From positions 1 through 64,000 of the forward strand of contig CANROJ010000002.1 of NCBI GenBank assembly GCA_947632215.1: a stretch of DNA of 64,000 nucleotides. The letters are read 5' to 3'. Origin of the DNA: an uncultured Flavobacterium sp. (GTDB lineage Bacteria; Bacteroidota; Bacteroidia; Flavobacteriales; Flavobacteriaceae). The translations under genes were made by a program, and so were the position numbers. Positions 1 to 64,000 of this stretch are shown piece by piece. Below the pieces are notes generated by a model that ran no database searches, was not told the origin of the DNA, and saw nothing but the letters and a program-made list of their open reading frames with translations. Within the stretch, counting starts at the first letter, position 1. Every line of letters starts with the position of its first letter.

Positions 1-326
1 ACGTTTAGGACGCTATTGAATTAAAATATATATATAAAGTGTTTAAATAAAGAATTCGCTAAAAGCAAATATTAAACTCCAGAGCATTTTTAATAAAATC
101 CTACTGGCTATTATATATTTTTCAAACTTATATTGGTATTTTTTTAAAGTATTAAATACAGGATATTTAATCATTATTTTAGATATAGTATCTTATTATT
201 GAGAACTCATTGCTAAATCAAAGGGTAGTTGTAACTTTAAAAACAAACAACAACGATCTATTACCCTTAAGTTGTTATTTAAAGTAAAGATAACATTAAA
301 GTATATTTAATATAAATACATAATAG

Positions 327-1400
327 ATGGGATATAATTTAAAGATACAACGTCTAGTTTTACAGACCCAGAGTGAAGCCAGTATTCAGGATAAGCTTAA
401 GCTTTTATTGGAAGCTATTCAAATAGCTGATTTTAATGCCGATATAGATTGGGGTTTTGATCTTCGTATTGAATTGATTACTACAGAAGTTTTGGTTGCA
501 AGTACAAACCTTAGTGTACCTGCTATTGTTTGGATATTAGATATAGTTGATACTAATCCAGATTATTTTGAACCCATAGAATATCTTCATGAGTATAAAT
601 GGTTGTTTGCATGTAGTTTTAGAACTACAGATGTAAGTCCAGAGCAATTTTTTGCAATCGCAGAAGATTTCATTAGGCGCCTAGAACAGGCAGGCTACAG
701 TAAGCGCGCCTATTTTCAAATATTGGCAATGTGGTATCAACATATTCAAAATTTTGAAAAGGGTAAAGAAATTATCGCTTTACTAAAGCAAGAGCCTATA
801 GATGAGCTGTCAGATAATATGGCTTTTGAATTAACTTTGGAAAGCTATAATTTAATTAAATTAGGATTTATAGAAGAAGCTTTAATTTTTGGTAATTCTC
901 TTTTTAGTACGAAATTCGAATATTTAGATACTGCTTTTGATTCTTATTGCGTGTTTGCTTATGAATTCTTTTTGCTAAAGGATCCACGCGCATATGAGTA
1001 TTTTAGACTGGCCTTAAGTAAGGAGAAACAATATGAATCTTCCGATTGTACCTCAAATATTAGAAGTCGTATATTGTTTATGTTTCTGCAAGATCAATAC
1101 GGTATGTCAGAGTGTTGGAGTCTTTTTGAAAAAATATGTTGGTGGGAGCAAGGAACAGAAGATTATTATAGCTTTTATTTTATAAAATTTTCTTTGCCTA
1201 TGCTTAAAAAACAAACAGGGTATAGAAAATTCTCTTTTCCTAATAGATTTCCTCTTTACGCGGAAGATGGGCGCTATAATATGCAGGAGTTATTTATTCA
1301 CTTTAAACAAAGAGCTATGTCTTACGCTAAAGCGTTTGATAATAGAAACGGAAATAATTTTTATAAAACAGAAATAGAATATTTCCTCAGTTTAAAATAA
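327..1400 (+). CDS. hypothetical protein, helical/TPR-like composition
   Basis: 357-aa open frame with coding-like composition; 3' end overlaps the convergent gene by 9 bp; family not recognised. Confidence 0.7.
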   Translation: MGYNLKIQRLVLQTQSEASIQDKLKLLLEAIQIADFNADIDWGFDLRIELITTEVLVASTNLSVPAIVWILDIVDTNPDYFEPIEYLHEYKWLFACSFRTTDVSPEQFFAIAEDFIRRLEQAGYSKRAYFQILAMWYQHIQNFEKGKEIIALLKQEPIDELSDNMAFELTLESYNLIKLGFIEEALIFGNSLFSTKFEYLDTAFDSYCVFAYEFFLLKDPRAYEYFRLALSKEKQYESSDCTSNIRSRILFMFLQDQYGMSECWSLFEKICWWEQGTEDYYSFYFIKFSLPMLKKQTGYRKFSFPNRFPLYAEDGRYNMQELFIHFKQRAMSYAKAFDNRNGNNFYKTEIEYFLSLK

Positions 1401-2291
1401 GCTAATTTGTCCACTTTTATTATCATCGTCTTTGCTAATTGTTTTCAATATTTTTTTAGCCTTAGATTTTGTATTCTTTTTAAAGTCTGTGTCTTTTTGA
1501 TGAGTTTGCTCTTGTTTTATTACCTGAGTATCTTCAACCAAATCTAATAAAGGATTTATTATATTTTGGACTTCAACTTGAGTACCCTGTAGTGGAGCAG
1601 CTTTTTCTTCAAGGTCTAAATTAAATAAATTCAATTCTTTATCACTAGATGTTTCTTGTAGGTGTTGATCTAGGGACTCAATAGTTCGGGTTAATGCATT
1701 ATTGGTGTTTTGTTCAAAAAGATCCAGTTTTACTTCAGACATTGATATAAAAGCTTGTTTTGCATCTTGTTCTAAAGTTGGTGTAGATTCATGATTACTA
1801 AAAGTATCAAGTTTTGAATCTTGGCTTGTTTTCTCTGGTGATAATTCAGTTAAATCTGTAGGTAACTCCTTTGAAATAGGCTCAATGGCTACAGTATAGG
1901 GAATAATACTATCAACAGAATTATTATTTACTTGAGTCTTATCTATAGCAAACTGGTCAATATTCAACTTATTAGCTAGATCAGTGATTATTTTATTGAC
2001 TTTCTTATCTTTTGTTTGATTTTGCTTCTCGGCAAATTCCAAGAGTTTAAATAAAGTATATCCTTGGTGGAACTTTAAAGTTAAGGACTGTTTTTTATTG
2101 TGATCTAATATAGAAACTTGTATTTGTACGCTCTTGGCTCTATTTGCTAGTAGCGAGATAAGCTCTTCCTTACAGCTAATGACAAAGGCATCCGTAATAT
2201 TTTTCACTAAATATAAATCCGTATTCTCTAATATTTTAATTACGGTAAGAAGGACGTCGTTATTTAGTTTTAAGGAAATTTTTTGGATCAT
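1392..2291 (-). CDS. hypothetical protein with ~110-aa N-terminal region, long polar linker and C-terminal QISLF (putative beta-clamp binding motif)
   Basis: 299-aa ORF; C-terminus SGQISLF* read directly on the minus strand at 1392-1415. Confidence 0.75.
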   Translation of the reverse strand: MIQKISLKLNNDVLLTVIKILENTDLYLVKNITDAFVISCKEELISLLANRAKSVQIQVSILDHNKKQSLTLKFHQGYTLFKLLEFAEKQNQTKDKKVNKIITDLANKLNIDQFAIDKTQVNNNSVDSIIPYTVAIEPISKELPTDLTELSPEKTSQDSKLDTFSNHESTPTLEQDAKQAFISMSEVKLDLFEQNTNNALTRTIESLDQHLQETSSDKELNLFNLDLEEKAAPLQGTQVEVQNIINPLLDLVEDTQVIKQEQTHQKDTDFKKNTKSKAKKILKTISKDDDNKSGQISLF

Positions 2292-2576
2292 TTTATAAAT
2301 AGAGTAAAGAAACTTTTTAGCTTAATATCGAAAAGTACAAAATAAGGGAAAAATATTGGAATTACAATTTTTTGGTTAGAAAATAATGCTAGGCATAATT
2401 TAAATAACCTTATAAGTTTTAGTTAGTTGTTGTTTTTTTGCTCTATAAGCCAAGGAAAGTTTTTAACAGGAAAATACAGTTAGTAACTAGTTTGACTAAA
2501 GCAGGAGTATTTTAGGAACAATGCAGGTATAAATCGAAATAAAGCCCCCTTGCAGCAGTAGAGTAAAATACTATAA

Positions 2577-3099
2577 TTATCAACAATGTTAATAAGATAA
2601 TTAACAAGACAGATATAATTGTTTATAAATATTTATGTCTGATTATATGGACTCTTTAATAGGAGTATATGATGTATAGATTATTGATAATCAAGATTGT
2701 TTGTAACTTTATATCATTAAATAGATTGTTAATAACTCAATATTTTATTTCTTTATCGCCTGGCTATAGAGTAATTTTTAGAAAAGATATCAACATTTTA
2801 TGTTTGTATCTATGTTTTTAGGGTCTTAATCTGTTTAAACAAGTACTTATTGGCTTAAATAACTCGAATTTATCACTGGCGTAAATACTATTTATAGATA
2901 GTTATCAACAATGTTTATAAATATGTTTATAATTATTACCAGGTTGTTAATAACTATATTATTCTATATTATTAAGGTTTAATTAACTGTAAATAAGCTG
3001 TTTGTTGTTTGTGTTGATTAAATGTGTGGTCTGTTATTAGGTATTAAATAGGTGTTTAAATTTGTTTATGAACATAGTTATCAACATAATTGTTCACAA
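2577..3099. other. candidate replication origin / DnaA-binding region
   Basis: TTATCAACA at 2577, 2902, 3078; TGTTAATAA at 2587, 2727, 2945; TGTTTATAA at 2620, 2912, 2924, all fitting TTATNAACA on one strand or the other; AT-rich; no ORF >=60 aa from 2292 to 3334. Confidence 0.45.
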
Positions 3100-3334
3100 G
3101 TATAGATGCGATTAAATTAGTGTGTTTGTTATGACTTAAAACAAGTGTTAGATGAATAAAGGAGATAGAAGCTGATTTTTGTTAGGTTTTAATTTTATTT
3201 TTCAAATTACTTTTGTAAAATAAAAGGTAGGTAGCCATAATAATTTAAATAACTATAATAAAGATTACTTATAAGAATTAGGTTATCTATAGTTATTCGA
3301 ACATGAACTGATATCTAATTTATAGAAATAGATT

Positions 3335-3619
3335 ATGGAAGCAAAAAAAATAAAAAGTAGAAGAAAAGAATTAGGTTTAACACAGGAAAGTATTGCGAAG
3401 GGCTTAGGGATTTCTCAAAAGGCTTACTGTGACATCGAAAATGGAAAAACGAAATTGAAAACAGATACATTAGATAAGGTGTGCAAAATTCTTCGAGTTT
3501 CTCCATTTGCTGTTTGTCCTATCTCATGTGAATGTTCCGTGGAAATAGAGCGAAAACATTTGAAACTTGTGTCTTTTTTACAACAAAACAACATTGAGAT
3601 ACCTCTAGAGTTAGTATAA
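3335..3619 (+). CDS. XRE-family helix-turn-helix regulator with a Cys-rich C-terminal segment
   Basis: HTH: KSRRKELGLTQESIAKGLGISQKAYCDIENGKTKLKTDTLDKVCKIL. Confidence 0.88.
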   Translation: MEAKKIKSRRKELGLTQESIAKGLGISQKAYCDIENGKTKLKTDTLDKVCKILRVSPFAVCPISCECSVEIERKHLKLVSFLQQNNIEIPLELV

Positions 3620-3658
3620 CAAAAAAGTCTCTTTTAAAAGAGACTTTTTTGTTATACT
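3613..3658. terminator. bidirectional terminator, 46-bp perfect palindrome
   Basis: AGTATAACAAAAAAGTCTCTTTT / AAAAGAGACTTTTTTGTTATACT between convergent XRE and fabH-like genes. Confidence 0.85.
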
Positions 3659-4650
3659 TATTCAATGTTCCATCTAAGGAGACTAGCTCCCCAAGAGAAG
3701 CCTGCACCGAAGGCTGTTAATAAAAGAAGGTCGCCTTTCTTTATTTTATCTTTGTGTTGCCATATACACAAAGGTATAGTGGCAGCTATTGTATTTCCAA
3801 AGTATTCTATGTTACTCAAGGTCTTTTCTGGAGTAATGCCCAATTGTGCTCCTACTGCATCAATTATTCTTTGATTAGCTTGATGCGGAATTAGATAATC
3901 TACCTTATTAATATTTAAGTTATTTTGGTTAAGAATGTCTTTACAGGCTTTACTCATAGAAGTTACGGCTTGTTTAAAAACAACTTTTCCATCTTGTTGT
4001 ATATAAGGGTTTTGCTGATGCTCACTTTGGGTAGTATGTGGATAAAGAGATCCTCCAGCAAGTATATTTAGAGACTCTTGTCCTAGTCCATTGCTACATA
4101 ATAAAGCATCTATGATGCCCTCTTCTTTTGAAGGTTCAAGCCATACTGCACCAGCTCCATCTCCAAAAAGAACATTGGTTGAACGGTCCTGTAAATCAAC
4201 ATAGGCACTAATTTTATCCGCTCCTACAACTACTACATTAGTATATCTGTTAGATTCTATTAGCGATGCTGCTAAATCTAACGCATATAAAAATCCTGAA
4301 CAAGCTGCATTTACATCGAAAGCCCAAGGAGAGCTTATCCCAAGTTTTCCACAAATTATATTTGCTGTACTAGGCATAGGCATATCTGGGGTTGAGGTAG
4401 CTACAATTAATGCTTGTATATCATTGATGTTCTTATTGTAAGATTCTGCTAAATTTTTTATGGCAGCAACAGCCATGTCAGAGGTTGCTAGATTTGTATC
4501 TAATATTCGGCGTTCCTTAATCCCAGTTCGCTTTAAAATCCATTCATCTGTTGTGTCTGATATCTTTTCAAGATCACTATTAGTTCGTCTGTTTTGAGGA
4601 ACAAACCCACCAATTGCAGTGATCGATGCAAATGTATTTTTACTACTCAT
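3658..4650 (-). CDS. fabH: beta-ketoacyl-ACP synthase III (FabH-like)
   Basis: Active-site context DVNAACSGFLYALDLA, IPHQANQRI, GNTIAATIP. Confidence 0.9.
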   Translation of the reverse strand: MSSKNTFASITAIGGFVPQNRRTNSDLEKISDTTDEWILKRTGIKERRILDTNLATSDMAVAAIKNLAESYNKNINDIQALIVATSTPDMPMPSTANIICGKLGISSPWAFDVNAACSGFLYALDLAASLIESNRYTNVVVVGADKISAYVDLQDRSTNVLFGDGAGAVWLEPSKEEGIIDALLCSNGLGQESLNILAGGSLYPHTTQSEHQQNPYIQQDGKVVFKQAVTSMSKACKDILNQNNLNINKVDYLIPHQANQRIIDAVGAQLGITPEKTLSNIEYFGNTIAATIPLCIWQHKDKIKKGDLLLLTAFGAGFSWGASLLRWNIE

Positions 4651-4813
4651 GTATTTGACATTTATTTAAGAGACATAAAGGCAATAAATTAGGATTTAGG
4701 TAAAATATATTCCTTTTAGTCATTAACTCGAATGCAAATTTGCAGCTATTTGTTGTAATTATGGTAGTTAAATAAACGGTTATAGTTGTAAAAAAGACGC
4801 ATTGTTTACAAGG

Positions 4814-5713
4814 CTAATTAGATAGTTTATACTCTCTAGGAGACATTCCAGTATTTGTTCTAAAGAATTTGCTGAAGACTGAATTATCGGGGAAATTCAA
4901 TAGGGATACCACGTCATTAATAGAGTTTTTTGGGTTTTTTAGTAGAACTTTGGCCTCTAGTAATATAGTTTCGGTTATAATTTGTTTTGGTGTCTTTTCG
5001 AAAACTTCTGAAATGATTTTTGTTAAGTGTTTTCTGCTAATAAAGAGTTGCTGGGCATAGAAGTCTACCCTGCGTTCTTTTTTAAAGTGTTTTGCTATGA
5101 GTTGTAAAAAATCATTAGCGATTGCCTCTTTTCTTAGCTGTTTTTTAGTGTTATCGGATTGAAGTGTTTTGTTATAGAAATCGGCTATCTCATAAATTAG
5201 AGTGGAAAAATAGCTTAGTATTAATTCTTTTCCAAAATTATTTTCATTAAAGTAAGATAATTGAGCAATGCGTTTAAGGTTGTATTTTAGACCAAGAGCA
5301 ACCCCTCGTTCTAACGAAACTACTTTAGCGTGAGTAGAGGAAAAGAATCGAATTAAATTAGAAGATTTAATATGAAAGCCTGCTTCTAGAAACAGCGTCG
5401 AATCTACAAAGAGTGTTTTTACAGTAAAGTCATGAGTGAAGTTTTTTATTTCAAAAAATTGATTCGATAAAACTACAAGTAAATCATCTTTCTTCACTAT
5501 AGTAGGCTCTAAATTAATTGTGATTTCACATTTCCCAGAGGTTATTAATATTAGGCCAAAAGAGGTGAATTGATAAGGACGATCAATAACGAAATATTTT
5601 TGGTGTGCCTTGTTTATGTTAAGTACAGCTATACGGGGGTCAGTCATAGTATTTCGGTATCTACGAGTGATTTGTTCTAATGTGTATATCTGTATGTACG
5701 GAGGGTTGGACAC
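4814..5713 (-). CDS. AraC-family transcriptional regulator
   Basis: C-terminal AraC HTH (YAQQLFISRKHLTKIISEVFEKTPKQ...FPDNSVFSKFFRTNTGMSPREYK). Confidence 0.9.
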   Translation of the reverse strand: MSNPPYIQIYTLEQITRRYRNTMTDPRIAVLNINKAHQKYFVIDRPYQFTSFGLILITSGKCEITINLEPTIVKKDDLLVVLSNQFFEIKNFTHDFTVKTLFVDSTLFLEAGFHIKSSNLIRFFSSTHAKVVSLERGVALGLKYNLKRIAQLSYFNENNFGKELILSYFSTLIYEIADFYNKTLQSDNTKKQLRKEAIANDFLQLIAKHFKKERRVDFYAQQLFISRKHLTKIISEVFEKTPKQIITETILLEAKVLLKNPKNSINDVVSLLNFPDNSVFSKFFRTNTGMSPREYKLSN

Positions 5714-5768
5714 GCTAAAGAGTAATTATATGTTTGTTTTAAAATATTGGTTTGCTTGCTGGTAGATG

Positions 5769-6374
5769 TTATTCTAAGAGAAGTTTTTTGAAATAAAAAT
5801 ACTGATCTAAACCAAGTGTGGTACATATAGATCTCATGTAGTGTTCTAAGTGTTTATCTACTAAGTAGCTATGTGAGAATTGAGAAGGGGGAAAGTAGTC
5901 TTGGTCATCTCTGGTAGTATAGGAAGCTAAATGAAAACGAGCTACAAATTCTAAGTCCAGATCTGAACGATACACTTCTTCTCTAATGCCTCGAAGTAAA
6001 TTGTCTTTAATTAGTTTGAGAAACTTCTTTTTATAAATATTTTTTTGTTTTAAAAATATCTTAGGGTAATATTTTTGTAATTGGTAGCTAGATATCGAAG
6101 AATCAATATCCATGGTTTGTTTTACATTTTTATGAGCATAAACCAGTTCGGATATTGCTCCCGATTTTTCATTATTAGCAGTAATGATTTGTTCTACATA
6201 TTGGTTGTTGGTCAACTGTAGGCTTCTCTCAATTAATTGGGGTTTTGAGGAGAAATATACATAAATTGTTTTCTTTGAAATATTTAGGTCCATAGCAATA
6301 TCATCCATAGTGACTGTTTTATAGCCATGCTCTAGAAAAAGCCTGGTGGCTCTGGATACAATTTCGTTTTCCAT
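5769..6374 (-). CDS. TetR/AcrR-family transcriptional regulator
   Basis: N-terminal HTH: ATRLFLEHGYKTVTMDDIAMDLNISKKTIYVYFSSKPQLI. Confidence 0.9.
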   Translation of the reverse strand: MENEIVSRATRLFLEHGYKTVTMDDIAMDLNISKKTIYVYFSSKPQLIERSLQLTNNQYVEQIITANNEKSGAISELVYAHKNVKQTMDIDSSISSYQLQKYYPKIFLKQKNIYKKKFLKLIKDNLLRGIREEVYRSDLDLEFVARFHLASYTTRDDQDYFPPSQFSHSYLVDKHLEHYMRSICTTLGLDQYFYFKKLLLE

Positions 6375-6571
6375 TTTTGTGTAGTATAGGTTAGTGGATG
6401 CTAAATATAGGAAGCTTTTAAAAAATAAACTTACTTAGTTTGGAGTTTTAGTGGAAATATAACTAATTTTTTTCTCTATTTACTCTAAAACAGTCTTTTC
6501 AGAAAAAGTAAAAATCCTAAAGATGTATAGTGAAAGAAAAAACACGTATTTTTACATCAAAATATTTTTAA

Positions 6572-7546
6572 ATGCAATCGATAGTAAAATATAAAGAGCA
6601 AATTTCAGAATATATTAATTCTATTTCTTTTAATAATGAACCTCAGGAGTTATATACTCCTATTAGTTATATCCTTTCTTTAGGAGGTAAACAAATAAGA
6701 CCCGTATTGACTTTAATGGCTGCCGATATCTTTGGAAGTGATCCATTAAAAGCTATTCATGCAGCTACTGCTATTGAATTGTTTCATAATTTCTCTTTAA
6801 TGCACGATGATATTATGGATCAAGCTGAACTTCGTCGCGGTAGAGACACAGTGCATAAAAAATGGGATACCAATACGGCTATTCTTTCTGGAGACGCTAT
6901 GTTAATCCTTGCTTATCAGTATTTTGAAAATTATGAACCTTTAGTTTTTAGAGATTTAGCTAAGTTGTTTAGTAAAACTGCTCTTGAAGTTTGTGAAGGA
7001 CAACAGTGGGATATTGAATTTGAAACTAGTAATGAAGTAGAAATTCCTCAATATATACAAATGATTAAGTTTAAGACAGCTGTGCTTGTTGCAGCTGCTT
7101 TAAAAATGGGAGCTATAGTTGCTGGAGCTAGTCAGCAGAATGCTTTGGATATTTATGATTTTGGATTGAATTTAGGATTAGCTTTCCAACTACAAGATGA
7201 CTTCTTAGATACATTTGGTGATCAAGCTGTTTTTGGAAAAGTAATAGGAGGCGATATTCTAGAGAATAAGAAAACGTTTTTATACTTAAAAGCACTTCAA
7301 AATGCTAACGAACTTCAAAGAGCAGAGTTAGAAGATTTGTTTAATAATAAGTCTTTACAAGGCCAAGCGAAAATTGATAGAGTAAAAGAATTGTATGAAC
7401 AAACTAGTACCAAGGAAGATTCTTTAGAGCTAATTAAAGATTATACACAAAAGGCTTTAGCTATTTTAGATAAAATGGACCTCCCTAAAGATAAGAAGCA
7501 ACAATTATTAGTCTTTAGTGAAGAATTAATGGATCGTCAAGTATAG
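6572..7546 (+). CDS. polyprenyl synthetase family protein
   Basis: GGKQIRPVL, first Asp-rich motif DDIMD, second motif DDFLD. Confidence 0.93.
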   Translation: MQSIVKYKEQISEYINSISFNNEPQELYTPISYILSLGGKQIRPVLTLMAADIFGSDPLKAIHAATAIELFHNFSLMHDDIMDQAELRRGRDTVHKKWDTNTAILSGDAMLILAYQYFENYEPLVFRDLAKLFSKTALEVCEGQQWDIEFETSNEVEIPQYIQMIKFKTAVLVAAALKMGAIVAGASQQNALDIYDFGLNLGLAFQLQDDFLDTFGDQAVFGKVIGGDILENKKTFLYLKALQNANELQRAELEDLFNNKSLQGQAKIDRVKELYEQTSTKEDSLELIKDYTQKALAILDKMDLPKDKKQQLLVFSEELMDRQV

Positions 7547-7550
7547 ATAT

Positions 7551-7901
7551 ATGACTGAAAATATTACTTTTTTACATAATAATGTAACTAGCCAGAAGCT
7601 ACTTTGTGATTTGATTTTACAGGTACAGAAGGATTTACAAACTACGGTAGATAGTGATATTGTTTTGCAATGTACTACCCCTGAGGAGTTGGTTGTAGAA
7701 TTGAGTGATTATTTATATCAGATTCTAAACTCTACCAATGTAGCTCGTTTTTCAGTTTTTCTGTATCGTGTCGATGTAAGGGAAGATAAGTTAAAGGCTT
7801 TAGAAGCTACAGATGTAGAGAATTATGTTCAAAAGGTTGTGTTTCTTGTTTTACAAAGAGAATTTCTAAAAGTTTATTTGAAAGACAAGTATAGTGAATA
7901 A
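7551..7901 (+). CDS. hypothetical protein
   Basis: 116-aa ORF 4 nt after the polyprenyl synthetase stop, same strand. Confidence 0.7.
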   Translation: MTENITFLHNNVTSQKLLCDLILQVQKDLQTTVDSDIVLQCTTPEELVVELSDYLYQILNSTNVARFSVFLYRVDVREDKLKALEATDVENYVQKVVFLVLQREFLKVYLKDKYSE

Positions 7902-7923
7902 ATATTATTTTCAAACTTATTAG

Positions 7924-7964
7924 ATAAACAAGGGCTTTTACTTTAAGTAAAAGCCCTTGTTTAT
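7924..7964. terminator. bidirectional terminator hairpin
   Basis: ATAAACAAGGGCTTTTACTT-T-AAGTAAAAGCCCTTGTTTAT between convergent genes. Confidence 0.85.
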
Positions 7965-8539
7965 TAGAAATACATACGGATAAAAGGCATATAAGCACTA
8001 GGGTATATCATATCTTTTTCTTTATATAGAACATTGTAGCGAACTCCTGCTGTTATAGGGCCACTGGTATAACCTAAACCCACAAATAGTGCAGTATTCC
8101 AAAAATTATCTTTTACTTTATTTGAATCTCTATAGGTATAGGTATTATTAACTCTTAATTGTTCTAACTCCAAGGACACCTGTATAGCGGGAATAGGATT
8201 TGATAAGGTAATAAGACTGGCTCCGTAAAGCCAAGAATTGTAGGATTTTACATAATTGTTGTAATACGTTCGATTTTCGCTGTGAATGTAATTTGTTTGT
8301 AAGGCAATTCCCGCAGAAAAATAAGGATTAAATTCTCTTATGACACTAGGGGCAATCATAATATCGGTATATCTACTTCCGAAACCTAATCCTAGCCCTC
8401 CTCCGAATTTCCATTTTTTATCATATTCATAATTTTGGACATGATTTGCTTTATGTTGTGCGTTTATTAAAAAACAAGCGCCGAAAAAAAAGGATAATAG
8501 CAAAAAAAACTGCTTTTTATTTTTATTTAGGTATTTCAT
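7964..8539 (-). CDS. small outer-membrane beta-barrel-like protein
   Basis: Signal peptide (FFLLLSFFFGACFLINAQ), alternating aromatic strands, terminal aromatic residue (RMYF). Confidence 0.7.
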   Translation of the reverse strand: MKYLNKNKKQFFLLLSFFFGACFLINAQHKANHVQNYEYDKKWKFGGGLGLGFGSRYTDIMIAPSVIREFNPYFSAGIALQTNYIHSENRTYYNNYVKSYNSWLYGASLITLSNPIPAIQVSLELEQLRVNNTYTYRDSNKVKDNFWNTALFVGLGYTSGPITAGVRYNVLYKEKDMIYPSAYMPFIRMYF

Positions 8540-8608
8540 TTTTATGTTGTATATCTTATAAGTAGATAAAAATAACTAAAAGTATATAGTAATCTCATAA
8601 AGAGTTGT

Positions 8609-8616
8609 ATTTTTGT
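8609..8616 (+). promoter_or_regulatory. putative -7 box (TATTTTTG) upstream of sucA
   Basis: Matches Bacteroidota TAnnTTTG; lies over the ORF-track GTG start. Confidence 0.5.
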
Positions 8617-8653
8617 GAAAATATATTTAAACAAAAGGTCTTTAGACGAAATT

Positions 8654-11425
8654 ATGGATAGATATTCCTTTTTAAATGCGGCACACACTGCATTTTTTGC
8701 AGAATTATACGATCAATACATAGAAAGCCCAGATAGCGTAGAACCTAGTTGGAGAGCTTTTTTTCAAGGATTTGATTTTGCGAACGAATTCAGTGATGGG
8801 CCTGTAGAACAATTATCACAAGCTTATTCACAAGGTGATAATGCTAGTGTAAATAATGCAAGTCAAGTAGAGAAAGTTCAAAAAGAATTTTCAGTTTTAC
8901 GCCTTATTGACGCATACAGAACTTATGGGCATTTACTTACTAAAACAAACCCATTAAGAGATCGAAAAGTTGAACATCCCGATTTGAGTTTAGAGAAGTT
9001 TGGTCTTTCTCAAGCTGATTTGAATGTCAGCTTTGAAGCTGCAAAAACAATACAACTACCAACATCAACTTTATCAGAAATTCTTGCACAATTAGACAAG
9101 GTTTACTGCTCTACATTAGGTATTGAATACAAGTACATTGCCGACGAGAAAGCATTGTCTTGGATTCAAGAACATTATGAAGCTCCAGAAGCTAAATTTA
9201 ATAGTGATGAGAAAAAAGAGATACTTCATAAGTTGATTGAAGCTGTGTCTTTTGAAAACTTCTTAAACACAAAGTATGTAGGGCAAAAACGATTTTCTTT
9301 AGAAGGGCTAGAAGCTGCTATTCCAGCAATGGATTTCTTAATCGATGCTGCTGCTAGTAAAGGAGTAGAAGATATCGTTGTGGGTATGGCACACAGAGGG
9401 AGGTTAAATGTTTTGGCCAATGTATTTAAAAAGCCAACACAGGAGATTTTCTCAGAATTTGACGGTAAAGATTACGATGAGGTAGAGGGATTTGATGGAG
9501 ACGTTAAATACCACTTAGGATTAACTTGCGATCGTCAAACACGCAGTGGAAAGGATGTTCATATGAACCTGACTCCAAACCCTTCACATTTAGAGACTGT
9601 TGGAGCTGTTATAGAAGGTATTTCTAGAGCAAAACAGGATGTGAAATATGCCTTAGATCCATCTAAAGTTTTACCTATCGCTCTACATGGTGATGCAGCC
9701 ATTTCTGGACAAGGAATTGTTTATGAAATTATTCAAATGGCACAATTACGTGGTTACAGCACTAATGGTACAATTCACATTGTCTTGAATAATCAAGTAG
9801 GATTTACTACAAATTATAGTGATGGTCGTTCTTCTACTTATTCAACAGATATAGCTAAGGTAACACAATGTCCAGTACTACATGTTAATGCGGATGATAC
9901 TGAGGCAGCAGTCAGAGCATTCTTATTTGCTTTAGACTATCGTATGGAATTTGGTCGTGATGTTTTCATTGATTTAGTAGGTTATAGAAAGTATGGACAT
10001 AACGAAGGGGATGAGCCTAAGTTTACACAGCCAATTCTATATAAACTAATTTCTAAACACGCTAACTCTCGTAATATTTATACGGACAGACTTTTATCAG
10101 ATGGTGTTATTACCGAAGATTTTGTTAGTTCTTTAGAGAAGCAGTATAAAGATGTTTTAGAAGTGGATTTAGAAACTTCTCGTAAAAACGAATATGCTAA
10201 GATTAGAACTTTCATGGAAGAAAACTGGAAGGACTTTCAACGTGTAGAACGCGATGCGATGGTTGCTAATTACGATACTAAGGTTTCTTTAGAAACATTA
10301 ACTTCTATAGCTAAAGTAATTACAGAATTACCTGCCGATAAAAAGTATATCAATAAGATTAAAAGATTGATAGGAGACAGAAAAGCAATGTTCTTTGAGA
10401 ACGATCGTTTAGATTGGGCAATGGGAGAGCTTTTAGCTTACGGATCTTTATTAACTCAAGGTTATGATGTTCGTATGAGTGGACAAGATGTTGAGCGAGG
10501 AACCTTCTCTCACCGTCATGCAGTAGTTAAGACAGAAGACACCGAAGAATCTGTAATCTTATTAAATCAATTAGAGAATCAAAAAGGAGAGTTTAGAATT
10601 TTCAATTCTTTACTTTCTGAGTATGCTGTATTAGGATTTGAGTATGGTTATGCTTTAACTAATCCAAATACTCTTACAATTTGGGAAGCACAATTTGGAG
10701 ATTTCTCCAATGGAGCACAAATAGTTTTAGATCAATATATCTCGGCTGCTGAGGATAAATGGACAACTCAAAATGGAATTGTAATGTTATTGCCTCACGG
10801 GTATGAGAATCAAGGAGCAGAACACTCTTCGGCTAGATTGGAGCGTTACTTACAATTATGTGCAGAAGATAATATGTATGTTGCAAACTGTACAACTCCT
10901 GCGAACTTCTTCCATATGATGCGTAGACAAATGGTAACAAACTTTAGAAAACCTCTAATTGTTATGTCTCCTAAGAGTTTACTAAGAAGTCCTAATGCTG
11001 TTTCTACTGTGAGTGAATTAACTCAAGGTGGGTTTCAATATGTAATTGATGATGCTAATGTTGATGCTTCAAAAGTTACTTCATTAGTGTTTGTAAGTGG
11101 TAAATTCTACTATGATCTAGTTGCAAAAAGAACGGAACTAGAAAGAGAAGATATTGCCTTTGTTCGTATTGAGCAACTATTTCCTCTTCCAGTGGAGCAA
11201 ATTAAAGAAGTGATTGCTAAATATCCAAACGTTCAAGATTACGTTTGGGCACAAGAAGAGCCACGCAATATGGGTGCTTACACTTATATAGCTACTAACT
11301 TTGAAGAAAAACCTCTACGTTACGCTGGAACTAAAGCATACAGTGCACCTGCATCTGGAAGCTCTGTACGTTCCAAAAAACGTTTTGCTTATGCAGTTGA
11401 GAAAGTTTTCAACAAAGACTTATAA
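8654..11425 (+). CDS. sucA: 2-oxoglutarate dehydrogenase E1 component (ORF track start 8615; ATG at 8654 preferred)
   Basis: MDRYSFLNAAHTAFFAELYDQY, VEDIVVGMAHRGRLNVLANVF, ALHGDAAISGQGIVYE, GYRKYGHNEGDEP. Confidence 0.96.
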   Translation: MDRYSFLNAAHTAFFAELYDQYIESPDSVEPSWRAFFQGFDFANEFSDGPVEQLSQAYSQGDNASVNNASQVEKVQKEFSVLRLIDAYRTYGHLLTKTNPLRDRKVEHPDLSLEKFGLSQADLNVSFEAAKTIQLPTSTLSEILAQLDKVYCSTLGIEYKYIADEKALSWIQEHYEAPEAKFNSDEKKEILHKLIEAVSFENFLNTKYVGQKRFSLEGLEAAIPAMDFLIDAAASKGVEDIVVGMAHRGRLNVLANVFKKPTQEIFSEFDGKDYDEVEGFDGDVKYHLGLTCDRQTRSGKDVHMNLTPNPSHLETVGAVIEGISRAKQDVKYALDPSKVLPIALHGDAAISGQGIVYEIIQMAQLRGYSTNGTIHIVLNNQVGFTTNYSDGRSSTYSTDIAKVTQCPVLHVNADDTEAAVRAFLFALDYRMEFGRDVFIDLVGYRKYGHNEGDEPKFTQPILYKLISKHANSRNIYTDRLLSDGVITEDFVSSLEKQYKDVLEVDLETSRKNEYAKIRTFMEENWKDFQRVERDAMVANYDTKVSLETLTSIAKVITELPADKKYINKIKRLIGDRKAMFFENDRLDWAMGELLAYGSLLTQGYDVRMSGQDVERGTFSHRHAVVKTEDTEESVILLNQLENQKGEFRIFNSLLSEYAVLGFEYGYALTNPNTLTIWEAQFGDFSNGAQIVLDQYISAAEDKWTTQNGIVMLLPHGYENQGAEHSSARLERYLQLCAEDNMYVANCTTPANFFHMMRRQMVTNFRKPLIVMSPKSLLRSPNAVSTVSELTQGGFQYVIDDANVDASKVTSLVFVSGKFYYDLVAKRTELEREDIAFVRIEQLFPLPVEQIKEVIAKYPNVQDYVWAQEEPRNMGAYTYIATNFEEKPLRYAGTKAYSAPASGSSVRSKKRFAYAVEKVFNKDL

Positions 11426-11474
11426 TAAAAAATCGTATTTTTACAAAACAATATCTAATTAAAGAATAGAAAAG

Positions 11475-12695
11475 ATGAGCATCTTAGAAATGAAAGTTCC
11501 TTCACCGGGTGAGTCAATTACAGAAGTTGAAATCGCTACATGGTTAGTTAAAGATGGAGATTACGTTGAAAAAGACCAAGCGATTGCTGAAGTAGATTCA
11601 GATAAAGCTACTTTAGAATTACCTGCAGAGGTAAGTGGTATCATCACTTTGAAAGCTGAAGAAGGTGATGCGGTTGCTGTTGGTGAAGTAGTATGTTTAA
11701 TTGATACTAGTGCAGAGAAACCTTCGGGGTCTACTGCTGCAAAAAAAGAGCCAGAACAAGAAGCTCCAAAACAAGAGGTTGCTAAAGCTGCACCTGTAGC
11801 TGCACCAGCTGCTACTTATGCAAGTGGAAGCGCATCTCCGGCTGCTAAGAAAATTTTAGATGAAAAGAACATCGATGCTACTACTGTTGTTGGTACTGGA
11901 AAAGATGGAAGAATAACAAAAGAAGACGCTATCAACGCTAAGGTTTCTATGGGAACTCCTACAGGTGGACCAAGAAACGAAACACGCAAGAAAATGTCGA
12001 TGTTACGTCGTAAAGTTGCAGAGCGTTTAGTTGAAGCTAAAAACACTACAGCTATGTTAACTACATTTAATGAAGTTAACTTGACTAACGTAAATAAATT
12101 GAGAAGTGAGTACAAAGATGCCTTTAAAAACAAACATAATGTTGGATTAGGTTTTATGTCTTTCTTCACCAAAGCAGTTACTCGTGCTTTAGAAATGTAT
12201 CCAGATGTAAATTCTATGATCGATGGGCAAGAGCAAATTAAATTTGATTTTGCAGATATTTCTATTGCAGTATCAGGTCCTAAGGGATTAATGGTACCTG
12301 TTGTTAGAAATGCAGAGTTATTATCTTTCCGTGGTGTAGAATCAGAAATTAAGCGTTTAGCTATTCGAGCTCGTGACGGGCAAATCACTGTGGATGAGAT
12401 GACAGGTGGTACTTTTACAATCACTAATGGTGGTGTGTTTGGATCAATGTTATCTACACCGATTATAAACCCTCCACAATCTGCTATTTTAGGAATGCAC
12501 AATATTATCGAACGTCCTATAGCGGTAGACGGAAATGTTGTTATTGCTCCAATGATGTATTTAGCTCTTTCTTATGATCACCGTATTATTGATGGTCGTG
12601 AGTCAGTAGGATTCTTAGTTGCTATTAAAGAAGCTTTAGAAAATCCAGCTGAGTTATTATGTGGTAATGATCCTAAGAAAGCTTTTGAATTATAG
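11475..12695 (+). CDS. sucB: dihydrolipoyllysine-residue succinyltransferase (2-oxoglutarate dehydrogenase E2)
   Basis: Lipoyl motif [12 protein letters not shown], peripheral-subunit-binding region, C-terminal DHRIIDGRE. Confidence 0.96.
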
Positions 12696-12715
12696 TAGCT
12701 TTCTATTTACATATC

Positions 12716-12746
12716 AAGCGGTAATGTGTTAGCACATTACCGCTTT
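12716..12746 (+). terminator. terminator downstream of sucB
   Basis: AAGCGGTAATGTG-TTAG-CACATTACCGCTT followed by a T-rich run. Confidence 0.8.
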
Positions 12747-12793
12747 TGTTTTTTATATTAGTAGGTTGTAAAACAAATTTATTTCTGATATTT

Positions 12794-13921
12794 ATGTATA
12801 CTTTGGTTAGGTTAAAAAACATTACAAGAAACAAGTTGGTACTGGTATTGTGCTTGACATTGAGTTTTTGCTACAGTGGAGCACAAGAGTTGTCAACTAT
12901 TGCTTTTAGAGATTCTATAATAAAGAGTAATAATAATGCTCAGATTTCTGCTTTAAGTTATTTTGGTGAGAAAAGAAGTCTTTTTTATTACCAGGTAATA
13001 AATGCAAAGGATACCATTATGGTTCCCTCTAGTAAGGTATATTATACAGATGTAGCTTTAATGGATGTGCCTAGAGAGGGTTATATTCGTTTTGTGGACT
13101 CTAATACTAATTTGGTAGGATTATTGTCTAGTCAAGGCAAAGTTGCCTTAGAGGCTGTTTATAAAGATTTAGGACCTGTTAGAAATTCCACTCTTATGGC
13201 TTTGAATGATGATATTCAAAAAACGTATGACAAGCAAATAGATAGTATAATAAATAAACCAGAATTTTTCAATGGTCTTAGTATTGATTTGATTAGTCCT
13301 AATGGCAAAGTTTTAGTGAAAGATTTTAACTATACTCCAGATATTGACTTCTATACCTTAGAGCTACTCAAAGAACCTAAAAACGATCCTTTTTATATAG
13401 TATATCCAGCTGCTGATGGATATTATCACTTCATTAATAAGACCAAGGTTTTCGAAAAATATTTTTTTGAAGTATTTTTACCTGGGTTCAACTCTAGAGA
13501 GTATCGAAGTGTTGTTTGTGAAAAATTAAAGGGATATTTTGTTGGACAAGATTTTTTAGAGCAAGAGTTTGTTAGTTTTGATTATCAAGACTTAGAGGAT
13601 TCAAGTCTTGTATATTTAGAGCAATTACTACAAGAAGTGCAGCATGATCAAGTTTCAGATGTTCCAAGTCACAGGTATACTATTGTTATGAATAGCTTAG
13701 ATAATGTGTTAGGAAATATAGATATCTCTATGTTTGAAAACACGAGGTATTTAGATGAAAATCAACAATGGAATATCGAGCTTTATGATCTTTTTCAAGT
13801 AACTATAACACAAGTTGAGAATAATCAAGTAAGAAAAAGTACTCTTGTTTTTTTTAGAGATAACGATAATAGTTTTAAACTTGTCGAAGTTGATTTAAAC
13901 CAAAAATGGCAAACTTTGTAG
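12794..13921 (+). CDS. hypothetical secreted protein with WG-repeat-like segment
   Basis: Signal peptide KLVLVLCLTLSFCYSGAQE; track start 12746 sits in the terminator T-run, ATG 12794 preferred. Confidence 0.65.
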   Translation: MYTLVRLKNITRNKLVLVLCLTLSFCYSGAQELSTIAFRDSIIKSNNNAQISALSYFGEKRSLFYYQVINAKDTIMVPSSKVYYTDVALMDVPREGYIRFVDSNTNLVGLLSSQGKVALEAVYKDLGPVRNSTLMALNDDIQKTYDKQIDSIINKPEFFNGLSIDLISPNGKVLVKDFNYTPDIDFYTLELLKEPKNDPFYIVYPAADGYYHFINKTKVFEKYFFEVFLPGFNSREYRSVVCEKLKGYFVGQDFLEQEFVSFDYQDLEDSSLVYLEQLLQEVQHDQVSDVPSHRYTIVMNSLDNVLGNIDISMFENTRYLDENQQWNIELYDLFQVTITQVENNQVRKSTLVFFRDNDNSFKLVEVDLNQKWQTL

Positions 13922-13976
13922 ATTATTAAATCTAAGGTTTGAGAGTAAATATGATAAAGTAAAAAACAATCCAAAT

Positions 13977-14687
13977 ATGAGTTCTTTATACTATATAGAT
14001 AGAAGTGATATTACTTTAGATCAAGTCATTTTCAATGATAAGGTAAAAGTGCAAGTTCAAGAATTTTTAAGGGAATATAAATACAAGGAAAAGTTAGCTG
14101 AGTATAGTTTACCTGTAAGTAATAAGTTGTTGTTATATGGAAAAAGCGGATCTGGTAAGACTATGACTGCAAAAGCAATGGCTAGAACTTTAAATATGAA
14201 GCTTTTTATTGTAAATCTCTCTAGTATTGTATCTTCTCGCTTAGGTGAGACTGCTAAAAATATGGAAAGTCTCTTTAAGGAAATACAATATGAGAGTGCC
14301 ATTTTATTTTTAGATGAGTTAGACACTTTAGGGCAAATTAGAGATTATGACAATAAGGATAATAGTGAAATGAAAAGAGTAGTAAATGCTATTTTACAGT
14401 TAATAGATAATTTCCCAGCAAAGTCTATACTAATGGCCGCTACAAATCAGATTCATATGATAGATACCGCTTTGGTTAGACGTTTTGAAGTCCAATTAGA
14501 GTATACATCACCTTCTAAAGAAGCTCTAGATATGTATTACGACAAAATGTTGGAGAATTATCCTGAGCAATATCGTATTATTACAAGACAATATGATTCT
14601 TCTTTTGCTGAAGTAAAGAATTATATATTTAAGATTGTTAAAAAAAATATTATTGAACATGCTATTGCTGCAGAAGAGCAAGAGTAA
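13977..14687 (+). CDS. AAA+ ATPase
   Basis: Walker A LLYGKSGSGKTMTAKA, Walker B AILFLDELDTLG, ATN sensor 1, VRRFEV arginine region. Confidence 0.9.
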   Translation: MSSLYYIDRSDITLDQVIFNDKVKVQVQEFLREYKYKEKLAEYSLPVSNKLLLYGKSGSGKTMTAKAMARTLNMKLFIVNLSSIVSSRLGETAKNMESLFKEIQYESAILFLDELDTLGQIRDYDNKDNSEMKRVVNAILQLIDNFPAKSILMAATNQIHMIDTALVRRFEVQLEYTSPSKEALDMYYDKMLENYPEQYRIITRQYDSSFAEVKNYIFKIVKKNIIEHAIAAEEQE

Positions 14688-14702
14688 TAAATATTAAGTA
14701 TT

Positions 14703-16046
14703 ATGATGCAATGGGAAAAGTTATTGTCTTTAAAAAAGTATGGTGACACCTTTTTTAGAAATCGTTTAGATGAGACCCAAACAAGAATTGGTTTCGAGGT
14801 CGATTACGATCGAATTATTTTTTCGGCTGCTTTTCGTAGTTTACAGGATAAGACCCAAGTTATTCCTTTGTCCAAGACAGATTTTGTTCATACCCGTTTA
14901 ACTCACTCCTTAGAGGTTTCTGTTGTTGGGCGCTCAATAGGTAGAAATGTAGGGGAAAAGATACTTTCAAAATACCCTAATTTAGCTGAACAATATGGGT
15001 ATACTATTAATGATTTCGGTGCTATAGTTGCTGCTGCTGCTTTAGCTCATGATATTGGAAATCCACCTTTTGGACACTCTGGAGAAAAAGCTATTAGTGA
15101 TTTTTTCTCTAAAGGTGCAGGACAAAAGTATCAGCAATTGGTTAATGAGAAGCAATGGGCAGATTTTACTAATTTTGAAGGGAATGCCAATGGCTTTAGT
15201 GTACTGACAAAAACCAGGCCTGGAGTAGAAGGAGGCTTGCGTATTTCATATGCGACTTTAGGAGCTTTTATGAAGTATCCAAAGGAGTGTCTACCAATTA
15301 AAGCTACTAAAGGTGCTTCGGATAAAAAGTATGGTTTTTTTCAAGATGATAAACAAGCCTTCATTGATATAGCTACCGATCTTGGTTTAACTATGAAACA
15401 GGACCGCAATGAGATTGCGTTTTATCGTCATCCGTTATCTTTTTTAGTTGAAGCAGCTGATGATATTTGTTATACAATTATTGATTTTGAAGATGGTATT
15501 AATTTGGGATGGATTCCAGAGGAACATGCTTTAGAGTTTTTGATTAAGATTGTTCAAAATAGTATTAATCCTCAAACTTATTCCAAATTACGTAGTACTC
15601 AAGATAGGGTTAGTTATTTGCGCGCTTTAGCTATAGGAAGTTTAATCCAGGATGTTACTAGAGTTTTTATAGAAAATGAACAACTTATTTTACAGGGTAA
15701 CTTCGATTTTGCTCTAACTGATAAATGTGCTTATATCGCTCAAATGAAGGATATCCTTAGCGTGAGTATTAATAATGTTTATCAAAGTAAGGAAGTTATA
15801 GAGAAAGAAATAGTTGGGTATAGAGTTATACATACTCTGCTGGATAATTTTATAACTTCAATAAATAATAAATATTACCAAGAGGATACACATTACGATA
15901 ATTTAGTTTTAAAGCTTCTACCAGAACGTTATAAACAAAATGTTGATTGTCCATACCAACGTATGATGGAAATTTGTCATTTTGTATCGATGCTAACCGA
16001 TGGAAAAGCCTTAGAGTTGTACCAGTCTTTGAAAAGTAAAGATTAG
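14703..16046 (+). CDS. dgt: dGTPase / HD-domain deoxynucleoside triphosphate triphosphohydrolase
   Basis: FRSLQDKTQVIPL, TRLTHSLEVS, AALAHDIGNPPFGHSGE. Confidence 0.93.
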   Translation: MMQWEKLLSLKKYGDTFFRNRLDETQTRIGFEVDYDRIIFSAAFRSLQDKTQVIPLSKTDFVHTRLTHSLEVSVVGRSIGRNVGEKILSKYPNLAEQYGYTINDFGAIVAAAALAHDIGNPPFGHSGEKAISDFFSKGAGQKYQQLVNEKQWADFTNFEGNANGFSVLTKTRPGVEGGLRISYATLGAFMKYPKECLPIKATKGASDKKYGFFQDDKQAFIDIATDLGLTMKQDRNEIAFYRHPLSFLVEAADDICYTIIDFEDGINLGWIPEEHALEFLIKIVQNSINPQTYSKLRSTQDRVSYLRALAIGSLIQDVTRVFIENEQLILQGNFDFALTDKCAYIAQMKDILSVSINNVYQSKEVIEKEIVGYRVIHTLLDNFITSINNKYYQEDTHYDNLVLKLLPERYKQNVDCPYQRMMEICHFVSMLTDGKALELYQSLKSKD

Positions 16047-16068
16047 TTTAGCATATTTGAATAAAATA

Positions 16069-16112
16069 AAAAAGCCAATGTTTAAGTAGAAGTACTTAAG
16101 CATTGGCTTTTT
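16069..16112. terminator. bidirectional terminator hairpin
   Basis: AAAAAGCCAATG...TTAAGT...ACTTAA...CATTGGCTTTTT between convergent dgt and lipoprotein gene. Confidence 0.8.
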
Positions 16113-16132
16113 GTTATTTAGATAATTTATTA

Positions 16133-16978
16133 CTAGTCTTGTTTGTCGTATTTTGTGAAATTAGCTTCAAGAGTACTTTGACTTGCAAAATCTTTTTGAG
16201 ATAGCTCTTTTGCATCTTCAGTTTTGTAAGTTTTTCTGGCGATTTCTACACTTTCAGCTTCTATATTTTGTAATTGCATCACATAGTAAGAGTTCTCAAC
16301 ACTTGGATCTATCCCTTTTAATAAAATCTTGTTAGTTTTAGTATTAAAGGCTAGTACTTCCATAGAATAGCTATCGTTGAAGTTTACTTTATCGTTTTCA
16401 ATAACATAGAAATAAGTAAAACCTTGTTGAGAGAATTGATATTTTCCTTGTACTGGAAGTTCAATTACTATCTCGTTATCTTTTTCAAGTTTTATCCAAC
16501 CAAATATGTTCTTTGAATGATCCACTTCTATTACTTCATTAGCTTGTGGGTAAGTACTAGAAATAGCTTGCTCTATATTTTCAAAACTATAAGTGCCATC
16601 CATGTTGAAAAGTAATGATTCAGAAGTTTTGTTGGTCATGAAAAAAGCCTTAAAGTTACCAGTTTGAATATCTTTGGTGACTACTTTTTCAATATTAGAC
16701 AGCTTGTTTTTGTAAATGCTGATTATTTCATAACGCTGGTTCTCTTGTTCGCTTCCTGTCATATTTGCTAAATTCACTTGAATTGCATCTTTTGAAAAAG
16801 TAAACGAAATAGGGTTTCCGGCATGCATAAAGTTATAAATTCCCTCAAAATCCAATGTAGGATCAATTTCTACTTGGTTTTTGTCTTCTACACGGATAGT
16901 ATCGTTATCATCACTACTACAGCTAGTGAAAATCATTGCTAAGATTAGCAAAAAGGAAAAAGTTTTTATTGATTTCAT
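16133..16978 (-). CDS. hypothetical lipoprotein
   Basis: SPII signal MKSIKTFSFLLILAMIFTSCSSDD. Confidence 0.75.
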   Translation of the reverse strand: MKSIKTFSFLLILAMIFTSCSSDDNDTIRVEDKNQVEIDPTLDFEGIYNFMHAGNPISFTFSKDAIQVNLANMTGSEQENQRYEIISIYKNKLSNIEKVVTKDIQTGNFKAFFMTNKTSESLLFNMDGTYSFENIEQAISSTYPQANEVIEVDHSKNIFGWIKLEKDNEIVIELPVQGKYQFSQQGFTYFYVIENDKVNFNDSYSMEVLAFNTKTNKILLKGIDPSVENSYYVMQLQNIEAESVEIARKTYKTEDAKELSQKDFASQSTLEANFTKYDKQD

Positions 16979-17072
16979 GGTTCTTATTTTAAATTAGACC
17001 AAAAATAAATAAAAATAATGTAATGTACAATATTATTTTTATTAATTCTAAATAATAGAGGATGGGCATAAA

Positions 17073-17104
17073 AAAAGGCACCTAAATTAATAGAGATGCC
17101 TTTT
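17073..17104 (-). terminator. putative terminator of rplU-rpmA
   Basis: AAAAGGCA...TGCCTTTT downstream of rpmA. Confidence 0.5.
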
Positions 17105-17144
17105 CTTATTTTGTCATTTGTCTTAGAGGACAAATAGTGAATTC

Positions 17145-17405
17145 TTAAGCTTCAAATGGTAAAATAGAAACGTAAGACTTGTTGTCTTTTTTCTTTTGGA
17201 ATTTTACTACTCCGTCAACTTTTGCATGTAAAGTATGATCTTTTCCCATGTAAACGTTTTCACCAGGATTGTGCTTAGAACCTCTTTGTCTTACGATGAT
17301 GTTTCCAGCAATAGCTGCTTGTCCACCGTAAATCTTAACGCCTAAACGTTTCGATTCTGATTCTCTACCGTTCTTAGAACTACCTACACCTTTTTTATGT
17401 GCCAT
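17145..17405 (-). CDS. rpmA: 50S ribosomal protein L27
   Basis: [42 protein letters not shown]. Confidence 0.98.
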
Positions 17406-17455
17406 GACGTTTTAAATTTAGATTGTTAATACTCAGCTTTCGCCGTTTTTTTTAA

Positions 17456-17770
17456 CTATTTTGCATTGATTCCCTCAATAACAATTTGAGTTAAAGATTG
17501 TCTGTGACCATTTTTCTTTTTGTAACCTTTTCTTCTTTTCTTTTTGAAGACAATTACTTTGTCACCTTTAAGGTGTTGTAAAACTTTAGCTTCTACAGAA
17601 GCACCTTCTATAGCTGGGGCGCCTAAAGTGATGTTGTCGTTTTCTTCGATTAAAAGAACTTTGTCAAAAGTAACAGTTGTTCCTTCTTCTGAAGCTAAAC
17701 GGTGAACATAAACCTTTTGGTCTTTGCTAACTTTGAATTGTTGCCCTGCTATCTCTACGATTGCGTACAT
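17456..17770 (-). CDS. rplU: 50S ribosomal protein L21
   Basis: MYAIVEIAGQQFKV...KKRRKGYKKKNGHRQSLT. Confidence 0.98.
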   Translation of the reverse strand: MYAIVEIAGQQFKVSKDQKVYVHRLASEEGTTVTFDKVLLIEENDNITLGAPAIEGASVEAKVLQHLKGDKVIVFKKKRRKGYKKKNGHRQSLTQIVIEGINAK

Positions 17771-18139
17771 AACAATATAATTAAATGTTTAATAAGGGTG
17801 CAAATATAAACTTATTTTTTTATATACAAAAGATAATTTTGGAGGAAAAAAAGTATTTAACATGTTCTAAGATGGTGCTAATGAGTGTTTTGGTATGGAT
17901 TCTTTGTAAGTAAAGTAAATTATGGGGGTGAAAAATACTATAAAATTAATTTTTTGTAGGTGCAATTTAATCACAAATCACAAGGTGTTTTTTCCTGAAT
18001 TATCTTGTATTTAAAGGAGCTATAGGATACAATCATGTTAAGAGGATAGATAACAAAGAGTTATTCTTTATTTTTACGTGTAACAAATTGGCCTATAAGG
18101 CGACTAATAATTCTATTAACGAAATTAATCTATTATTGA

Positions 18140-19459
18140 ATGAAAAAAATTTATTTTATTGGAAGTTTCCTCTTACTAACACTAAGTGGTTACGCCCAAA
18201 AGGTCGAATTCCAGCAATATACTCTGGATAATGGATTACATGTTATCTTGCATGAAGATAATACGGCTCCTGTTGTGGTTACTTCTGTTATGTATCATGT
18301 AGGTGCTAAGGATGAGCAACCAGATAGAACTGGTTTTGCTCACTTTTTCGAACATCTTTTGTTCGAAGGTACTCAGAACATTCCTCGTGGAGATTGGTTT
18401 AAAATTGTAACAAGTAATGGTGGTTCTAATAATGCTAATACTTCTGATGATAGAACTTATTATTATGAAATATTTCCATCGAACAATTTAGAATTGGCTC
18501 TTTGGATGGAAAGCGAGCGTTTAATGCACCCAATTATCAACCAAATTGGAGTGGATACTCAAAATGAAGTTGTAAAAGAAGAGAAACGTCTTAGAATGGA
18601 CAACCAACCTTATGGACAGATTTTTTCAGAGGTTAAGAAGAATCTTTTCACAAATCACCCTTATCGTTGGGCACCTATTGGTTCTATGGAGCACTTAGAC
18701 GCTGCTACTTTAGAGGAGTTTTTGGCTTTTAATAAGAAATTCTATATGCCTAATAACGCTGTTTTAGTGGTTGCTGGTGATTTTGATCCTGCACAAACTA
18801 AAAAATGGATCCAACAGTATTTTGGCAGCATCGAGAAAGGACAAGATCTAGAGCGAGAAAGTTTTGTGGAAGCTCCTATTACAGAACAAATAAATGCAGA
18901 ATATCAAGATCCAAATATTCAATTACCAATGGTTGTTGAAGCCTATCGTACTCCTTCGATGAAGGATAGAGATGCTAGGGTATTAGATATGATTTCTGTT
19001 TTATTATCTCAAGGTAAGAGTTCTCGACTGTATAAAAAAGTAGTTGATCAAAAGAAAATGGCATTAGAGATTGCTTCGTTTAATTTATCACAGGAAGATT
19101 ATGGAATGTATTTTATTTATGCTATTCCTATGCAAGGTTTTACCTCTGAGCAAGTGATAAATGAAATTGATGAAGAAATACAATTCTTACAGACAAATTT
19201 AATTAGTGACAGGGATTTTCAAAAGCTTCAGAATGTTATTGAAAACAGATATGTAAATGAGAACGCATCTTTAGAAGGCTTAGCAGAGAATCTTGCAAGC
19301 TTTTATCTTTTATACGGTAATGTTGATTTAATTAATACTAATATCGATATTTTCCGTAGCATAACTAAAGAAGAGATTCGCGAGGTTGCTAAAAAGTATT
19401 TGAACAAGAATCAGCGTTTGATTTTGGATTATGTTCCCGTGAAAGAATCAACGAATTAA
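18140..19459 (+). CDS. M16-family zinc metallopeptidase (catalytic)
   Basis: Signal peptide; inverted zinc motif HFFEH; downstream ENYYYE-type acidic region. Confidence 0.92.
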   Translation: MKKIYFIGSFLLLTLSGYAQKVEFQQYTLDNGLHVILHEDNTAPVVVTSVMYHVGAKDEQPDRTGFAHFFEHLLFEGTQNIPRGDWFKIVTSNGGSNNANTSDDRTYYYEIFPSNNLELALWMESERLMHPIINQIGVDTQNEVVKEEKRLRMDNQPYGQIFSEVKKNLFTNHPYRWAPIGSMEHLDAATLEEFLAFNKKFYMPNNAVLVVAGDFDPAQTKKWIQQYFGSIEKGQDLERESFVEAPITEQINAEYQDPNIQLPMVVEAYRTPSMKDRDARVLDMISVLLSQGKSSRLYKKVVDQKKMALEIASFNLSQEDYGMYFIYAIPMQGFTSEQVINEIDEEIQFLQTNLISDRDFQKLQNVIENRYVNENASLEGLAENLASFYLLYGNVDLINTNIDIFRSITKEEIREVAKKYLNKNQRLILDYVPVKESTN

Positions 19460-19480
19460 AATTTGTAAACCTTATTTGAA

Positions 19481-21532
19481 ATGAAGAAAATATATATTTT
19501 TATAACAGCTGCTTTTTTGGCTGTATCAGGTGTAAATATGCATGGACAAGATCGTCCACAGCCAAAGGCTGGGGTGGCTCCAAGTGTGCATATTACTAAG
19601 CCAAAAAGTTTTGTGTTACCCAATGGTATGACTGTAATGCTTGTACCTAACGATAAGCTTCCAAGAATTTCATATAGCCTTACTATTGATAATCCATTAG
19701 TTTTAGAAGCAGATAAAGCGGGAGTCTCTAGTATATTATCGGCAATGTTAGGAGGTAATACTAAAGAAATGAACAAAGAACAGTACAACGAAGAGGTTGA
19801 CTTTTTGGGAGTTCGTATGGGATTTAGTTCTGCAGGGGCTTCTGCTTTTGGATTGTCCAAATACAATGCTGAGATTGTTAAGTTATTAAAACAAGGAGCA
19901 TTGGAGCCTGTTTTTACTCAAGAAGAATTTGATCAAGCTAAGGCTAAGCAAATTGAAGCTGAGAAAAGTATGGATAAAAGTGTTAGTGCTATTGCCTCAA
20001 GAGCTACCAATGCATTGTTGTACGGAAAAGACACTCCTGTGGGGGAATTTGCTACGCAAGAAACCTTAGCCAGTATCGAGTTGAGTGATGTGAAGGATTT
20101 CTATAATAAATATTTTACTCCAAATAATGCTTATTTAGTTGTTGTTGGAGATATGGATCTTAAAGAAACTGAGAAATTAATTAGAGATAATTTTGCTTCT
20201 TGGAATAAGAGCTCTACTACTTATACGTCTTATGATTTAGAGAAGAATGTTAAGGATACACAAATCGATTTTATCGATATGTCTAATGCTGTGCAAAGTG
20301 AAATATCTTTAGTTAATCAAGTAAGTCTAAAGATGAGTGATAAAGATTATTTTGCTGCATTATTAGCCAATCAAGTTTTAGGAGGCGGTGGTGAAGGTAG
20401 ATTATTTCTTAACCTAAGAGAAGCTCATGGTTGGACCTACGGAGCTTATTCTCGATTGAGCACATCTAGAAACTATCCTGGTAGATTTAGTGCTTCTGCA
20501 TCTGTACGTAATGTAGTTACAGATAGTGCTGTTACTGAGTTTATTAAAGAAATTGATTTGATGCGTAACACCCTTGTTTCACCTGAGGAATTAGCAATGG
20601 CTAAAGCCAAGTATGTTGGGAACTTTGTGATGGAAATCCAAAAACCAAGTACTATTGCGCGTTATGCATTATTTACAGCATTGTATAAGTTACCTAATAA
20701 TTTCTACGAAAATTATATTAAGAATATTGAAGCCGTTACAGCTGAAGATGTTCAAAAGGCTGCGCAAAAATATTTCTTAAGTGATAATATGCGTATAGTT
20801 ATTGTAGGAAAAGCTTCAGATGTTTTAGAAGGATTATCCTCTTTAAATTTACCTATAGAGTACTATAATACATTTGCCGATCCTACTCAAAAACCTTCTA
20901 CAGATGTTTCTGCACCCCAAGGTACTACTGTAAGTAGTGTTTTAAATAAGTACCTAAGTGCTATTGGAGGTGTTAGTGAGTTAGAAAAAGTTAAGAGTCT
21001 ATACACTCAAGCAAGTGCTTCAGTACAAGGTATGGAAATTGGTTTTGAATCAAAAATTATGTCTACAGGCTATTCTTCTGTTAGCCAAAGTATAGGACAA
21101 AATGTAGTTTCAAAAGTGGTTATTACACCTAATAAAGGGTATTCTTTAAATCAGGGAATTAGTACAGAATTAACCCAAGAGCAACTTTTAGAGGCCCAAA
21201 AAGAATCCTATCCATTTGTGGAGTTAACCTGGTTGGATAATGACCAGATAGTTTTAGGACAAGTCAAAGAAGTAGATGGTAAGAAATGCGTTGGATTACA
21301 AGTAGGTAACAGTGTGCATTATTATGATTTAGATTCTGGTTTAAAATATAGTATTGAGACAACTAATCCTTTAGATCCAAGTATGGTTAGTGTGGTTAAT
21401 CTTAGTGATTATAAACAAATCAAGGGGATTTTGTTTCCAATGATTCAAACCATTAATATGGGAATGGAAATACAAATTGTCACAAAAGATATTCAAGTGA
21501 ATGAAAATGTATCCCTAGAAGATTTTAATTAA
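19481..21532 (+). CDS. M16-family peptidase-like protein (likely non-catalytic partner, C-terminal extension)
   Basis: M16 fold sequences (VLGGGGEGRLFLNLREAHGWTYGAYS) but no HxxEH in the N-terminal half. Confidence 0.88.
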   Translation: MKKIYIFITAAFLAVSGVNMHGQDRPQPKAGVAPSVHITKPKSFVLPNGMTVMLVPNDKLPRISYSLTIDNPLVLEADKAGVSSILSAMLGGNTKEMNKEQYNEEVDFLGVRMGFSSAGASAFGLSKYNAEIVKLLKQGALEPVFTQEEFDQAKAKQIEAEKSMDKSVSAIASRATNALLYGKDTPVGEFATQETLASIELSDVKDFYNKYFTPNNAYLVVVGDMDLKETEKLIRDNFASWNKSSTTYTSYDLEKNVKDTQIDFIDMSNAVQSEISLVNQVSLKMSDKDYFAALLANQVLGGGGEGRLFLNLREAHGWTYGAYSRLSTSRNYPGRFSASASVRNVVTDSAVTEFIKEIDLMRNTLVSPEELAMAKAKYVGNFVMEIQKPSTIARYALFTALYKLPNNFYENYIKNIEAVTAEDVQKAAQKYFLSDNMRIVIVGKASDVLEGLSSLNLPIEYYNTFADPTQKPSTDVSAPQGTTVSSVLNKYLSAIGGVSELEKVKSLYTQASASVQGMEIGFESKIMSTGYSSVSQSIGQNVVSKVVITPNKGYSLNQGISTELTQEQLLEAQKESYPFVELTWLDNDQIVLGQVKEVDGKKCVGLQVGNSVHYYDLDSGLKYSIETTNPLDPSMVSVVNLSDYKQIKGILFPMIQTINMGMEIQIVTKDIQVNENVSLEDFN

Positions 21533-21553
21533 TTAGGATTATTTAAATTTATA

Positions 21554-21588
21554 AGGGCAACTAAACTTTTTGTTGGTTGCCTTTTTTT
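21554..21588 (+). terminator. terminator after M16 pair, overlapping promoter region of the next gene
   Basis: GGGCAACTAA...TTGGTTGCC followed by T7. Confidence 0.65.
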
Positions 21589-21594
21589 AATTAC

Positions 21595-21602
21595 TATCTT
21601 TG
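21595..21602 (+). promoter_or_regulatory. putative -7 box (TATCTTTG) with TTG ~15-19 nt upstream
   Basis: TAnnTTTG match 32 nt upstream of ATG 21634. Confidence 0.5.
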
Positions 21603-21633
21603 TGACTTTAAAGGAATTAATATTTATAAGGAT

Positions 21634-22002
21634 ATGAAAGTTGTTAAGTTTTTTGCTTTAGTTGCTTTTTCAGGTATAGTTTTAACTAGCTGCGAGCAAG
21701 GCACTAAAGCTACTAATGATAGTGAGGTTGTACAAGAAAAGCAAGAGGTAGCTCTATTACAACAAGCCACTTTTAATGTAGAAGGTATGACATGTGCTAT
21801 TGGGTGCGCGAACTTGATCCAAAGTAAACTAGCTGGATTACCTGGAGTGGAGCAAGCAGTGGTTGATTTCGATACTAAAACCGCTACGGTAATTTATCAA
21901 GAAGGTAAACAGACTCCGGAAGATTTTACTACAACGGTAGAGAAGATCGCCAATGGAATCTACCAAGTAAATGATATGCAGAGTCAACAATATTCTAATT
22001 AG
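21634..22002 (+). CDS. heavy-metal-associated (HMA) domain lipoprotein (ORF track start 21577; ATG 21634 preferred)
   Basis: Lipobox VLTSCEQ; VEGMTCAIGCANLIQSKLAGLPGVEQAVVDFDTKTATV. Confidence 0.85.
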   Translation: MKVVKFFALVAFSGIVLTSCEQGTKATNDSEVVQEKQEVALLQQATFNVEGMTCAIGCANLIQSKLAGLPGVEQAVVDFDTKTATVIYQEGKQTPEDFTTTVEKIANGIYQVNDMQSQQYSN

Positions 22003-22020
22003 TAGTAATTAGTTGAAACA

Positions 22021-22062
22021 AAAAAGCCAAAATAAATTTAATGAAATTTATTTTGGCTTTTT
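22021..22062. terminator. bidirectional terminator hairpin
   Basis: AAAAAGCCAAAATAAATTT-AATG-AAATTTATTTTGGCTTTTT between convergent genes. Confidence 0.85.
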
Positions 22063-22635
22063 TTATTTTTTCCATTCAAGGGTTTCTAGAATTGTAATCA
22101 TATCCTTGTGGAGATATTGCTTTGCCGGTAGAATTGAATCAAAGTTAGGGATGGTGTAGAAATATAGGGAAGCTACAAGGAAGTTTTTCGTACTATCGGT
22201 TGCGTAAAACTGTACGTTAGTAGCTGCATTTCCCTGAACATCGTATAACATCCCGCTAGTGTTAGTCTGAGGGTTTATATAGGGGTGTTCTAGAATTTGG
22301 TCCGCTTTTATAAAATGTTCATAAGTCAGCTTTTGAGCATCGCTCAGAAGTATATCTAAGTTATTGTCCACTGCTTTGTAATTCATGAAAATCGTAGCTT
22401 TCATTTGTGGATAGTATAACTCTAAAGAATGATTGTCTTTTTTACTTACTTGTGCCATATCATTTTTTTCAAAGCTAAACCCTAAAGTAGAATCATGGTA
22501 ACTTTTATATACCTGTTGTGGATATTCCAAAGCTAAGTAAGCTTGGGGTTTTGGTAAGGCATCTTTTTTACAAGAACTAACAAGAGTTACTAGGATTGCC
22601 AAAAATAGAAGTGGAAATATATTTTTTCTGTACAT
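22063..22635 (-). CDS. gldD: gliding motility lipoprotein GldD-like (ATG at 22635 preferred)
   Basis: Lipobox LVSSCKKD, LPKPQAYLALEYPQQVYK; located after mutY-ssb as expected for gldD. Confidence 0.75.
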   Translation of the reverse strand: MYRKNIFPLLFLAILVTLVSSCKKDALPKPQAYLALEYPQQVYKSYHDSTLGFSFEKNDMAQVSKKDNHSLELYYPQMKATIFMNYKAVDNNLDILLSDAQKLTYEHFIKADQILEHPYINPQTNTSGMLYDVQGNAATNVQFYATDSTKNFLVASLYFYTIPNFDSILPAKQYLHKDMITILETLEWKK

Positions 22636-22654
22636 GATTTTTATCGATAGGAAA

Positions 22655-23098
22655 TTAAAAAGGCAAGGTGTCTTCATTTTCCACGTTAGGAACTTGAAAG
22701 TTATCAATCTTTTGTTGTTTAATTTGCTGTGTAGATAAAGTAGTATTTGTTTTATCCTGATTCTTTACTTTTAAGAATTTAAAATCGCTGACAATTACCT
22801 CGTAGACCATTTGCTGTTGGCCTTGTTCATTAACCCATTGAGTAGTTTTAACCTTTCCCTCTACGTAAATACGGTCCCCAGTGGATAAATATTTTTCACA
22901 AAGTTCTGCTTGCTTATTTTTTACAACTAAATTATGCCACTGAGTAGTTGTTACTTTTTGTTGGGTTTTTTTAGAAATATAGCTTTCGTTGGTAGCTAAA
23001 GGGAAGCGTGCAATACAATTTCCATCCTCAAAGTAGTGAATTTTCACTTGGTCTCCAAGTTGGCCAATCAACATTATTTTATTTAAATTACTCTGCAT
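22655..23098 (-). CDS. ssb: single-stranded DNA-binding protein
   Basis: LNKIMLIGQLGDQVKI, TTQWHNLVV, YVEGKVKTTQW. Confidence 0.92.
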   Translation of the reverse strand: MQSNLNKIMLIGQLGDQVKIHYFEDGNCIARFPLATNESYISKKTQQKVTTTQWHNLVVKNKQAELCEKYLSTGDRIYVEGKVKTTQWVNEQGQQQMVYEVIVSDFKFLKVKNQDKTNTTLSTQQIKQQKIDNFQVPNVENEDTLPF

Positions 23099-23109
23099 AA
23101 ATCAGGTGT

Positions 23110-24168
23110 TTATTCCTTTGAATAGGAGTCAATAAAGTTATGAATAACAATAGGAAAAGCAAAATTATTTAAATCTTTCCATGATGTGTGTGTTTGAAGT
23201 GCATTGGTTATATCTACTATCCAAAAATTGATATGTAGTTTTTGATGGGAAAGAATGTGCTGAACAGGGCTCGGAGTCATTAAAGTTATTTTGCTGGCCT
23301 TGAAATGTTTGAAGCTCTCTTGTAGAACTGTCTTTATATCTACGTGGGTATCTTCAAAACGATCTATACATGGAAATTGATATAATTTTTGCCAAATGTC
23401 TTTTTCTAATCTTTGTTCAATTATAGTGTTTTTTTGTGGATCTTGAAAAATAATATAGTCAATATACCTATTTCTAACTTTAGTTTTCTTAAGTTTGACA
23501 GGGAGTTTGCTGACCATATTAGTCTGCAGAGCCACACAAGAAGAATTGAAAACGCAACTTTGACATAACGGAAGTTTTGGGGTACATTGTATAGCACCAA
23601 AATCCATGATAGCTTGGTTAAATGTGGCAGGATGATCCTTTGGTATTAAACTTTGTGCGAGTTCTTGAAATTCTTTTTTAGCAGTATGACTAGAGATATC
23701 TGTAGTGATGCCAAAAACTCTTGACAAGACTCTGTAGACGTTTCCATCTAAAACTGCTACTTGTTCATTAAATGCAATGGAAGCTATAGCTGCTGCAGTA
23801 TAAGGGCCAACTCCTTTTAGTAATAATAGATCTTTATAATTATTAGGAAATACTCCATTGAGTTCAAAGGCAATTAATTTTGCAGTGGTATGTAAATTGC
23901 GTGCTCTGCTATAGTATCCAAGACCTTGCCATAATCTAAGGACTTGATCCTCTTTTGCATGCGCTAGATCAAAAATTGTTGGAAAAGCATTCAAAAATGA
24001 CAAATAATAGGGTAATCCTTGAGCAACTTTAGTTTGTTGTAGGATGATTTCTGAAAGCCAAATGGCGTAAGGATTGTTTGTTTCACGCCATGGTAAACTA
24101 CGTTTGTTTTGTAAATACCAAGTAGTGAGTTTGTTAGAAAATGTCATAGCAAAAAGTATAGGTTGCAA
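23110..24168 (-). CDS. mutY: A/G-specific adenine glycosylase (start probably 24147, MTFSNK)
   Basis: LPWRETNNPYAIWLSEIILQQTKV, LLKGVGPYTAAAIASIAF, Fe-S Cys set C-x6-C-x2-C-x5-C. Confidence 0.95.
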   Translation of the reverse strand: MQPILFAMTFSNKLTTWYLQNKRSLPWRETNNPYAIWLSEIILQQTKVAQGLPYYLSFLNAFPTIFDLAHAKEDQVLRLWQGLGYYSRARNLHTTAKLIAFELNGVFPNNYKDLLLLKGVGPYTAAAIASIAFNEQVAVLDGNVYRVLSRVFGITTDISSHTAKKEFQELAQSLIPKDHPATFNQAIMDFGAIQCTPKLPLCQSCVFNSSCVALQTNMVSKLPVKLKKTKVRNRYIDYIIFQDPQKNTIIEQRLEKDIWQKLYQFPCIDRFEDTHVDIKTVLQESFKHFKASKITLMTPSPVQHILSHQKLHINFWIVDITNALQTHTSWKDLNNFAFPIVIHNFIDSYSKE

Positions 24169-24231
24169 ACTTAAAACTTTATATATTTAAATTTTAATCG
24201 ATTAAGGTTGAATTATTGGATTATAAATTAA

Positions 24232-24239
24232 TATATTTG
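24232..24239 (+). promoter_or_regulatory. putative -7 box (TATATTTG) upstream of HU gene
   Basis: TAnnTTTG with TTG at 24208-24210. Confidence 0.5.
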
Positions 24240-24285
24240 CACACTCTAAAAATTTCGACAACAACAAAATAATTTATATCTAAAA

Positions 24286-24582
24286 ATGACGAAAGCAGAC
24301 ATTGTAGCAAAAATTTCGGAGAAATTGGGGCTTGAGAAAGGTGACGTACAGGCGACAGTTGAATCTTTTATGGATGAAGTAAAAGCCTCTTTAGAAACTG
24401 GGGAAAATGTTTATTTAAGAGGTTTTGGAAGCTTTATAATTAAAACTAGAGCTGAAAAAACTGGAAGAAACATTTCTAAGAACACGACTATTAGAATTCC
24501 AGCTCATAATATCCCAGCTTTCAAACCTGCTAAGGTGTTTGTAGAAGGCGTTAAGTCAAACACAGAAGTAAAAGTAAAATAA
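24286..24582 (+). CDS. HU/IHF-family DNA-binding protein
   Basis: MTKADIVAKISEKLGL...GFGSFIIKTRAEKTGRNISKNTTIRIPAHNIPAFKPAK. Confidence 0.95.
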   Translation: MTKADIVAKISEKLGLEKGDVQATVESFMDEVKASLETGENVYLRGFGSFIIKTRAEKTGRNISKNTTIRIPAHNIPAFKPAKVFVEGVKSNTEVKVK

Positions 24583-24609
24583 TTTATTAATCTCTAAATT
24601 ACACACATT

Positions 24610-24702
24610 ATGCCAAGTGGTAAAAAAAGAAAAAGACATAAGGTAGCTACGCACAAACGTAAAAAAAGAGCTAGAGCTAACCGTCACAAAAAGAAGAAGT
24701 AG
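24610..24702 (+). CDS. 30-aa highly basic protein, candidate small ribosomal protein (AURKAIP1/COX24-like)
   Basis: ATG CCA AGT ... TAG = MPSGKKRKRHKVATHKRKKRARANRHKKKK; below ORF-track cutoff; 27 nt after HU stop. Confidence 0.8.
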   Translation: MPSGKKRKRHKVATHKRKKRARANRHKKKK

Positions 24703-24780
24703 TTTTAAACTACTTTTTTCTTTTAGAAGGAAAACTAAAAGACTTATCCTTAAGGATAGGTCTTTCAGGTTATATACCTG
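24697..24780 (+). other. three consecutive RNA stem-loops between small basic ORF and RNase G gene
   Basis: AAGTAGTTT-T-AAACTACTT (24697-24715); AAAGACTTATCCTT/AAGGATAGGTCTTT (24738-24765, one G.U); CAGGT-TATAT-ACCTG (24766-24780). Confidence 0.6.
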
Positions 24781-24860
24781 TTTAATTAATGTTTAATCCA
24801 TCTATACAAACTTATTTTTCAATACTTTATGTATTTTATAATGAATGAGTATGGATAAAA

Positions 24861-26426
24861 ATGTACAGTGTGAATAAAGAGCTAATTATTAGGTCGAGTT
24901 CTGAAACAGTAGATTTTGCCTTATTAAAAGATGGAAAACTAATTGAACTTCATAAGGAAAGAGAAGATAATGAAGAGGCAGGATTTCAAGTAGGTGATAT
25001 TTTTATTGCTAAGATTAGAAAACCTGTTGCTGGTCTAAACGCTGCATTCGTGCATGTGGGATTTGAAAAAGATGCTTTTTTGCATTACCATGATCTAGGA
25101 CCAAATCTAAAAACTTTATTGAAGTTCAGTAAACTTGTAAGCGGAGGAAAATTAAAGGAATATTCCTTAAAAAATTTCGTTTTTGAAGAAGAGATAGATA
25201 AAGATGGTGTGATAACCGATGTGTTAAGCGCTAATCAATCTTTATTGGTTCAAATTGTAAAGGAACCAATTTCGACTAAAGGACCTAGAATAAGTTCAGA
25301 GTTATCTATAGCTGGACGTTATGTTGTTTTAGTGCCTTTTTCTAATAGGGTGTCAATCTCCCAAAAAATAGAATCAAAAGAAGAAAAGGAACGTTTAAAA
25401 AAATTAGTGCAATCTATCAAACCTAAGGGTTTTGGTGTAATTGTACGTACCGTTGCAGAAGATATGAAGGTTGCTGATATCGAAAGAGATTTAGAAAACT
25501 TGATGTCTAAATGGAATGCAATGTGTAAAAAATTAGTAACAGCTCATCATCCTTCCAAAGTATTAGGAGAAGTTAATAAAGCCTCTTCTATACTACGAGA
25601 TGTATTTAATGATACGTTCACTGGTATTATTACTGATGATGAAGATATGTTCTACAACACGAAGGACTATTTGCAAGAGATTGCTCCTTCAAAAGTTTCT
25701 ATAGTAAAACACTATCAATCCAAGGAAGTACCTATTTTCGAAAAGTACAATATTGAACGTCAGATCAAGACGTCTTTTGGGAAAACGGTTTCAATGAGTA
25801 AAGGAGCTTACTTAATTATTGAACATACCGAGGCATTACACGTGATTGATGTGAATAGTGGAAACAGATCAAACAAAGCTCAAAGTCAGGAGGATACTGC
25901 CTTGGAAGTGAATTTGATTGCAGCAGCGGAAATCGCTAGGCAGTTGCGTTTACGTGATATGGGAGGTATTATAGTAGTTGATTTTATTGATATGGGTAAT
26001 CCAGAGAATAGAAAGACACTTTATGATTTCTTGAAAGAAGAGATGAGTGATGATAAAGCAAAACACAAAATCTTGCCACCTAGTAAGTTTGGGTTAATTC
26101 AAATTACAAGGCAAAGGGTTCGTCCTGAGGTTAATATAGAAACAAGAGAAGAAGATCCAAACGAACATGGTGAAATTGAAGCTCCTATTCTTGTAGTTGA
26201 CAAAATAAAGGCTGACCTTGAAAGTATTATTACAAAAGATAGATCTGTAAAGATTATCTTAAATGCGCACCCGTTCGTAGCTGCGTATTTAAAACAGGGG
26301 TTCCCATCGATACGTCATAATTGGTTTTGGGAATTTCGCAAGTGGATTAAAATTGTTCCGCGTGACGCTTACACGTACCTAGAATACCATTTCTTTGATG
26401 ATAAAGGAAAGGAAGTTTCAGAATAA
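24861..26426 (+). CDS. rng: ribonuclease E/G family protein
   Basis: S1 region GDIFIAKIRKPVAGLNAAFVHVG; catalytic VIDVNSGN, GGIIVVDFIDM. Confidence 0.95.
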   Translation: MYSVNKELIIRSSSETVDFALLKDGKLIELHKEREDNEEAGFQVGDIFIAKIRKPVAGLNAAFVHVGFEKDAFLHYHDLGPNLKTLLKFSKLVSGGKLKEYSLKNFVFEEEIDKDGVITDVLSANQSLLVQIVKEPISTKGPRISSELSIAGRYVVLVPFSNRVSISQKIESKEEKERLKKLVQSIKPKGFGVIVRTVAEDMKVADIERDLENLMSKWNAMCKKLVTAHHPSKVLGEVNKASSILRDVFNDTFTGIITDDEDMFYNTKDYLQEIAPSKVSIVKHYQSKEVPIFEKYNIERQIKTSFGKTVSMSKGAYLIIEHTEALHVIDVNSGNRSNKAQSQEDTALEVNLIAAAEIARQLRLRDMGGIIVVDFIDMGNPENRKTLYDFLKEEMSDDKAKHKILPPSKFGLIQITRQRVRPEVNIETREEDPNEHGEIEAPILVVDKIKADLESIITKDRSVKIILNAHPFVAAYLKQGFPSIRHNWFWEFRKWIKIVPRDAYTYLEYHFFDDKGKEVSE

Positions 26427-26430
26427 AATA

Positions 26431-26463
26431 AAAACCGTTTACTTTAATAGTAAGCGGTTTTTT
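26431..26463. terminator. terminator hairpin between convergent rng and tadA
   Basis: AAAACCGTTTACT...AGTAAGCGGTTTTTTT. Confidence 0.8.
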
Positions 26464-26684
26464 TGTTCTACTATGCCGCAATACTTTTACTTGGTAAGCC
26501 TTAAAGACTGTGTTGCCTTAAGGTATATTACCCTTAGGCTGATTTGAGGTGTCAAGTGAAATTTTAACTTTAGTAGTAGGGATTTCTTTAGTTTGCTGCA
26601 AAGGATCTTAAAGTCTAGTAGACTTCTATAAGATTGGGGATAAAGTATAAAGAACCATACTAATGGGCATTTAATTTGTATAGA

Positions 26685-27122
26685 TTATCTTTTTTTCTGG
26701 AAGAAGCTTTGTATTAGATCTGTAGCTTCATTTTCCAAGGTACCAAAACAAATAGTTGTTTTGGGATGTAATTGCCCGCCCATTGCTCTATAACCTCTTT
26801 TAGGGTCTTGACTTGCACATACTATTTTTGATATTTGACTCCAGTAAAGTGCTCCTGCACACATTTGGCATGGTTCCAATGTTACGTAAAGAGTACAGTT
26901 TTTTAAATACTTTGCTCCAAGGTAATTGGCTGCCGAACTTATTGCTTGAATCTCTGCATGTGCAGTTACATCTAAAAGTAATTCAGTTAGATTGTGCGAT
27001 TTTGCAATAATCTGATTATTAGCAACTATAATTGCTCCCACAGGTATTTCACCTTGTTCGGATGCTAATTTAGCTTGTTTTAAAGCTATTCTCATAAAGT
27101 ATTCATCGTTTAATATATCCAT
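26685..27122 (-). CDS. tadA: nucleoside deaminase (TadA-like)
   Basis: TAHAEIQAI and PCQMCAGALYWSQI zinc/catalytic motifs. Confidence 0.9.
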   Translation of the reverse strand: MDILNDEYFMRIALKQAKLASEQGEIPVGAIIVANNQIIAKSHNLTELLLDVTAHAEIQAISSAANYLGAKYLKNCTLYVTLEPCQMCAGALYWSQISKIVCASQDPKRGYRAMGGQLHPKTTICFGTLENEATDLIQSFFQKKR

Positions 27123-27196
27123 CGCAAGGGGTTTAAGATATTAAAGCCCCAAAAGTAAAAACAAAATTGTAATTTTGTTTTTATTTATACTTTATA

Positions 27197-28972
27197 ATGT
27201 CTCAAAATATATTACATAGAATACAGAGTCCGGAAGATCTAAAAAAAATGTCTCTTGTAGAACTTGAGCTATTGGCAAAAGAGTTGAGGGAATTTATTAT
27301 TAATACCGTGGCTAGTAAAGAAGGTCATTTAGGTGCGAGTCTAGGAGTTGTAGAATTAACTATAGCTCTGCATTATGTTTTTAATACACCTTTTGATAAA
27401 GTGATTTGGGATGTTGGACACCAAGCCTATGGGCACAAGCTACTCACTGGTAGACGAGATGTTTTTGATACTAATAGACAAAAAGATGGCATTAGTGGTT
27501 TCCCTAAGATTGATGAGAGTATTTATGATAGTTTTGGTGTAGGACATTCTTCGACTTCTATTTCTGCAGCTTTAGGCATGGCAATTGCCTCTAAATTGAA
27601 AGCAGACTCTAAACGACAACATATCGCCGTTATAGGGGATGCCTCTATCGCCTCTGGCATGGCTTTTGAAGGTTTGAATCACGCCGGAGTAACCGATGCT
27701 AATATTTTGGTAATTCTCAATGATAATGCTATTGGTATTGACCCAAGTGTAGGTGCGTTAAAAGAGTATTTGACTAAGGTGAAGTTGGGACAAAACCCAA
27801 GGGTTAATAATATGATCAAGAGTCTTAACTTCGATTATAGCGGACCTATAGATGGACATAATCTGCCTGAAGTAGTAAAGGAGTTGGAAAGATTAATGAA
27901 AAAGCAAGGGCCACGTTTTTTGCATTTAATTACAACCAAAGGTAAGGGCTTAAAACAAGCCGAAGAGAATCAGGTAAAATATCATGCTCCTGGTAGATTT
28001 GATAGTAAAACCGGAGAACTGCTAAGTACCCAAGAAAAAGAGTTTCCTTCTAAATACCAAGATGTTTTTGGTCATACTTTAGTAGAGTTGGCTAAAGAAA
28101 ATTCTAATATTGTTGGGATTACAGCAGCTATGCCTACTGGAAGTTCTATGAAATTTTTGATGGATGTTTTACCTGATAGAGGTATTGATGTAGGTATTGC
28201 TGAACAGCACGCAGTTACTTTAGCAGCAGGAATGGCTACTCAGGGTATTATTCCATATGTAGCAATTTACTCAACCTTTTTGCAAAGAGCATATGATCAA
28301 GTAATACACGATGTAGCTTTGCAAAAATTACCAGTTGTCTTTTGTTTAGATCGATCTGGGTTAGTAGGAGAAGATGGTCCCACACATCATGGGGCTTTTG
28401 ATATTGCCTATTTAAATGCAATTCCCAATATGACTTTAGCCGCACCTTTAAATGAGCTGGAGCTTAGGAATTTATTGTTTTATGCTCAAAAAGACAATAA
28501 AGGGTCATTAGCTATTAGATATCCAAGAGGAAAAGGTGTAATAGAATATGATTGGAGACTACCCTTTGAAGATATTGTAGTAGGACAAGTAAAACAACTT
28601 GCTAAAGGAAGTAGCTTTGCTGTATTGAGTACGGGAACAATTGGCAATAATGTGATAGAAGCTTTCCAAGAGAAAAATAATGATTTGTGGTCACATTATC
28701 ATTTTATGTTTGTAAAGCCTTTAAATGTAGAAAAATTACATTTAATTTGTCAAACCTATCAAAGAATTGTAACAATTGAAGATGGATGTGTCATTGGAGG
28801 ATTCGGAAGTAGTGTTGCTAGCTTTGTAGCTCAACATTACCCTGAGGTAAAACTCACCATCTTAGGAATAGAAGATAAGTTTATTGAACATGCTAGCGTT
28901 GGTGAGCAACAAAAACATTGTGCGATAGATAAACAAAGTATTATGTCATTAATTAATTCAGAAAAGATTTGA
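27197..28972 (+). CDS. dxs: 1-deoxy-D-xylulose-5-phosphate synthase
   Basis: KEGHLGASLGVVELTIALHYVF, GDASIASGMAFEGLNHAG, GIAEQHAVTLAAGMA, DRSGLVGEDGPTHHG. Confidence 0.97.
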   Translation: MSQNILHRIQSPEDLKKMSLVELELLAKELREFIINTVASKEGHLGASLGVVELTIALHYVFNTPFDKVIWDVGHQAYGHKLLTGRRDVFDTNRQKDGISGFPKIDESIYDSFGVGHSSTSISAALGMAIASKLKADSKRQHIAVIGDASIASGMAFEGLNHAGVTDANILVILNDNAIGIDPSVGALKEYLTKVKLGQNPRVNNMIKSLNFDYSGPIDGHNLPEVVKELERLMKKQGPRFLHLITTKGKGLKQAEENQVKYHAPGRFDSKTGELLSTQEKEFPSKYQDVFGHTLVELAKENSNIVGITAAMPTGSSMKFLMDVLPDRGIDVGIAEQHAVTLAAGMATQGIIPYVAIYSTFLQRAYDQVIHDVALQKLPVVFCLDRSGLVGEDGPTHHGAFDIAYLNAIPNMTLAAPLNELELRNLLFYAQKDNKGSLAIRYPRGKGVIEYDWRLPFEDIVVGQVKQLAKGSSFAVLSTGTIGNNVIEAFQEKNNDLWSHYHFMFVKPLNVEKLHLICQTYQRIVTIEDGCVIGGFGSSVASFVAQHYPEVKLTILGIEDKFIEHASVGEQQKHCAIDKQSIMSLINSEKI

Positions 28973-30186
28973 AAAAGTTTACCCATTTTCTACTAACTAT
29001 TTTGTTTTCCCATATAGGCTTTAGTAGCTATGCTCAAAATAACAATACTTTAATTGTTGGACATAGCTCAGATATCTCAAAGGATTCTTTAGCTCAAAGA
29101 CCCGATAGTACATTACAAGAACTACAATCTAGTAATCCATTTAATCCTTTAATGCAATATGATCCACCAAAAGATTATAGTCCTTCGTTGGGAAATGTTC
29201 CTAGTGGTTCGGAGTCACATTATTTTAGACCAGAGATTTTTGTAAAGCAAGCAAAGCCAAAGTTTTCAAGTATTGATATTCAGTATGATCCTAGTAAAAA
29301 CCTCGATGTACTACCAATCAATAACGATATTCTAGGTTATTGGGAAGGAATGAACTTAATAGGATTAGACTTTAATCAAATAGCGTTTGTCAATTGGAGC
29401 TCTGGAGGGGATAATTCAATTTCAGGTCTTTTAAAAGCAGATTTAAGTAGGAAGTATATAAAGGGCCGTTTAGTATGGGATAATCGCTTAAATGTTCGAT
29501 ATGGGGTCAATAAGCAGAGTGATCGTGAGTTGCGCAAGAGTGAAGATGTTTTTGAGTTCAACTCAGCTTTTGGATTTAAGACCAGTGTTGTCTCTGATTG
29601 GTATTATGTAGCTAAATTAAATTTTAAAACTCAATTAGCCGATGGATTTAACTATCCCAATACAGATGAGCCAGTTTCTAGGTGGTTTGCGCCAGCGTAT
29701 TTATTTGTGGGTATTGGGGCCGAGTATGTTGCTCCAAAGAGCGGTATGAAATTTTATATCTCACCTATTACTTATAAATCTACATTTGTCAATGATCAAC
29801 GCTTAGCAGATCAAGGGTCTTTTGGTGTAGAAAAAGCCGAGTTAGATCCCTTTGGGAATATCATTAAGCATGGGCAAAGGTATCGTGCAGAACTGGGCTT
29901 TTTATTAAGTACAGAATGGAGAAAAGAAATTACAACAAATATAATGTTCGAAAATAAATTAAGTCTTTATAGTGATTACATCAATCGTTTTGGAAATATA
30001 GATGTTGCTTGGGAGTTAAAATTAGATCTAAAAGTTAATAATTACGTTCGTGCCAATATTGGTGCCAATTTAGTCTACGATGATAGTATTAAAACTAATG
30101 TTGATGTCGATGGAGAACAGGTAATGAAAGGTCCTAGAGTGCAATTCAAACAGGTTCTAGGCGTTGGTTTAGTGTATACTTTTTAA
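28969..30186 (+). CDS. DUF3078-like secreted/outer-membrane protein
   Basis: Signal peptide; WEGMNLIGLDFNQIAFVNWSSGGDNSISGLLK; TTG start overlaps the dxs TGA stop. Confidence 0.8.
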   Translation: MKKFTHFLLTILFSHIGFSSYAQNNNTLIVGHSSDISKDSLAQRPDSTLQELQSSNPFNPLMQYDPPKDYSPSLGNVPSGSESHYFRPEIFVKQAKPKFSSIDIQYDPSKNLDVLPINNDILGYWEGMNLIGLDFNQIAFVNWSSGGDNSISGLLKADLSRKYIKGRLVWDNRLNVRYGVNKQSDRELRKSEDVFEFNSAFGFKTSVVSDWYYVAKLNFKTQLADGFNYPNTDEPVSRWFAPAYLFVGIGAEYVAPKSGMKFYISPITYKSTFVNDQRLADQGSFGVEKAELDPFGNIIKHGQRYRAELGFLLSTEWRKEITTNIMFENKLSLYSDYINRFGNIDVAWELKLDLKVNNYVRANIGANLVYDDSIKTNVDVDGEQVMKGPRVQFKQVLGVGLVYTF

Positions 30187-30197
30187 AATAAAACAGC

Positions 30198-30908
30198 ATG
30201 AGCTATAAAGCAAAAGTTCTTTTTATTATCACTTTTATTAGTTTTCTTTCTGTAAAAGCACAACAGAGGACTTCTAATACGCTTGCTTTGGAGCAAGAAA
30301 CAAACGATAGCATAAAGCTGGATTCTAAATACAGAGAAGATCAATTTTATTTTGCTATTAGCCATTCTCTGATGCAAAACACCCCTGTAGATTTTTCACC
30401 ATATGCATTTTCCTTAGGTATGAATATAGGATTTCTTAGGGATATGCCCATTAACAAGGCTAGAACTTTTTCTATCGCACCAGGAATAGGTTTTTCCTAT
30501 AATAATTTGCGAAGTAATCTTGGGTTGAATCCTGATAGAGAACATGTAATTTTAGAGCAGTATAATAAGAATTCTCTTTCTTTACATTATTTGGATTTTC
30601 CCATTGAGTTTAGATGGCGTAATTCTACAGCTCAAAGTCATAAATTTTGGCGTGTTTACCTTGGATTTAAAGCCAGTTACTTATTAAGTAACCGCAGTAA
30701 AACAGTTACAGATCAATACTCAGTTATTTTAAGAAATGATCCTAATATTACAAAATGGCAGTATGGTCTTTATGGTGCATTAGGTTTTAATACTTGGAAC
30801 TTCTATGTGTATTATGGACTTAACCAGGTATATAAAAAAGATATACTAGTGCAGGATTCTCACAAGATGCGTGTATTAAATCTAGGGTTAATGTTTTATA
30901 TTTTATAG
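30198..30908 (+). CDS. porT: PorT/SprT-like type IX secretion outer-membrane protein
   Basis: KYREDQFYFAISHSLMQNTPVDFSPYAFSLGMNIGFLRDMPINKARTFSIAPGIGFSYNN; neighbourhood with rpoN/asnS. Confidence 0.65.
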   Translation: MSYKAKVLFIITFISFLSVKAQQRTSNTLALEQETNDSIKLDSKYREDQFYFAISHSLMQNTPVDFSPYAFSLGMNIGFLRDMPINKARTFSIAPGIGFSYNNLRSNLGLNPDREHVILEQYNKNSLSLHYLDFPIEFRWRNSTAQSHKFWRVYLGFKASYLLSNRSKTVTDQYSVILRNDPNITKWQYGLYGALGFNTWNFYVYYGLNQVYKKDILVQDSHKMRVLNLGLMFYIL

Positions 30909-31487
30909 CAAAAAGCTTGCAATAGAAATTACATAAGCTACAATAATTTGGTAAGTACTATTGCGTCTTAACACCAAGGCATGGCATGCCAGTAGAGCTG
31001 TTAATAATAAGCTTAGAATGAGTGTTAAAAGCAAGGGTTTGTAAAGAACTAGACTCAAGTAAATTAGATATAGGCTTAGATTAAATCCCATGGCTACATT
31101 TAAAGGTGTTTTTTGTCCTTTTAATAAGAAGATTAACCATAGAATATAAAGGATGATTAAATTCTTAAAGTATAGCAGTAAGGCCGAATTATAGGTGGGT
31201 TGGAATATATATTTGTAAGCCCATAATAATAAAGCTATAGAAAATAAGCCATATAAAATTTTTTTGAAATTAGTATTGAACTTCCTTTTCTTATAGCGAA
31301 TATTGTTAATTAGACCTATAAATAAACTTGGTAAAATCATCGTTGTTATAATGATTTGGCCCAAGTAGATAAGTAATTCAAAATCTTCAAAAAATAGTCT
31401 TGTGCAAAATAGGTAAATCAACCCCGCAAACATAGGCAGGGTGAAGGGATGAAATATCACATTGACAAAACCTAAGACTTTTTGCAT
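30903..31487 (-). CDS. integral membrane protein
   Basis: Repeated hydrophobic segments; between porT-like and rpoN genes. Confidence 0.75.
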   Translation of the reverse strand: MQKVLGFVNVIFHPFTLPMFAGLIYLFCTRLFFEDFELLIYLGQIIITTMILPSLFIGLINNIRYKKRKFNTNFKKILYGLFSIALLLWAYKYIFQPTYNSALLLYFKNLIILYILWLIFLLKGQKTPLNVAMGFNLSLYLIYLSLVLYKPLLLTLILSLLLTALLACHALVLRRNSTYQIIVAYVISIASFLL

Positions 31488-31501
31488 GCTATAAATGTTC
31501 T

Positions 31502-32959
31502 TTAGATACGTTTTCGCATTCTAGCTACTGGAATATCTAGTTGTTCTCTATACTTAGCTATAGTTCTTCTGGCAATAGGGTAGCCTTTTTCCTTTAATAG
31601 TTCAGAGAGTTTATCGTCAGGATAAGGCTTGCTTTTATCCTCTTCTGAAATAATTTGTTCTAATATATTTTTAATCTCAATTGTTGAAACCTCCTGTCCT
31701 TGATCATTAATCATTGCCTCAGAAAAGAAGTTTTTGATTAGCTTGGTACCATAAGGGGTTTGAACATACTTGCTATTTGCAACTCTAGATATAGTAGAGA
31801 TGTCTAATGAAATCAAATCAGCGATATCTTTTAAAATCATTGGTTTTAATTTAGTTTCATCTCCAGTTAAGAAATAATCTTTTTGATATTCCATAATAGC
31901 ATGCATGGTATAATACAAAGTGTCTTGACGTTGCTTTATAGCATCGATAAACCACTTTGCTCCATCTAATTTTTGTTTGATGAATTGTACAGCATTTTTC
32001 TGATCATTAGAAGTCAAATTACTTTCTTTATAAGATTGTAACATCTCTTGATATTCTTTTGAAACATGTAATTCTGGGGCATTTCTTCCATTAAGACTAA
32101 GATCTAGCTCATTGTCTATGATTTTAATGGTAAAGTCTGGAACAATATGCTCTACTATTCTAGTGTTCTCGCTGTAAGCACTTCCTGGTTTTGGATTTAA
32201 CTTCTCAATTTCGTCTATACTATTACGCAATTGATCTTTTGTTATATTATACTTTTGTAAAAGTTTATCATAGTGCTTTTTAGTAAATGCATCGAAAGAG
32301 TTCTCTAGTATCTCTGTGGCTAATATAACAGCTTCGGTAGGTGTTTTGTTAGCCAATTGTAAAAGCAGACATTCCTGTAAATTTTTAGCTCCAACTCCAA
32401 ATGGTTCTAATTGGTGAATTACTGTTAAAATACGAGAAATTGTCTTTTCATCCGTATAAATACCCTGGGTAAATGCAAGATCGTCCACAATGTCTTGTGT
32501 ATCGCGTCTTAAATACCCCATATCATCTATACTGCCTACTAAAAATTGTGCAATTGCTCTATCTTGATCACTTAAAATAAAAGTGTTTAGCTGATTAGAT
32601 AAGTCTTGATGAAAACTGTCGAAAGCAATTATTGGCGCTTGATAATCTTCATCATCTTTACTGTAGTTATTCGCTTGTAATTTGTAATCAGGGGTTTCGT
32701 CATCGCTTAAGTACTCATCAATATTAATATCGTCAGCTTCTATGTGCTCGTTGTCATATTGATCGTAATCTTCTAAAAATTCCTCCTCGTTGTTGTTTTG
32801 ATCTGTTTCTTTACCAGTTTCCAAAGCGGGATTCTCTATCATCTCTTCTTTGAGTCTTTGTTCAAAAGCCAAAGTGGGCAATTGAATAAGCTTCATCAAT
32901 TGAATTTGTTGAGGTGATAGCTTTTGAGATAATTTAAGTTGGAGACTTTGTTTTAACAT
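31502..32959 (-). CDS. rpoN: RNA polymerase sigma-54 factor
   Basis: N-terminal LKLSQKLSPQQIQLMKLIQLPTLAFEQRLKEEM; RpoN-box-like RRTIAKYREQLDIP. Confidence 0.97.
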   Translation of the reverse strand: MLKQSLQLKLSQKLSPQQIQLMKLIQLPTLAFEQRLKEEMIENPALETGKETDQNNNEEEFLEDYDQYDNEHIEADDINIDEYLSDDETPDYKLQANNYSKDDEDYQAPIIAFDSFHQDLSNQLNTFILSDQDRAIAQFLVGSIDDMGYLRRDTQDIVDDLAFTQGIYTDEKTISRILTVIHQLEPFGVGAKNLQECLLLQLANKTPTEAVILATEILENSFDAFTKKHYDKLLQKYNITKDQLRNSIDEIEKLNPKPGSAYSENTRIVEHIVPDFTIKIIDNELDLSLNGRNAPELHVSKEYQEMLQSYKESNLTSNDQKNAVQFIKQKLDGAKWFIDAIKQRQDTLYYTMHAIMEYQKDYFLTGDETKLKPMILKDIADLISLDISTISRVANSKYVQTPYGTKLIKNFFSEAMINDQGQEVSTIEIKNILEQIISEEDKSKPYPDDKLSELLKEKGYPIARRTIAKYREQLDIPVARMRKRI

Positions 32960-33066
32960 GAGATAAATTTTGGCAAAAAAAAAAATGTTTACTTTAATAC
33001 ATTTCTCTTTTCAAAATTAAGAAAAAAATGTGATAAAGTAAACATTTAATATGACTTGTGTTTTGT

Positions 33067-34500
33067 TTAGAATTCCGCGTTATTTGGGGTTCTAGGGTAA
33101 GGAATAACATCTCTAATATTAGACATTCCTGTTACGAATAAAACTAGTCTTTCAAAGCCTAGACCAAATCCACTATGAGGGGCTGTTCCAAATTTACGAG
33201 TGTCTAAATACCAGCTAAGTTCCTTTTCATCAATACCCATTTTTTGTATTTTGTCTAAGAGAACATCATATCTTTCTTCTCTCTCTGAACCACCTACTAT
33301 TTCACCGATACCAGGGAATAAGACATCCATTGCTCTTACAGTTTTTCCATCCTCGTTCAATCTCATATAGAATGCTTTGATGTCTGCAGGATAATCAAAA
33401 AGTATTACTGGACATTTAAAGTGTTTCTCAACTAAGAATCTTTCGTGCTCACTTTGTAGGTCAACTCCCCATTCATTAATAGGATATTTGAACTTCTTAT
33501 TTTTATTAGGTTTTGAGTTCTTTAAAATTTCAATAGCTTCTGTATAGCTTACGCGTTTAAAGTTATTCTCTACTACAAACTTTAATTTTTCTAGTAAAGA
33601 CATTTCACTACGTTCAGCTTGTGGCTTACTTTTTTCCTCTTCTTTTAATCGTTGCTCTAAGAAAAGTAGGTCGTCTTGACATTTGTCTAAAGTGTAGCTA
33701 ATTACATTTTTAATGAAATCTTCAGCTAAATCCATATCCTCGTCTAGTTTAATGAATGCAACCTCTGGTTCAATCATCCAAAATTCTGCAAGGTGACGGG
33801 AAGTATTAGAATTTTCAGCACGGAATGTAGGGCCGAAAGTGTAGACTGAACCTAGGGCCATCGCATAAGTTTCAGCTTCTAATTGTCCAGAAACAGTTAA
33901 GTTAGTGGTTTTTCCAAAGAAATCTTGAGAATAATCTATATTTCCTTGTTCATCTTTAGGAAGGTTGTTTAAATCTAAGTTAGTTACACGAAACATTTCT
34001 CCTGCTCCTTCTGCATCAGAACCTGTAATAATAGGTGCATTAAAATAAAAGAATCCGTTTTCTTGGAAATATTTATGTACTGCAAATGATAAAGTACTGC
34101 GAACACGCATAATAGCACCGAACATATTTGTTCTAATTCTTAAGTGAGCATTTTCACGTAGAAATTCCAAAGAATGCTTTTTAGGTTGGATAGGATACTC
34201 CTCAGGATTAGCTTCTCCGTATACTTTTAGCTTACTTACTTGGATTTCAATATTCTGTCCTGCACCTTGGCTTTCTACCAATGTACCAGTAATTGATAAT
34301 GCTGCTCCTGTATGAATTTTTTTCAATAAATCAGCTGGAAACTTATCTAAATCAAGTACACATTGTATGTTTTTAATTGTAGATCCATCATTCAAGGCAA
34401 TAAATTGATTATTTCTAAAGGTTTTTACCCATCCTTTAGCTTTGACTTCATGCAATAGGTTCTTACCTGTTAGAAGATCGATAATTTTCGTGTGTTTCAT
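33067..34500 (-). CDS. asnS: asparaginyl-tRNA synthetase
   Basis: [61 protein letters not shown]. Confidence 0.97.
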
Positions 34501-34777
34501 TGTGAATTATATTTTAGTCTGCGTATCTATATCCATTTAAGGGAAAATACACGCAAATTTAATAAAAATCTCTTGATATAAGAAAAGTATTGTATCCTAT
34601 AGGGAAAGTTATTGTGCTAATTCTGCTGCTTAAAGCCAAGAGTAGTTAACAATTTTGGTTTTAACACATTATTTAATACCAATTATATTACAACTATAGT
34701 GGTTGTTGGTATTGATCATTATGGATATAATGCAAATTTGTTGATATAGTGCGCGAAGTAAAGTAGAGTAGAAATAA

Positions 34778-34810
34778 AAAAAATCCGCTTTTTTGAAAAA
34801 GCGGATTTTT
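34778..34810 (-). terminator. terminator downstream of pyrH-frr
   Basis: AAATCCGCTTTTT-TG-AAAAAGCGGATTT flanked by A/T runs. Confidence 0.8.
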
Positions 34811-34812
34811 TA

Positions 34813-35376
34813 TTAGATTGTCATTATTTCTGCTTCTTTAGCAGCGAAGACATCTTCTATTTTTTTTACGTAAACGTCTGTAAGTTTTTGGATTCTTTCT
34901 TCTGCTACTTTACAAATATCTTCAGAAGTACCATTTTTCTCTTCTTTTTTAATATCGTTATTAGCGTCTTTACGTGCATTACGAATAACTATTTTAGCAT
35001 CTTCTGCCTCCATTTTTGCTTGTTTAGAAAGTTCTTTACGTCTTTCCTCTGTTAATGCAGGGATATTAATAATAATATTGTCTCCATTATTCATTGGGTT
35101 TAGTCCCAAATTAGCAATCATGATTGCTTTTTCTATTGGTTGCAACATTGTTTTTTCCCATGGAGTCACACTAAGAGTTCTCGCATCAGCAGCATTAACA
35201 TTGGCTACTTGTGAAAGAGGTGTTTGAGAACCGTAATAATCTACAAAAACAGATCCTAACATTTGAGGAGATGCTTTTCCTGCACGAATATTTAAAAGGG
35301 TTTTCTCTAAATGTGCAATTCCATTGTCCATTGATTCTTTTGCACTGTCAATAATAAGCTCTAATTCTTCTGTCAT
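34813..35376 (-). CDS. frr: ribosome recycling factor
   Basis: HLEKTLLNIRAGKASPQMLGSVFVDYYGSQTPLSQVANV. Confidence 0.97.
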   Translation of the reverse strand: MTEELELIIDSAKESMDNGIAHLEKTLLNIRAGKASPQMLGSVFVDYYGSQTPLSQVANVNAADARTLSVTPWEKTMLQPIEKAIMIANLGLNPMNNGDNIIINIPALTEERRKELSKQAKMEAEDAKIVIRNARKDANNDIKKEEKNGTSEDICKVAEERIQKLTDVYVKKIEDVFAAKEAEIMTI

Positions 35377-35383
35377 AGTGTTA

Positions 35384-36103
35384 TTAATTAATGTTTACAG
35401 CTACAGTTGTACCTACGTTATCTTGTCCTTGGCAAACCTTAAGTAAATTATCTTCTTTATTCATGTCAAATACAACTATAGGTAGATCATTTTCTCTACT
35501 CAAAGTAAATGCAGTTGTATCCATTACGTTTAATCCTTTAGTTAATACATCAGCAAAAGTGATTTTTTCAAATTTAATTGCTGTAGGATCTTTTTCCGGG
35601 TCAGCAGAGTAAACCCCATCTACCCTGGTACCTTTTAAAATTACGTCAGCATTAATCTCTACTCCTCTTAAAACAGCAGCAGTATCTGTTGTGAAATAAG
35701 GATTTCCTGTTCCTGCACCAAAAATAACAATTCGACCTTTTTCTAAGTGACGAACAGCTCTTCTTTTGATGTATGGTTCAGCAACAGCTTCAATTTTTAA
35801 AGCAGTTTGTAATCTTGTTTGCATGCCAGTTGCTTCTAAAGCACCTTGCAATGCCATACCATTAATTACAGTTGCAAGCATTCCCATATAATCACCTTGT
35901 ACGCGATCCATTCCAACATTTGCTCCTGCTACACCTCTGAAAATATTTCCTCCTCCTATTACAATTGCAATTTCAACACCTAAATCGTGAATTTTCTTAA
36001 CGTTTTGAGCATAATCAGCCAATTTTTTTGGATCTATACCGTATTGTTGATCACCCATTAGGGCTTCTCCACTGAGTTTTAGTAGAATTCTTTTGTATTT
36101 CAT
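35384..36103 (-). CDS. pyrH: UMP kinase
   Basis: [42 protein letters not shown]. Confidence 0.97.
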
Positions 36104-36640
36104 AGAGATTATATTTTAAAAGTTTCGCAAATATAGAGATAATAAAGTACTATTAAATAGCTTTTATAAAATTATCTCGATTTGTAGCATAACTCTTTTT
36201 AGTCTTATTATGTGCTAATGGTTAGTATAAAGATATTTCAATTTTATAAATATTGATTTTTTCTCAGACCTGTAGCCTCTGATTTTCACCATATCGATTA
36301 TCTAGTTTTTATTGATCTGTGCTTAGTTTAGTTGTCAATAGTTCATTTGGTTTTGTCTTATGCCCTGGATAAGTTATGGTTCAGTGGTAGCCATTTATTA
36401 TACAGGGTAAGTATTTAAATGACTATCTAGCTCCTAAGGCTTTAATCATTTGCACCTCCATGGAGTTTATCGTGGGTACTATTAAGTGTTGCAGGCTAGC
36501 TACTGTGATTGATTGGGAAGTTAAGCCATAGTTTTATTTGTTCAATGGTGTACTACTTTTTTATATCTATTCTTTAAAAGTTCTAGAGTAAATAGCTGGT
36601 TTATACTATTTTTAAAGAGGATTAAATTAATTAAATAGAT

Positions 36641-36648
36641 TACCTTTG
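36641..36648 (+). promoter_or_regulatory. putative -7 box (TACCTTTG)
   Basis: TAnnTTTG 30 nt upstream of ATG 36678. Confidence 0.5.
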
Positions 36649-36677
36649 AGTATAAATTAACTGTAAAACAAATTGAA

Positions 36678-37286
36678 ATGAAGATTATTACTCCTAGTAT
36701 AATAGGGAAAAGCTTGAGCTATCCAGCTTATAGAGAGTTTATTACAAATGCTTTAGAAAATGCCCCATTTGTTTTAGATTTAGATCAGAGTTACTTAGAA
36801 TATGCTATATTAAATGAGGCTCGAGTTAAACGCTTAGATAAAACACTTTCGGTAAGTACGCAAAATCAGGAAGTACTACAGGGTTTACAAGGAGATTTTA
36901 TTTGGTTAGTTATTAGTGAGAGTTGGTGTGGTGATGCTGCTCAAATTCTTCCTATGTTATATAAATTGAGTTTATGTAATGACAATATTGATCTTCAAGT
37001 AGTTTTTAGAGATCAAAATTTAGAACTTATGGATGCTTTTTTAACTAACGGGGCTAGGTCTATACCTAAGCTAATAGTTGTAAATAAACAGACTTTAGAG
37101 GTAGAGGGAGTTTGGGGGCCAAGGCCAAAATTAGCTCAAGATATTGTAGAGTCTTATAAGTTAAAGCATGGAGCTTTTGATAAAGAAGGCTCTACAGAAC
37201 TACAGTTGTGGTACACAAAAGATAAAGGTAAAGCGGTGGAGCAAGAAATTGTAGACTTAATGCTTTGCATTTCTAAGAAAGAATAA
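36678..37286 (+). CDS. thioredoxin-fold family protein with single-Cys WCGDAAQ motif
   Basis: WLVISESWCGDAAQILPMLYKLS...DAFLTNGARSIPKLIVV. Confidence 0.85.
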   Translation: MKIITPSIIGKSLSYPAYREFITNALENAPFVLDLDQSYLEYAILNEARVKRLDKTLSVSTQNQEVLQGLQGDFIWLVISESWCGDAAQILPMLYKLSLCNDNIDLQVVFRDQNLELMDAFLTNGARSIPKLIVVNKQTLEVEGVWGPRPKLAQDIVESYKLKHGAFDKEGSTELQLWYTKDKGKAVEQEIVDLMLCISKKE

Positions 37287-37401
37287 TTTTTAAGGGCCGT
37301 AGGAATTTTCTTTACTCACAAATTTAGTGAATTGACGTAATTTGTTAGTTATTAATTTATTGTTTATTTAATTTTGTGTAATAATATACAAATGTAACTA
37401 A

Positions 37402-37794
37402 TTGATATCACTTTGTAGTATAGGATCCTTTAAGAGTAATGCTGGTATTGCTATTGTTATTCTTTTTTGTTTTTTTTCTGGCTGTTCCAAAGCTGGCCAG
37501 GAATCTTGTGAACCAGAAAATGTCTCTAGTTTTGTCTACTATTGTGTACAGATGCCTCAAAAATCATTTGTGCATCAGAGCAAGATAAATATACCGGTAA
37601 TGGCTAGGGATAGGCAAGGAGAGACTTATGCGGGTAGTATAGTGTTTGAAGGGGATTTTGGAGCTGGTTATTTAAATACCAGTCTTAACAATGACTCTTT
37701 ATTTATACAAGTTCGACGTTCCTTAGATATTGGATTTATTGGTACTGATTTAAATGGAAAAAAATATCAAATTTTTACACAGATATCTAATTGA
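37402..37794 (+). CDS. hypothetical lipoprotein (start uncertain; TTG)
   Basis: Hydrophobic segment followed by FFSGCSKAGQESC lipobox. Confidence 0.55.
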   Translation: MISLCSIGSFKSNAGIAIVILFCFFSGCSKAGQESCEPENVSSFVYYCVQMPQKSFVHQSKINIPVMARDRQGETYAGSIVFEGDFGAGYLNTSLNNDSLFIQVRRSLDIGFIGTDLNGKKYQIFTQISN

Positions 37795-37803
37795 AAATAA
37801 TAA

Positions 37804-37851
37804 AAAAGAAATAAGCCTGAATGAAAATTTTCATTCAGGCTTATTTCTTTT
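37804..37851. terminator. bidirectional terminator, 48-bp perfect palindrome
   Basis: AAAAGAAATAAGCCTGAATGAAAA / TTTTCATTCAGGCTTATTTCTTTT between convergent genes. Confidence 0.85.
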
Positions 37852-37874
37852 ATTAGTGTTTTGAAAATCAAATT

Positions 37875-38591
37875 CTAAATAGTTTCTGGTGTACTTTGTA
37901 TTATTTGCTTTTCAAAATCTTCGATATTCCACGCTTGCTGTACATCATATTGACCTATTTTAGTTCTTCTTAGGCTAGTTAGATGAGCTCCCGAGTTAAG
38001 GGCCTTTCCAATATCAAAGGCTAAAGATCTTATATATGTACCTTTCGAACAGTCAACTTGAAATTCTATCTTTGGTAGCTTTACACTGGTAAACAATAGG
38101 TTTTCAATATGAATCGGTCTGCTTTGAATTTCTACTTCCTCTCCCTTTCTTGCATGTTCGTAAAGGCGTTTACCGTCCTTCTTTAGTGCAGAGAAAATAG
38201 GTGGAACTTGCATAATATCTCCTATGAATAAGTTGCGGATTTGATCTAAATTCTCTTGTGTAATATGATCAATTGGAAAAGTTTGATCAATTTGTGTTTC
38301 TAAATCATACGAAGGAGTAGTTGCTCCTAAATATATACTTCCTGTATATTGTTTTTGTTGACCCTGTAATTCGGAAATTACTTTGGTCATTTTACCTGTA
38401 CAAATTAGCAATAAACCTGTTGCTAGGGGATCTAATGTGCCAGCATGACCAACTTTTATTTTCTTAAGCCCATACTGTTTTTTTATAAGCCATTTTATTT
38501 TGTTTACTGCTTGAAAAGATGACCAGTTTAATGGCTTGTCAATCAATAATATCTGTCCTTGCTCGAAGGCTTGTTTGGTGAAAGTTGTCAT
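37875..38591 (-). CDS. truB: tRNA pseudouridine(55) synthase
   Basis: KIKVGHAGTLDPLATGLLLICTGKMTK. Confidence 0.96.
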   Translation of the reverse strand: MTTFTKQAFEQGQILLIDKPLNWSSFQAVNKIKWLIKKQYGLKKIKVGHAGTLDPLATGLLLICTGKMTKVISELQGQQKQYTGSIYLGATTPSYDLETQIDQTFPIDHITQENLDQIRNLFIGDIMQVPPIFSALKKDGKRLYEHARKGEEVEIQSRPIHIENLLFTSVKLPKIEFQVDCSKGTYIRSLAFDIGKALNSGAHLTSLRRTKIGQYDVQQAWNIEDFEKQIIQSTPETI

Positions 38592-39400
38592 TATGCTTTT
38601 ATATATCCAAAGTAAATTAAAAGAATTATACCTACGATTATCCTATAGTATCCCCATGGTTTAAAACCATATTTGCTAATTATGTTGATGAAAAATTTAA
38701 TCGCTAATATGGCAACAACAAAAGCAATTACATTGCCCAGTAAAAACATATTCATGTTTTGTGGATTTTCCAGTAATAGTTCGTAACCAATTTTACCAGA
38801 TTCATATTTTTTTATAGCTATTGAATATACCGTTACTGCTAACATAGTTGGTACAGCTAAGAAAAAAGAGAACTCCGCGGCTAGTTTTCTTGAGAGTCCC
38901 TGTTGCATTCCACCAATAATGGAGGCTGCCGATCTACTTGTGCCGGGCATCATGGCTAAACATTGCCAAAAACCAATAATAACAGCTTGCTTAAGGGTAA
39001 TGTCTTTTTCGTGTTCAGTTTTAGGGTTTTTAAACCATTTGTCTACAAATAGTAAGACTATTCCTCCAATAATAAGCATTATAGCAATGTAAATGGTTTT
39101 ACCAAGTACTGCATCAATCTTGTCGTCTAAGAGTTTACCAAAAAATAACGCTGGTAATACAGCTAGAAAAAGCTTTAAGTAGAAATTAAGACGGGTGAAG
39201 TCAAAGAATTTTTTCCAGTATAATACAACTACTGCTAGAATGGCTCCGAACTGAATAGCAGTTTGGAAAAGCTTTACGAAATCATCATTTTGTATATTGT
39301 AATAAGAACTCACAAATATCATATGAGCAGTAGATGATACTGGAAGGTATTCAGTTAATCCTTCTACAATGGCTAGAAGAATAGCTTGTATTAAATCCAT
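38591..39400 (-). CDS. uppP: undecaprenyl-diphosphate phosphatase
   Basis: AIVEGLTEYLPVSSTAHM, MMPGTSRSAASIIGG. Confidence 0.96.
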   Translation of the reverse strand: MDLIQAILLAIVEGLTEYLPVSSTAHMIFVSSYYNIQNDDFVKLFQTAIQFGAILAVVVLYWKKFFDFTRLNFYLKLFLAVLPALFFGKLLDDKIDAVLGKTIYIAIMLIIGGIVLLFVDKWFKNPKTEHEKDITLKQAVIIGFWQCLAMMPGTSRSAASIIGGMQQGLSRKLAAEFSFFLAVPTMLAVTVYSIAIKKYESGKIGYELLLENPQNMNMFLLGNVIAFVVAILAIKFFINIISKYGFKPWGYYRIIVGIILLIYFGYIKA

Positions 39401-39414
39401 TTGTTTTTATTTAA

Positions 39415-39642
39415 TTATTTTTTAAAGATTGCATATATAGCTGTTGCTATTGCTATAAAAAAGACTGTAGGGGCTAAGCGAATACGTCTAAAGCTATAAA
39501 TGTCCTCATTAAATTTTGAGGGGTCATCATTGGAAGCGCCTGCCATTAGTAGAAAACTGATTGCTATTAAGGCTAATGCGATAAATAGAATGTAGTAGTT
39601 TTTCTTTTTAAATAGAAAAGTAGCTGTTGTTTTTTTTGTCAT
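39415..39642 (-). CDS. DUF3098-like small membrane protein
   Basis: 75 aa, two hydrophobic segments, ASNDDPSKFNEDIYSFRRIRLAPTVF, between uppP and ftsX. Confidence 0.85.
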   Translation of the reverse strand: MTKKTTATFLFKKKNYYILFIALALIAISFLLMAGASNDDPSKFNEDIYSFRRIRLAPTVFFIAIATAIYAIFKK

Positions 39643-39651
39643 AATAGTTGC

Positions 39652-40533
39652 TTAATAAAGTTCATCGGATTTTAAATTTAAAAATCTCTGTGTGGCAAAA
39701 AATGTACTAATTGTAGTTATAATTATACCTATTAGTAGTAATGCAGAGCAAACTATAATTAGAGGCATATAATCTTCTTTGGGATTAATGTTTAAATCTG
39801 GGAATTTACTATCTATATAAAAGCAAAGTCCTATTAATGCGATAATAGCTAGTAAAGAGCCAGTAATACCTAACTTAATACTATGTAGAATAAAGGGTCT
39901 TCTAATGAATTTTTTGGTTGCGCCAACCATTTGCATTGTCTTGATTGTGAATCTACTGGAGTAAATTAAAAGACGTAAAGAGGAATTGATTAACAGCATT
40001 GAAATAACGGCAAGTACACCTGTTAGGATAAGTACCCATTTAGTTATGGTTTTGATGTTGTCATTAACCAATTCAACTAATTCTTTATCATAGGAAACTT
40101 CCGATACCCCTTTAGATTCTAAAAAAGATTCTTGGATATTTTGTATGCTATCCTTTTGTACGAAGTCTCCTTGTAAGTATATGTCAAAAGAGTCTTGTAG
40201 TGGATTGAAACCTAAAAATTCTAAGAAGTTTTCACCTAAATCTTCTTGATGTTGTGAAGCAGCATCTTCCTTAGATACGTATACAAAAGATTTTATATAA
40301 TCGTATTGCTGTAGTTTTTTGTCAAAGGACTGTACCTCTTTGTCTGTAGCTTTTTTATCGAAAAATACTGTCAAAGGAATAGTTTCTCTAAAGTTATCAG
40401 ATATCTTTTGAGAGTTTATTACAAATAAACCAAGACTTCCTAGCAGGAAGAGTACTAGGAAAATGCTGAATATTACGGAAAAATAAGAAGTGATTAATTT
40501 TCTTTTTTGATATTTTTCGTAGGAACTAGCCAT
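39652..40533 (-). CDS. ftsX: cell division permease-like protein FtsX
   Basis: TM-extracellular-3TM layout; LLIYSSRFTIKTMQMVGATKKFIRRPF. Confidence 0.93.
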   Translation of the reverse strand: MASSYEKYQKRKLITSYFSVIFSIFLVLFLLGSLGLFVINSQKISDNFRETIPLTVFFDKKATDKEVQSFDKKLQQYDYIKSFVYVSKEDAASQHQEDLGENFLEFLGFNPLQDSFDIYLQGDFVQKDSIQNIQESFLESKGVSEVSYDKELVELVNDNIKTITKWVLILTGVLAVISMLLINSSLRLLIYSSRFTIKTMQMVGATKKFIRRPFILHSIKLGITGSLLAIIALIGLCFYIDSKFPDLNINPKEDYMPLIIVCSALLLIGIIITTISTFFATQRFLNLKSDELY

Positions 40534-40707
40534 AATACATTTTATTTAAAGGTGTAAAAATAGCAAACTAAAATGTTTTTAAAGTATTATAAGCACTAAA
40601 GTTTTCTAATTGTTAGAAATATAGTTTATTTTTGCCCTTAAGGCGTATATTTTTAATACAAGTATACGATCGCTAAACTATTGTAAACTTATTTATTATA
40701 AAGTAGT

Positions 40708-43521
40708 ATGAAGTATAATCCGAATGAGATTGAAGCCAAGTGGCAGCAATATTGGAGAGAAAACCAGACTTTTAAAACCGACAATATATCGGATAAACCT
40801 AAATATTATGTACTAGACATGTTTCCTTATCCCTCTGGAGCAGGACTTCACGTTGGGCATCCTTTAGGATATATTGCCTCAGATATTTTTTCTCGATACA
40901 AACGTCATCAAGGATTCAATGTTCTACATCCACAGGGTTATGATAGTTTTGGCTTACCAGCAGAGCAGTATGCTATTCAAACAGGACAGCACCCTGCTAT
41001 AACTACGCAAGAAAATATTGAAAGATATAGAGAGCAATTAGATCGAGTTGGGTTTTCTTTTGATTGGGGTAGAGAAGTGCGTACTTCAGATCCTAATTAT
41101 TACAAGCATACACAATGGATTTTTATTCAGCTATTTAACTCATGGTTTGATAAAGATCAAAACAAGGCTAGAGATATTTCTAGTTTAATTCAAGAGTTTA
41201 GTGAAAATGGTAATGCAAAAGTTAATGCTGTTTGTGATGCTGATGTAGTAGCTTTTTCCGCTGAGCAATGGAATGATTTCTCACAAGTTCAAAAAGAACA
41301 AGTGCTTTTGCAGTACAGAATGACTTATTTAGCGGAAACAGAGGTGAACTGGTGTCCTGCTTTGGGTACAGTGTTGGCCAATGATGAGATTAAAGATGGA
41401 TTGTCTGAGAGAGGAGGACATCCAGTTATTCGCAAGAAAATGAAACAATGGAGTATGCGTATTTCTGCTTATGCGGATCGCTTACTAAATGGATTAGATC
41501 ATATCGATTGGACAGATAGTTTAAAAGAGAGTCAAAGAAACTGGATAGGTAAAAGTGTTGGAGCCTCGGTGAAATTCAAAGTGCAAGAATCTGATGATGT
41601 TATAGAAGTTTTTACCACTAGACCAGAGACTATTTTTGGAGTTTCTTTTATGACTTTAGCTCCTGAACATGAGTTGGTTCAAAAGATTACTACCAGTGAG
41701 CAAAAGCATGAGGTTCAGCAGTATGTAGAAGCAACCGCTAAGAGAAGTGAACGTGATCGAATGGCTGATGTTAAGACTATATCAGGAGTGTTTACTGGTG
41801 CTTATGCTGAACATCCATTTACAAAACAACCAGTTGAGATTTGGATTGGAGATTATGTTTTAGCTGGATATGGAACAGGTGCTGTAATGGCAGTTCCTTC
41901 TGGTGATACAAGGGATTATGCATTTGCTAAACATTTTAATATTCCAATTATTAATGTTTTTGATAAGGATATTTCTCAAGAGGCATATAGTGAAAAGACT
42001 GGGTTTTCTTTGGTAAACTCTGATTTTTTAAATGGTTTGTCTTTCGAAGATGGTAGTAAAAAGGCTATAGAGGAATTAGAGAAAATTAATCACGGTCAAG
42101 GTAAAGTTAATTTTCGTTTGCGTGATGCGGTTTTTTCTAGACAAAGATATTGGGGTGAACCATTCCCTGTGTACTACAAAGATGATTTGCCAAAGATGAT
42201 TAGTCAAGAATTCTTGCCAATTGTATTACCAGAGGTAGAGAAGTATCTTCCAACACAAGATGGGCAACCGCCTTTAGGTAATGCTAAGGTTTGGGCATGG
42301 GATACTTTAAATAATAAAGTAGTTTCAACTGATTTAGTAAATAATGAGACGATTTTCCCATTAGAACTTAACACTATGCCTGGTTGGGCAGGATCTTCTT
42401 GGTATTGGATGCGTTATATGGATGCCTCCAATCAAGAGGAGTTTGCTAGTAAGCAAGCTTTGGATTATTGGAAGGACGTGGATTTATATATTGGAGGTAG
42501 TGAGCACGCAACGGGTCACCTATTGTATAGTAGGTTCTGGAATAAGTTTTTAAATGATTTAGGATACGCGCCAACCGACGAGCCGTTTAAAAAACTTATA
42601 AATCAAGGTATGATCCTTGGGACTTCGGCTTTTGTTTATCGTATAGAAGGTACTAATACTTTCATCTCTAAGGATATGATTACCGATCAAAAGGTGCAGC
42701 AATTATATGTCTATGTGGGATATGTGAATTCTTCTTCTGAATTGAACACAGAGCAATTTAAAGCTTGGAGACCTGATTTTTCAGACGCTGAGTTTATTTT
42801 AAATGACCAAGGAAAGTATATTGTAGGTCACGAGGTAGAGAAGATGTCAAAATCTTATTACAATGTTGTTAATCCTGATGAAATTTGTAATGAGTACGGA
42901 GCAGATACCCTTCGTTTATATGAAATGTTCTTAGGTCCCTTAGAGCAAGCTAAGCCTTGGAACACTGCTGGGATTTCTGGTGTTGCTAATTTCTTAAAGA
43001 AATTATGGAGATTGTACGCCGATGATAATGGAGTGATTGTAACTGATCAAAAGCCTACACCAGAAATGTATAAGACTTTGCACAAAACAATAAAAAAGGT
43101 AACCGAAGATATAGAAGGTTTTTCTTTTAATACTTCTGTTTCTCAGTTTATGATTTGTGTGAATGAGTTAAGTCAGCAAAAATGTCATAACCGTGATATT
43201 TTAGAGCCTTTAGCTATTTTGATTTCACCTTATGCTCCACATATTGCGGAGGAATTGTGGTCAATATTAGGGCATAAAGAATCTATTTCATATGCTGCTT
43301 TTCCTATATTTGAACAGAAGTATTTAGTTGAGAGTGTTAAGGAGTATCCTGTTTCTTTTAATGGTAAAATGCGTTTTAAAATCGAATTACCCTTAGATTT
43401 AACTCAAGAGCAAATTCAAGAAATTGTATTAGCCGATGAGCGTACTCAAGCTCAACTGGATGGTAAACAACCTAAGAAAGTGATTATTGTTCCTGGAAAG
43501 ATTATAAATCTAGTTGGATAA
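40708..43521 (+). CDS. leuS: leucyl-tRNA synthetase
   Basis: MFPYPSGAGLHVGHPLGYIASDI, KMSKS, DLYIGGSEHATGHLLYSRFW. Confidence 0.97.
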   Translation: MKYNPNEIEAKWQQYWRENQTFKTDNISDKPKYYVLDMFPYPSGAGLHVGHPLGYIASDIFSRYKRHQGFNVLHPQGYDSFGLPAEQYAIQTGQHPAITTQENIERYREQLDRVGFSFDWGREVRTSDPNYYKHTQWIFIQLFNSWFDKDQNKARDISSLIQEFSENGNAKVNAVCDADVVAFSAEQWNDFSQVQKEQVLLQYRMTYLAETEVNWCPALGTVLANDEIKDGLSERGGHPVIRKKMKQWSMRISAYADRLLNGLDHIDWTDSLKESQRNWIGKSVGASVKFKVQESDDVIEVFTTRPETIFGVSFMTLAPEHELVQKITTSEQKHEVQQYVEATAKRSERDRMADVKTISGVFTGAYAEHPFTKQPVEIWIGDYVLAGYGTGAVMAVPSGDTRDYAFAKHFNIPIINVFDKDISQEAYSEKTGFSLVNSDFLNGLSFEDGSKKAIEELEKINHGQGKVNFRLRDAVFSRQRYWGEPFPVYYKDDLPKMISQEFLPIVLPEVEKYLPTQDGQPPLGNAKVWAWDTLNNKVVSTDLVNNETIFPLELNTMPGWAGSSWYWMRYMDASNQEEFASKQALDYWKDVDLYIGGSEHATGHLLYSRFWNKFLNDLGYAPTDEPFKKLINQGMILGTSAFVYRIEGTNTFISKDMITDQKVQQLYVYVGYVNSSSELNTEQFKAWRPDFSDAEFILNDQGKYIVGHEVEKMSKSYYNVVNPDEICNEYGADTLRLYEMFLGPLEQAKPWNTAGISGVANFLKKLWRLYADDNGVIVTDQKPTPEMYKTLHKTIKKVTEDIEGFSFNTSVSQFMICVNELSQQKCHNRDILEPLAILISPYAPHIAEELWSILGHKESISYAAFPIFEQKYLVESVKEYPVSFNGKMRFKIELPLDLTQEQIQEIVLADERTQAQLDGKQPKKVIIVPGKIINLVG

Positions 43522-43586
43522 TCTTTGGGCGATATTTTGTAGGTGTCTTATTTATTTATAATAGATGCTTATAATTCCAAAGTATA

Positions 43587-43626
43587 GAACAAACGCCTGT
43601 AAAGCTTGCTTTACAGGCGTTTGTTC
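43587..43626. terminator. leuS terminator hairpin, 19-bp perfect stem with 2-nt spacer
   Basis: GAACAAACGCCTGTAAAGC-TT-GCTTTACAGGCGTTTGTTC. Confidence 0.85.
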
Positions 43627-43796
43627 GTTTCTAAAATAATTTGAATTAAACTTCACTTTATATAATTAGTAGTTTTTTAATTATTTGAGAAAAACTTAGA
43701 AGTAAAGCTAAATGTAAGGTAGTTGTTGTAGAGAAATAGAAAAGTAAAAAGACTAAGTTTCAAACAACTATACATTTGTAAGTTCTATTTTGAATT

Positions 43797-43959
43797 GCTT
43801 AGCGAGTTAAGCTAAAGAGTTTTCTAAATTCACTTTTATATAAAAAAGTGCGGAATAGATGAATCTATTCTATAAGATTTAGCTTATTTAACAAGCAAAG
43901 GCTAAAGAATTTTCTTTAGCCTTTGCTTGTTAAATAGGATGACTCAACGGGGGTTGAGT
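43797..43959. other. hairpin-dense intergenic region, candidate structured RNA or complex terminator array
   Basis: GCTTA/TAAGC 43797-43812; CACTTTT/AAAAGTG 43831-43850; GAATAGAT-GA-ATCTATTC 43853-43870; 25-bp perfect arms 43885-43909/43912-43936; ACTCAAC-GGGG-GTTGAGT 43942-43959. Confidence 0.5.
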
Positions 43960-44000
43960 ATCAATATCTTTTCGTTTTTTTCTTGTGAAAAGTTTTGGAT

Positions 44001-44381
44001 TTATTTACCTGGACGTATAATAAAAGAGTTCGGGAAATGCGTTTTTATATTTTGCATGTTTTTTTCAGCCTCTATTCTAGTTTTGAAACTGCCAACCATT
44101 ACCTTGTATGAGGGGGTGGCATATATTATTGTAGCATCTATATTAGGGTAAGTAGATCTAAAGTTCTTAAGAGCCTCCTTCGCGGAGTTATTGTTGCCGT
44201 AAAAGACTTGAATCCTGTATTTATCGTTTGCTGTAGAAGAAGAATTGTGGGTCTTTTTCTGTTCTAACAAGTTTGTAATAGCCGAAGGCTCATTTATCAT
44301 AGATTTTTCTTGTTGAGCATAGATTATAGTAGTGCTAAAAAGTAAGGTAGTATACGCTAATAAAACTCTTAATTTTCTCAT
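44001..44381 (-). CDS. SPOR-domain secreted protein
   Basis: Signal peptide; YRIQVFYGNNNSAKEALKNFRSTYPNIDATIIYATPSYKVMVGSFKTRIEAEKNMQNIKTHFPNSFII. Confidence 0.85.
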   Translation of the reverse strand: MRKLRVLLAYTTLLFSTTIIYAQQEKSMINEPSAITNLLEQKKTHNSSSTANDKYRIQVFYGNNNSAKEALKNFRSTYPNIDATIIYATPSYKVMVGSFKTRIEAEKNMQNIKTHFPNSFIIRPGK

Positions 44382-44504
44382 AATGGAAAGTATTTTGTGT
44401 AAAATTACAAATATTCTGTAAAATCTAGCAAAAAGGTTTTATTTAGAATGCATATAAATTAGATTTAAAGGGCTGTAAAGGTTTTAAGAGTAAGGCATAA
44501 ATTG

Positions 44505-44512
44505 TATTTTTG
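44505..44512 (+). promoter_or_regulatory. putative -7 box (TATTTTTG) for the act-cox operon
   Basis: TAnnTTTG ~87 nt upstream of the actA ATG; no good TTG -33 seen. Confidence 0.4.
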
Positions 44513-44598
44513 TCGGAGTTTGTAAATAAGGTGTATAAGAAAGCGGTCTGATTGGCTGTTAAATAAGACCAAATTTAGTTGAAAATCATTTTATAACT

Positions 44599-45876
44599 AT
44601 GAAAAAAGTGGGTAACCATAATTCGTTTTCAAAGATTTTATTCTTTTGTTTAGCGTTAATGCTATCGTTTACTACAATTTCGTCTGCTCAAGATGCAGTA
44701 AGAGGTAAGGAATTGTTTAATTCTAACTGTGCCGCATGTCACAAGTTAGATGGTGCTGCTACTGGACCGGCTCTTCGTGGGGTTGTTGATCGACACGATG
44801 GAGACGTTGAATGGCTGCATGAATGGATTAAAAGTAGCTCTTCTTTGATTAAGTCAGGGGATGCAAGAGCTGTGAAACTGTTTGAGGAGTGGAACAAAGT
44901 TATTATGAATGACTTCCCGGCATTGTCGGCTGAAGACATGGATAACATCTTAGCTTATACTTCTTTACCAAAGGCTGAGCCAACGGCTGCAGTAAGTGGA
45001 GCACAAGGACAAGGGGGAGGGAATTCTGATGGAGTTTCTAACGTTGTTGTACTGGGTGCTTTAGTTATTGTGTTGCTATTGTTGGTGACAATGTTATTCT
45101 TTGTCCGCAAGGTTTTAAATAAGATTGTAGAGGCTAATGGATTAACTCCAGAGGTTGAAAAAACAATACCTTTATGTAAAGCATTTATTAAGAATCAGTT
45201 CTTAGTAATCGTTTCTGTAATTGTTATGGTTTTAGTAGGATCTTATTTTGCATTTGGATATTTAATGCAAGTTGGTGTTGATCAAGGTTATGAACCAGTT
45301 CAACCAATCCATTTCTCGCACAAAATTCACGCTGGTGATAATGGCATTGATTGTAAATACTGTCACTCTGCTGCTCGTTCAAGCAAGACTTCAGGTATTC
45401 CTTCATTGAATGTTTGTATGAACTGTCATGAGAATATTAGTGAGTTTACTGGAGTAGAAGGTCACGACTATGGTATTTATACACCAGAATTCTACACAGG
45501 TGAAATTCAAAAGCTTTATGATGCTGTTGGATGGGATGTAGCTACTCAGAAATACACTGGAAAAGAAAAACCAGTTAAATGGGTTAGAATACATAATTTA
45601 CCTGACTTCGCTTACTACAACCACTCTCAACACGTTAATGTTGCAGGGTTAGAATGTCAAACTTGTCATGGACCAGTAGAAGAAATGGAAATCGTTAGAC
45701 AATACTCTCCATTAACTATGGGATGGTGTATTGATTGTCACAGAACAACTGATGTGAAAATACAGGATAATGAGTACTATGCAAAAATTCACCAAGAATT
45801 ATCTGAGAAATACGGTGTTGAGAAATTAACTGTAGCTCAAATGGGTGGATTAGAGTGTGGAAAATGTCACTATTAA
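44599..45876 (+). CDS. actA: alternative complex III subunit A, multihaem cytochrome c
   Basis: Six CxxCH motifs (CAACH, CKYCH, CMNCH, CQTCH, CIDCH, CGKCH); first gene of ACIII operon. Confidence 0.93.
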   Translation: MKKVGNHNSFSKILFFCLALMLSFTTISSAQDAVRGKELFNSNCAACHKLDGAATGPALRGVVDRHDGDVEWLHEWIKSSSSLIKSGDARAVKLFEEWNKVIMNDFPALSAEDMDNILAYTSLPKAEPTAAVSGAQGQGGGNSDGVSNVVVLGALVIVLLLLVTMLFFVRKVLNKIVEANGLTPEVEKTIPLCKAFIKNQFLVIVSVIVMVLVGSYFAFGYLMQVGVDQGYEPVQPIHFSHKIHAGDNGIDCKYCHSAARSSKTSGIPSLNVCMNCHENISEFTGVEGHDYGIYTPEFYTGEIQKLYDAVGWDVATQKYTGKEKPVKWVRIHNLPDFAYYNHSQHVNVAGLECQTCHGPVEEMEIVRQYSPLTMGWCIDCHRTTDVKIQDNEYYAKIHQELSEKYGVEKLTVAQMGGLECGKCHY

Positions 45877-45916
45877 TATAATTAATTAAAGAATAAGAAG
45901 CTAATATATATATACA

Positions 45917-48900
45917 ATGGCATCAAACAAAAAATACTGGAAAAGTGTTGAAGAGCTAAACGAAAATAGTTCTATTGTTGAGACGCTAAGAAATAATGAG
46001 TTTGTAGATCAAATTCCTACAGATGAATTTCTTGGTGATAAAGACGCATTGTCTTCGTCTTCTACAACTCGTCGAGACTTTTTGAAATATGTAGGGTTCT
46101 CTACTGCTGCAGCTACATTAGCAGCGTGTGAGGGACCTGTTGTAAAAGCTATACCGTATGTTGTGCAACCAGAGGAGATTGTTCCTGGAGTTGCGGATTA
46201 CTATGCTACTACAATAGCAGACGGATTTGATTTTGTGAATGTTTTAATTAAAACACGAGAAGGTCGTCCAATTAAAGTTGATAATAATAAGTTAAGTGGT
46301 GCTTATTCAGGTGCTAATGCACGTGTGAATGCATCAGTTTTATCGCTGTATGATAGCTTGCGTCTAAAAGGTCCTAAAATAGGTGGTGATGCGGCATCTT
46401 GGGATGATGTTGATGTGAAAGTTAGAGCTAGCTTACAAGAGGCAAAGAGTAAAGGTGGAAACATTGTGTTGTTAACAAACACTATGGCTAGTCCTTCTAC
46501 TGATAAAATTATTGCAGAGTTTATTGCTGCTTATCCTACAGCTAAACAAGTTGTGTATGATGCAGTATCGAGTTCTGCTGCTGTAGACGCTTACCAAAAA
46601 GCTTACGGTACAAGAGGATTGGCAGATTACGCTTTTGATAAAGCTGATGTGATCGTTTCTGTTGGTGCTGATTTTCTTACAGATTGGCAAGGTGGAGGAT
46701 ATGACGCTGCTTATGCTCAAGGACGTATTCCTAAAAACGGGAAAATGTCTAAGCATATTCAAATGGAGGCAAATATGTCTTTAGCTGGAGCTAATGCAGA
46801 TGTTAGAATCCCATTAACTGTTGCAGAGCAGAAAGCTGCTTTAATAAAATTATATAATGTTGTTACGGGTTCTTCAGTGAAGTCTATAGCAACTGCTCAA
46901 GATGAGAAAATAGCTAAAGCGGCTCAACAATTGAAGGCTGCTGGATCTAAAGGTGTCGTTGTTACAGGTCTAGATGATCAAGACGCTCAATTAGTTGTTT
47001 TCGCAATTAACGAGGCTTTAAAATCAGAAGCTTTCTTACCAGAACAAACTAAGTTTGTTAGACAAGGAGATGCTAAAGAGGTTGCGCAATTAGTTAAAGA
47101 TATGAATGCTGGTAAAGTGCATACTTTAATTATGACAGGCGTTAATCCTGTGTATACTTTAGCTAACAGTGCTGAATTTGTTACAGGATTAGAAAAAGTG
47201 GCGACTTCTGTTGCGTTTTCTTTGAAAGAAGATGAAACAGCTTTAAATTCTACTATAGCTGCTGCTGCTCCACACTATTTAGAAGCATGGGGTGATGTTA
47301 TGATCAAAAAAGGACACTACTCGGTTACTCAACCAACTATTCGTCCATTATTTGATACTCGTCAGTTCCAAGATGCTATGTTATTGTGGACTAACAACAA
47401 TACTTCTTACTATGATTATGTTAAAAACGTTGGTTCTAACGTTGCAAGTGGTTTAACTTGGAATAAATTAGTTCACGATGGTTTTGTACAATTAGATACT
47501 CCTAGTAAAGTTAGTTCTTCTATAGACCTTTCTTCTGCTGCTATGTCTTTAAGTAATAGCAAAAATGTTGAAGGTAAAGAATTAGTTTTCTATACTAAAG
47601 TTGGTATGGGGGATGGACAACAAGCTAATAACCCTTGGTTACAAGAGTTCCCAGACCCAATTTCTAGAGTTTCATGGGATAACTATGTTACTGTTTCTAG
47701 AAAGGATGCAGAGGAATTAGGTATAAAAAATTACCATGTTGCTAATGGTGGTTTAAACGGTAGCTATGTTACTTTAACTGTAAATGGTGTTACCTTAGAG
47801 AAAGTACCTGCACTTATTCAACCAGGACAAGCTCCTAATACAGTAGGTCTGGCTTTCGGATACGGTAAGCAAGCTGGTTTAAAAGAAGAAATGCAAGTAG
47901 GGGTTAATGCTTACGCATTATACCACAATATGGACGGTGTTCAATCTGTTAGTATTGAGAAAAGCTCTGGTGACCATGAGTTTGCATGTGTTCAGTTGCA
48001 AAATACTTTAATGTCAAGAAGTGATATCTTAAAAGATACTACTTTAGATATTTATAATACGGAAGAGCCTGTTAAATGGAATATTCCTGCAGTTGTTTCT
48101 TACGATCACGAAGAGGTTAAAGCAAATACTATTGATATATGGGAGTCTTTTGATCGTTCTATAGGACATCACTTTAACTTGTCTATTGATTTAAATGCTT
48201 GTACTGGATGTGGTGCTTGTGTTATTGCATGTCACGCTGAGAACAATGTACCGGTTGTTGGTAAAGAGGAAATTCGTAGAAGTAGAGATATGCACTGGTT
48301 GCGTATTGATAGATACTACTCGTCAGAAGCTACTTTTGCTGATGATTATCAAAAGAAGAAAGATGCAAGTGGTTTTGGGGAATATCGTGAGGCTTTCCAA
48401 GAATTGGAACACCCTGCTGACAACCCACAAGTTGCTTTTCAACCTGTAATGTGTCAACACTGTAACCACGCTCCATGTGAGACTGTGTGTCCAGTTGCGG
48501 CTACATCACATGGTCGTCAAGGACAAAACCAAATGGCTTATAACCGTTGTGTTGGTACTAGATATTGTGCTAACAACTGTCCTTATAAAGTAAGACGTTT
48601 TAACTGGTTCTTATATGCTCAAAATGACGCATTTGATTATAATATGAATGACGATTTAGGTCGTATGGTATTAAACCCAGATGTGGTAGTTCGTTCTAGA
48701 GGAGTAATGGAGAAATGTTCTCTATGTATTCAAATGACACAATCTACTATCTTGAAAGCTAAGAATGAAGGTAGAGCTGTACGTCCTAATGAATTCCAAA
48801 CTGCTTGTTCTGCTGCTTGTTCTAGTGGCGCAATGGTTTTTGGTGATGTTAACGACAAAGAATCAGACGTAACTGAGTTAGCTGAATCTAATCGTGCATA

Positions 48901-48967
48901 TCATTTATTAGAGCACATCGGTACTAAACCAAACGTATTCTATCACGTGAAGGTTAACAACGTATAA
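45917..48967 (+). CDS. actB: alternative complex III subunit B, molybdopterin-like plus Fe-S protein with TAT signal
   Basis: TTRRDFLKYVGFSTAAATLAACEG; ferredoxin motifs CTGCGACVIACHAENN, CQHCNHAPCETVCPV. Confidence 0.95.
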   Translation: MASNKKYWKSVEELNENSSIVETLRNNEFVDQIPTDEFLGDKDALSSSSTTRRDFLKYVGFSTAAATLAACEGPVVKAIPYVVQPEEIVPGVADYYATTIADGFDFVNVLIKTREGRPIKVDNNKLSGAYSGANARVNASVLSLYDSLRLKGPKIGGDAASWDDVDVKVRASLQEAKSKGGNIVLLTNTMASPSTDKIIAEFIAAYPTAKQVVYDAVSSSAAVDAYQKAYGTRGLADYAFDKADVIVSVGADFLTDWQGGGYDAAYAQGRIPKNGKMSKHIQMEANMSLAGANADVRIPLTVAEQKAALIKLYNVVTGSSVKSIATAQDEKIAKAAQQLKAAGSKGVVVTGLDDQDAQLVVFAINEALKSEAFLPEQTKFVRQGDAKEVAQLVKDMNAGKVHTLIMTGVNPVYTLANSAEFVTGLEKVATSVAFSLKEDETALNSTIAAAAPHYLEAWGDVMIKKGHYSVTQPTIRPLFDTRQFQDAMLLWTNNNTSYYDYVKNVGSNVASGLTWNKLVHDGFVQLDTPSKVSSSIDLSSAAMSLSNSKNVEGKELVFYTKVGMGDGQQANNPWLQEFPDPISRVSWDNYVTVSRKDAEELGIKNYHVANGGLNGSYVTLTVNGVTLEKVPALIQPGQAPNTVGLAFGYGKQAGLKEEMQVGVNAYALYHNMDGVQSVSIEKSSGDHEFACVQLQNTLMSRSDILKDTTLDIYNTEEPVKWNIPAVVSYDHEEVKANTIDIWESFDRSIGHHFNLSIDLNACTGCGACVIACHAENNVPVVGKEEIRRSRDMHWLRIDRYYSSEATFADDYQKKKDASGFGEYREAFQELEHPADNPQVAFQPVMCQHCNHAPCETVCPVAATSHGRQGQNQMAYNRCVGTRYCANNCPYKVRRFNWFLYAQNDAFDYNMNDDLGRMVLNPDVVVRSRGVMEKCSLCIQMTQSTILKAKNEGRAVRPNEFQTACSAACSSGAMVFGDVNDKESDVTELAESNRAYHLLEHIGTKPNVFYHVKVNNV

Positions 48968-49005
48968 TTAAAAGTATTATTAATTAAAGAAACATATAAA
49001 GGATT

Positions 49006-50415
49006 ATGTCGTCACATTACGAAGCACCCATTAGAAAACCTTTAGTTATTGGTGAGAAAACTTACCATGATATAACTGTGGATGTGGCTAGACCTGTAGA
49101 GGGAAGAGCAAACAAACTTTGGTGGAGAGTTTTCATATTAAGTTTGATAGCGTTTCTATGGGGAGTAGGTTCTATGGCTTACACAGTAGGTACAGGAATC
49201 GGAACTTGGGGATTAAATAAAACCATTGGATGGGCTTGGGATATTACCAATTTCGTTTGGTGGGTAGGTATTGGTCACGCCGGTACTCTTATCTCAGCCG
49301 TATTATTATTATTTAGACAAAAATGGAGAATGGCGATCAACCGTTCTGCAGAGGCAATGACTATTTTCTCTGTTGTTCAGGCTGGTTTATTCCCTATTAT
49401 ACACATGGGTCGTCCTTGGCTTGCTTATTGGGTTTTACCTTTACCGAACCAGTTTGGTTCGTTATGGGTTAACTTTAACTCGCCATTATTATGGGACGTA
49501 TTTGCAATTTCAACGTATTTATCTGTATCATTAGTTTTCTGGTGGACAGGTTTACTTCCAGATTTTGCTATGTTACGTGATAGAGCTATTACGCCATTTA
49601 CTAAGAGAGTTTACGGAATTTTATCTTTCGGTTGGTCTGGTAGAGCAAAAGATTGGCAACGTTTTGAGGAAGTAAATTTAGTGTTAGCTGGTTTAGCTAC
49701 ACCACTTGTACTTTCTGTGCATACGATTGTGTCTTTTGACTTCGCTACTTCAGTTATACCTGGATGGCATACAACTATCTTACCGCCTTATTTCGTAGCT
49801 GGTGCTATTTTCTCTGGATTTGCGATGGTAACAACGCTTTTAATCATTATGAGAAAGGTGTCCAACTTAGAAGATTATATAACAATACAACATATTGAAT
49901 TAATGAACATCATTGTGATGATTACTGGTTCTATTGTTGGTGTAGCTTATATTACAGAATTATGGGTTGCATGGTATTCTGGGGTTGAGTACGAACAGTA
50001 CGCTTTCCTTAACCGTGCTTCTGGTCCATACTGGTGGGCTTATTGGTTGATGATGACATGTAACGTTATTTCTCCGCAGGTTATGTGGTTTAAGAAAATT
50101 AGAACTAGTATCATGGCTTCTTTCATTATTTCTATTGTTGTAAATATTGGAATGTGGTTTGAGCGTTTTGTAATTATCGTTACATCATTACACAGAGACT
50201 ACTTACCTTCTTCATGGACGATGTTCCAACCTACATTTGTAGATGCTGGTATATACATCGGAACAATTGGCTTCTTCTTTGTATTATTCTTATTATACTC
50301 TAGAAGTTTCCCTGTAATTGCTCAAGCGGAGGTAAAAACAATCTTAAAGTCTTCAGGAGAATACTATAAGAAAGAAAGAGACAGTAAAGCGAATCATCAA
50401 TCTTTAAATCATTAA
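49006..50415 (+). CDS. actC: alternative complex III subunit C, NrfD/PsrC-like membrane protein
   Basis: Polytopic; WWVGIGHAGTLISAVLLLFRQKWR. Confidence 0.95.
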   Translation: MSSHYEAPIRKPLVIGEKTYHDITVDVARPVEGRANKLWWRVFILSLIAFLWGVGSMAYTVGTGIGTWGLNKTIGWAWDITNFVWWVGIGHAGTLISAVLLLFRQKWRMAINRSAEAMTIFSVVQAGLFPIIHMGRPWLAYWVLPLPNQFGSLWVNFNSPLLWDVFAISTYLSVSLVFWWTGLLPDFAMLRDRAITPFTKRVYGILSFGWSGRAKDWQRFEEVNLVLAGLATPLVLSVHTIVSFDFATSVIPGWHTTILPPYFVAGAIFSGFAMVTTLLIIMRKVSNLEDYITIQHIELMNIIVMITGSIVGVAYITELWVAWYSGVEYEQYAFLNRASGPYWWAYWLMMTCNVISPQVMWFKKIRTSIMASFIISIVVNIGMWFERFVIIVTSLHRDYLPSSWTMFQPTFVDAGIYIGTIGFFFVLFLLYSRSFPVIAQAEVKTILKSSGEYYKKERDSKANHQSLNH

Positions 50416-50421
50416 TTCGAT

Positions 50422-50943
50422 ATGAGTAATAAAGTAATTTACGCTATATACAATGATGATGATGTATTGTTAGATGCAGTAAAGGAAACTAGATCTGCTC
50501 ATCATCATATTGAAGAGATTTATACTCCCTTCCCAGTACACGGCCTAGATAAGGCTATGGGATTAAAGCCAACTAGATTAGCTATTTGTGCATTCTTGTT
50601 TGGATTAGTAGGTTTAAGTTTTGGAACTTTCATGATGTATTACATCATGATAGTAGACTGGCCTCAAGATATCGGAGGAAAGCCAAGCTTTAGCTTCCTA
50701 CAAAATATGCCGTCATTTGTACCTATTATGTTTGAGATGACAGTGTTATTTTCTGCCCACTTAATGGTTATTACTTTCTTTTTAAGAAGTAGATTATGGC
50801 CTTTTAAAGAAGCAGAGAATCCTGATGTTAGAACAACAGATGATCACTTTTTAATGGAAGTAGCTCTTAAAGGTGAAGAAGATGCTGCTGTTGAGTTCTT
50901 CAAGAATACTGGAGCAGTTGAAGTTAAAGTAATTGAAAAGTAA
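50422..50943 (+). CDS. actD: alternative complex III subunit D (DUF3341)
   Basis: VYAIYNDDD-like start, IYTPFPVHGLDKAMGLKPTRL. Confidence 0.94.
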   Translation: MSNKVIYAIYNDDDVLLDAVKETRSAHHHIEEIYTPFPVHGLDKAMGLKPTRLAICAFLFGLVGLSFGTFMMYYIMIVDWPQDIGGKPSFSFLQNMPSFVPIMFEMTVLFSAHLMVITFFLRSRLWPFKEAENPDVRTTDDHFLMEVALKGEEDAAVEFFKNTGAVEVKVIEK

Positions 50944-50950
50944 TTGTAGA

Positions 50951-51499
50951 ATGAAGAACATATATAAAATAGTAGCTTTAGTAGGAGTATCAGTATTGAG
51001 TGCTTCTTGTTTTAATAAAGAGCGTCCAAACTATCAGTTTATGCCTAACATGTACCAAGCTGTACCTTACGAGGCATATTCGGAAGTGTCTACAAGTGTT
51101 TTCGCAGATGGAATGGAAGCTCAATTACCTGCTGAAGGATCAATCCCAAGAGGGTTTCAACCTGAAGTATATCCTAACACTCCAGAGGGTTTAGCAGAAG
51201 CTAGATTGTATTTGAAGAACCCTTACCCAGACAGTGAAATGAACATTGAGAAAGGAAAAGAATTATATTCTATTTATTGTTCTGTTTGTCATGGGCCTAA
51301 AGGAGATGGACAAGGTACTTTAGTTAAGAATGAAAAGTTCTTAGGGGTTCCTAACTACCACGATCGTGATCTTACAGAAGGTGGTGTTTACCAAGTGATT
51401 ACTTATGGTTTGAATTCTATGGGTTCTCATGCTAATCAATTATCACAACATGAGCGTTGGTTAGTAACAGATTACGTTTTAAAATTGAAATCAGAATAA
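50951..51499 (+). CDS. actE: alternative complex III subunit E, monohaem cytochrome c lipoprotein (ORF track start 50933; ATG 50951 preferred)
   Basis: Lipobox VLSASCFN; CSVCHGPKGDGQG. Confidence 0.94.
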   Translation: MKNIYKIVALVGVSVLSASCFNKERPNYQFMPNMYQAVPYEAYSEVSTSVFADGMEAQLPAEGSIPRGFQPEVYPNTPEGLAEARLYLKNPYPDSEMNIEKGKELYSIYCSVCHGPKGDGQGTLVKNEKFLGVPNYHDRDLTEGGVYQVITYGLNSMGSHANQLSQHERWLVTDYVLKLKSE

Positions 51500-51529
51500 T
51501 AATTGTAAAACTTATTTGAAAGTTTAGAT

Positions 51530-52837
51530 ATGTATACATTATCAAAAAATTTAAAAACCTTCGCGTTAGTTCTTATGGTCTTGGGATTAATAGGAATTGC
51601 CTACGGTTTTTTAAGTGCACCTAAGACAACTGCTGAAGTAGAGCAGATCTTAACTGAGCAAGCACATCACAGTGACGATGCACATGAACAAAGTTCACAT
51701 GCTGTTTCAGAAGCAGATCATGCTGCGCATGAGCAACATTTAGAGCACGTTTTAAATCAATTGCAAAATAAGCCTTGGACTGCGGTTTATACAGCTTGTA
51801 TTTTCGTTATGTTAGTATCGTTAGGTATTTTAACATTCCAAGCAATTAACCAGGCAGCAAGTGCTGGTTGGTCACCGATATTATTTAGAGTGATGGAAGG
51901 ATTATCTGCTTATTTATTGCCAGGTTCAATCATCTTCTTTATTATTCTTGTGATTTCAGTAATGGGAGGTAATCATTTATTTATTTGGGCTGATCCTGAG
52001 GTAGTAGCTAATGATGTTATTATACAAGGAAAAACTGCATACCTAAATGTACCTTTCTTCTTAATTCGTGCTGCTATTTATTTAGTAGGATGGAATTTAT
52101 ACGCAATCTATTTACGTAAACAATCTCTTGGATTATCACAAACAGGAGATTTATCTTACCATAAGAGAATTTTCAAAGCCTCAGCTGCTTTCTTGGTTTT
52201 CTTTATTGTGAGTGAATCTATGGCTTCATGGGATTGGATTATGTCAATTGATACACACTGGTATAGTACATTATTTGGATGGTATGTATTTGCAAGTTTC
52301 TTTGTAACTGCTATCACTACTATTGCTTTTGCTACTTTGTACTTAAAAAGTAAAGGACATTTAGAATTAGTTAATAATAGCCATATTCATGATTTAGCTA
52401 AGTTTATGTTCGGATTAAGTATTTTCTGGACTTATTTATGGTTCTCTCAATTTATGTTACAGTGGTACTCTAACATTCCAGAAGAGGTAACATATTTTAT
52501 TTTTAGAATTCAAGAGTATAACTTACCTTTCTTTGGTATGTTATTATTAAACTTTGCTTTACCTTTGATATTATTGATCAATTCAGATTTCAAACGTTTA
52601 GGATGGGTTGTTGTAATGGCAGGTACTTGTATCATTATTGGTCACTACTTAGACTTCTTCTTAATGATTGCACCTGGTACAGTAGGAGGATCTTGGTTTA
52701 TCGGTGTTCCTGAGATTGCATCTTTAATGTTCTTTATTGGATTGTTTATCTATGTAGGATTTAGTGCAATTGCTAAGGCTCCACTTGAAGTAGAAAACCA
52801 TCCACTTATGGAAGAGAGTAAACATTATCATTATTAA
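51530..52837 (+). CDS. actF: alternative complex III subunit F (quinol:cytochrome c oxidoreductase membrane subunit)
   Basis: Polytopic; MASWDWIMSIDTHWYSTLFGWYVF, operon position. Confidence 0.94.
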   Translation: MYTLSKNLKTFALVLMVLGLIGIAYGFLSAPKTTAEVEQILTEQAHHSDDAHEQSSHAVSEADHAAHEQHLEHVLNQLQNKPWTAVYTACIFVMLVSLGILTFQAINQAASAGWSPILFRVMEGLSAYLLPGSIIFFIILVISVMGGNHLFIWADPEVVANDVIIQGKTAYLNVPFFLIRAAIYLVGWNLYAIYLRKQSLGLSQTGDLSYHKRIFKASAAFLVFFIVSESMASWDWIMSIDTHWYSTLFGWYVFASFFVTAITTIAFATLYLKSKGHLELVNNSHIHDLAKFMFGLSIFWTYLWFSQFMLQWYSNIPEEVTYFIFRIQEYNLPFFGMLLLNFALPLILLINSDFKRLGWVVVMAGTCIIIGHYLDFFLMIAPGTVGGSWFIGVPEIASLMFFIGLFIYVGFSAIAKAPLEVENHPLMEESKHYHY

Positions 52838-52854
52838 TATTTAAAGATAAACAG

Positions 52855-53976
52855 ATGACAAGTTTATTAATAATAACTGTAGTTGTATTATTAGGAATTG
52901 CAATTTGGCAACTTACTAAGATATTCGATTTGACGCAAGTAGGATCTGGATCAAAAGATGCATCTTCAGAGATCGCAAATGAGAAAGACAATAACATTAA
53001 CGGTTATTTGAATTTCGCTTTCTTAGGTTTTATCTACGTATTTACTATTTTCAATTTAGTAAAGTATGGTAGCTTTCCTTTAATGAGTGATTCAGCGTCT
53101 GAACATGGTGAAACAGTAGATAATTTAATGTGGATCTCTATGGGTCTTATTGGATTTACTCAAATTTTCACTCAATTTTTACTTTATTGGTTCGCCTTTA
53201 AAGGAAGAGGAATTAAAGGAAGAAAAGCACTTTATTTTTCGGATAACGATAAATTAGAAGCTATTTGGACTATTATTCCTGTAATTACTTTATCAGGTTT
53301 GATCCTTTACGGACTTTTTGCTTGGAACGACATTATGTTCGTTGACGAAGAGGAAGATGTTCTTATTGTAGAGGTTTATGCTAAACAATTTGGATGGGAT
53401 GTTCGATATTCAGGTAAAGACAACGTACTAGGTAAAGCGAACGTTCGTTTTATTGAAGGTATAAATGTTGTTGGTGTGGATATGGCTGATCCTAACTCTT
53501 ACGATGACCAAATGGCTACAGAATTACATTTGCCATTAGGTAAGAAAGTAGTTTTAAAATTCCGTTCTCAAGACGTATTGCACTCAGCTTATTTACCTCA
53601 CTTTAGAGCTCAAATGAACTGTGTTCCTGGTATGGTTACACAATTCGCTTTCACGCCAACTATTACAACGGCTGATATGAGATCTCGTGAAGCTATGGTT
53701 AGCAAGGTTAGAAATATTAACAAAATTAGAGCGGAGCGTAGTCAAGAGTTAGCAGCAGCTGGACAAGAGACTTTAGATCCTTATGAATTCGATTATTTGA
53801 TTCTTTGTAATAAAATTTGTGGAGCTTCTCACTATAACATGCAAATAAAAGTTGTAGTTGAAACTCAAGACGAGTTTGATACTTGGGTTAATGCTCTTCC
53901 TACATTGGGAAGTCAATTAGCTCAGACAAAAGAAGAAGTTAACACATCGGATGAATTTGCTCAAGTTGTAAAGTAA
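52855..53976 (+). CDS. coxB: cytochrome c oxidase subunit II
   Basis: AKQFGWDVRYSGKD, SQDVLHSAYLPHFRAQMNCVPGM, CNKICGASHYNM CuA region. Confidence 0.96.
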   Translation: MTSLLIITVVVLLGIAIWQLTKIFDLTQVGSGSKDASSEIANEKDNNINGYLNFAFLGFIYVFTIFNLVKYGSFPLMSDSASEHGETVDNLMWISMGLIGFTQIFTQFLLYWFAFKGRGIKGRKALYFSDNDKLEAIWTIIPVITLSGLILYGLFAWNDIMFVDEEEDVLIVEVYAKQFGWDVRYSGKDNVLGKANVRFIEGINVVGVDMADPNSYDDQMATELHLPLGKKVVLKFRSQDVLHSAYLPHFRAQMNCVPGMVTQFAFTPTITTADMRSREAMVSKVRNINKIRAERSQELAAAGQETLDPYEFDYLILCNKICGASHYNMQIKVVVETQDEFDTWVNALPTLGSQLAQTKEEVNTSDEFAQVVK

Positions 53977-54004
53977 CACAATCCTATTAAAATCAAATTA
54001 TACT

Positions 54005-55801
54005 ATGTCAGCATTAGGACACGAAATAATTCATGATCATGACCATGATCATCACGATAAAGGGAATTTCTTTACTAAGTATGTATTTAGTTTAGATCAC
54101 AAAATGATCGCAAAACAGTACTTGATAACTGGTATTATCATGGGTATTGTTGGGATCGGTATGTCTCTTTTATTTAGAATGCAAATCGCATGGCCAGAGG
54201 AATCTTTTACGCTTTTTAAATGGTTATTAGGCGATAATATGGCTCCCGACGGAGTAATGAAAAATGACGCATATTTAGCTTTAGTTACAATGCATGGTAC
54301 CATCATGGTATTCTTTGTACTAACAGCAGGTTTAAGTGGAACGTTTTCCAACCTTCTTATTCCATTGCAAATTGGAGCACGTGATATGGCTTCAGGTTTC
54401 TTAAATATGTTATCTTACTGGATTTTCTTTATTTCTGCTGTTATAATGATTATTTCATTATTCGTAGAAGGAGGACCAGCATCTGCAGGATGGACAGTTT
54501 ATCCACCCTTAAGTGCATTACCACAAGCTATTCCAGGTTCAGGAATGGGTATGACTCTATGGTTAGTTTCTATGGCTTTGTTTATTGTTTCTTCAACTAT
54601 GGGATCATTAAACTATGTAGCTACAGTAATTAACTTGAGAACAAAAGGAATGTCAATGACTAGATTACCATTAAGTATCTGGGCTTTATTTACTACTGCT
54701 ATAATCGGTATCGTTTCTTTCCCTGTTCTTTTATCAGCTGCTTTATTATTATTATTTGATAGAAGTTTTGGAACATCATTCTTTTTATCTGATATCTATT
54801 TAGCTGGAGAGGTTTTACACTACCAAGGAGGTTCTCCAATATTGTATGAGCATTTATTCTGGTTCTTAGGTCACCCTGAGGTATATATTGTAATATTACC
54901 TGCTATGGGACTTACTTCAGAAATTATTGCTTGTAACGCTCGTAAACCTATCTTTGGTTACCGTGCAATGATTGCTTCTATTTTAGGTATTGCTTTCTTA
55001 TCTACAATTGTTTGGGGTCACCATATGTTCGTTTCAGGTATGAATCCTTTCTTAGGATCGGTCTTTACCTTTACTACATTATTAATTGCAATTCCATCTG
55101 CTGTTAAAGCATTTAACTATATCACTACTATCTGGAGTGGTAATATTCAGATGAACCCTTCTATGTTATTCTGTATTGGATTCGTTTCTACTTTCATTAC
55201 AGGAGGTTTAACAGGTATCATCTTAGGGGATTCAACTTTAGATATCAACGTTCACGATACTTATTTCGTAATTGCTCACTTCCACTTAGTAATGGGTATT
55301 TCTGCTCTTTATGGTATGTTTGCTGGTATCTATCACTGGTATCCAAAAATGTTTGGAAGAATGATGAATAAAAACTTAGGTTATATCCATTTCTGGGTGA
55401 CTGCAGTTTGTGCTTACGGAGTTTTCTTCCCAATGCACTTCATCGGTTTAGCTGGTTTACCTCGTCGTTACTACACAAATACAGCTTTCCCATTATTTGA
55501 TGAATTCTATGATGTGAACGTACTAATTACAGTATTTGCTTTAGTAGGAGCTGCATTCCAATTATTATTCTTATGGAACTTCTTCTATAGTATATTCTAT
55601 GGAAAGAAAGCACCACAGAATCCTTGGAGAAGTAACAGTCTTGAGTGGACTACTCCTGTGGAGCATATCCACGGAAACTGGCCAGGAGAACTACCTGTAG
55701 TTCACAGATGGCCGTATGATTACAGTAAACCTGGTTTACCTGAAGATTATGCGCCACAAACTATGCCAATGCAAGAAGGTGAAGAAGTATTACATCACTA
55801 A
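54005..55801 (+). CDS. coxA: cytochrome c oxidase subunit I
   Basis: [47 protein letters not shown]. Confidence 0.97.
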
Positions 55802-55822
55802 TTCAATGTAAGATTTATATAG

Positions 55823-55855
55823 AAAAGGTCATCCATAAAATGGATGACCTTTTTT
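55823..55855 (+). terminator. terminator of the act-cox operon
   Basis: AAAAGGTCATCCAT-AAA-ATGGATGACCTTTTTT. Confidence 0.85.
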
Positions 55856-55893
55856 ATTGCTGTAAAGTATTTTTTAGGGATAAATTTTTAATA

Positions 55894-55901
55894 TATATTT
55901 G
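55894..55901 (+). promoter_or_regulatory. putative -7 box (TATATTTG), 4 nt before ruvB ATG
   Basis: TAnnTTTG match; ATG at 55906. Confidence 0.45.
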
Positions 55902-55905
55902 TGTT

Positions 55906-56916
55906 ATGAATCCAAATTTAGACCCAAGTAGTTCACATCTATCCTCAGAGGAGCAGGATGTAGAAAAAAAGCTTAGACCCTTGTCCTTTGATGATTTCGC
56001 AGGGCAGGAAAACGTTTTGGAGAACTTACAAGTTTTCGTTGAGGCAGCTAATAGGCGTGGTGAAGCTTTGGATCATACTTTGTTTCATGGTCCTCCAGGA
56101 CTTGGTAAAACTACATTAGCTAATATTTTAGCTAGTGAATTAAATGTTGGTATAAAGATCACTTCAGGACCTGTGTTAGATAAACCAGGTGACTTAGCTG
56201 GTCTTCTTACTAATTTAGAAGAGCGAGATGTTTTATTTATTGACGAAATCCATAGGCTTAGTCCAATTGTAGAAGAGTATTTATATTCGGCGATGGAGGA
56301 TTTTAAAATAGATATTATGATAGAATCAGGGCCTAATGCTCGATCGGTTCAAATTAATTTAAATCCATTTACATTAGTGGGAGCTACTACTAGAAGTGGG
56401 TTACTTACTGCTCCAATGCGTGCTAGATTTGGAATTCAAAGTAGATTACAATATTATACTCAGGAGCTGTTAGCCGGGATTATCGAGCGAAGTGCATCTA
56501 TTTTAGGAGTACCCATATCTGTGGAGGCAGCTATTGAGATTGCTGGAAGAAGTCGTGGAACGCCTCGTATTGCAAATGCTCTGTTGCGCAGAGTACGTGA
56601 CTTCGCACAAATAAAAGGTAATGGAAGTATAGATTTGTTTATTTCTAAGTATGCTTTGAATGCTTTAAATGTCGACTCACATGGCTTAGATGAAATGGAT
56701 AATAAAATTTTATCTACTATTATCCAGAAATTTAAAGGAGGGCCTGTTGGTATCTCGACCTTATCTACAGCTGTATCAGATAACGCTGAAACTATAGAAG
56801 AAGTCTATGAACCTTATCTAATACAAGAAGGTTTTTTAGTACGCACAGCTAGAGGACGAGAAGTTACAGCCAAGGCTTATCAGCATTTAGGTCTTGAAGT
56901 ACCCAAGCAGGATTAA
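55906..56916 (+). CDS. ruvB: Holliday junction branch migration DNA helicase RuvB (ORF track start 55840; ATG 55906 preferred)
   Basis: [54 protein letters not shown]. Confidence 0.97.
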
Positions 56917-56928
56917 TAAGATAGTTTT

Positions 56929-57870
56929 ATGATAAACAACCCTAGTAAATATAGTGCGTGGATAAAAGCGGAAGCTGAGCGTTTGGGTTTTATGCAGTGC
57001 GGTATTTCTAGGGCTGAGTTTTTAGAACAAGAAGCCCCTAGGTTATATAATTGGCTGCAGGAGTCTATGCATGGGCAGATGCATTATATGCAAAACCATT
57101 TTGATATGCGTTTAGACCCTCGATTATTAGTACCAGGAGCTAAAAGCGTTGTTTCTTTAGCTTTGAATTATTTCCCCGAGCAAAAGCAAGTAGAGCAGAG
57201 TTATAAAATTTCAAAATACGCCTATGCAGAGGACTATCATTTTGTTATTAAAGATAAATTAAAGGAATTTCTTTGTTCATTACGCGATACAATTGGAGAT
57301 GTTCAAGGTAGAGTTTTCGTAGATTCTGCTCCTGTTTTAGATAAAGCCTGGGCTGCTAAGAGTGGTCTAGGATGGATAGGTAAAAATAGTAATCTGATAA
57401 ATAAAAAAAGTGGTTCATTTTTCTTTCTAGCCGAGCTTATCATTGATTTAGAATTAGAGTATGATGGTATTGTTAGTGATCACTGTGGTACTTGTACTAG
57501 ATGTATTGACGCTTGTCCTACTAATGCCATTGAACAGCCATACATTGTCAATGGTAGTAAATGTATTTCCTATCTTACCATTGAGTTAAAGGATTCTATA
57601 AGTAAGCAATTTAGTAATCAATTAGAGGACTGGATTTTTGGTTGTGATATTTGTCAAGATGTATGCCCCTGGAATCGTTTTTCAATTAGTCATTCAGAAC
57701 CTCGTTTTGTCCCTAATAACCAGGTGTTGTCTTATAGTAAAAGACAGTGGGAGGAACTTACGGAAGATACTTTTAATGAAATATTTAAAAAATCAGCACT
57801 AAAGAGATCTAAATTTAGTGGATTATTGAGAAATATGGAATTTTTGAACACTGGTCTTAAGGAATTTTGA
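56929..57870 (+). CDS. queG: epoxyqueuosine reductase
   Basis: [33 protein letters not shown] and [11 protein letters not shown] Fe-S motifs. Confidence 0.94.
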
Positions 57871-57895
57871 TACTGCTGTAAAAAGATTACCTTTG
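57867..57895 (+). promoter_or_regulatory. putative promoter for malic enzyme gene: TTG-N18-TACCTTTG
   Basis: TTG 57867-57869, TACCTTTG 57888-57895, ATG 57919. Confidence 0.55.
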
Positions 57896-57918
57896 TTTTG
57901 AAATGAAAAACTATTTTT

Positions 57919-60198
57919 ATGAACAAAGATAATTTACGTAGGGAGGCATTAAAGTATCACGCAGAGCCTATACCTGGGAAAATTCAGGTAGTTCCTACCA
58001 AAAAATATTCTTCACAAAGAGATTTATCTTTAGCATACTCTCCTGGAGTAGCTGAACCTTGTTTGGAGATTGCAGCAGATGTTGAGAATGTATATAAATA
58101 TACAGCTAAAGGTAACTTAGTTGCTGTTATTTCAAATGGAACAGCAGTCTTAGGACTTGGAGATATTGGACCTGAAGCTTCTAAACCTGTAATGGAAGGA
58201 AAGGGATTGTTATTCAAAATTTTCGCAGGTATTGATGTTTTTGATATTGAAGTTGATACTACAGATGTCGATAAATTTATCGAAACAGTGAAAAATATAT
58301 CTCCAACTTTTGGAGGAATTAATTTAGAAGATATTAAAGCTCCTGAATCTTTCGAAATCGAAAGAAGGTTAAAAGAGGAGTTAGATATTCCTGTAATGCA
58401 CGATGATCAGCATGGTACAGCTATTATTTCTGCGGCTGCTTTATTAAACGCAGTAGAATTGGCAGATAAGAAAATGCAAGAGGTAAAGATGGTTATCTCA
58501 GGTGCTGGATCGGCTGCTATAGCTTGTGCCAAATTATATGTAGCTTTTGGTGTGAAAGTTGAGAATATCAAAATGTTTAATAGTAAAGGGGTATTGAAGA
58601 AACAGGATGAACGTATTTCTGACATTCAAAGAGAGTTTGCTGTTGATGATGATATTTCTTTAGCTGATGCAATCAATGGAAGTGATGTGTTTATAGGACT
58701 TTCTACAGCTGATGTTTTAAAACCAGAGATGTTAGAAACTATGGCAGATAATCCTATTGTCTTTGCTATGGCTAACCCTAATCCAGAGATAGATTATAAC
58801 TTAGCTGTTAAAACACGTAAGGATGTTATTATGGCTACGGGTCGTTCTGACTTCCCTAATCAAGTTAATAACGTTTTAGGGTTTCCATATATATTCCGTG
58901 GAGCTTTGGATGTTCGTTCAACTAAGATAAACGAAGAAATGAAGATGGCTGCTGTTGTAGCTTTAGCTGAGTTAGCTAAAGAACCAGTACCAGAGCAAGT
59001 AAATATCGCCTACGGTGCAACTAAATTGTCCTTCGGTAGAGATTATATTATTCCAAAACCTTTTGATCCTAGATTAATTTCTGTAGTCCCACCAGCAGTT
59101 GCTTTAGCTGCTATGGAAAGTGGTGTTGCTAAAGCGCCAATTACTGACTGGGAAGCATATAAGCATGAGTTAGCACTTCGTATGGGCTCGGACAATAAGT
59201 TAGTTAGAATGCTAATTAATCGTGCTAAAACATCACCTAAACGCGTTGTTTACGCTGAGGCTGATCATTTAGATGTTTTAAAAGCTGCTCAAATTGCCTT
59301 TGAGGAAGGAATGACTATTCCGATCTTATTGGGAGATAAAGACACCATCGTAGAACTTAAAAATGAAATCGAGTTTCATGCTGAAGTAGAAATTATAGAC
59401 CCAAAAAGCGAAGTTGAGAGTGAGCGTAGAAATAAATTTGCACAATCTTATTGGCAAGCTAGATTACGTAAGGGTATAACTTTATATGATGCACAGAAGT
59501 TAATGCGCGAGCGTAATTATTTTGCAGCAATGTTGGTTAACGATGGGCAAGCAGATGCGATGTTGACAGGTTATTCAAGAGCATACCCTACGGTAGTTAA
59601 ACCAATCTTAGAGTTAATTAAAAGAGCTCCAGGGGTTTCAAAGGTTGCTACAACTAACCTTATGATGACAAAAAGAGGTCCTATGTTTTTAGCTGATACA
59701 GCAATTAACACAAATCCAAGTGCGGAAGAACTTGCAAAAATTGCTGTTATGACAGATAAAGCAGTTCGCATGTTTGGCATTGAACCTGTTACTGCGATGT
59801 TATCTTATGCTAATTTTGGCTCAGCTAATCAGTGTTCTCCAACAAAAATGAGAGATGCTGTTAAGATCCTTCATGAGCAATACCCAGAAATGGTAGTAGA
59901 CGGTGAAATTCAAATTGATTTTGCATTAAATGATCAAATGCTAAAGAGTAAGTTTCCTTTCTCTAAGTTAGTTGATAAACAAGTAAATACTCTTGTGTTT
60001 CCTAATTTAGACTCTGCTAACATTACATATAAAATGTTAAAAGAATTGAATAAAGCAACTTCTATTGGTCCTATTATTTTAGGATTAGATAAAGCAGTTC
60101 ATATATTTCAATTAGGTGCTAGTGTGGATGAAATGGTTAATATGACTGCTGTTGCAGTTGTAGATGCTCAAGTACGTGAAAGCCGCAAGCGCAAATAA
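57919..60198 (+). CDS. maeB: NADP-dependent malic enzyme with phosphotransacetylase-like C-terminal domain
   Basis: YSPGVAEPC, PVMHDDQHGTAIISAAALLNA; PTA-like C-terminal half (GYSRAYPTVVKPILELI). Confidence 0.95.
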   Translation: MNKDNLRREALKYHAEPIPGKIQVVPTKKYSSQRDLSLAYSPGVAEPCLEIAADVENVYKYTAKGNLVAVISNGTAVLGLGDIGPEASKPVMEGKGLLFKIFAGIDVFDIEVDTTDVDKFIETVKNISPTFGGINLEDIKAPESFEIERRLKEELDIPVMHDDQHGTAIISAAALLNAVELADKKMQEVKMVISGAGSAAIACAKLYVAFGVKVENIKMFNSKGVLKKQDERISDIQREFAVDDDISLADAINGSDVFIGLSTADVLKPEMLETMADNPIVFAMANPNPEIDYNLAVKTRKDVIMATGRSDFPNQVNNVLGFPYIFRGALDVRSTKINEEMKMAAVVALAELAKEPVPEQVNIAYGATKLSFGRDYIIPKPFDPRLISVVPPAVALAAMESGVAKAPITDWEAYKHELALRMGSDNKLVRMLINRAKTSPKRVVYAEADHLDVLKAAQIAFEEGMTIPILLGDKDTIVELKNEIEFHAEVEIIDPKSEVESERRNKFAQSYWQARLRKGITLYDAQKLMRERNYFAAMLVNDGQADAMLTGYSRAYPTVVKPILELIKRAPGVSKVATTNLMMTKRGPMFLADTAINTNPSAEELAKIAVMTDKAVRMFGIEPVTAMLSYANFGSANQCSPTKMRDAVKILHEQYPEMVVDGEIQIDFALNDQMLKSKFPFSKLVDKQVNTLVFPNLDSANITYKMLKELNKATSIGPIILGLDKAVHIFQLGASVDEMVNMTAVAVVDAQVRESRKRK

Positions 60199-60289
60199 TA
60201 AAACTTTATAACCTTTGGCTGTCGTCTTTAACTTTTGCAAAAAAATAGTTAATATTTATTACTATTTTTGAGCTTAAATTAAAGTTATT

Positions 60290-60871
60290 ATGATTGCACA
60301 TATACAAGGGAAATTAGTGGAGAAAACACCCACTGAAGTAGTAATAGATTGCGGGGGAGTAGGATATTTAATCCATATTTCCCTGCATACTTTTTCTCAA
60401 ATTGGTTCTAGTGAAAAACTAAAACTATATACCTATCTTCAAATAAAAGATGACGCACATACTCTTTTCGGTTTTAGTGAAAAGATAGAACGTGAACTTT
60501 TCAAATTACTTATATCTGTCTCAGGTATAGGCGGGAATACTGCCCGCAATATGTTATCCTCAATAAACCCAAGTGATCTTTTTAGAGCTATTGCCAATGC
60601 AGATACTAAAACCATTCAATCAGTAAAAGGTATTGGTAGTAAAACTGCACAAAGGGTAATTTTAGATCTGCAAGAAAAAGCAGTTAAATTGTATGACATT
60701 GATCAACTTTCGCCTATAGTTAACAATACAAACTTAGAAGAAGCGTTATTAGCTTTAGAGGTTTTAGGTTTTGCTAGAAAGACTGCAGAGAAAGTAGTTA
60801 ATAAAGTATTGGACCAAACCCCAGATGCTAGTGTTGAAGCAATTATTAAACAGGCTTTAAAAAATTTGTAG
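60290..60871 (+). CDS. ruvA: Holliday junction branch migration protein RuvA
   Basis: MIAHIQGKLVEKTPTEVVIDCGGVGYLIHISL, VSGIGGNTARNMLSS, VKGIGSKTAQRVILDLQEK. Confidence 0.96.
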   Translation: MIAHIQGKLVEKTPTEVVIDCGGVGYLIHISLHTFSQIGSSEKLKLYTYLQIKDDAHTLFGFSEKIERELFKLLISVSGIGGNTARNMLSSINPSDLFRAIANADTKTIQSVKGIGSKTAQRVILDLQEKAVKLYDIDQLSPIVNNTNLEEALLALEVLGFARKTAEKVVNKVLDQTPDASVEAIIKQALKNL

Positions 60872-60874
60872 AGA

Positions 60875-63800
60875 TTGAAATGGTATTCACCAGGTTTACA
60901 TAATCGGTTAGTTATAACTACCTTATTTTTGCTTTTTACTTGGCTAAGTTTTGGGCAGGTGGTTGTTGTACAACAAAGTCAATCCCAAAGTACTTTGCCT
61001 CTGCAGGCTCAGCAAGAGCTTATAGAGCAAGAAGAACTAACTGCGCAGCAAGAGCAAGAATTAGAGTTGTGGGAAGCAGAGTTATTAGAAGATTGGCAGG
61101 AGTTTGAGTTAAATCAAGCCAATGATTCTTTAGCTCCGGCTTATCGACCAGGTAATATTACCTTTCCAGATCCAAATTTTATTAAAGAAGTTTATTCCTA
61201 CAACCCTTTAACAGATAAATATTATTATACCAAAGGCTTAGATAATTACGATGTTAATCTTCCAGTTATTTTAACTAGACAAGAATATGAGCAATTGGTA
61301 CTTCGTGCAGAAATACGAAAGTATTTTCAACAAAAATTCGATGCCATGCATGGACGCTTGGAAGACGAAGAAGCTATGCGTGATATGCTGCCTCGTTATT
61401 ATGTGAATTCTAAGTTGTTTGAAGGGATATTTGGCTCAAATACAATTGATGTGAAACCTACAGGGTCTGTTGAGTTTGATATGGGTATACGCTTTACTAA
61501 ACAAGATAATCCTATTATTTCTCCCAGAAATAGAAACAGTCTGACCTTTGACTTTGATCAGCGTATTAGTATGGGGCTCCACGGGATGGTAGGAACTCGT
61601 ATGGGGGTAAATATCAATTATGATACCCAAAGTACTTTTGATTTCCAAAACATGATGAAACTAGCATATGAGCCCGATGAAGATGCTATTATTAGGAAAA
61701 TTGAGGTTGGTAATGTAAGTATGCCTATAGGAGGTTCTTTAATTCGTGGTGCTCAAAGTTTATTCGGAGTAAGAACAGAGTTGCAATTTGGACGTACTAC
61801 CATTAGTGGAGTGTTCTCTGAGCAAAAGAGTCAAACTACTAGTGTGGTTGCTCAAGGGGCAGGTACTTTAGAAGACTTTGAAATGTATGCTTTAGATTAC
61901 GATGAAGATCGACATTTTTTCTTATCTCAATATTTTAGAAATAATTACGACAGTGCATTAGAAAATTACCCTTATATAAATTCTAGGGTTCGAATAACCC
62001 GTGTAGAGGTTTGGGTTACCAATCGCTATAGTAGAATGGGGCAGACCAACAATAATTCCAGAAATCTAGTTGCCATACAAGATTTAGGTGAAGGAAAAAA
62101 TAAGACAGGAAACGGGAATAGAGTAGTGTCTAAAGATGAACCTGGTTTTTTTGTCAATCCTAATGCAAACCCTTACCCTGATAATAAGAACAACTTATAT
62201 GATCCTGGTAAAATTGGTGCTGCTGGATATTATTTATCTGCCGCAATTCGAAACAGTACCTCCACAAGTCAAGGTTTTAATACTCCTGTTCAAGAAGGAA
62301 GAGATTTTGTTAAGCTAGAGAGCGCTAGGAAACTTAATAATAATGAATTTACGTATCATTCACAACTAGGTTATATCTCATTAAATCAACGTTTGAGTAA
62401 TGATGAAGTTTTAGCTGTAGCTTTCCAATTTAGTGTAGGGGATCAAATTTATCAAGTTGGTGAGTTTGGTAACGATACTCAGGTTCCCCCAGAGAATATA
62501 ACAGGAATCCCTGGAGATAATCAACCTGTGTTGTTATCGGAGTCTATAGTGGTAAAATTATTAAAAAGTAGTCTGACTCTTACCCACGCTCCTGTGTGGA
62601 ATTTAATGATGAAAAACATCTATCAAATCCCAAATGCTTCTTACATTGGTCAGGATAAATTCAGATTTAATATCTTATACACAGATCCTAGTCCTTTAAA
62701 CTATATTTCCTCTGTAGATGGAGGTGTATTGCCTGAAGGAGTTGAGCGTACTGCTTTATTGAGCGTTTTTCATCTAGATAGACTAAATTCCGTGAACGAC
62801 CCCCAAAAGGGTGGTGATGGTTTTTTTGATTTCTTGCCCAATGGTGGATTACAGAATATTTATGATCCAAATGATCCATCTGCTTCTTTTACTGGCAGCA
62901 ATAATAATCAATCAGGATATGGAAATAATAACGGATTCGGTAATAATGGAAGTTTAAATAATAGCTCAGGTTACGGCGGTGGTTCCAGTGGTTATGGTGG
63001 TGGTAATAGCGGTTACGGCGGTGGATATGGAAGTAATAATGGGAATAACACAAATAGCTTTGATGGTATTACTATCGATGCAACTAATGGTAGATTGATT
63101 TTCACTACTGTCGAGCCTTTTGGGGAATACTTATATAATAAATTAGATGAGTCTTTAGTAAGTAACTCAGAGGGATACTACAATGAAGCCTCTTATAATG
63201 AAAATCAGCGTAAGTATGTGTTTTCGGAATTATATAGAAGCACTAAGACTACAGCAATTAGGAATCAAAGTAATAAAAATAAATTTTTATTAAAAGGTAA
63301 GTTCTCTAGTCAAAATGGAGAAGGTATTCCTATTGGAGCTTATAATGTTGCTCCTGGTTCTGTGGTTGTAAAGTCTGCAGGTAGACTACTTATAGAAGGT
63401 GTAGATTATACGGTTGATTACAATAGAGGTAGAGTAATGATCTTGGATCAAGCTCTTTTAGCCTCTAATGCACCGGTAGAGGTATCGGTTGAGAATAATA
63501 CAATGTTTGGGCAACAAACCAAACGTTTTTTTGGTTTGAATTTAGAACACAAGATAAGCGATGATTTGTTGTTTGGAGCTACTTATCTTCGTTTATCAGA
63601 ACGTCCAATGACCCATAAGAGTATGTATGGTCAAGAAGCTGTAAATAATACTATTTGGGGTTTTCACGCACAATATTCCTCTGAAGTTCCAATTTTAACT
63701 AGATTAGTTAATAAGCTGCCCAATATTGATACCGATGTAGAATCTCGAATTACCTTGCGAGGAGAGTTCGCGTATTTGCAACCAGGTAGCTCAAAAATTG

Positions 63801-64000
63801 ACCAAATGAATGGTGAGGCCACTTCTTATCTAGATGATTTTGAAGCAGCTCAATCCAATATTGATGTCAAAGGATCATTTGCTTGGAAGCTCGCTAGTAC
63901 TCCATTGGGTTTTTATACTGAACAATCCAGTGATGCAGAGAATAGTATTGGTAACTACTCTTTAGTTGATGGATATCGTAGAGCAAAACTTTCTTGGTAT
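60875..64000 (+). CDS. sprA: cell-surface protein SprA (T9SS outer-membrane translocon), 5' part, truncated by window edge; TTG start
   Basis: Uninterrupted 1042-codon frame: signal peptide then SLTFDFDQRISMGLHGMVGTRMGVNINYDTQSTFDFQNMMKLAYEPDEDAIIRKIEVGNVSMPIGGSLIRGAQSLFGVRTELQFG... to ...LVDGYRRAKLSWY; absent from ORF track. Confidence 0.95.
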   Translation, partial: MKWYSPGLHNRLVITTLFLLFTWLSFGQVVVVQQSQSQSTLPLQAQQELIEQEELTAQQEQELELWEAELLEDWQEFELNQANDSLAPAYRPGNITFPDPNFIKEVYSYNPLTDKYYYTKGLDNYDVNLPVILTRQEYEQLVLRAEIRKYFQQKFDAMHGRLEDEEAMRDMLPRYYVNSKLFEGIFGSNTIDVKPTGSVEFDMGIRFTKQDNPIISPRNRNSLTFDFDQRISMGLHGMVGTRMGVNINYDTQSTFDFQNMMKLAYEPDEDAIIRKIEVGNVSMPIGGSLIRGAQSLFGVRTELQFGRTTISGVFSEQKSQTTSVVAQGAGTLEDFEMYALDYDEDRHFFLSQYFRNNYDSALENYPYINSRVRITRVEVWVTNRYSRMGQTNNNSRNLVAIQDLGEGKNKTGNGNRVVSKDEPGFFVNPNANPYPDNKNNLYDPGKIGAAGYYLSAAIRNSTSTSQGFNTPVQEGRDFVKLESARKLNNNEFTYHSQLGYISLNQRLSNDEVLAVAFQFSVGDQIYQVGEFGNDTQVPPENITGIPGDNQPVLLSESIVVKLLKSSLTLTHAPVWNLMMKNIYQIPNASYIGQDKFRFNILYTDPSPLNYISSVDGGVLPEGVERTALLSVFHLDRLNSVNDPQKGGDGFFDFLPNGGLQNIYDPNDPSASFTGSNNNQSGYGNNNGFGNNGSLNNSSGYGGGSSGYGGGNSGYGGGYGSNNGNNTNSFDGITIDATNGRLIFTTVEPFGEYLYNKLDESLVSNSEGYYNEASYNENQRKYVFSELYRSTKTTAIRNQSNKNKFLLKGKFSSQNGEGIPIGAYNVAPGSVVVKSAGRLLIEGVDYTVDYNRGRVMILDQALLASNAPVEVSVENNTMFGQQTKRFFGLNLEHKISDDLLFGATYLRLSERPMTHKSMYGQEAVNNTIWGFHAQYSSEVPILTRLVNKLPNIDTDVESRITLRGEFAYLQPGSSKIDQMNGEATSYLDDFEAAQSNIDVKGSFAWKLASTPLGFYTEQSSDAENSIGNYSLVDGYRRAKLSWY

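Follow-up and report, generated by a model that had tools for sequence, protein, structure and literature searches.

A conserved DnaA-box cluster outside oriC as a probable satellite DnaA-binding locus in Flavobacterium

Comparison with described DnaA-box clusters

Bacillus subtilis carries several DnaA-box clusters (DBCs) outside oriC per genome, and early initiation becomes strong only once all six have been removed (PMC5295017). In Escherichia coli, datA is a locus of about 1 kb outside oriC with five DnaA boxes (PMC5295017, PMC4585315), while DARS1 and DARS2 have a three-box core with conserved spacing; datA and the DARS loci each keep a conserved relative distance from oriC (PMC4585315). 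DnaA titration on the E. coli chromosome has recently received experimental support (PMC12371093). For Bacteroidota, no DnaA titration, datA, DARS or DBC locus was found described in the open-access papers searched, and once-per-cycle control of replication appears to have been little studied in this group.

Here, a stretch of 64 kb (the window) was analysed, which forms the start of contig C2 in the 2.34 Mb, 101-contig assembly of an uncultured Flavobacterium sp. (G000, the present genome). Gene content and the surroundings of the origin point to Flavobacteriales. The window's unstranded, non-coding gap at 2292-3334 (23.9% GC) contains a DnaA-box cluster outside oriC, which we consider reasonably likely to be a satellite DnaA-binding locus, acting by titration or in a datA/DARS-like manner. 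The locus shares with the DBCs that boxes of the clade's own type, as judged by an oriC-derived PWM, lie away from an oriC located elsewhere, and that the same locus is conserved in related species, with the exception of G186, which has no boxes. It differs from the DBCs in belonging to another phylum, in its box (TTATYAACA), and in that a coding gene of relatives encloses part of the cluster. A size of about 1 kb, several boxes and a conserved relative oriC distance are likewise common to the gap locus and datA; datA itself depends on an IHF site and stimulates the hydrolysis of ATP, and neither sequence homology nor membership is claimed. A trio of boxes resembles the core of DARS1/DARS2 in number, conserved spacing and relative oriC distance, but all three point the same way, 164-193 bp and 12 bp separating successive starts, and DARS membership is not claimed. 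The box sequence and its clustering are also those of the Flavobacteriaceae oriC at mnmG, whereas the gap is without gltX/ybeY-mnmG neighbours and lies off the skew switch. Taken as a whole, the work supplies defined loci and a candidate box sequence for flavobacterial DnaA.

Box content of the gap and the putative binder

Ten TTATNAACA sites are packed into 510 bp of the gap (2577-3086). Nine of them had been listed by the first-pass annotation, all at the positions where we find them, and the tenth, TTATGAACA at 3066-3074 on the plus strand, had been overlooked. The same annotation was right in describing an AT-rich, ORF-poor region of about 1 kb, as no ORF >50 aa lies inside 2292-3334, and in reporting dnaA as absent from the window: the gene is on contig C22, where its neighbourhood shows no box cluster. 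Neither the window nor four other loci gave an Rfam match, and a tRNA scan of the window found none. Over the entire window 17 TTATNAACA matches compare with 8.75 expected, ten of the 17 falling at 2577-3086, and 5000 dinucleotide shuffles of the gap produced 0.30 sites on average and 3 at most, against 10 observed. Genome-wide counts in G000 were taken from pattern searches, those for TTATSAACA and TTATAAACA from among the matches listed. The count for TTATNAACA was 302 versus 319 for the reversed control pattern, i.e. the pattern is not over-represented; close direct box pairs, by comparison, number 12 versus 1 for the control pattern. Thus, the unusual feature of the boxes is their clustering, without genome-wide enrichment. 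That a 9-mer which is AT-rich and common genome-wide should cluster by chance in AT-rich DNA is contradicted both by the shuffles and by a layout conserved across species (see below), and the probability of this explanation is negligible.

The origin boxes of six relatives (n = 41) read TTAT(C/T)AACA. Position 5 is never A or G, and position 6 is A in 41/41 boxes and never C, in a collection that permitted A or C at this position; the base preceding the boxes is mostly G or C. As origin boxes never carry A or G at position 5, four of the ten sites in the gap, namely the three copies of TTATAAACA together with TTATGAACA, are likely to be weaker boxes. When boxes were scored with a PWM from the six relatives' origins only, whose box counts include no G000 sequence, the five best matches of the 64 kb window all fell inside the gap. 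Box TTATCAACA (2577-2585, +) is followed 10 bp on by a minus-strand box, a layout kept in G283, G090, G376 and G072, and this second box is TTATTAACA (2587-2595, −; oriC-PWM score 13.6). Box AGTTATTAACA occurs at 2727-2735 (−; score 15.2, among the window's five best) and again at 2945-2953 (−; 15.2). Two copies of AGTTATCAACA, at 2902-2910 and 3078-3086 (both +; 17.4), are the first and third members of the trio, the second being the weaker TTATGAACA at 3066-3074. The TTATAAACA sites are all on the minus strand, at 2620-2628, 2912-2920 and 2924-2932. Certain of these are conserved despite their presumed weakness, and the site at 2620-2628 occupies the same position in relatives, 33/34 bp after the preceding box.

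The gap boxes are likely to be bound by DnaA, since the origin boxes of relatives read TTAT(C/T)AACA, as in the gap. Alignment of the G000 DnaA with that of B. subtilis shows SLAS in place of SLPK and RDHAT in place of RDHTT, so that Ala replaces the residues equivalent to P423 and T435 of E. coli (Pro and Thr in E. coli and B. subtilis). In E. coli DnaA these two residues are known to contact bases (PMC5043019). The Ala substitutions are consistent with a shifted box sequence, and we infer that they account for the A at box position 6. As DnaA binding is deduced here from sequence, and as position 6 of the 9-mer departs from the textbook box, a different protein that also binds oriC, such as a nucleoid or partition factor, might occupy the boxes instead. 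The boxes are, however, found within the oriC of the clade, where G000 mixes TTAT(C/T)AACA-type boxes with TTATCCACA, and DnaA is substituted at base-contacting residues; another binder is accordingly rated as quite improbable.

Position of the chromosomal origin

The first-pass annotation had read the gap as "oriC or a DnaA titration/regulatory locus". The first half of this proposal draws on a dense set of boxes in AT-rich, non-coding DNA, features that the gap indeed has. The origin of the genus, however, lies between gltX and ybeY-mnmG, where relatives carry a box-rich non-coding region. In G000, gltX is located on contig C29, with boxes running in the direction of the contig end, and ybeY-mnmG lies at the end of C19: oriC of G000 is split across the ends of these two contigs. 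On its origin side C29 matches the G020 sequence, and a core of the gltX/ybeY-mnmG locus is common to G000, G020 and G009. In the complete relative G234 the locus lies at 953.4 kb, coinciding with the sign change of the GC skew (sampled values negative up to 820 kb, −0.033 over 949-958 kb, positive from 960 kb), and the homologue of the window locus is 404 kb away from this switch. Among relatives, homologues of the gap lie 404-536 kb from oriC. A published Flavobacteriaceae genome likewise has its origin at mnmG according to Ori-Finder and GC skew (PMC12843772). The gap shows no cumulative GC-skew minimum (minus-to-plus switch), as an origin would: the skew is +0.12 on its left, where only 2.3 kb are visible, and positive on its right. 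As the origin is at gltX/ybeY-mnmG, split over C29 and C19 in G000, the window gap is not oriC, and we leave this explanation very little weight. The titration/regulatory half of the proposal is supported by the agreement in box sequence, by conservation among relatives and by boxes that were kept when the gene was lost, with DnaA as the putative ligand. It should be noted that an origin search in G000 guided by nothing but box clusters would arrive at the wrong place.

Tandem repeats with units of about 120 bp were observed in G020 between ybeY and the box-rich origin region (L046:3000-4600), and repeats of this type might be the cause of the split between contigs in G000. A box pair upstream of fmt was considered as an origin and rejected: in the complete genome G010 its place is mid-arm (1.92 Mb), whereas the skew changes sign near 1.03 Mb. 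This pair, TTATNAACA-N11-TTATNAACA with starts 20 bp apart (L035:6319-6347), has matching loci in G001, G002, G006, G009, G012 and G013, and genus members with the pair are mostly without other clusters. Upstream of gltX, few or no TTATNAACA sites are present in G010, G006, G001, G002 and G013; the box rule at gltX is valid for only part of the genus, i.e. a subclade.

Conservation of the locus and further clusters

On its right, the gap adjoins an XRE/HTH_3 regulator gene (3335-3619, +; Pfam HTH_3, 3.9e-14), which together with fabH (3658-4650, −) served as synteny anchor; fabH adjoins XRE in 13 relatives too. The order AraC-fabH-XRE followed by two TonB-receptor genes was found in 13 relatives, with boxes in 12/13, and in these 12 the first receptor gene contains three same-orientation boxes at distances of 183 bp and 12 bp. 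One member of the trio deviates from the 9-mer in some species, e.g. G072 and G020, and five of the 12 possess an additional cluster in the stretch that separates the receptor genes. Such a locus is not found everywhere, as G186 has XRE and both receptor genes with no boxes, and as the XRE anchor is present in only 17 of 400 genus genomes, G000 included. By alignment and layout, the gap cluster is homologous to the cluster upstream of the XRE-fabH pair in related species. The trio in the window gap reads +, 164 bp, +, 12 bp, +, the 12-bp step between its last two boxes being as in 13 relatives. The block TTATNAACAATGTTNATAAG...TTAACAAG...TGTTTATAA (2573-2632, unstranded) aligns with the relatives' cluster between the two TonB-receptor genes, as seen in a side-by-side sequence match and in blastn (71% over 91 bp with G090); its layout in G000 is +, 10 bp, −, 33 bp, −. 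Random placement of ten boxes gave the trio and intergenic layouts jointly in 0 of 200,000 trials, in a test framed post hoc.

When the receptor gene was aligned by codons and divided into 775 seven-codon windows, the two highest third-position identities belonged to the box windows (0.87 and 0.82, compared with a mean of 0.46). Nowhere else in this gene are synonymous sites as conserved as at the boxes, so the alignment indicates that the boxes are under selection as DNA and not through the protein. Moreover, G000 and G353 have no receptor gene beside XRE and still hold the trio (+, 193 bp, +, 12 bp, + in G353); G000 also retains the intergenic block, alignable with relatives, and tblastn for remnants of the receptor protein in the window found none at E<=0.01. 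A tree of XRE and fabH places G353 within the G072 group (support 0.98) and G000 near G020 and G346 (weak support, 0.31). As G000 and G353 fall into different clades, the two gene losses look independent. Boxes that outlast their lost host gene are an unusually clear sign of selection on satellite sites. These data also bear on whether the boxes are an operator, for DnaA or another factor, that controls a gene nearby, for instance XRE or those of the TonB receptors. The G000 cluster does lie directly upstream of XRE, but the trio of relatives is in the body of the receptor gene, at least some 1.4 kb away from XRE, the G000 boxes remain although both receptor genes are gone, and boxes of this kind are also present at oriC and at unrelated genes; operator function is therefore regarded as unlikely.

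The first-pass annotation had set its reading against equally dense regions elsewhere in the genome, and such regions exist to some extent: G000 holds three more clusters, on C9 (39713-39886, by aat), on C27 (11725-11979) and at oriC on C29. The C9 array (L030:5714-5887) consists of seven boxes in one orientation, beside aat, in steps of 20-39 bp, including one TTATCCACA and one TTATTCACA, and its counterpart in relatives is beside thiC/aat. The C27 cluster (L033:5726-5980) counts eight boxes, with gcvP on one side and a large AAA/UvrD-type helicase gene on the other, and is found in the same place in G020, G234, G137, G172 and G346. In G090, G072 and G353, a cluster is present at one further locus (L149, L150, L155). 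The distance to oriC amounts to 11.8-13.6% of the genome for the fabH-XRE cluster, on either arm (five complete relatives), 8.0-9.5% for the thiC cluster (five complete genomes) and 13.3-16.1% for the gcvP cluster (three genomes). In G234, the oriC sides of the clusters are swapped. The conserved distance could be a product of general synteny among related genomes.

On the preferred reading of a satellite locus, DnaA probably binds the gap boxes, which are of the TTAT(C/T)AACA type found in the oriC of the clade. In relatives the locus is some 12-13% of the chromosome away from oriC, so that its copying would follow shortly upon initiation; the same map position is presumed for the fragmented G000. 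Early copying would double the number of sites and draw DnaA from oriC, which may hinder re-initiation and so favour one replication start per cycle. A titration effect at the gap is proposed on the model of the Bacillus DBCs and of E. coli datA/DARS. Closely related, and part of the same idea, is an action like that of datA (ATP hydrolysis) or DARS (reactivation), which sequence cannot tell from titration. Taken as a reading of its own, it would have DnaA complexes on a fixed layout hydrolyse DnaA-ATP or release ADP rather than merely titrate DnaA. The way in which the trio keeps its orientation and its steps (183 bp and 12 bp in relatives) recalls the boxes and spacers of E. coli datA and DARS, systems whose relative oriC distance is likewise conserved (PMC4585315); the alteration of the spacing to 164 bp in G000 and 193 bp in G353 counts against it, and we judge this reading to be somewhat unlikely. 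Still more can be proposed tentatively, namely a clade-wide, multi-site control of DnaA in which an oriC with the shifted box (TTATYAACA) would be joined by satellites at thiC/aat, fabH-XRE, and gcvP or a counterpart, each kept at a set distance from it. In that case the fabH-XRE cluster would have been built inside a TonB-receptor gene, have outlived that gene in two lineages, and have its own function in DnaA activity, comparable to datA/DARS and of independent origin. We regard this wider proposal as possible, if rather doubtful.

The left neighbour of the gap encodes a 299 aa protein of unknown type (1392-2291, −). Among 39 relatives searched, a homologue was found in G020 alone, where it is encoded at the far side of the same locus. 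Both proteins have a conserved N-terminal part in common and an identical C-terminal end, GQISLF, which we take to resemble a sliding-clamp-binding motif.
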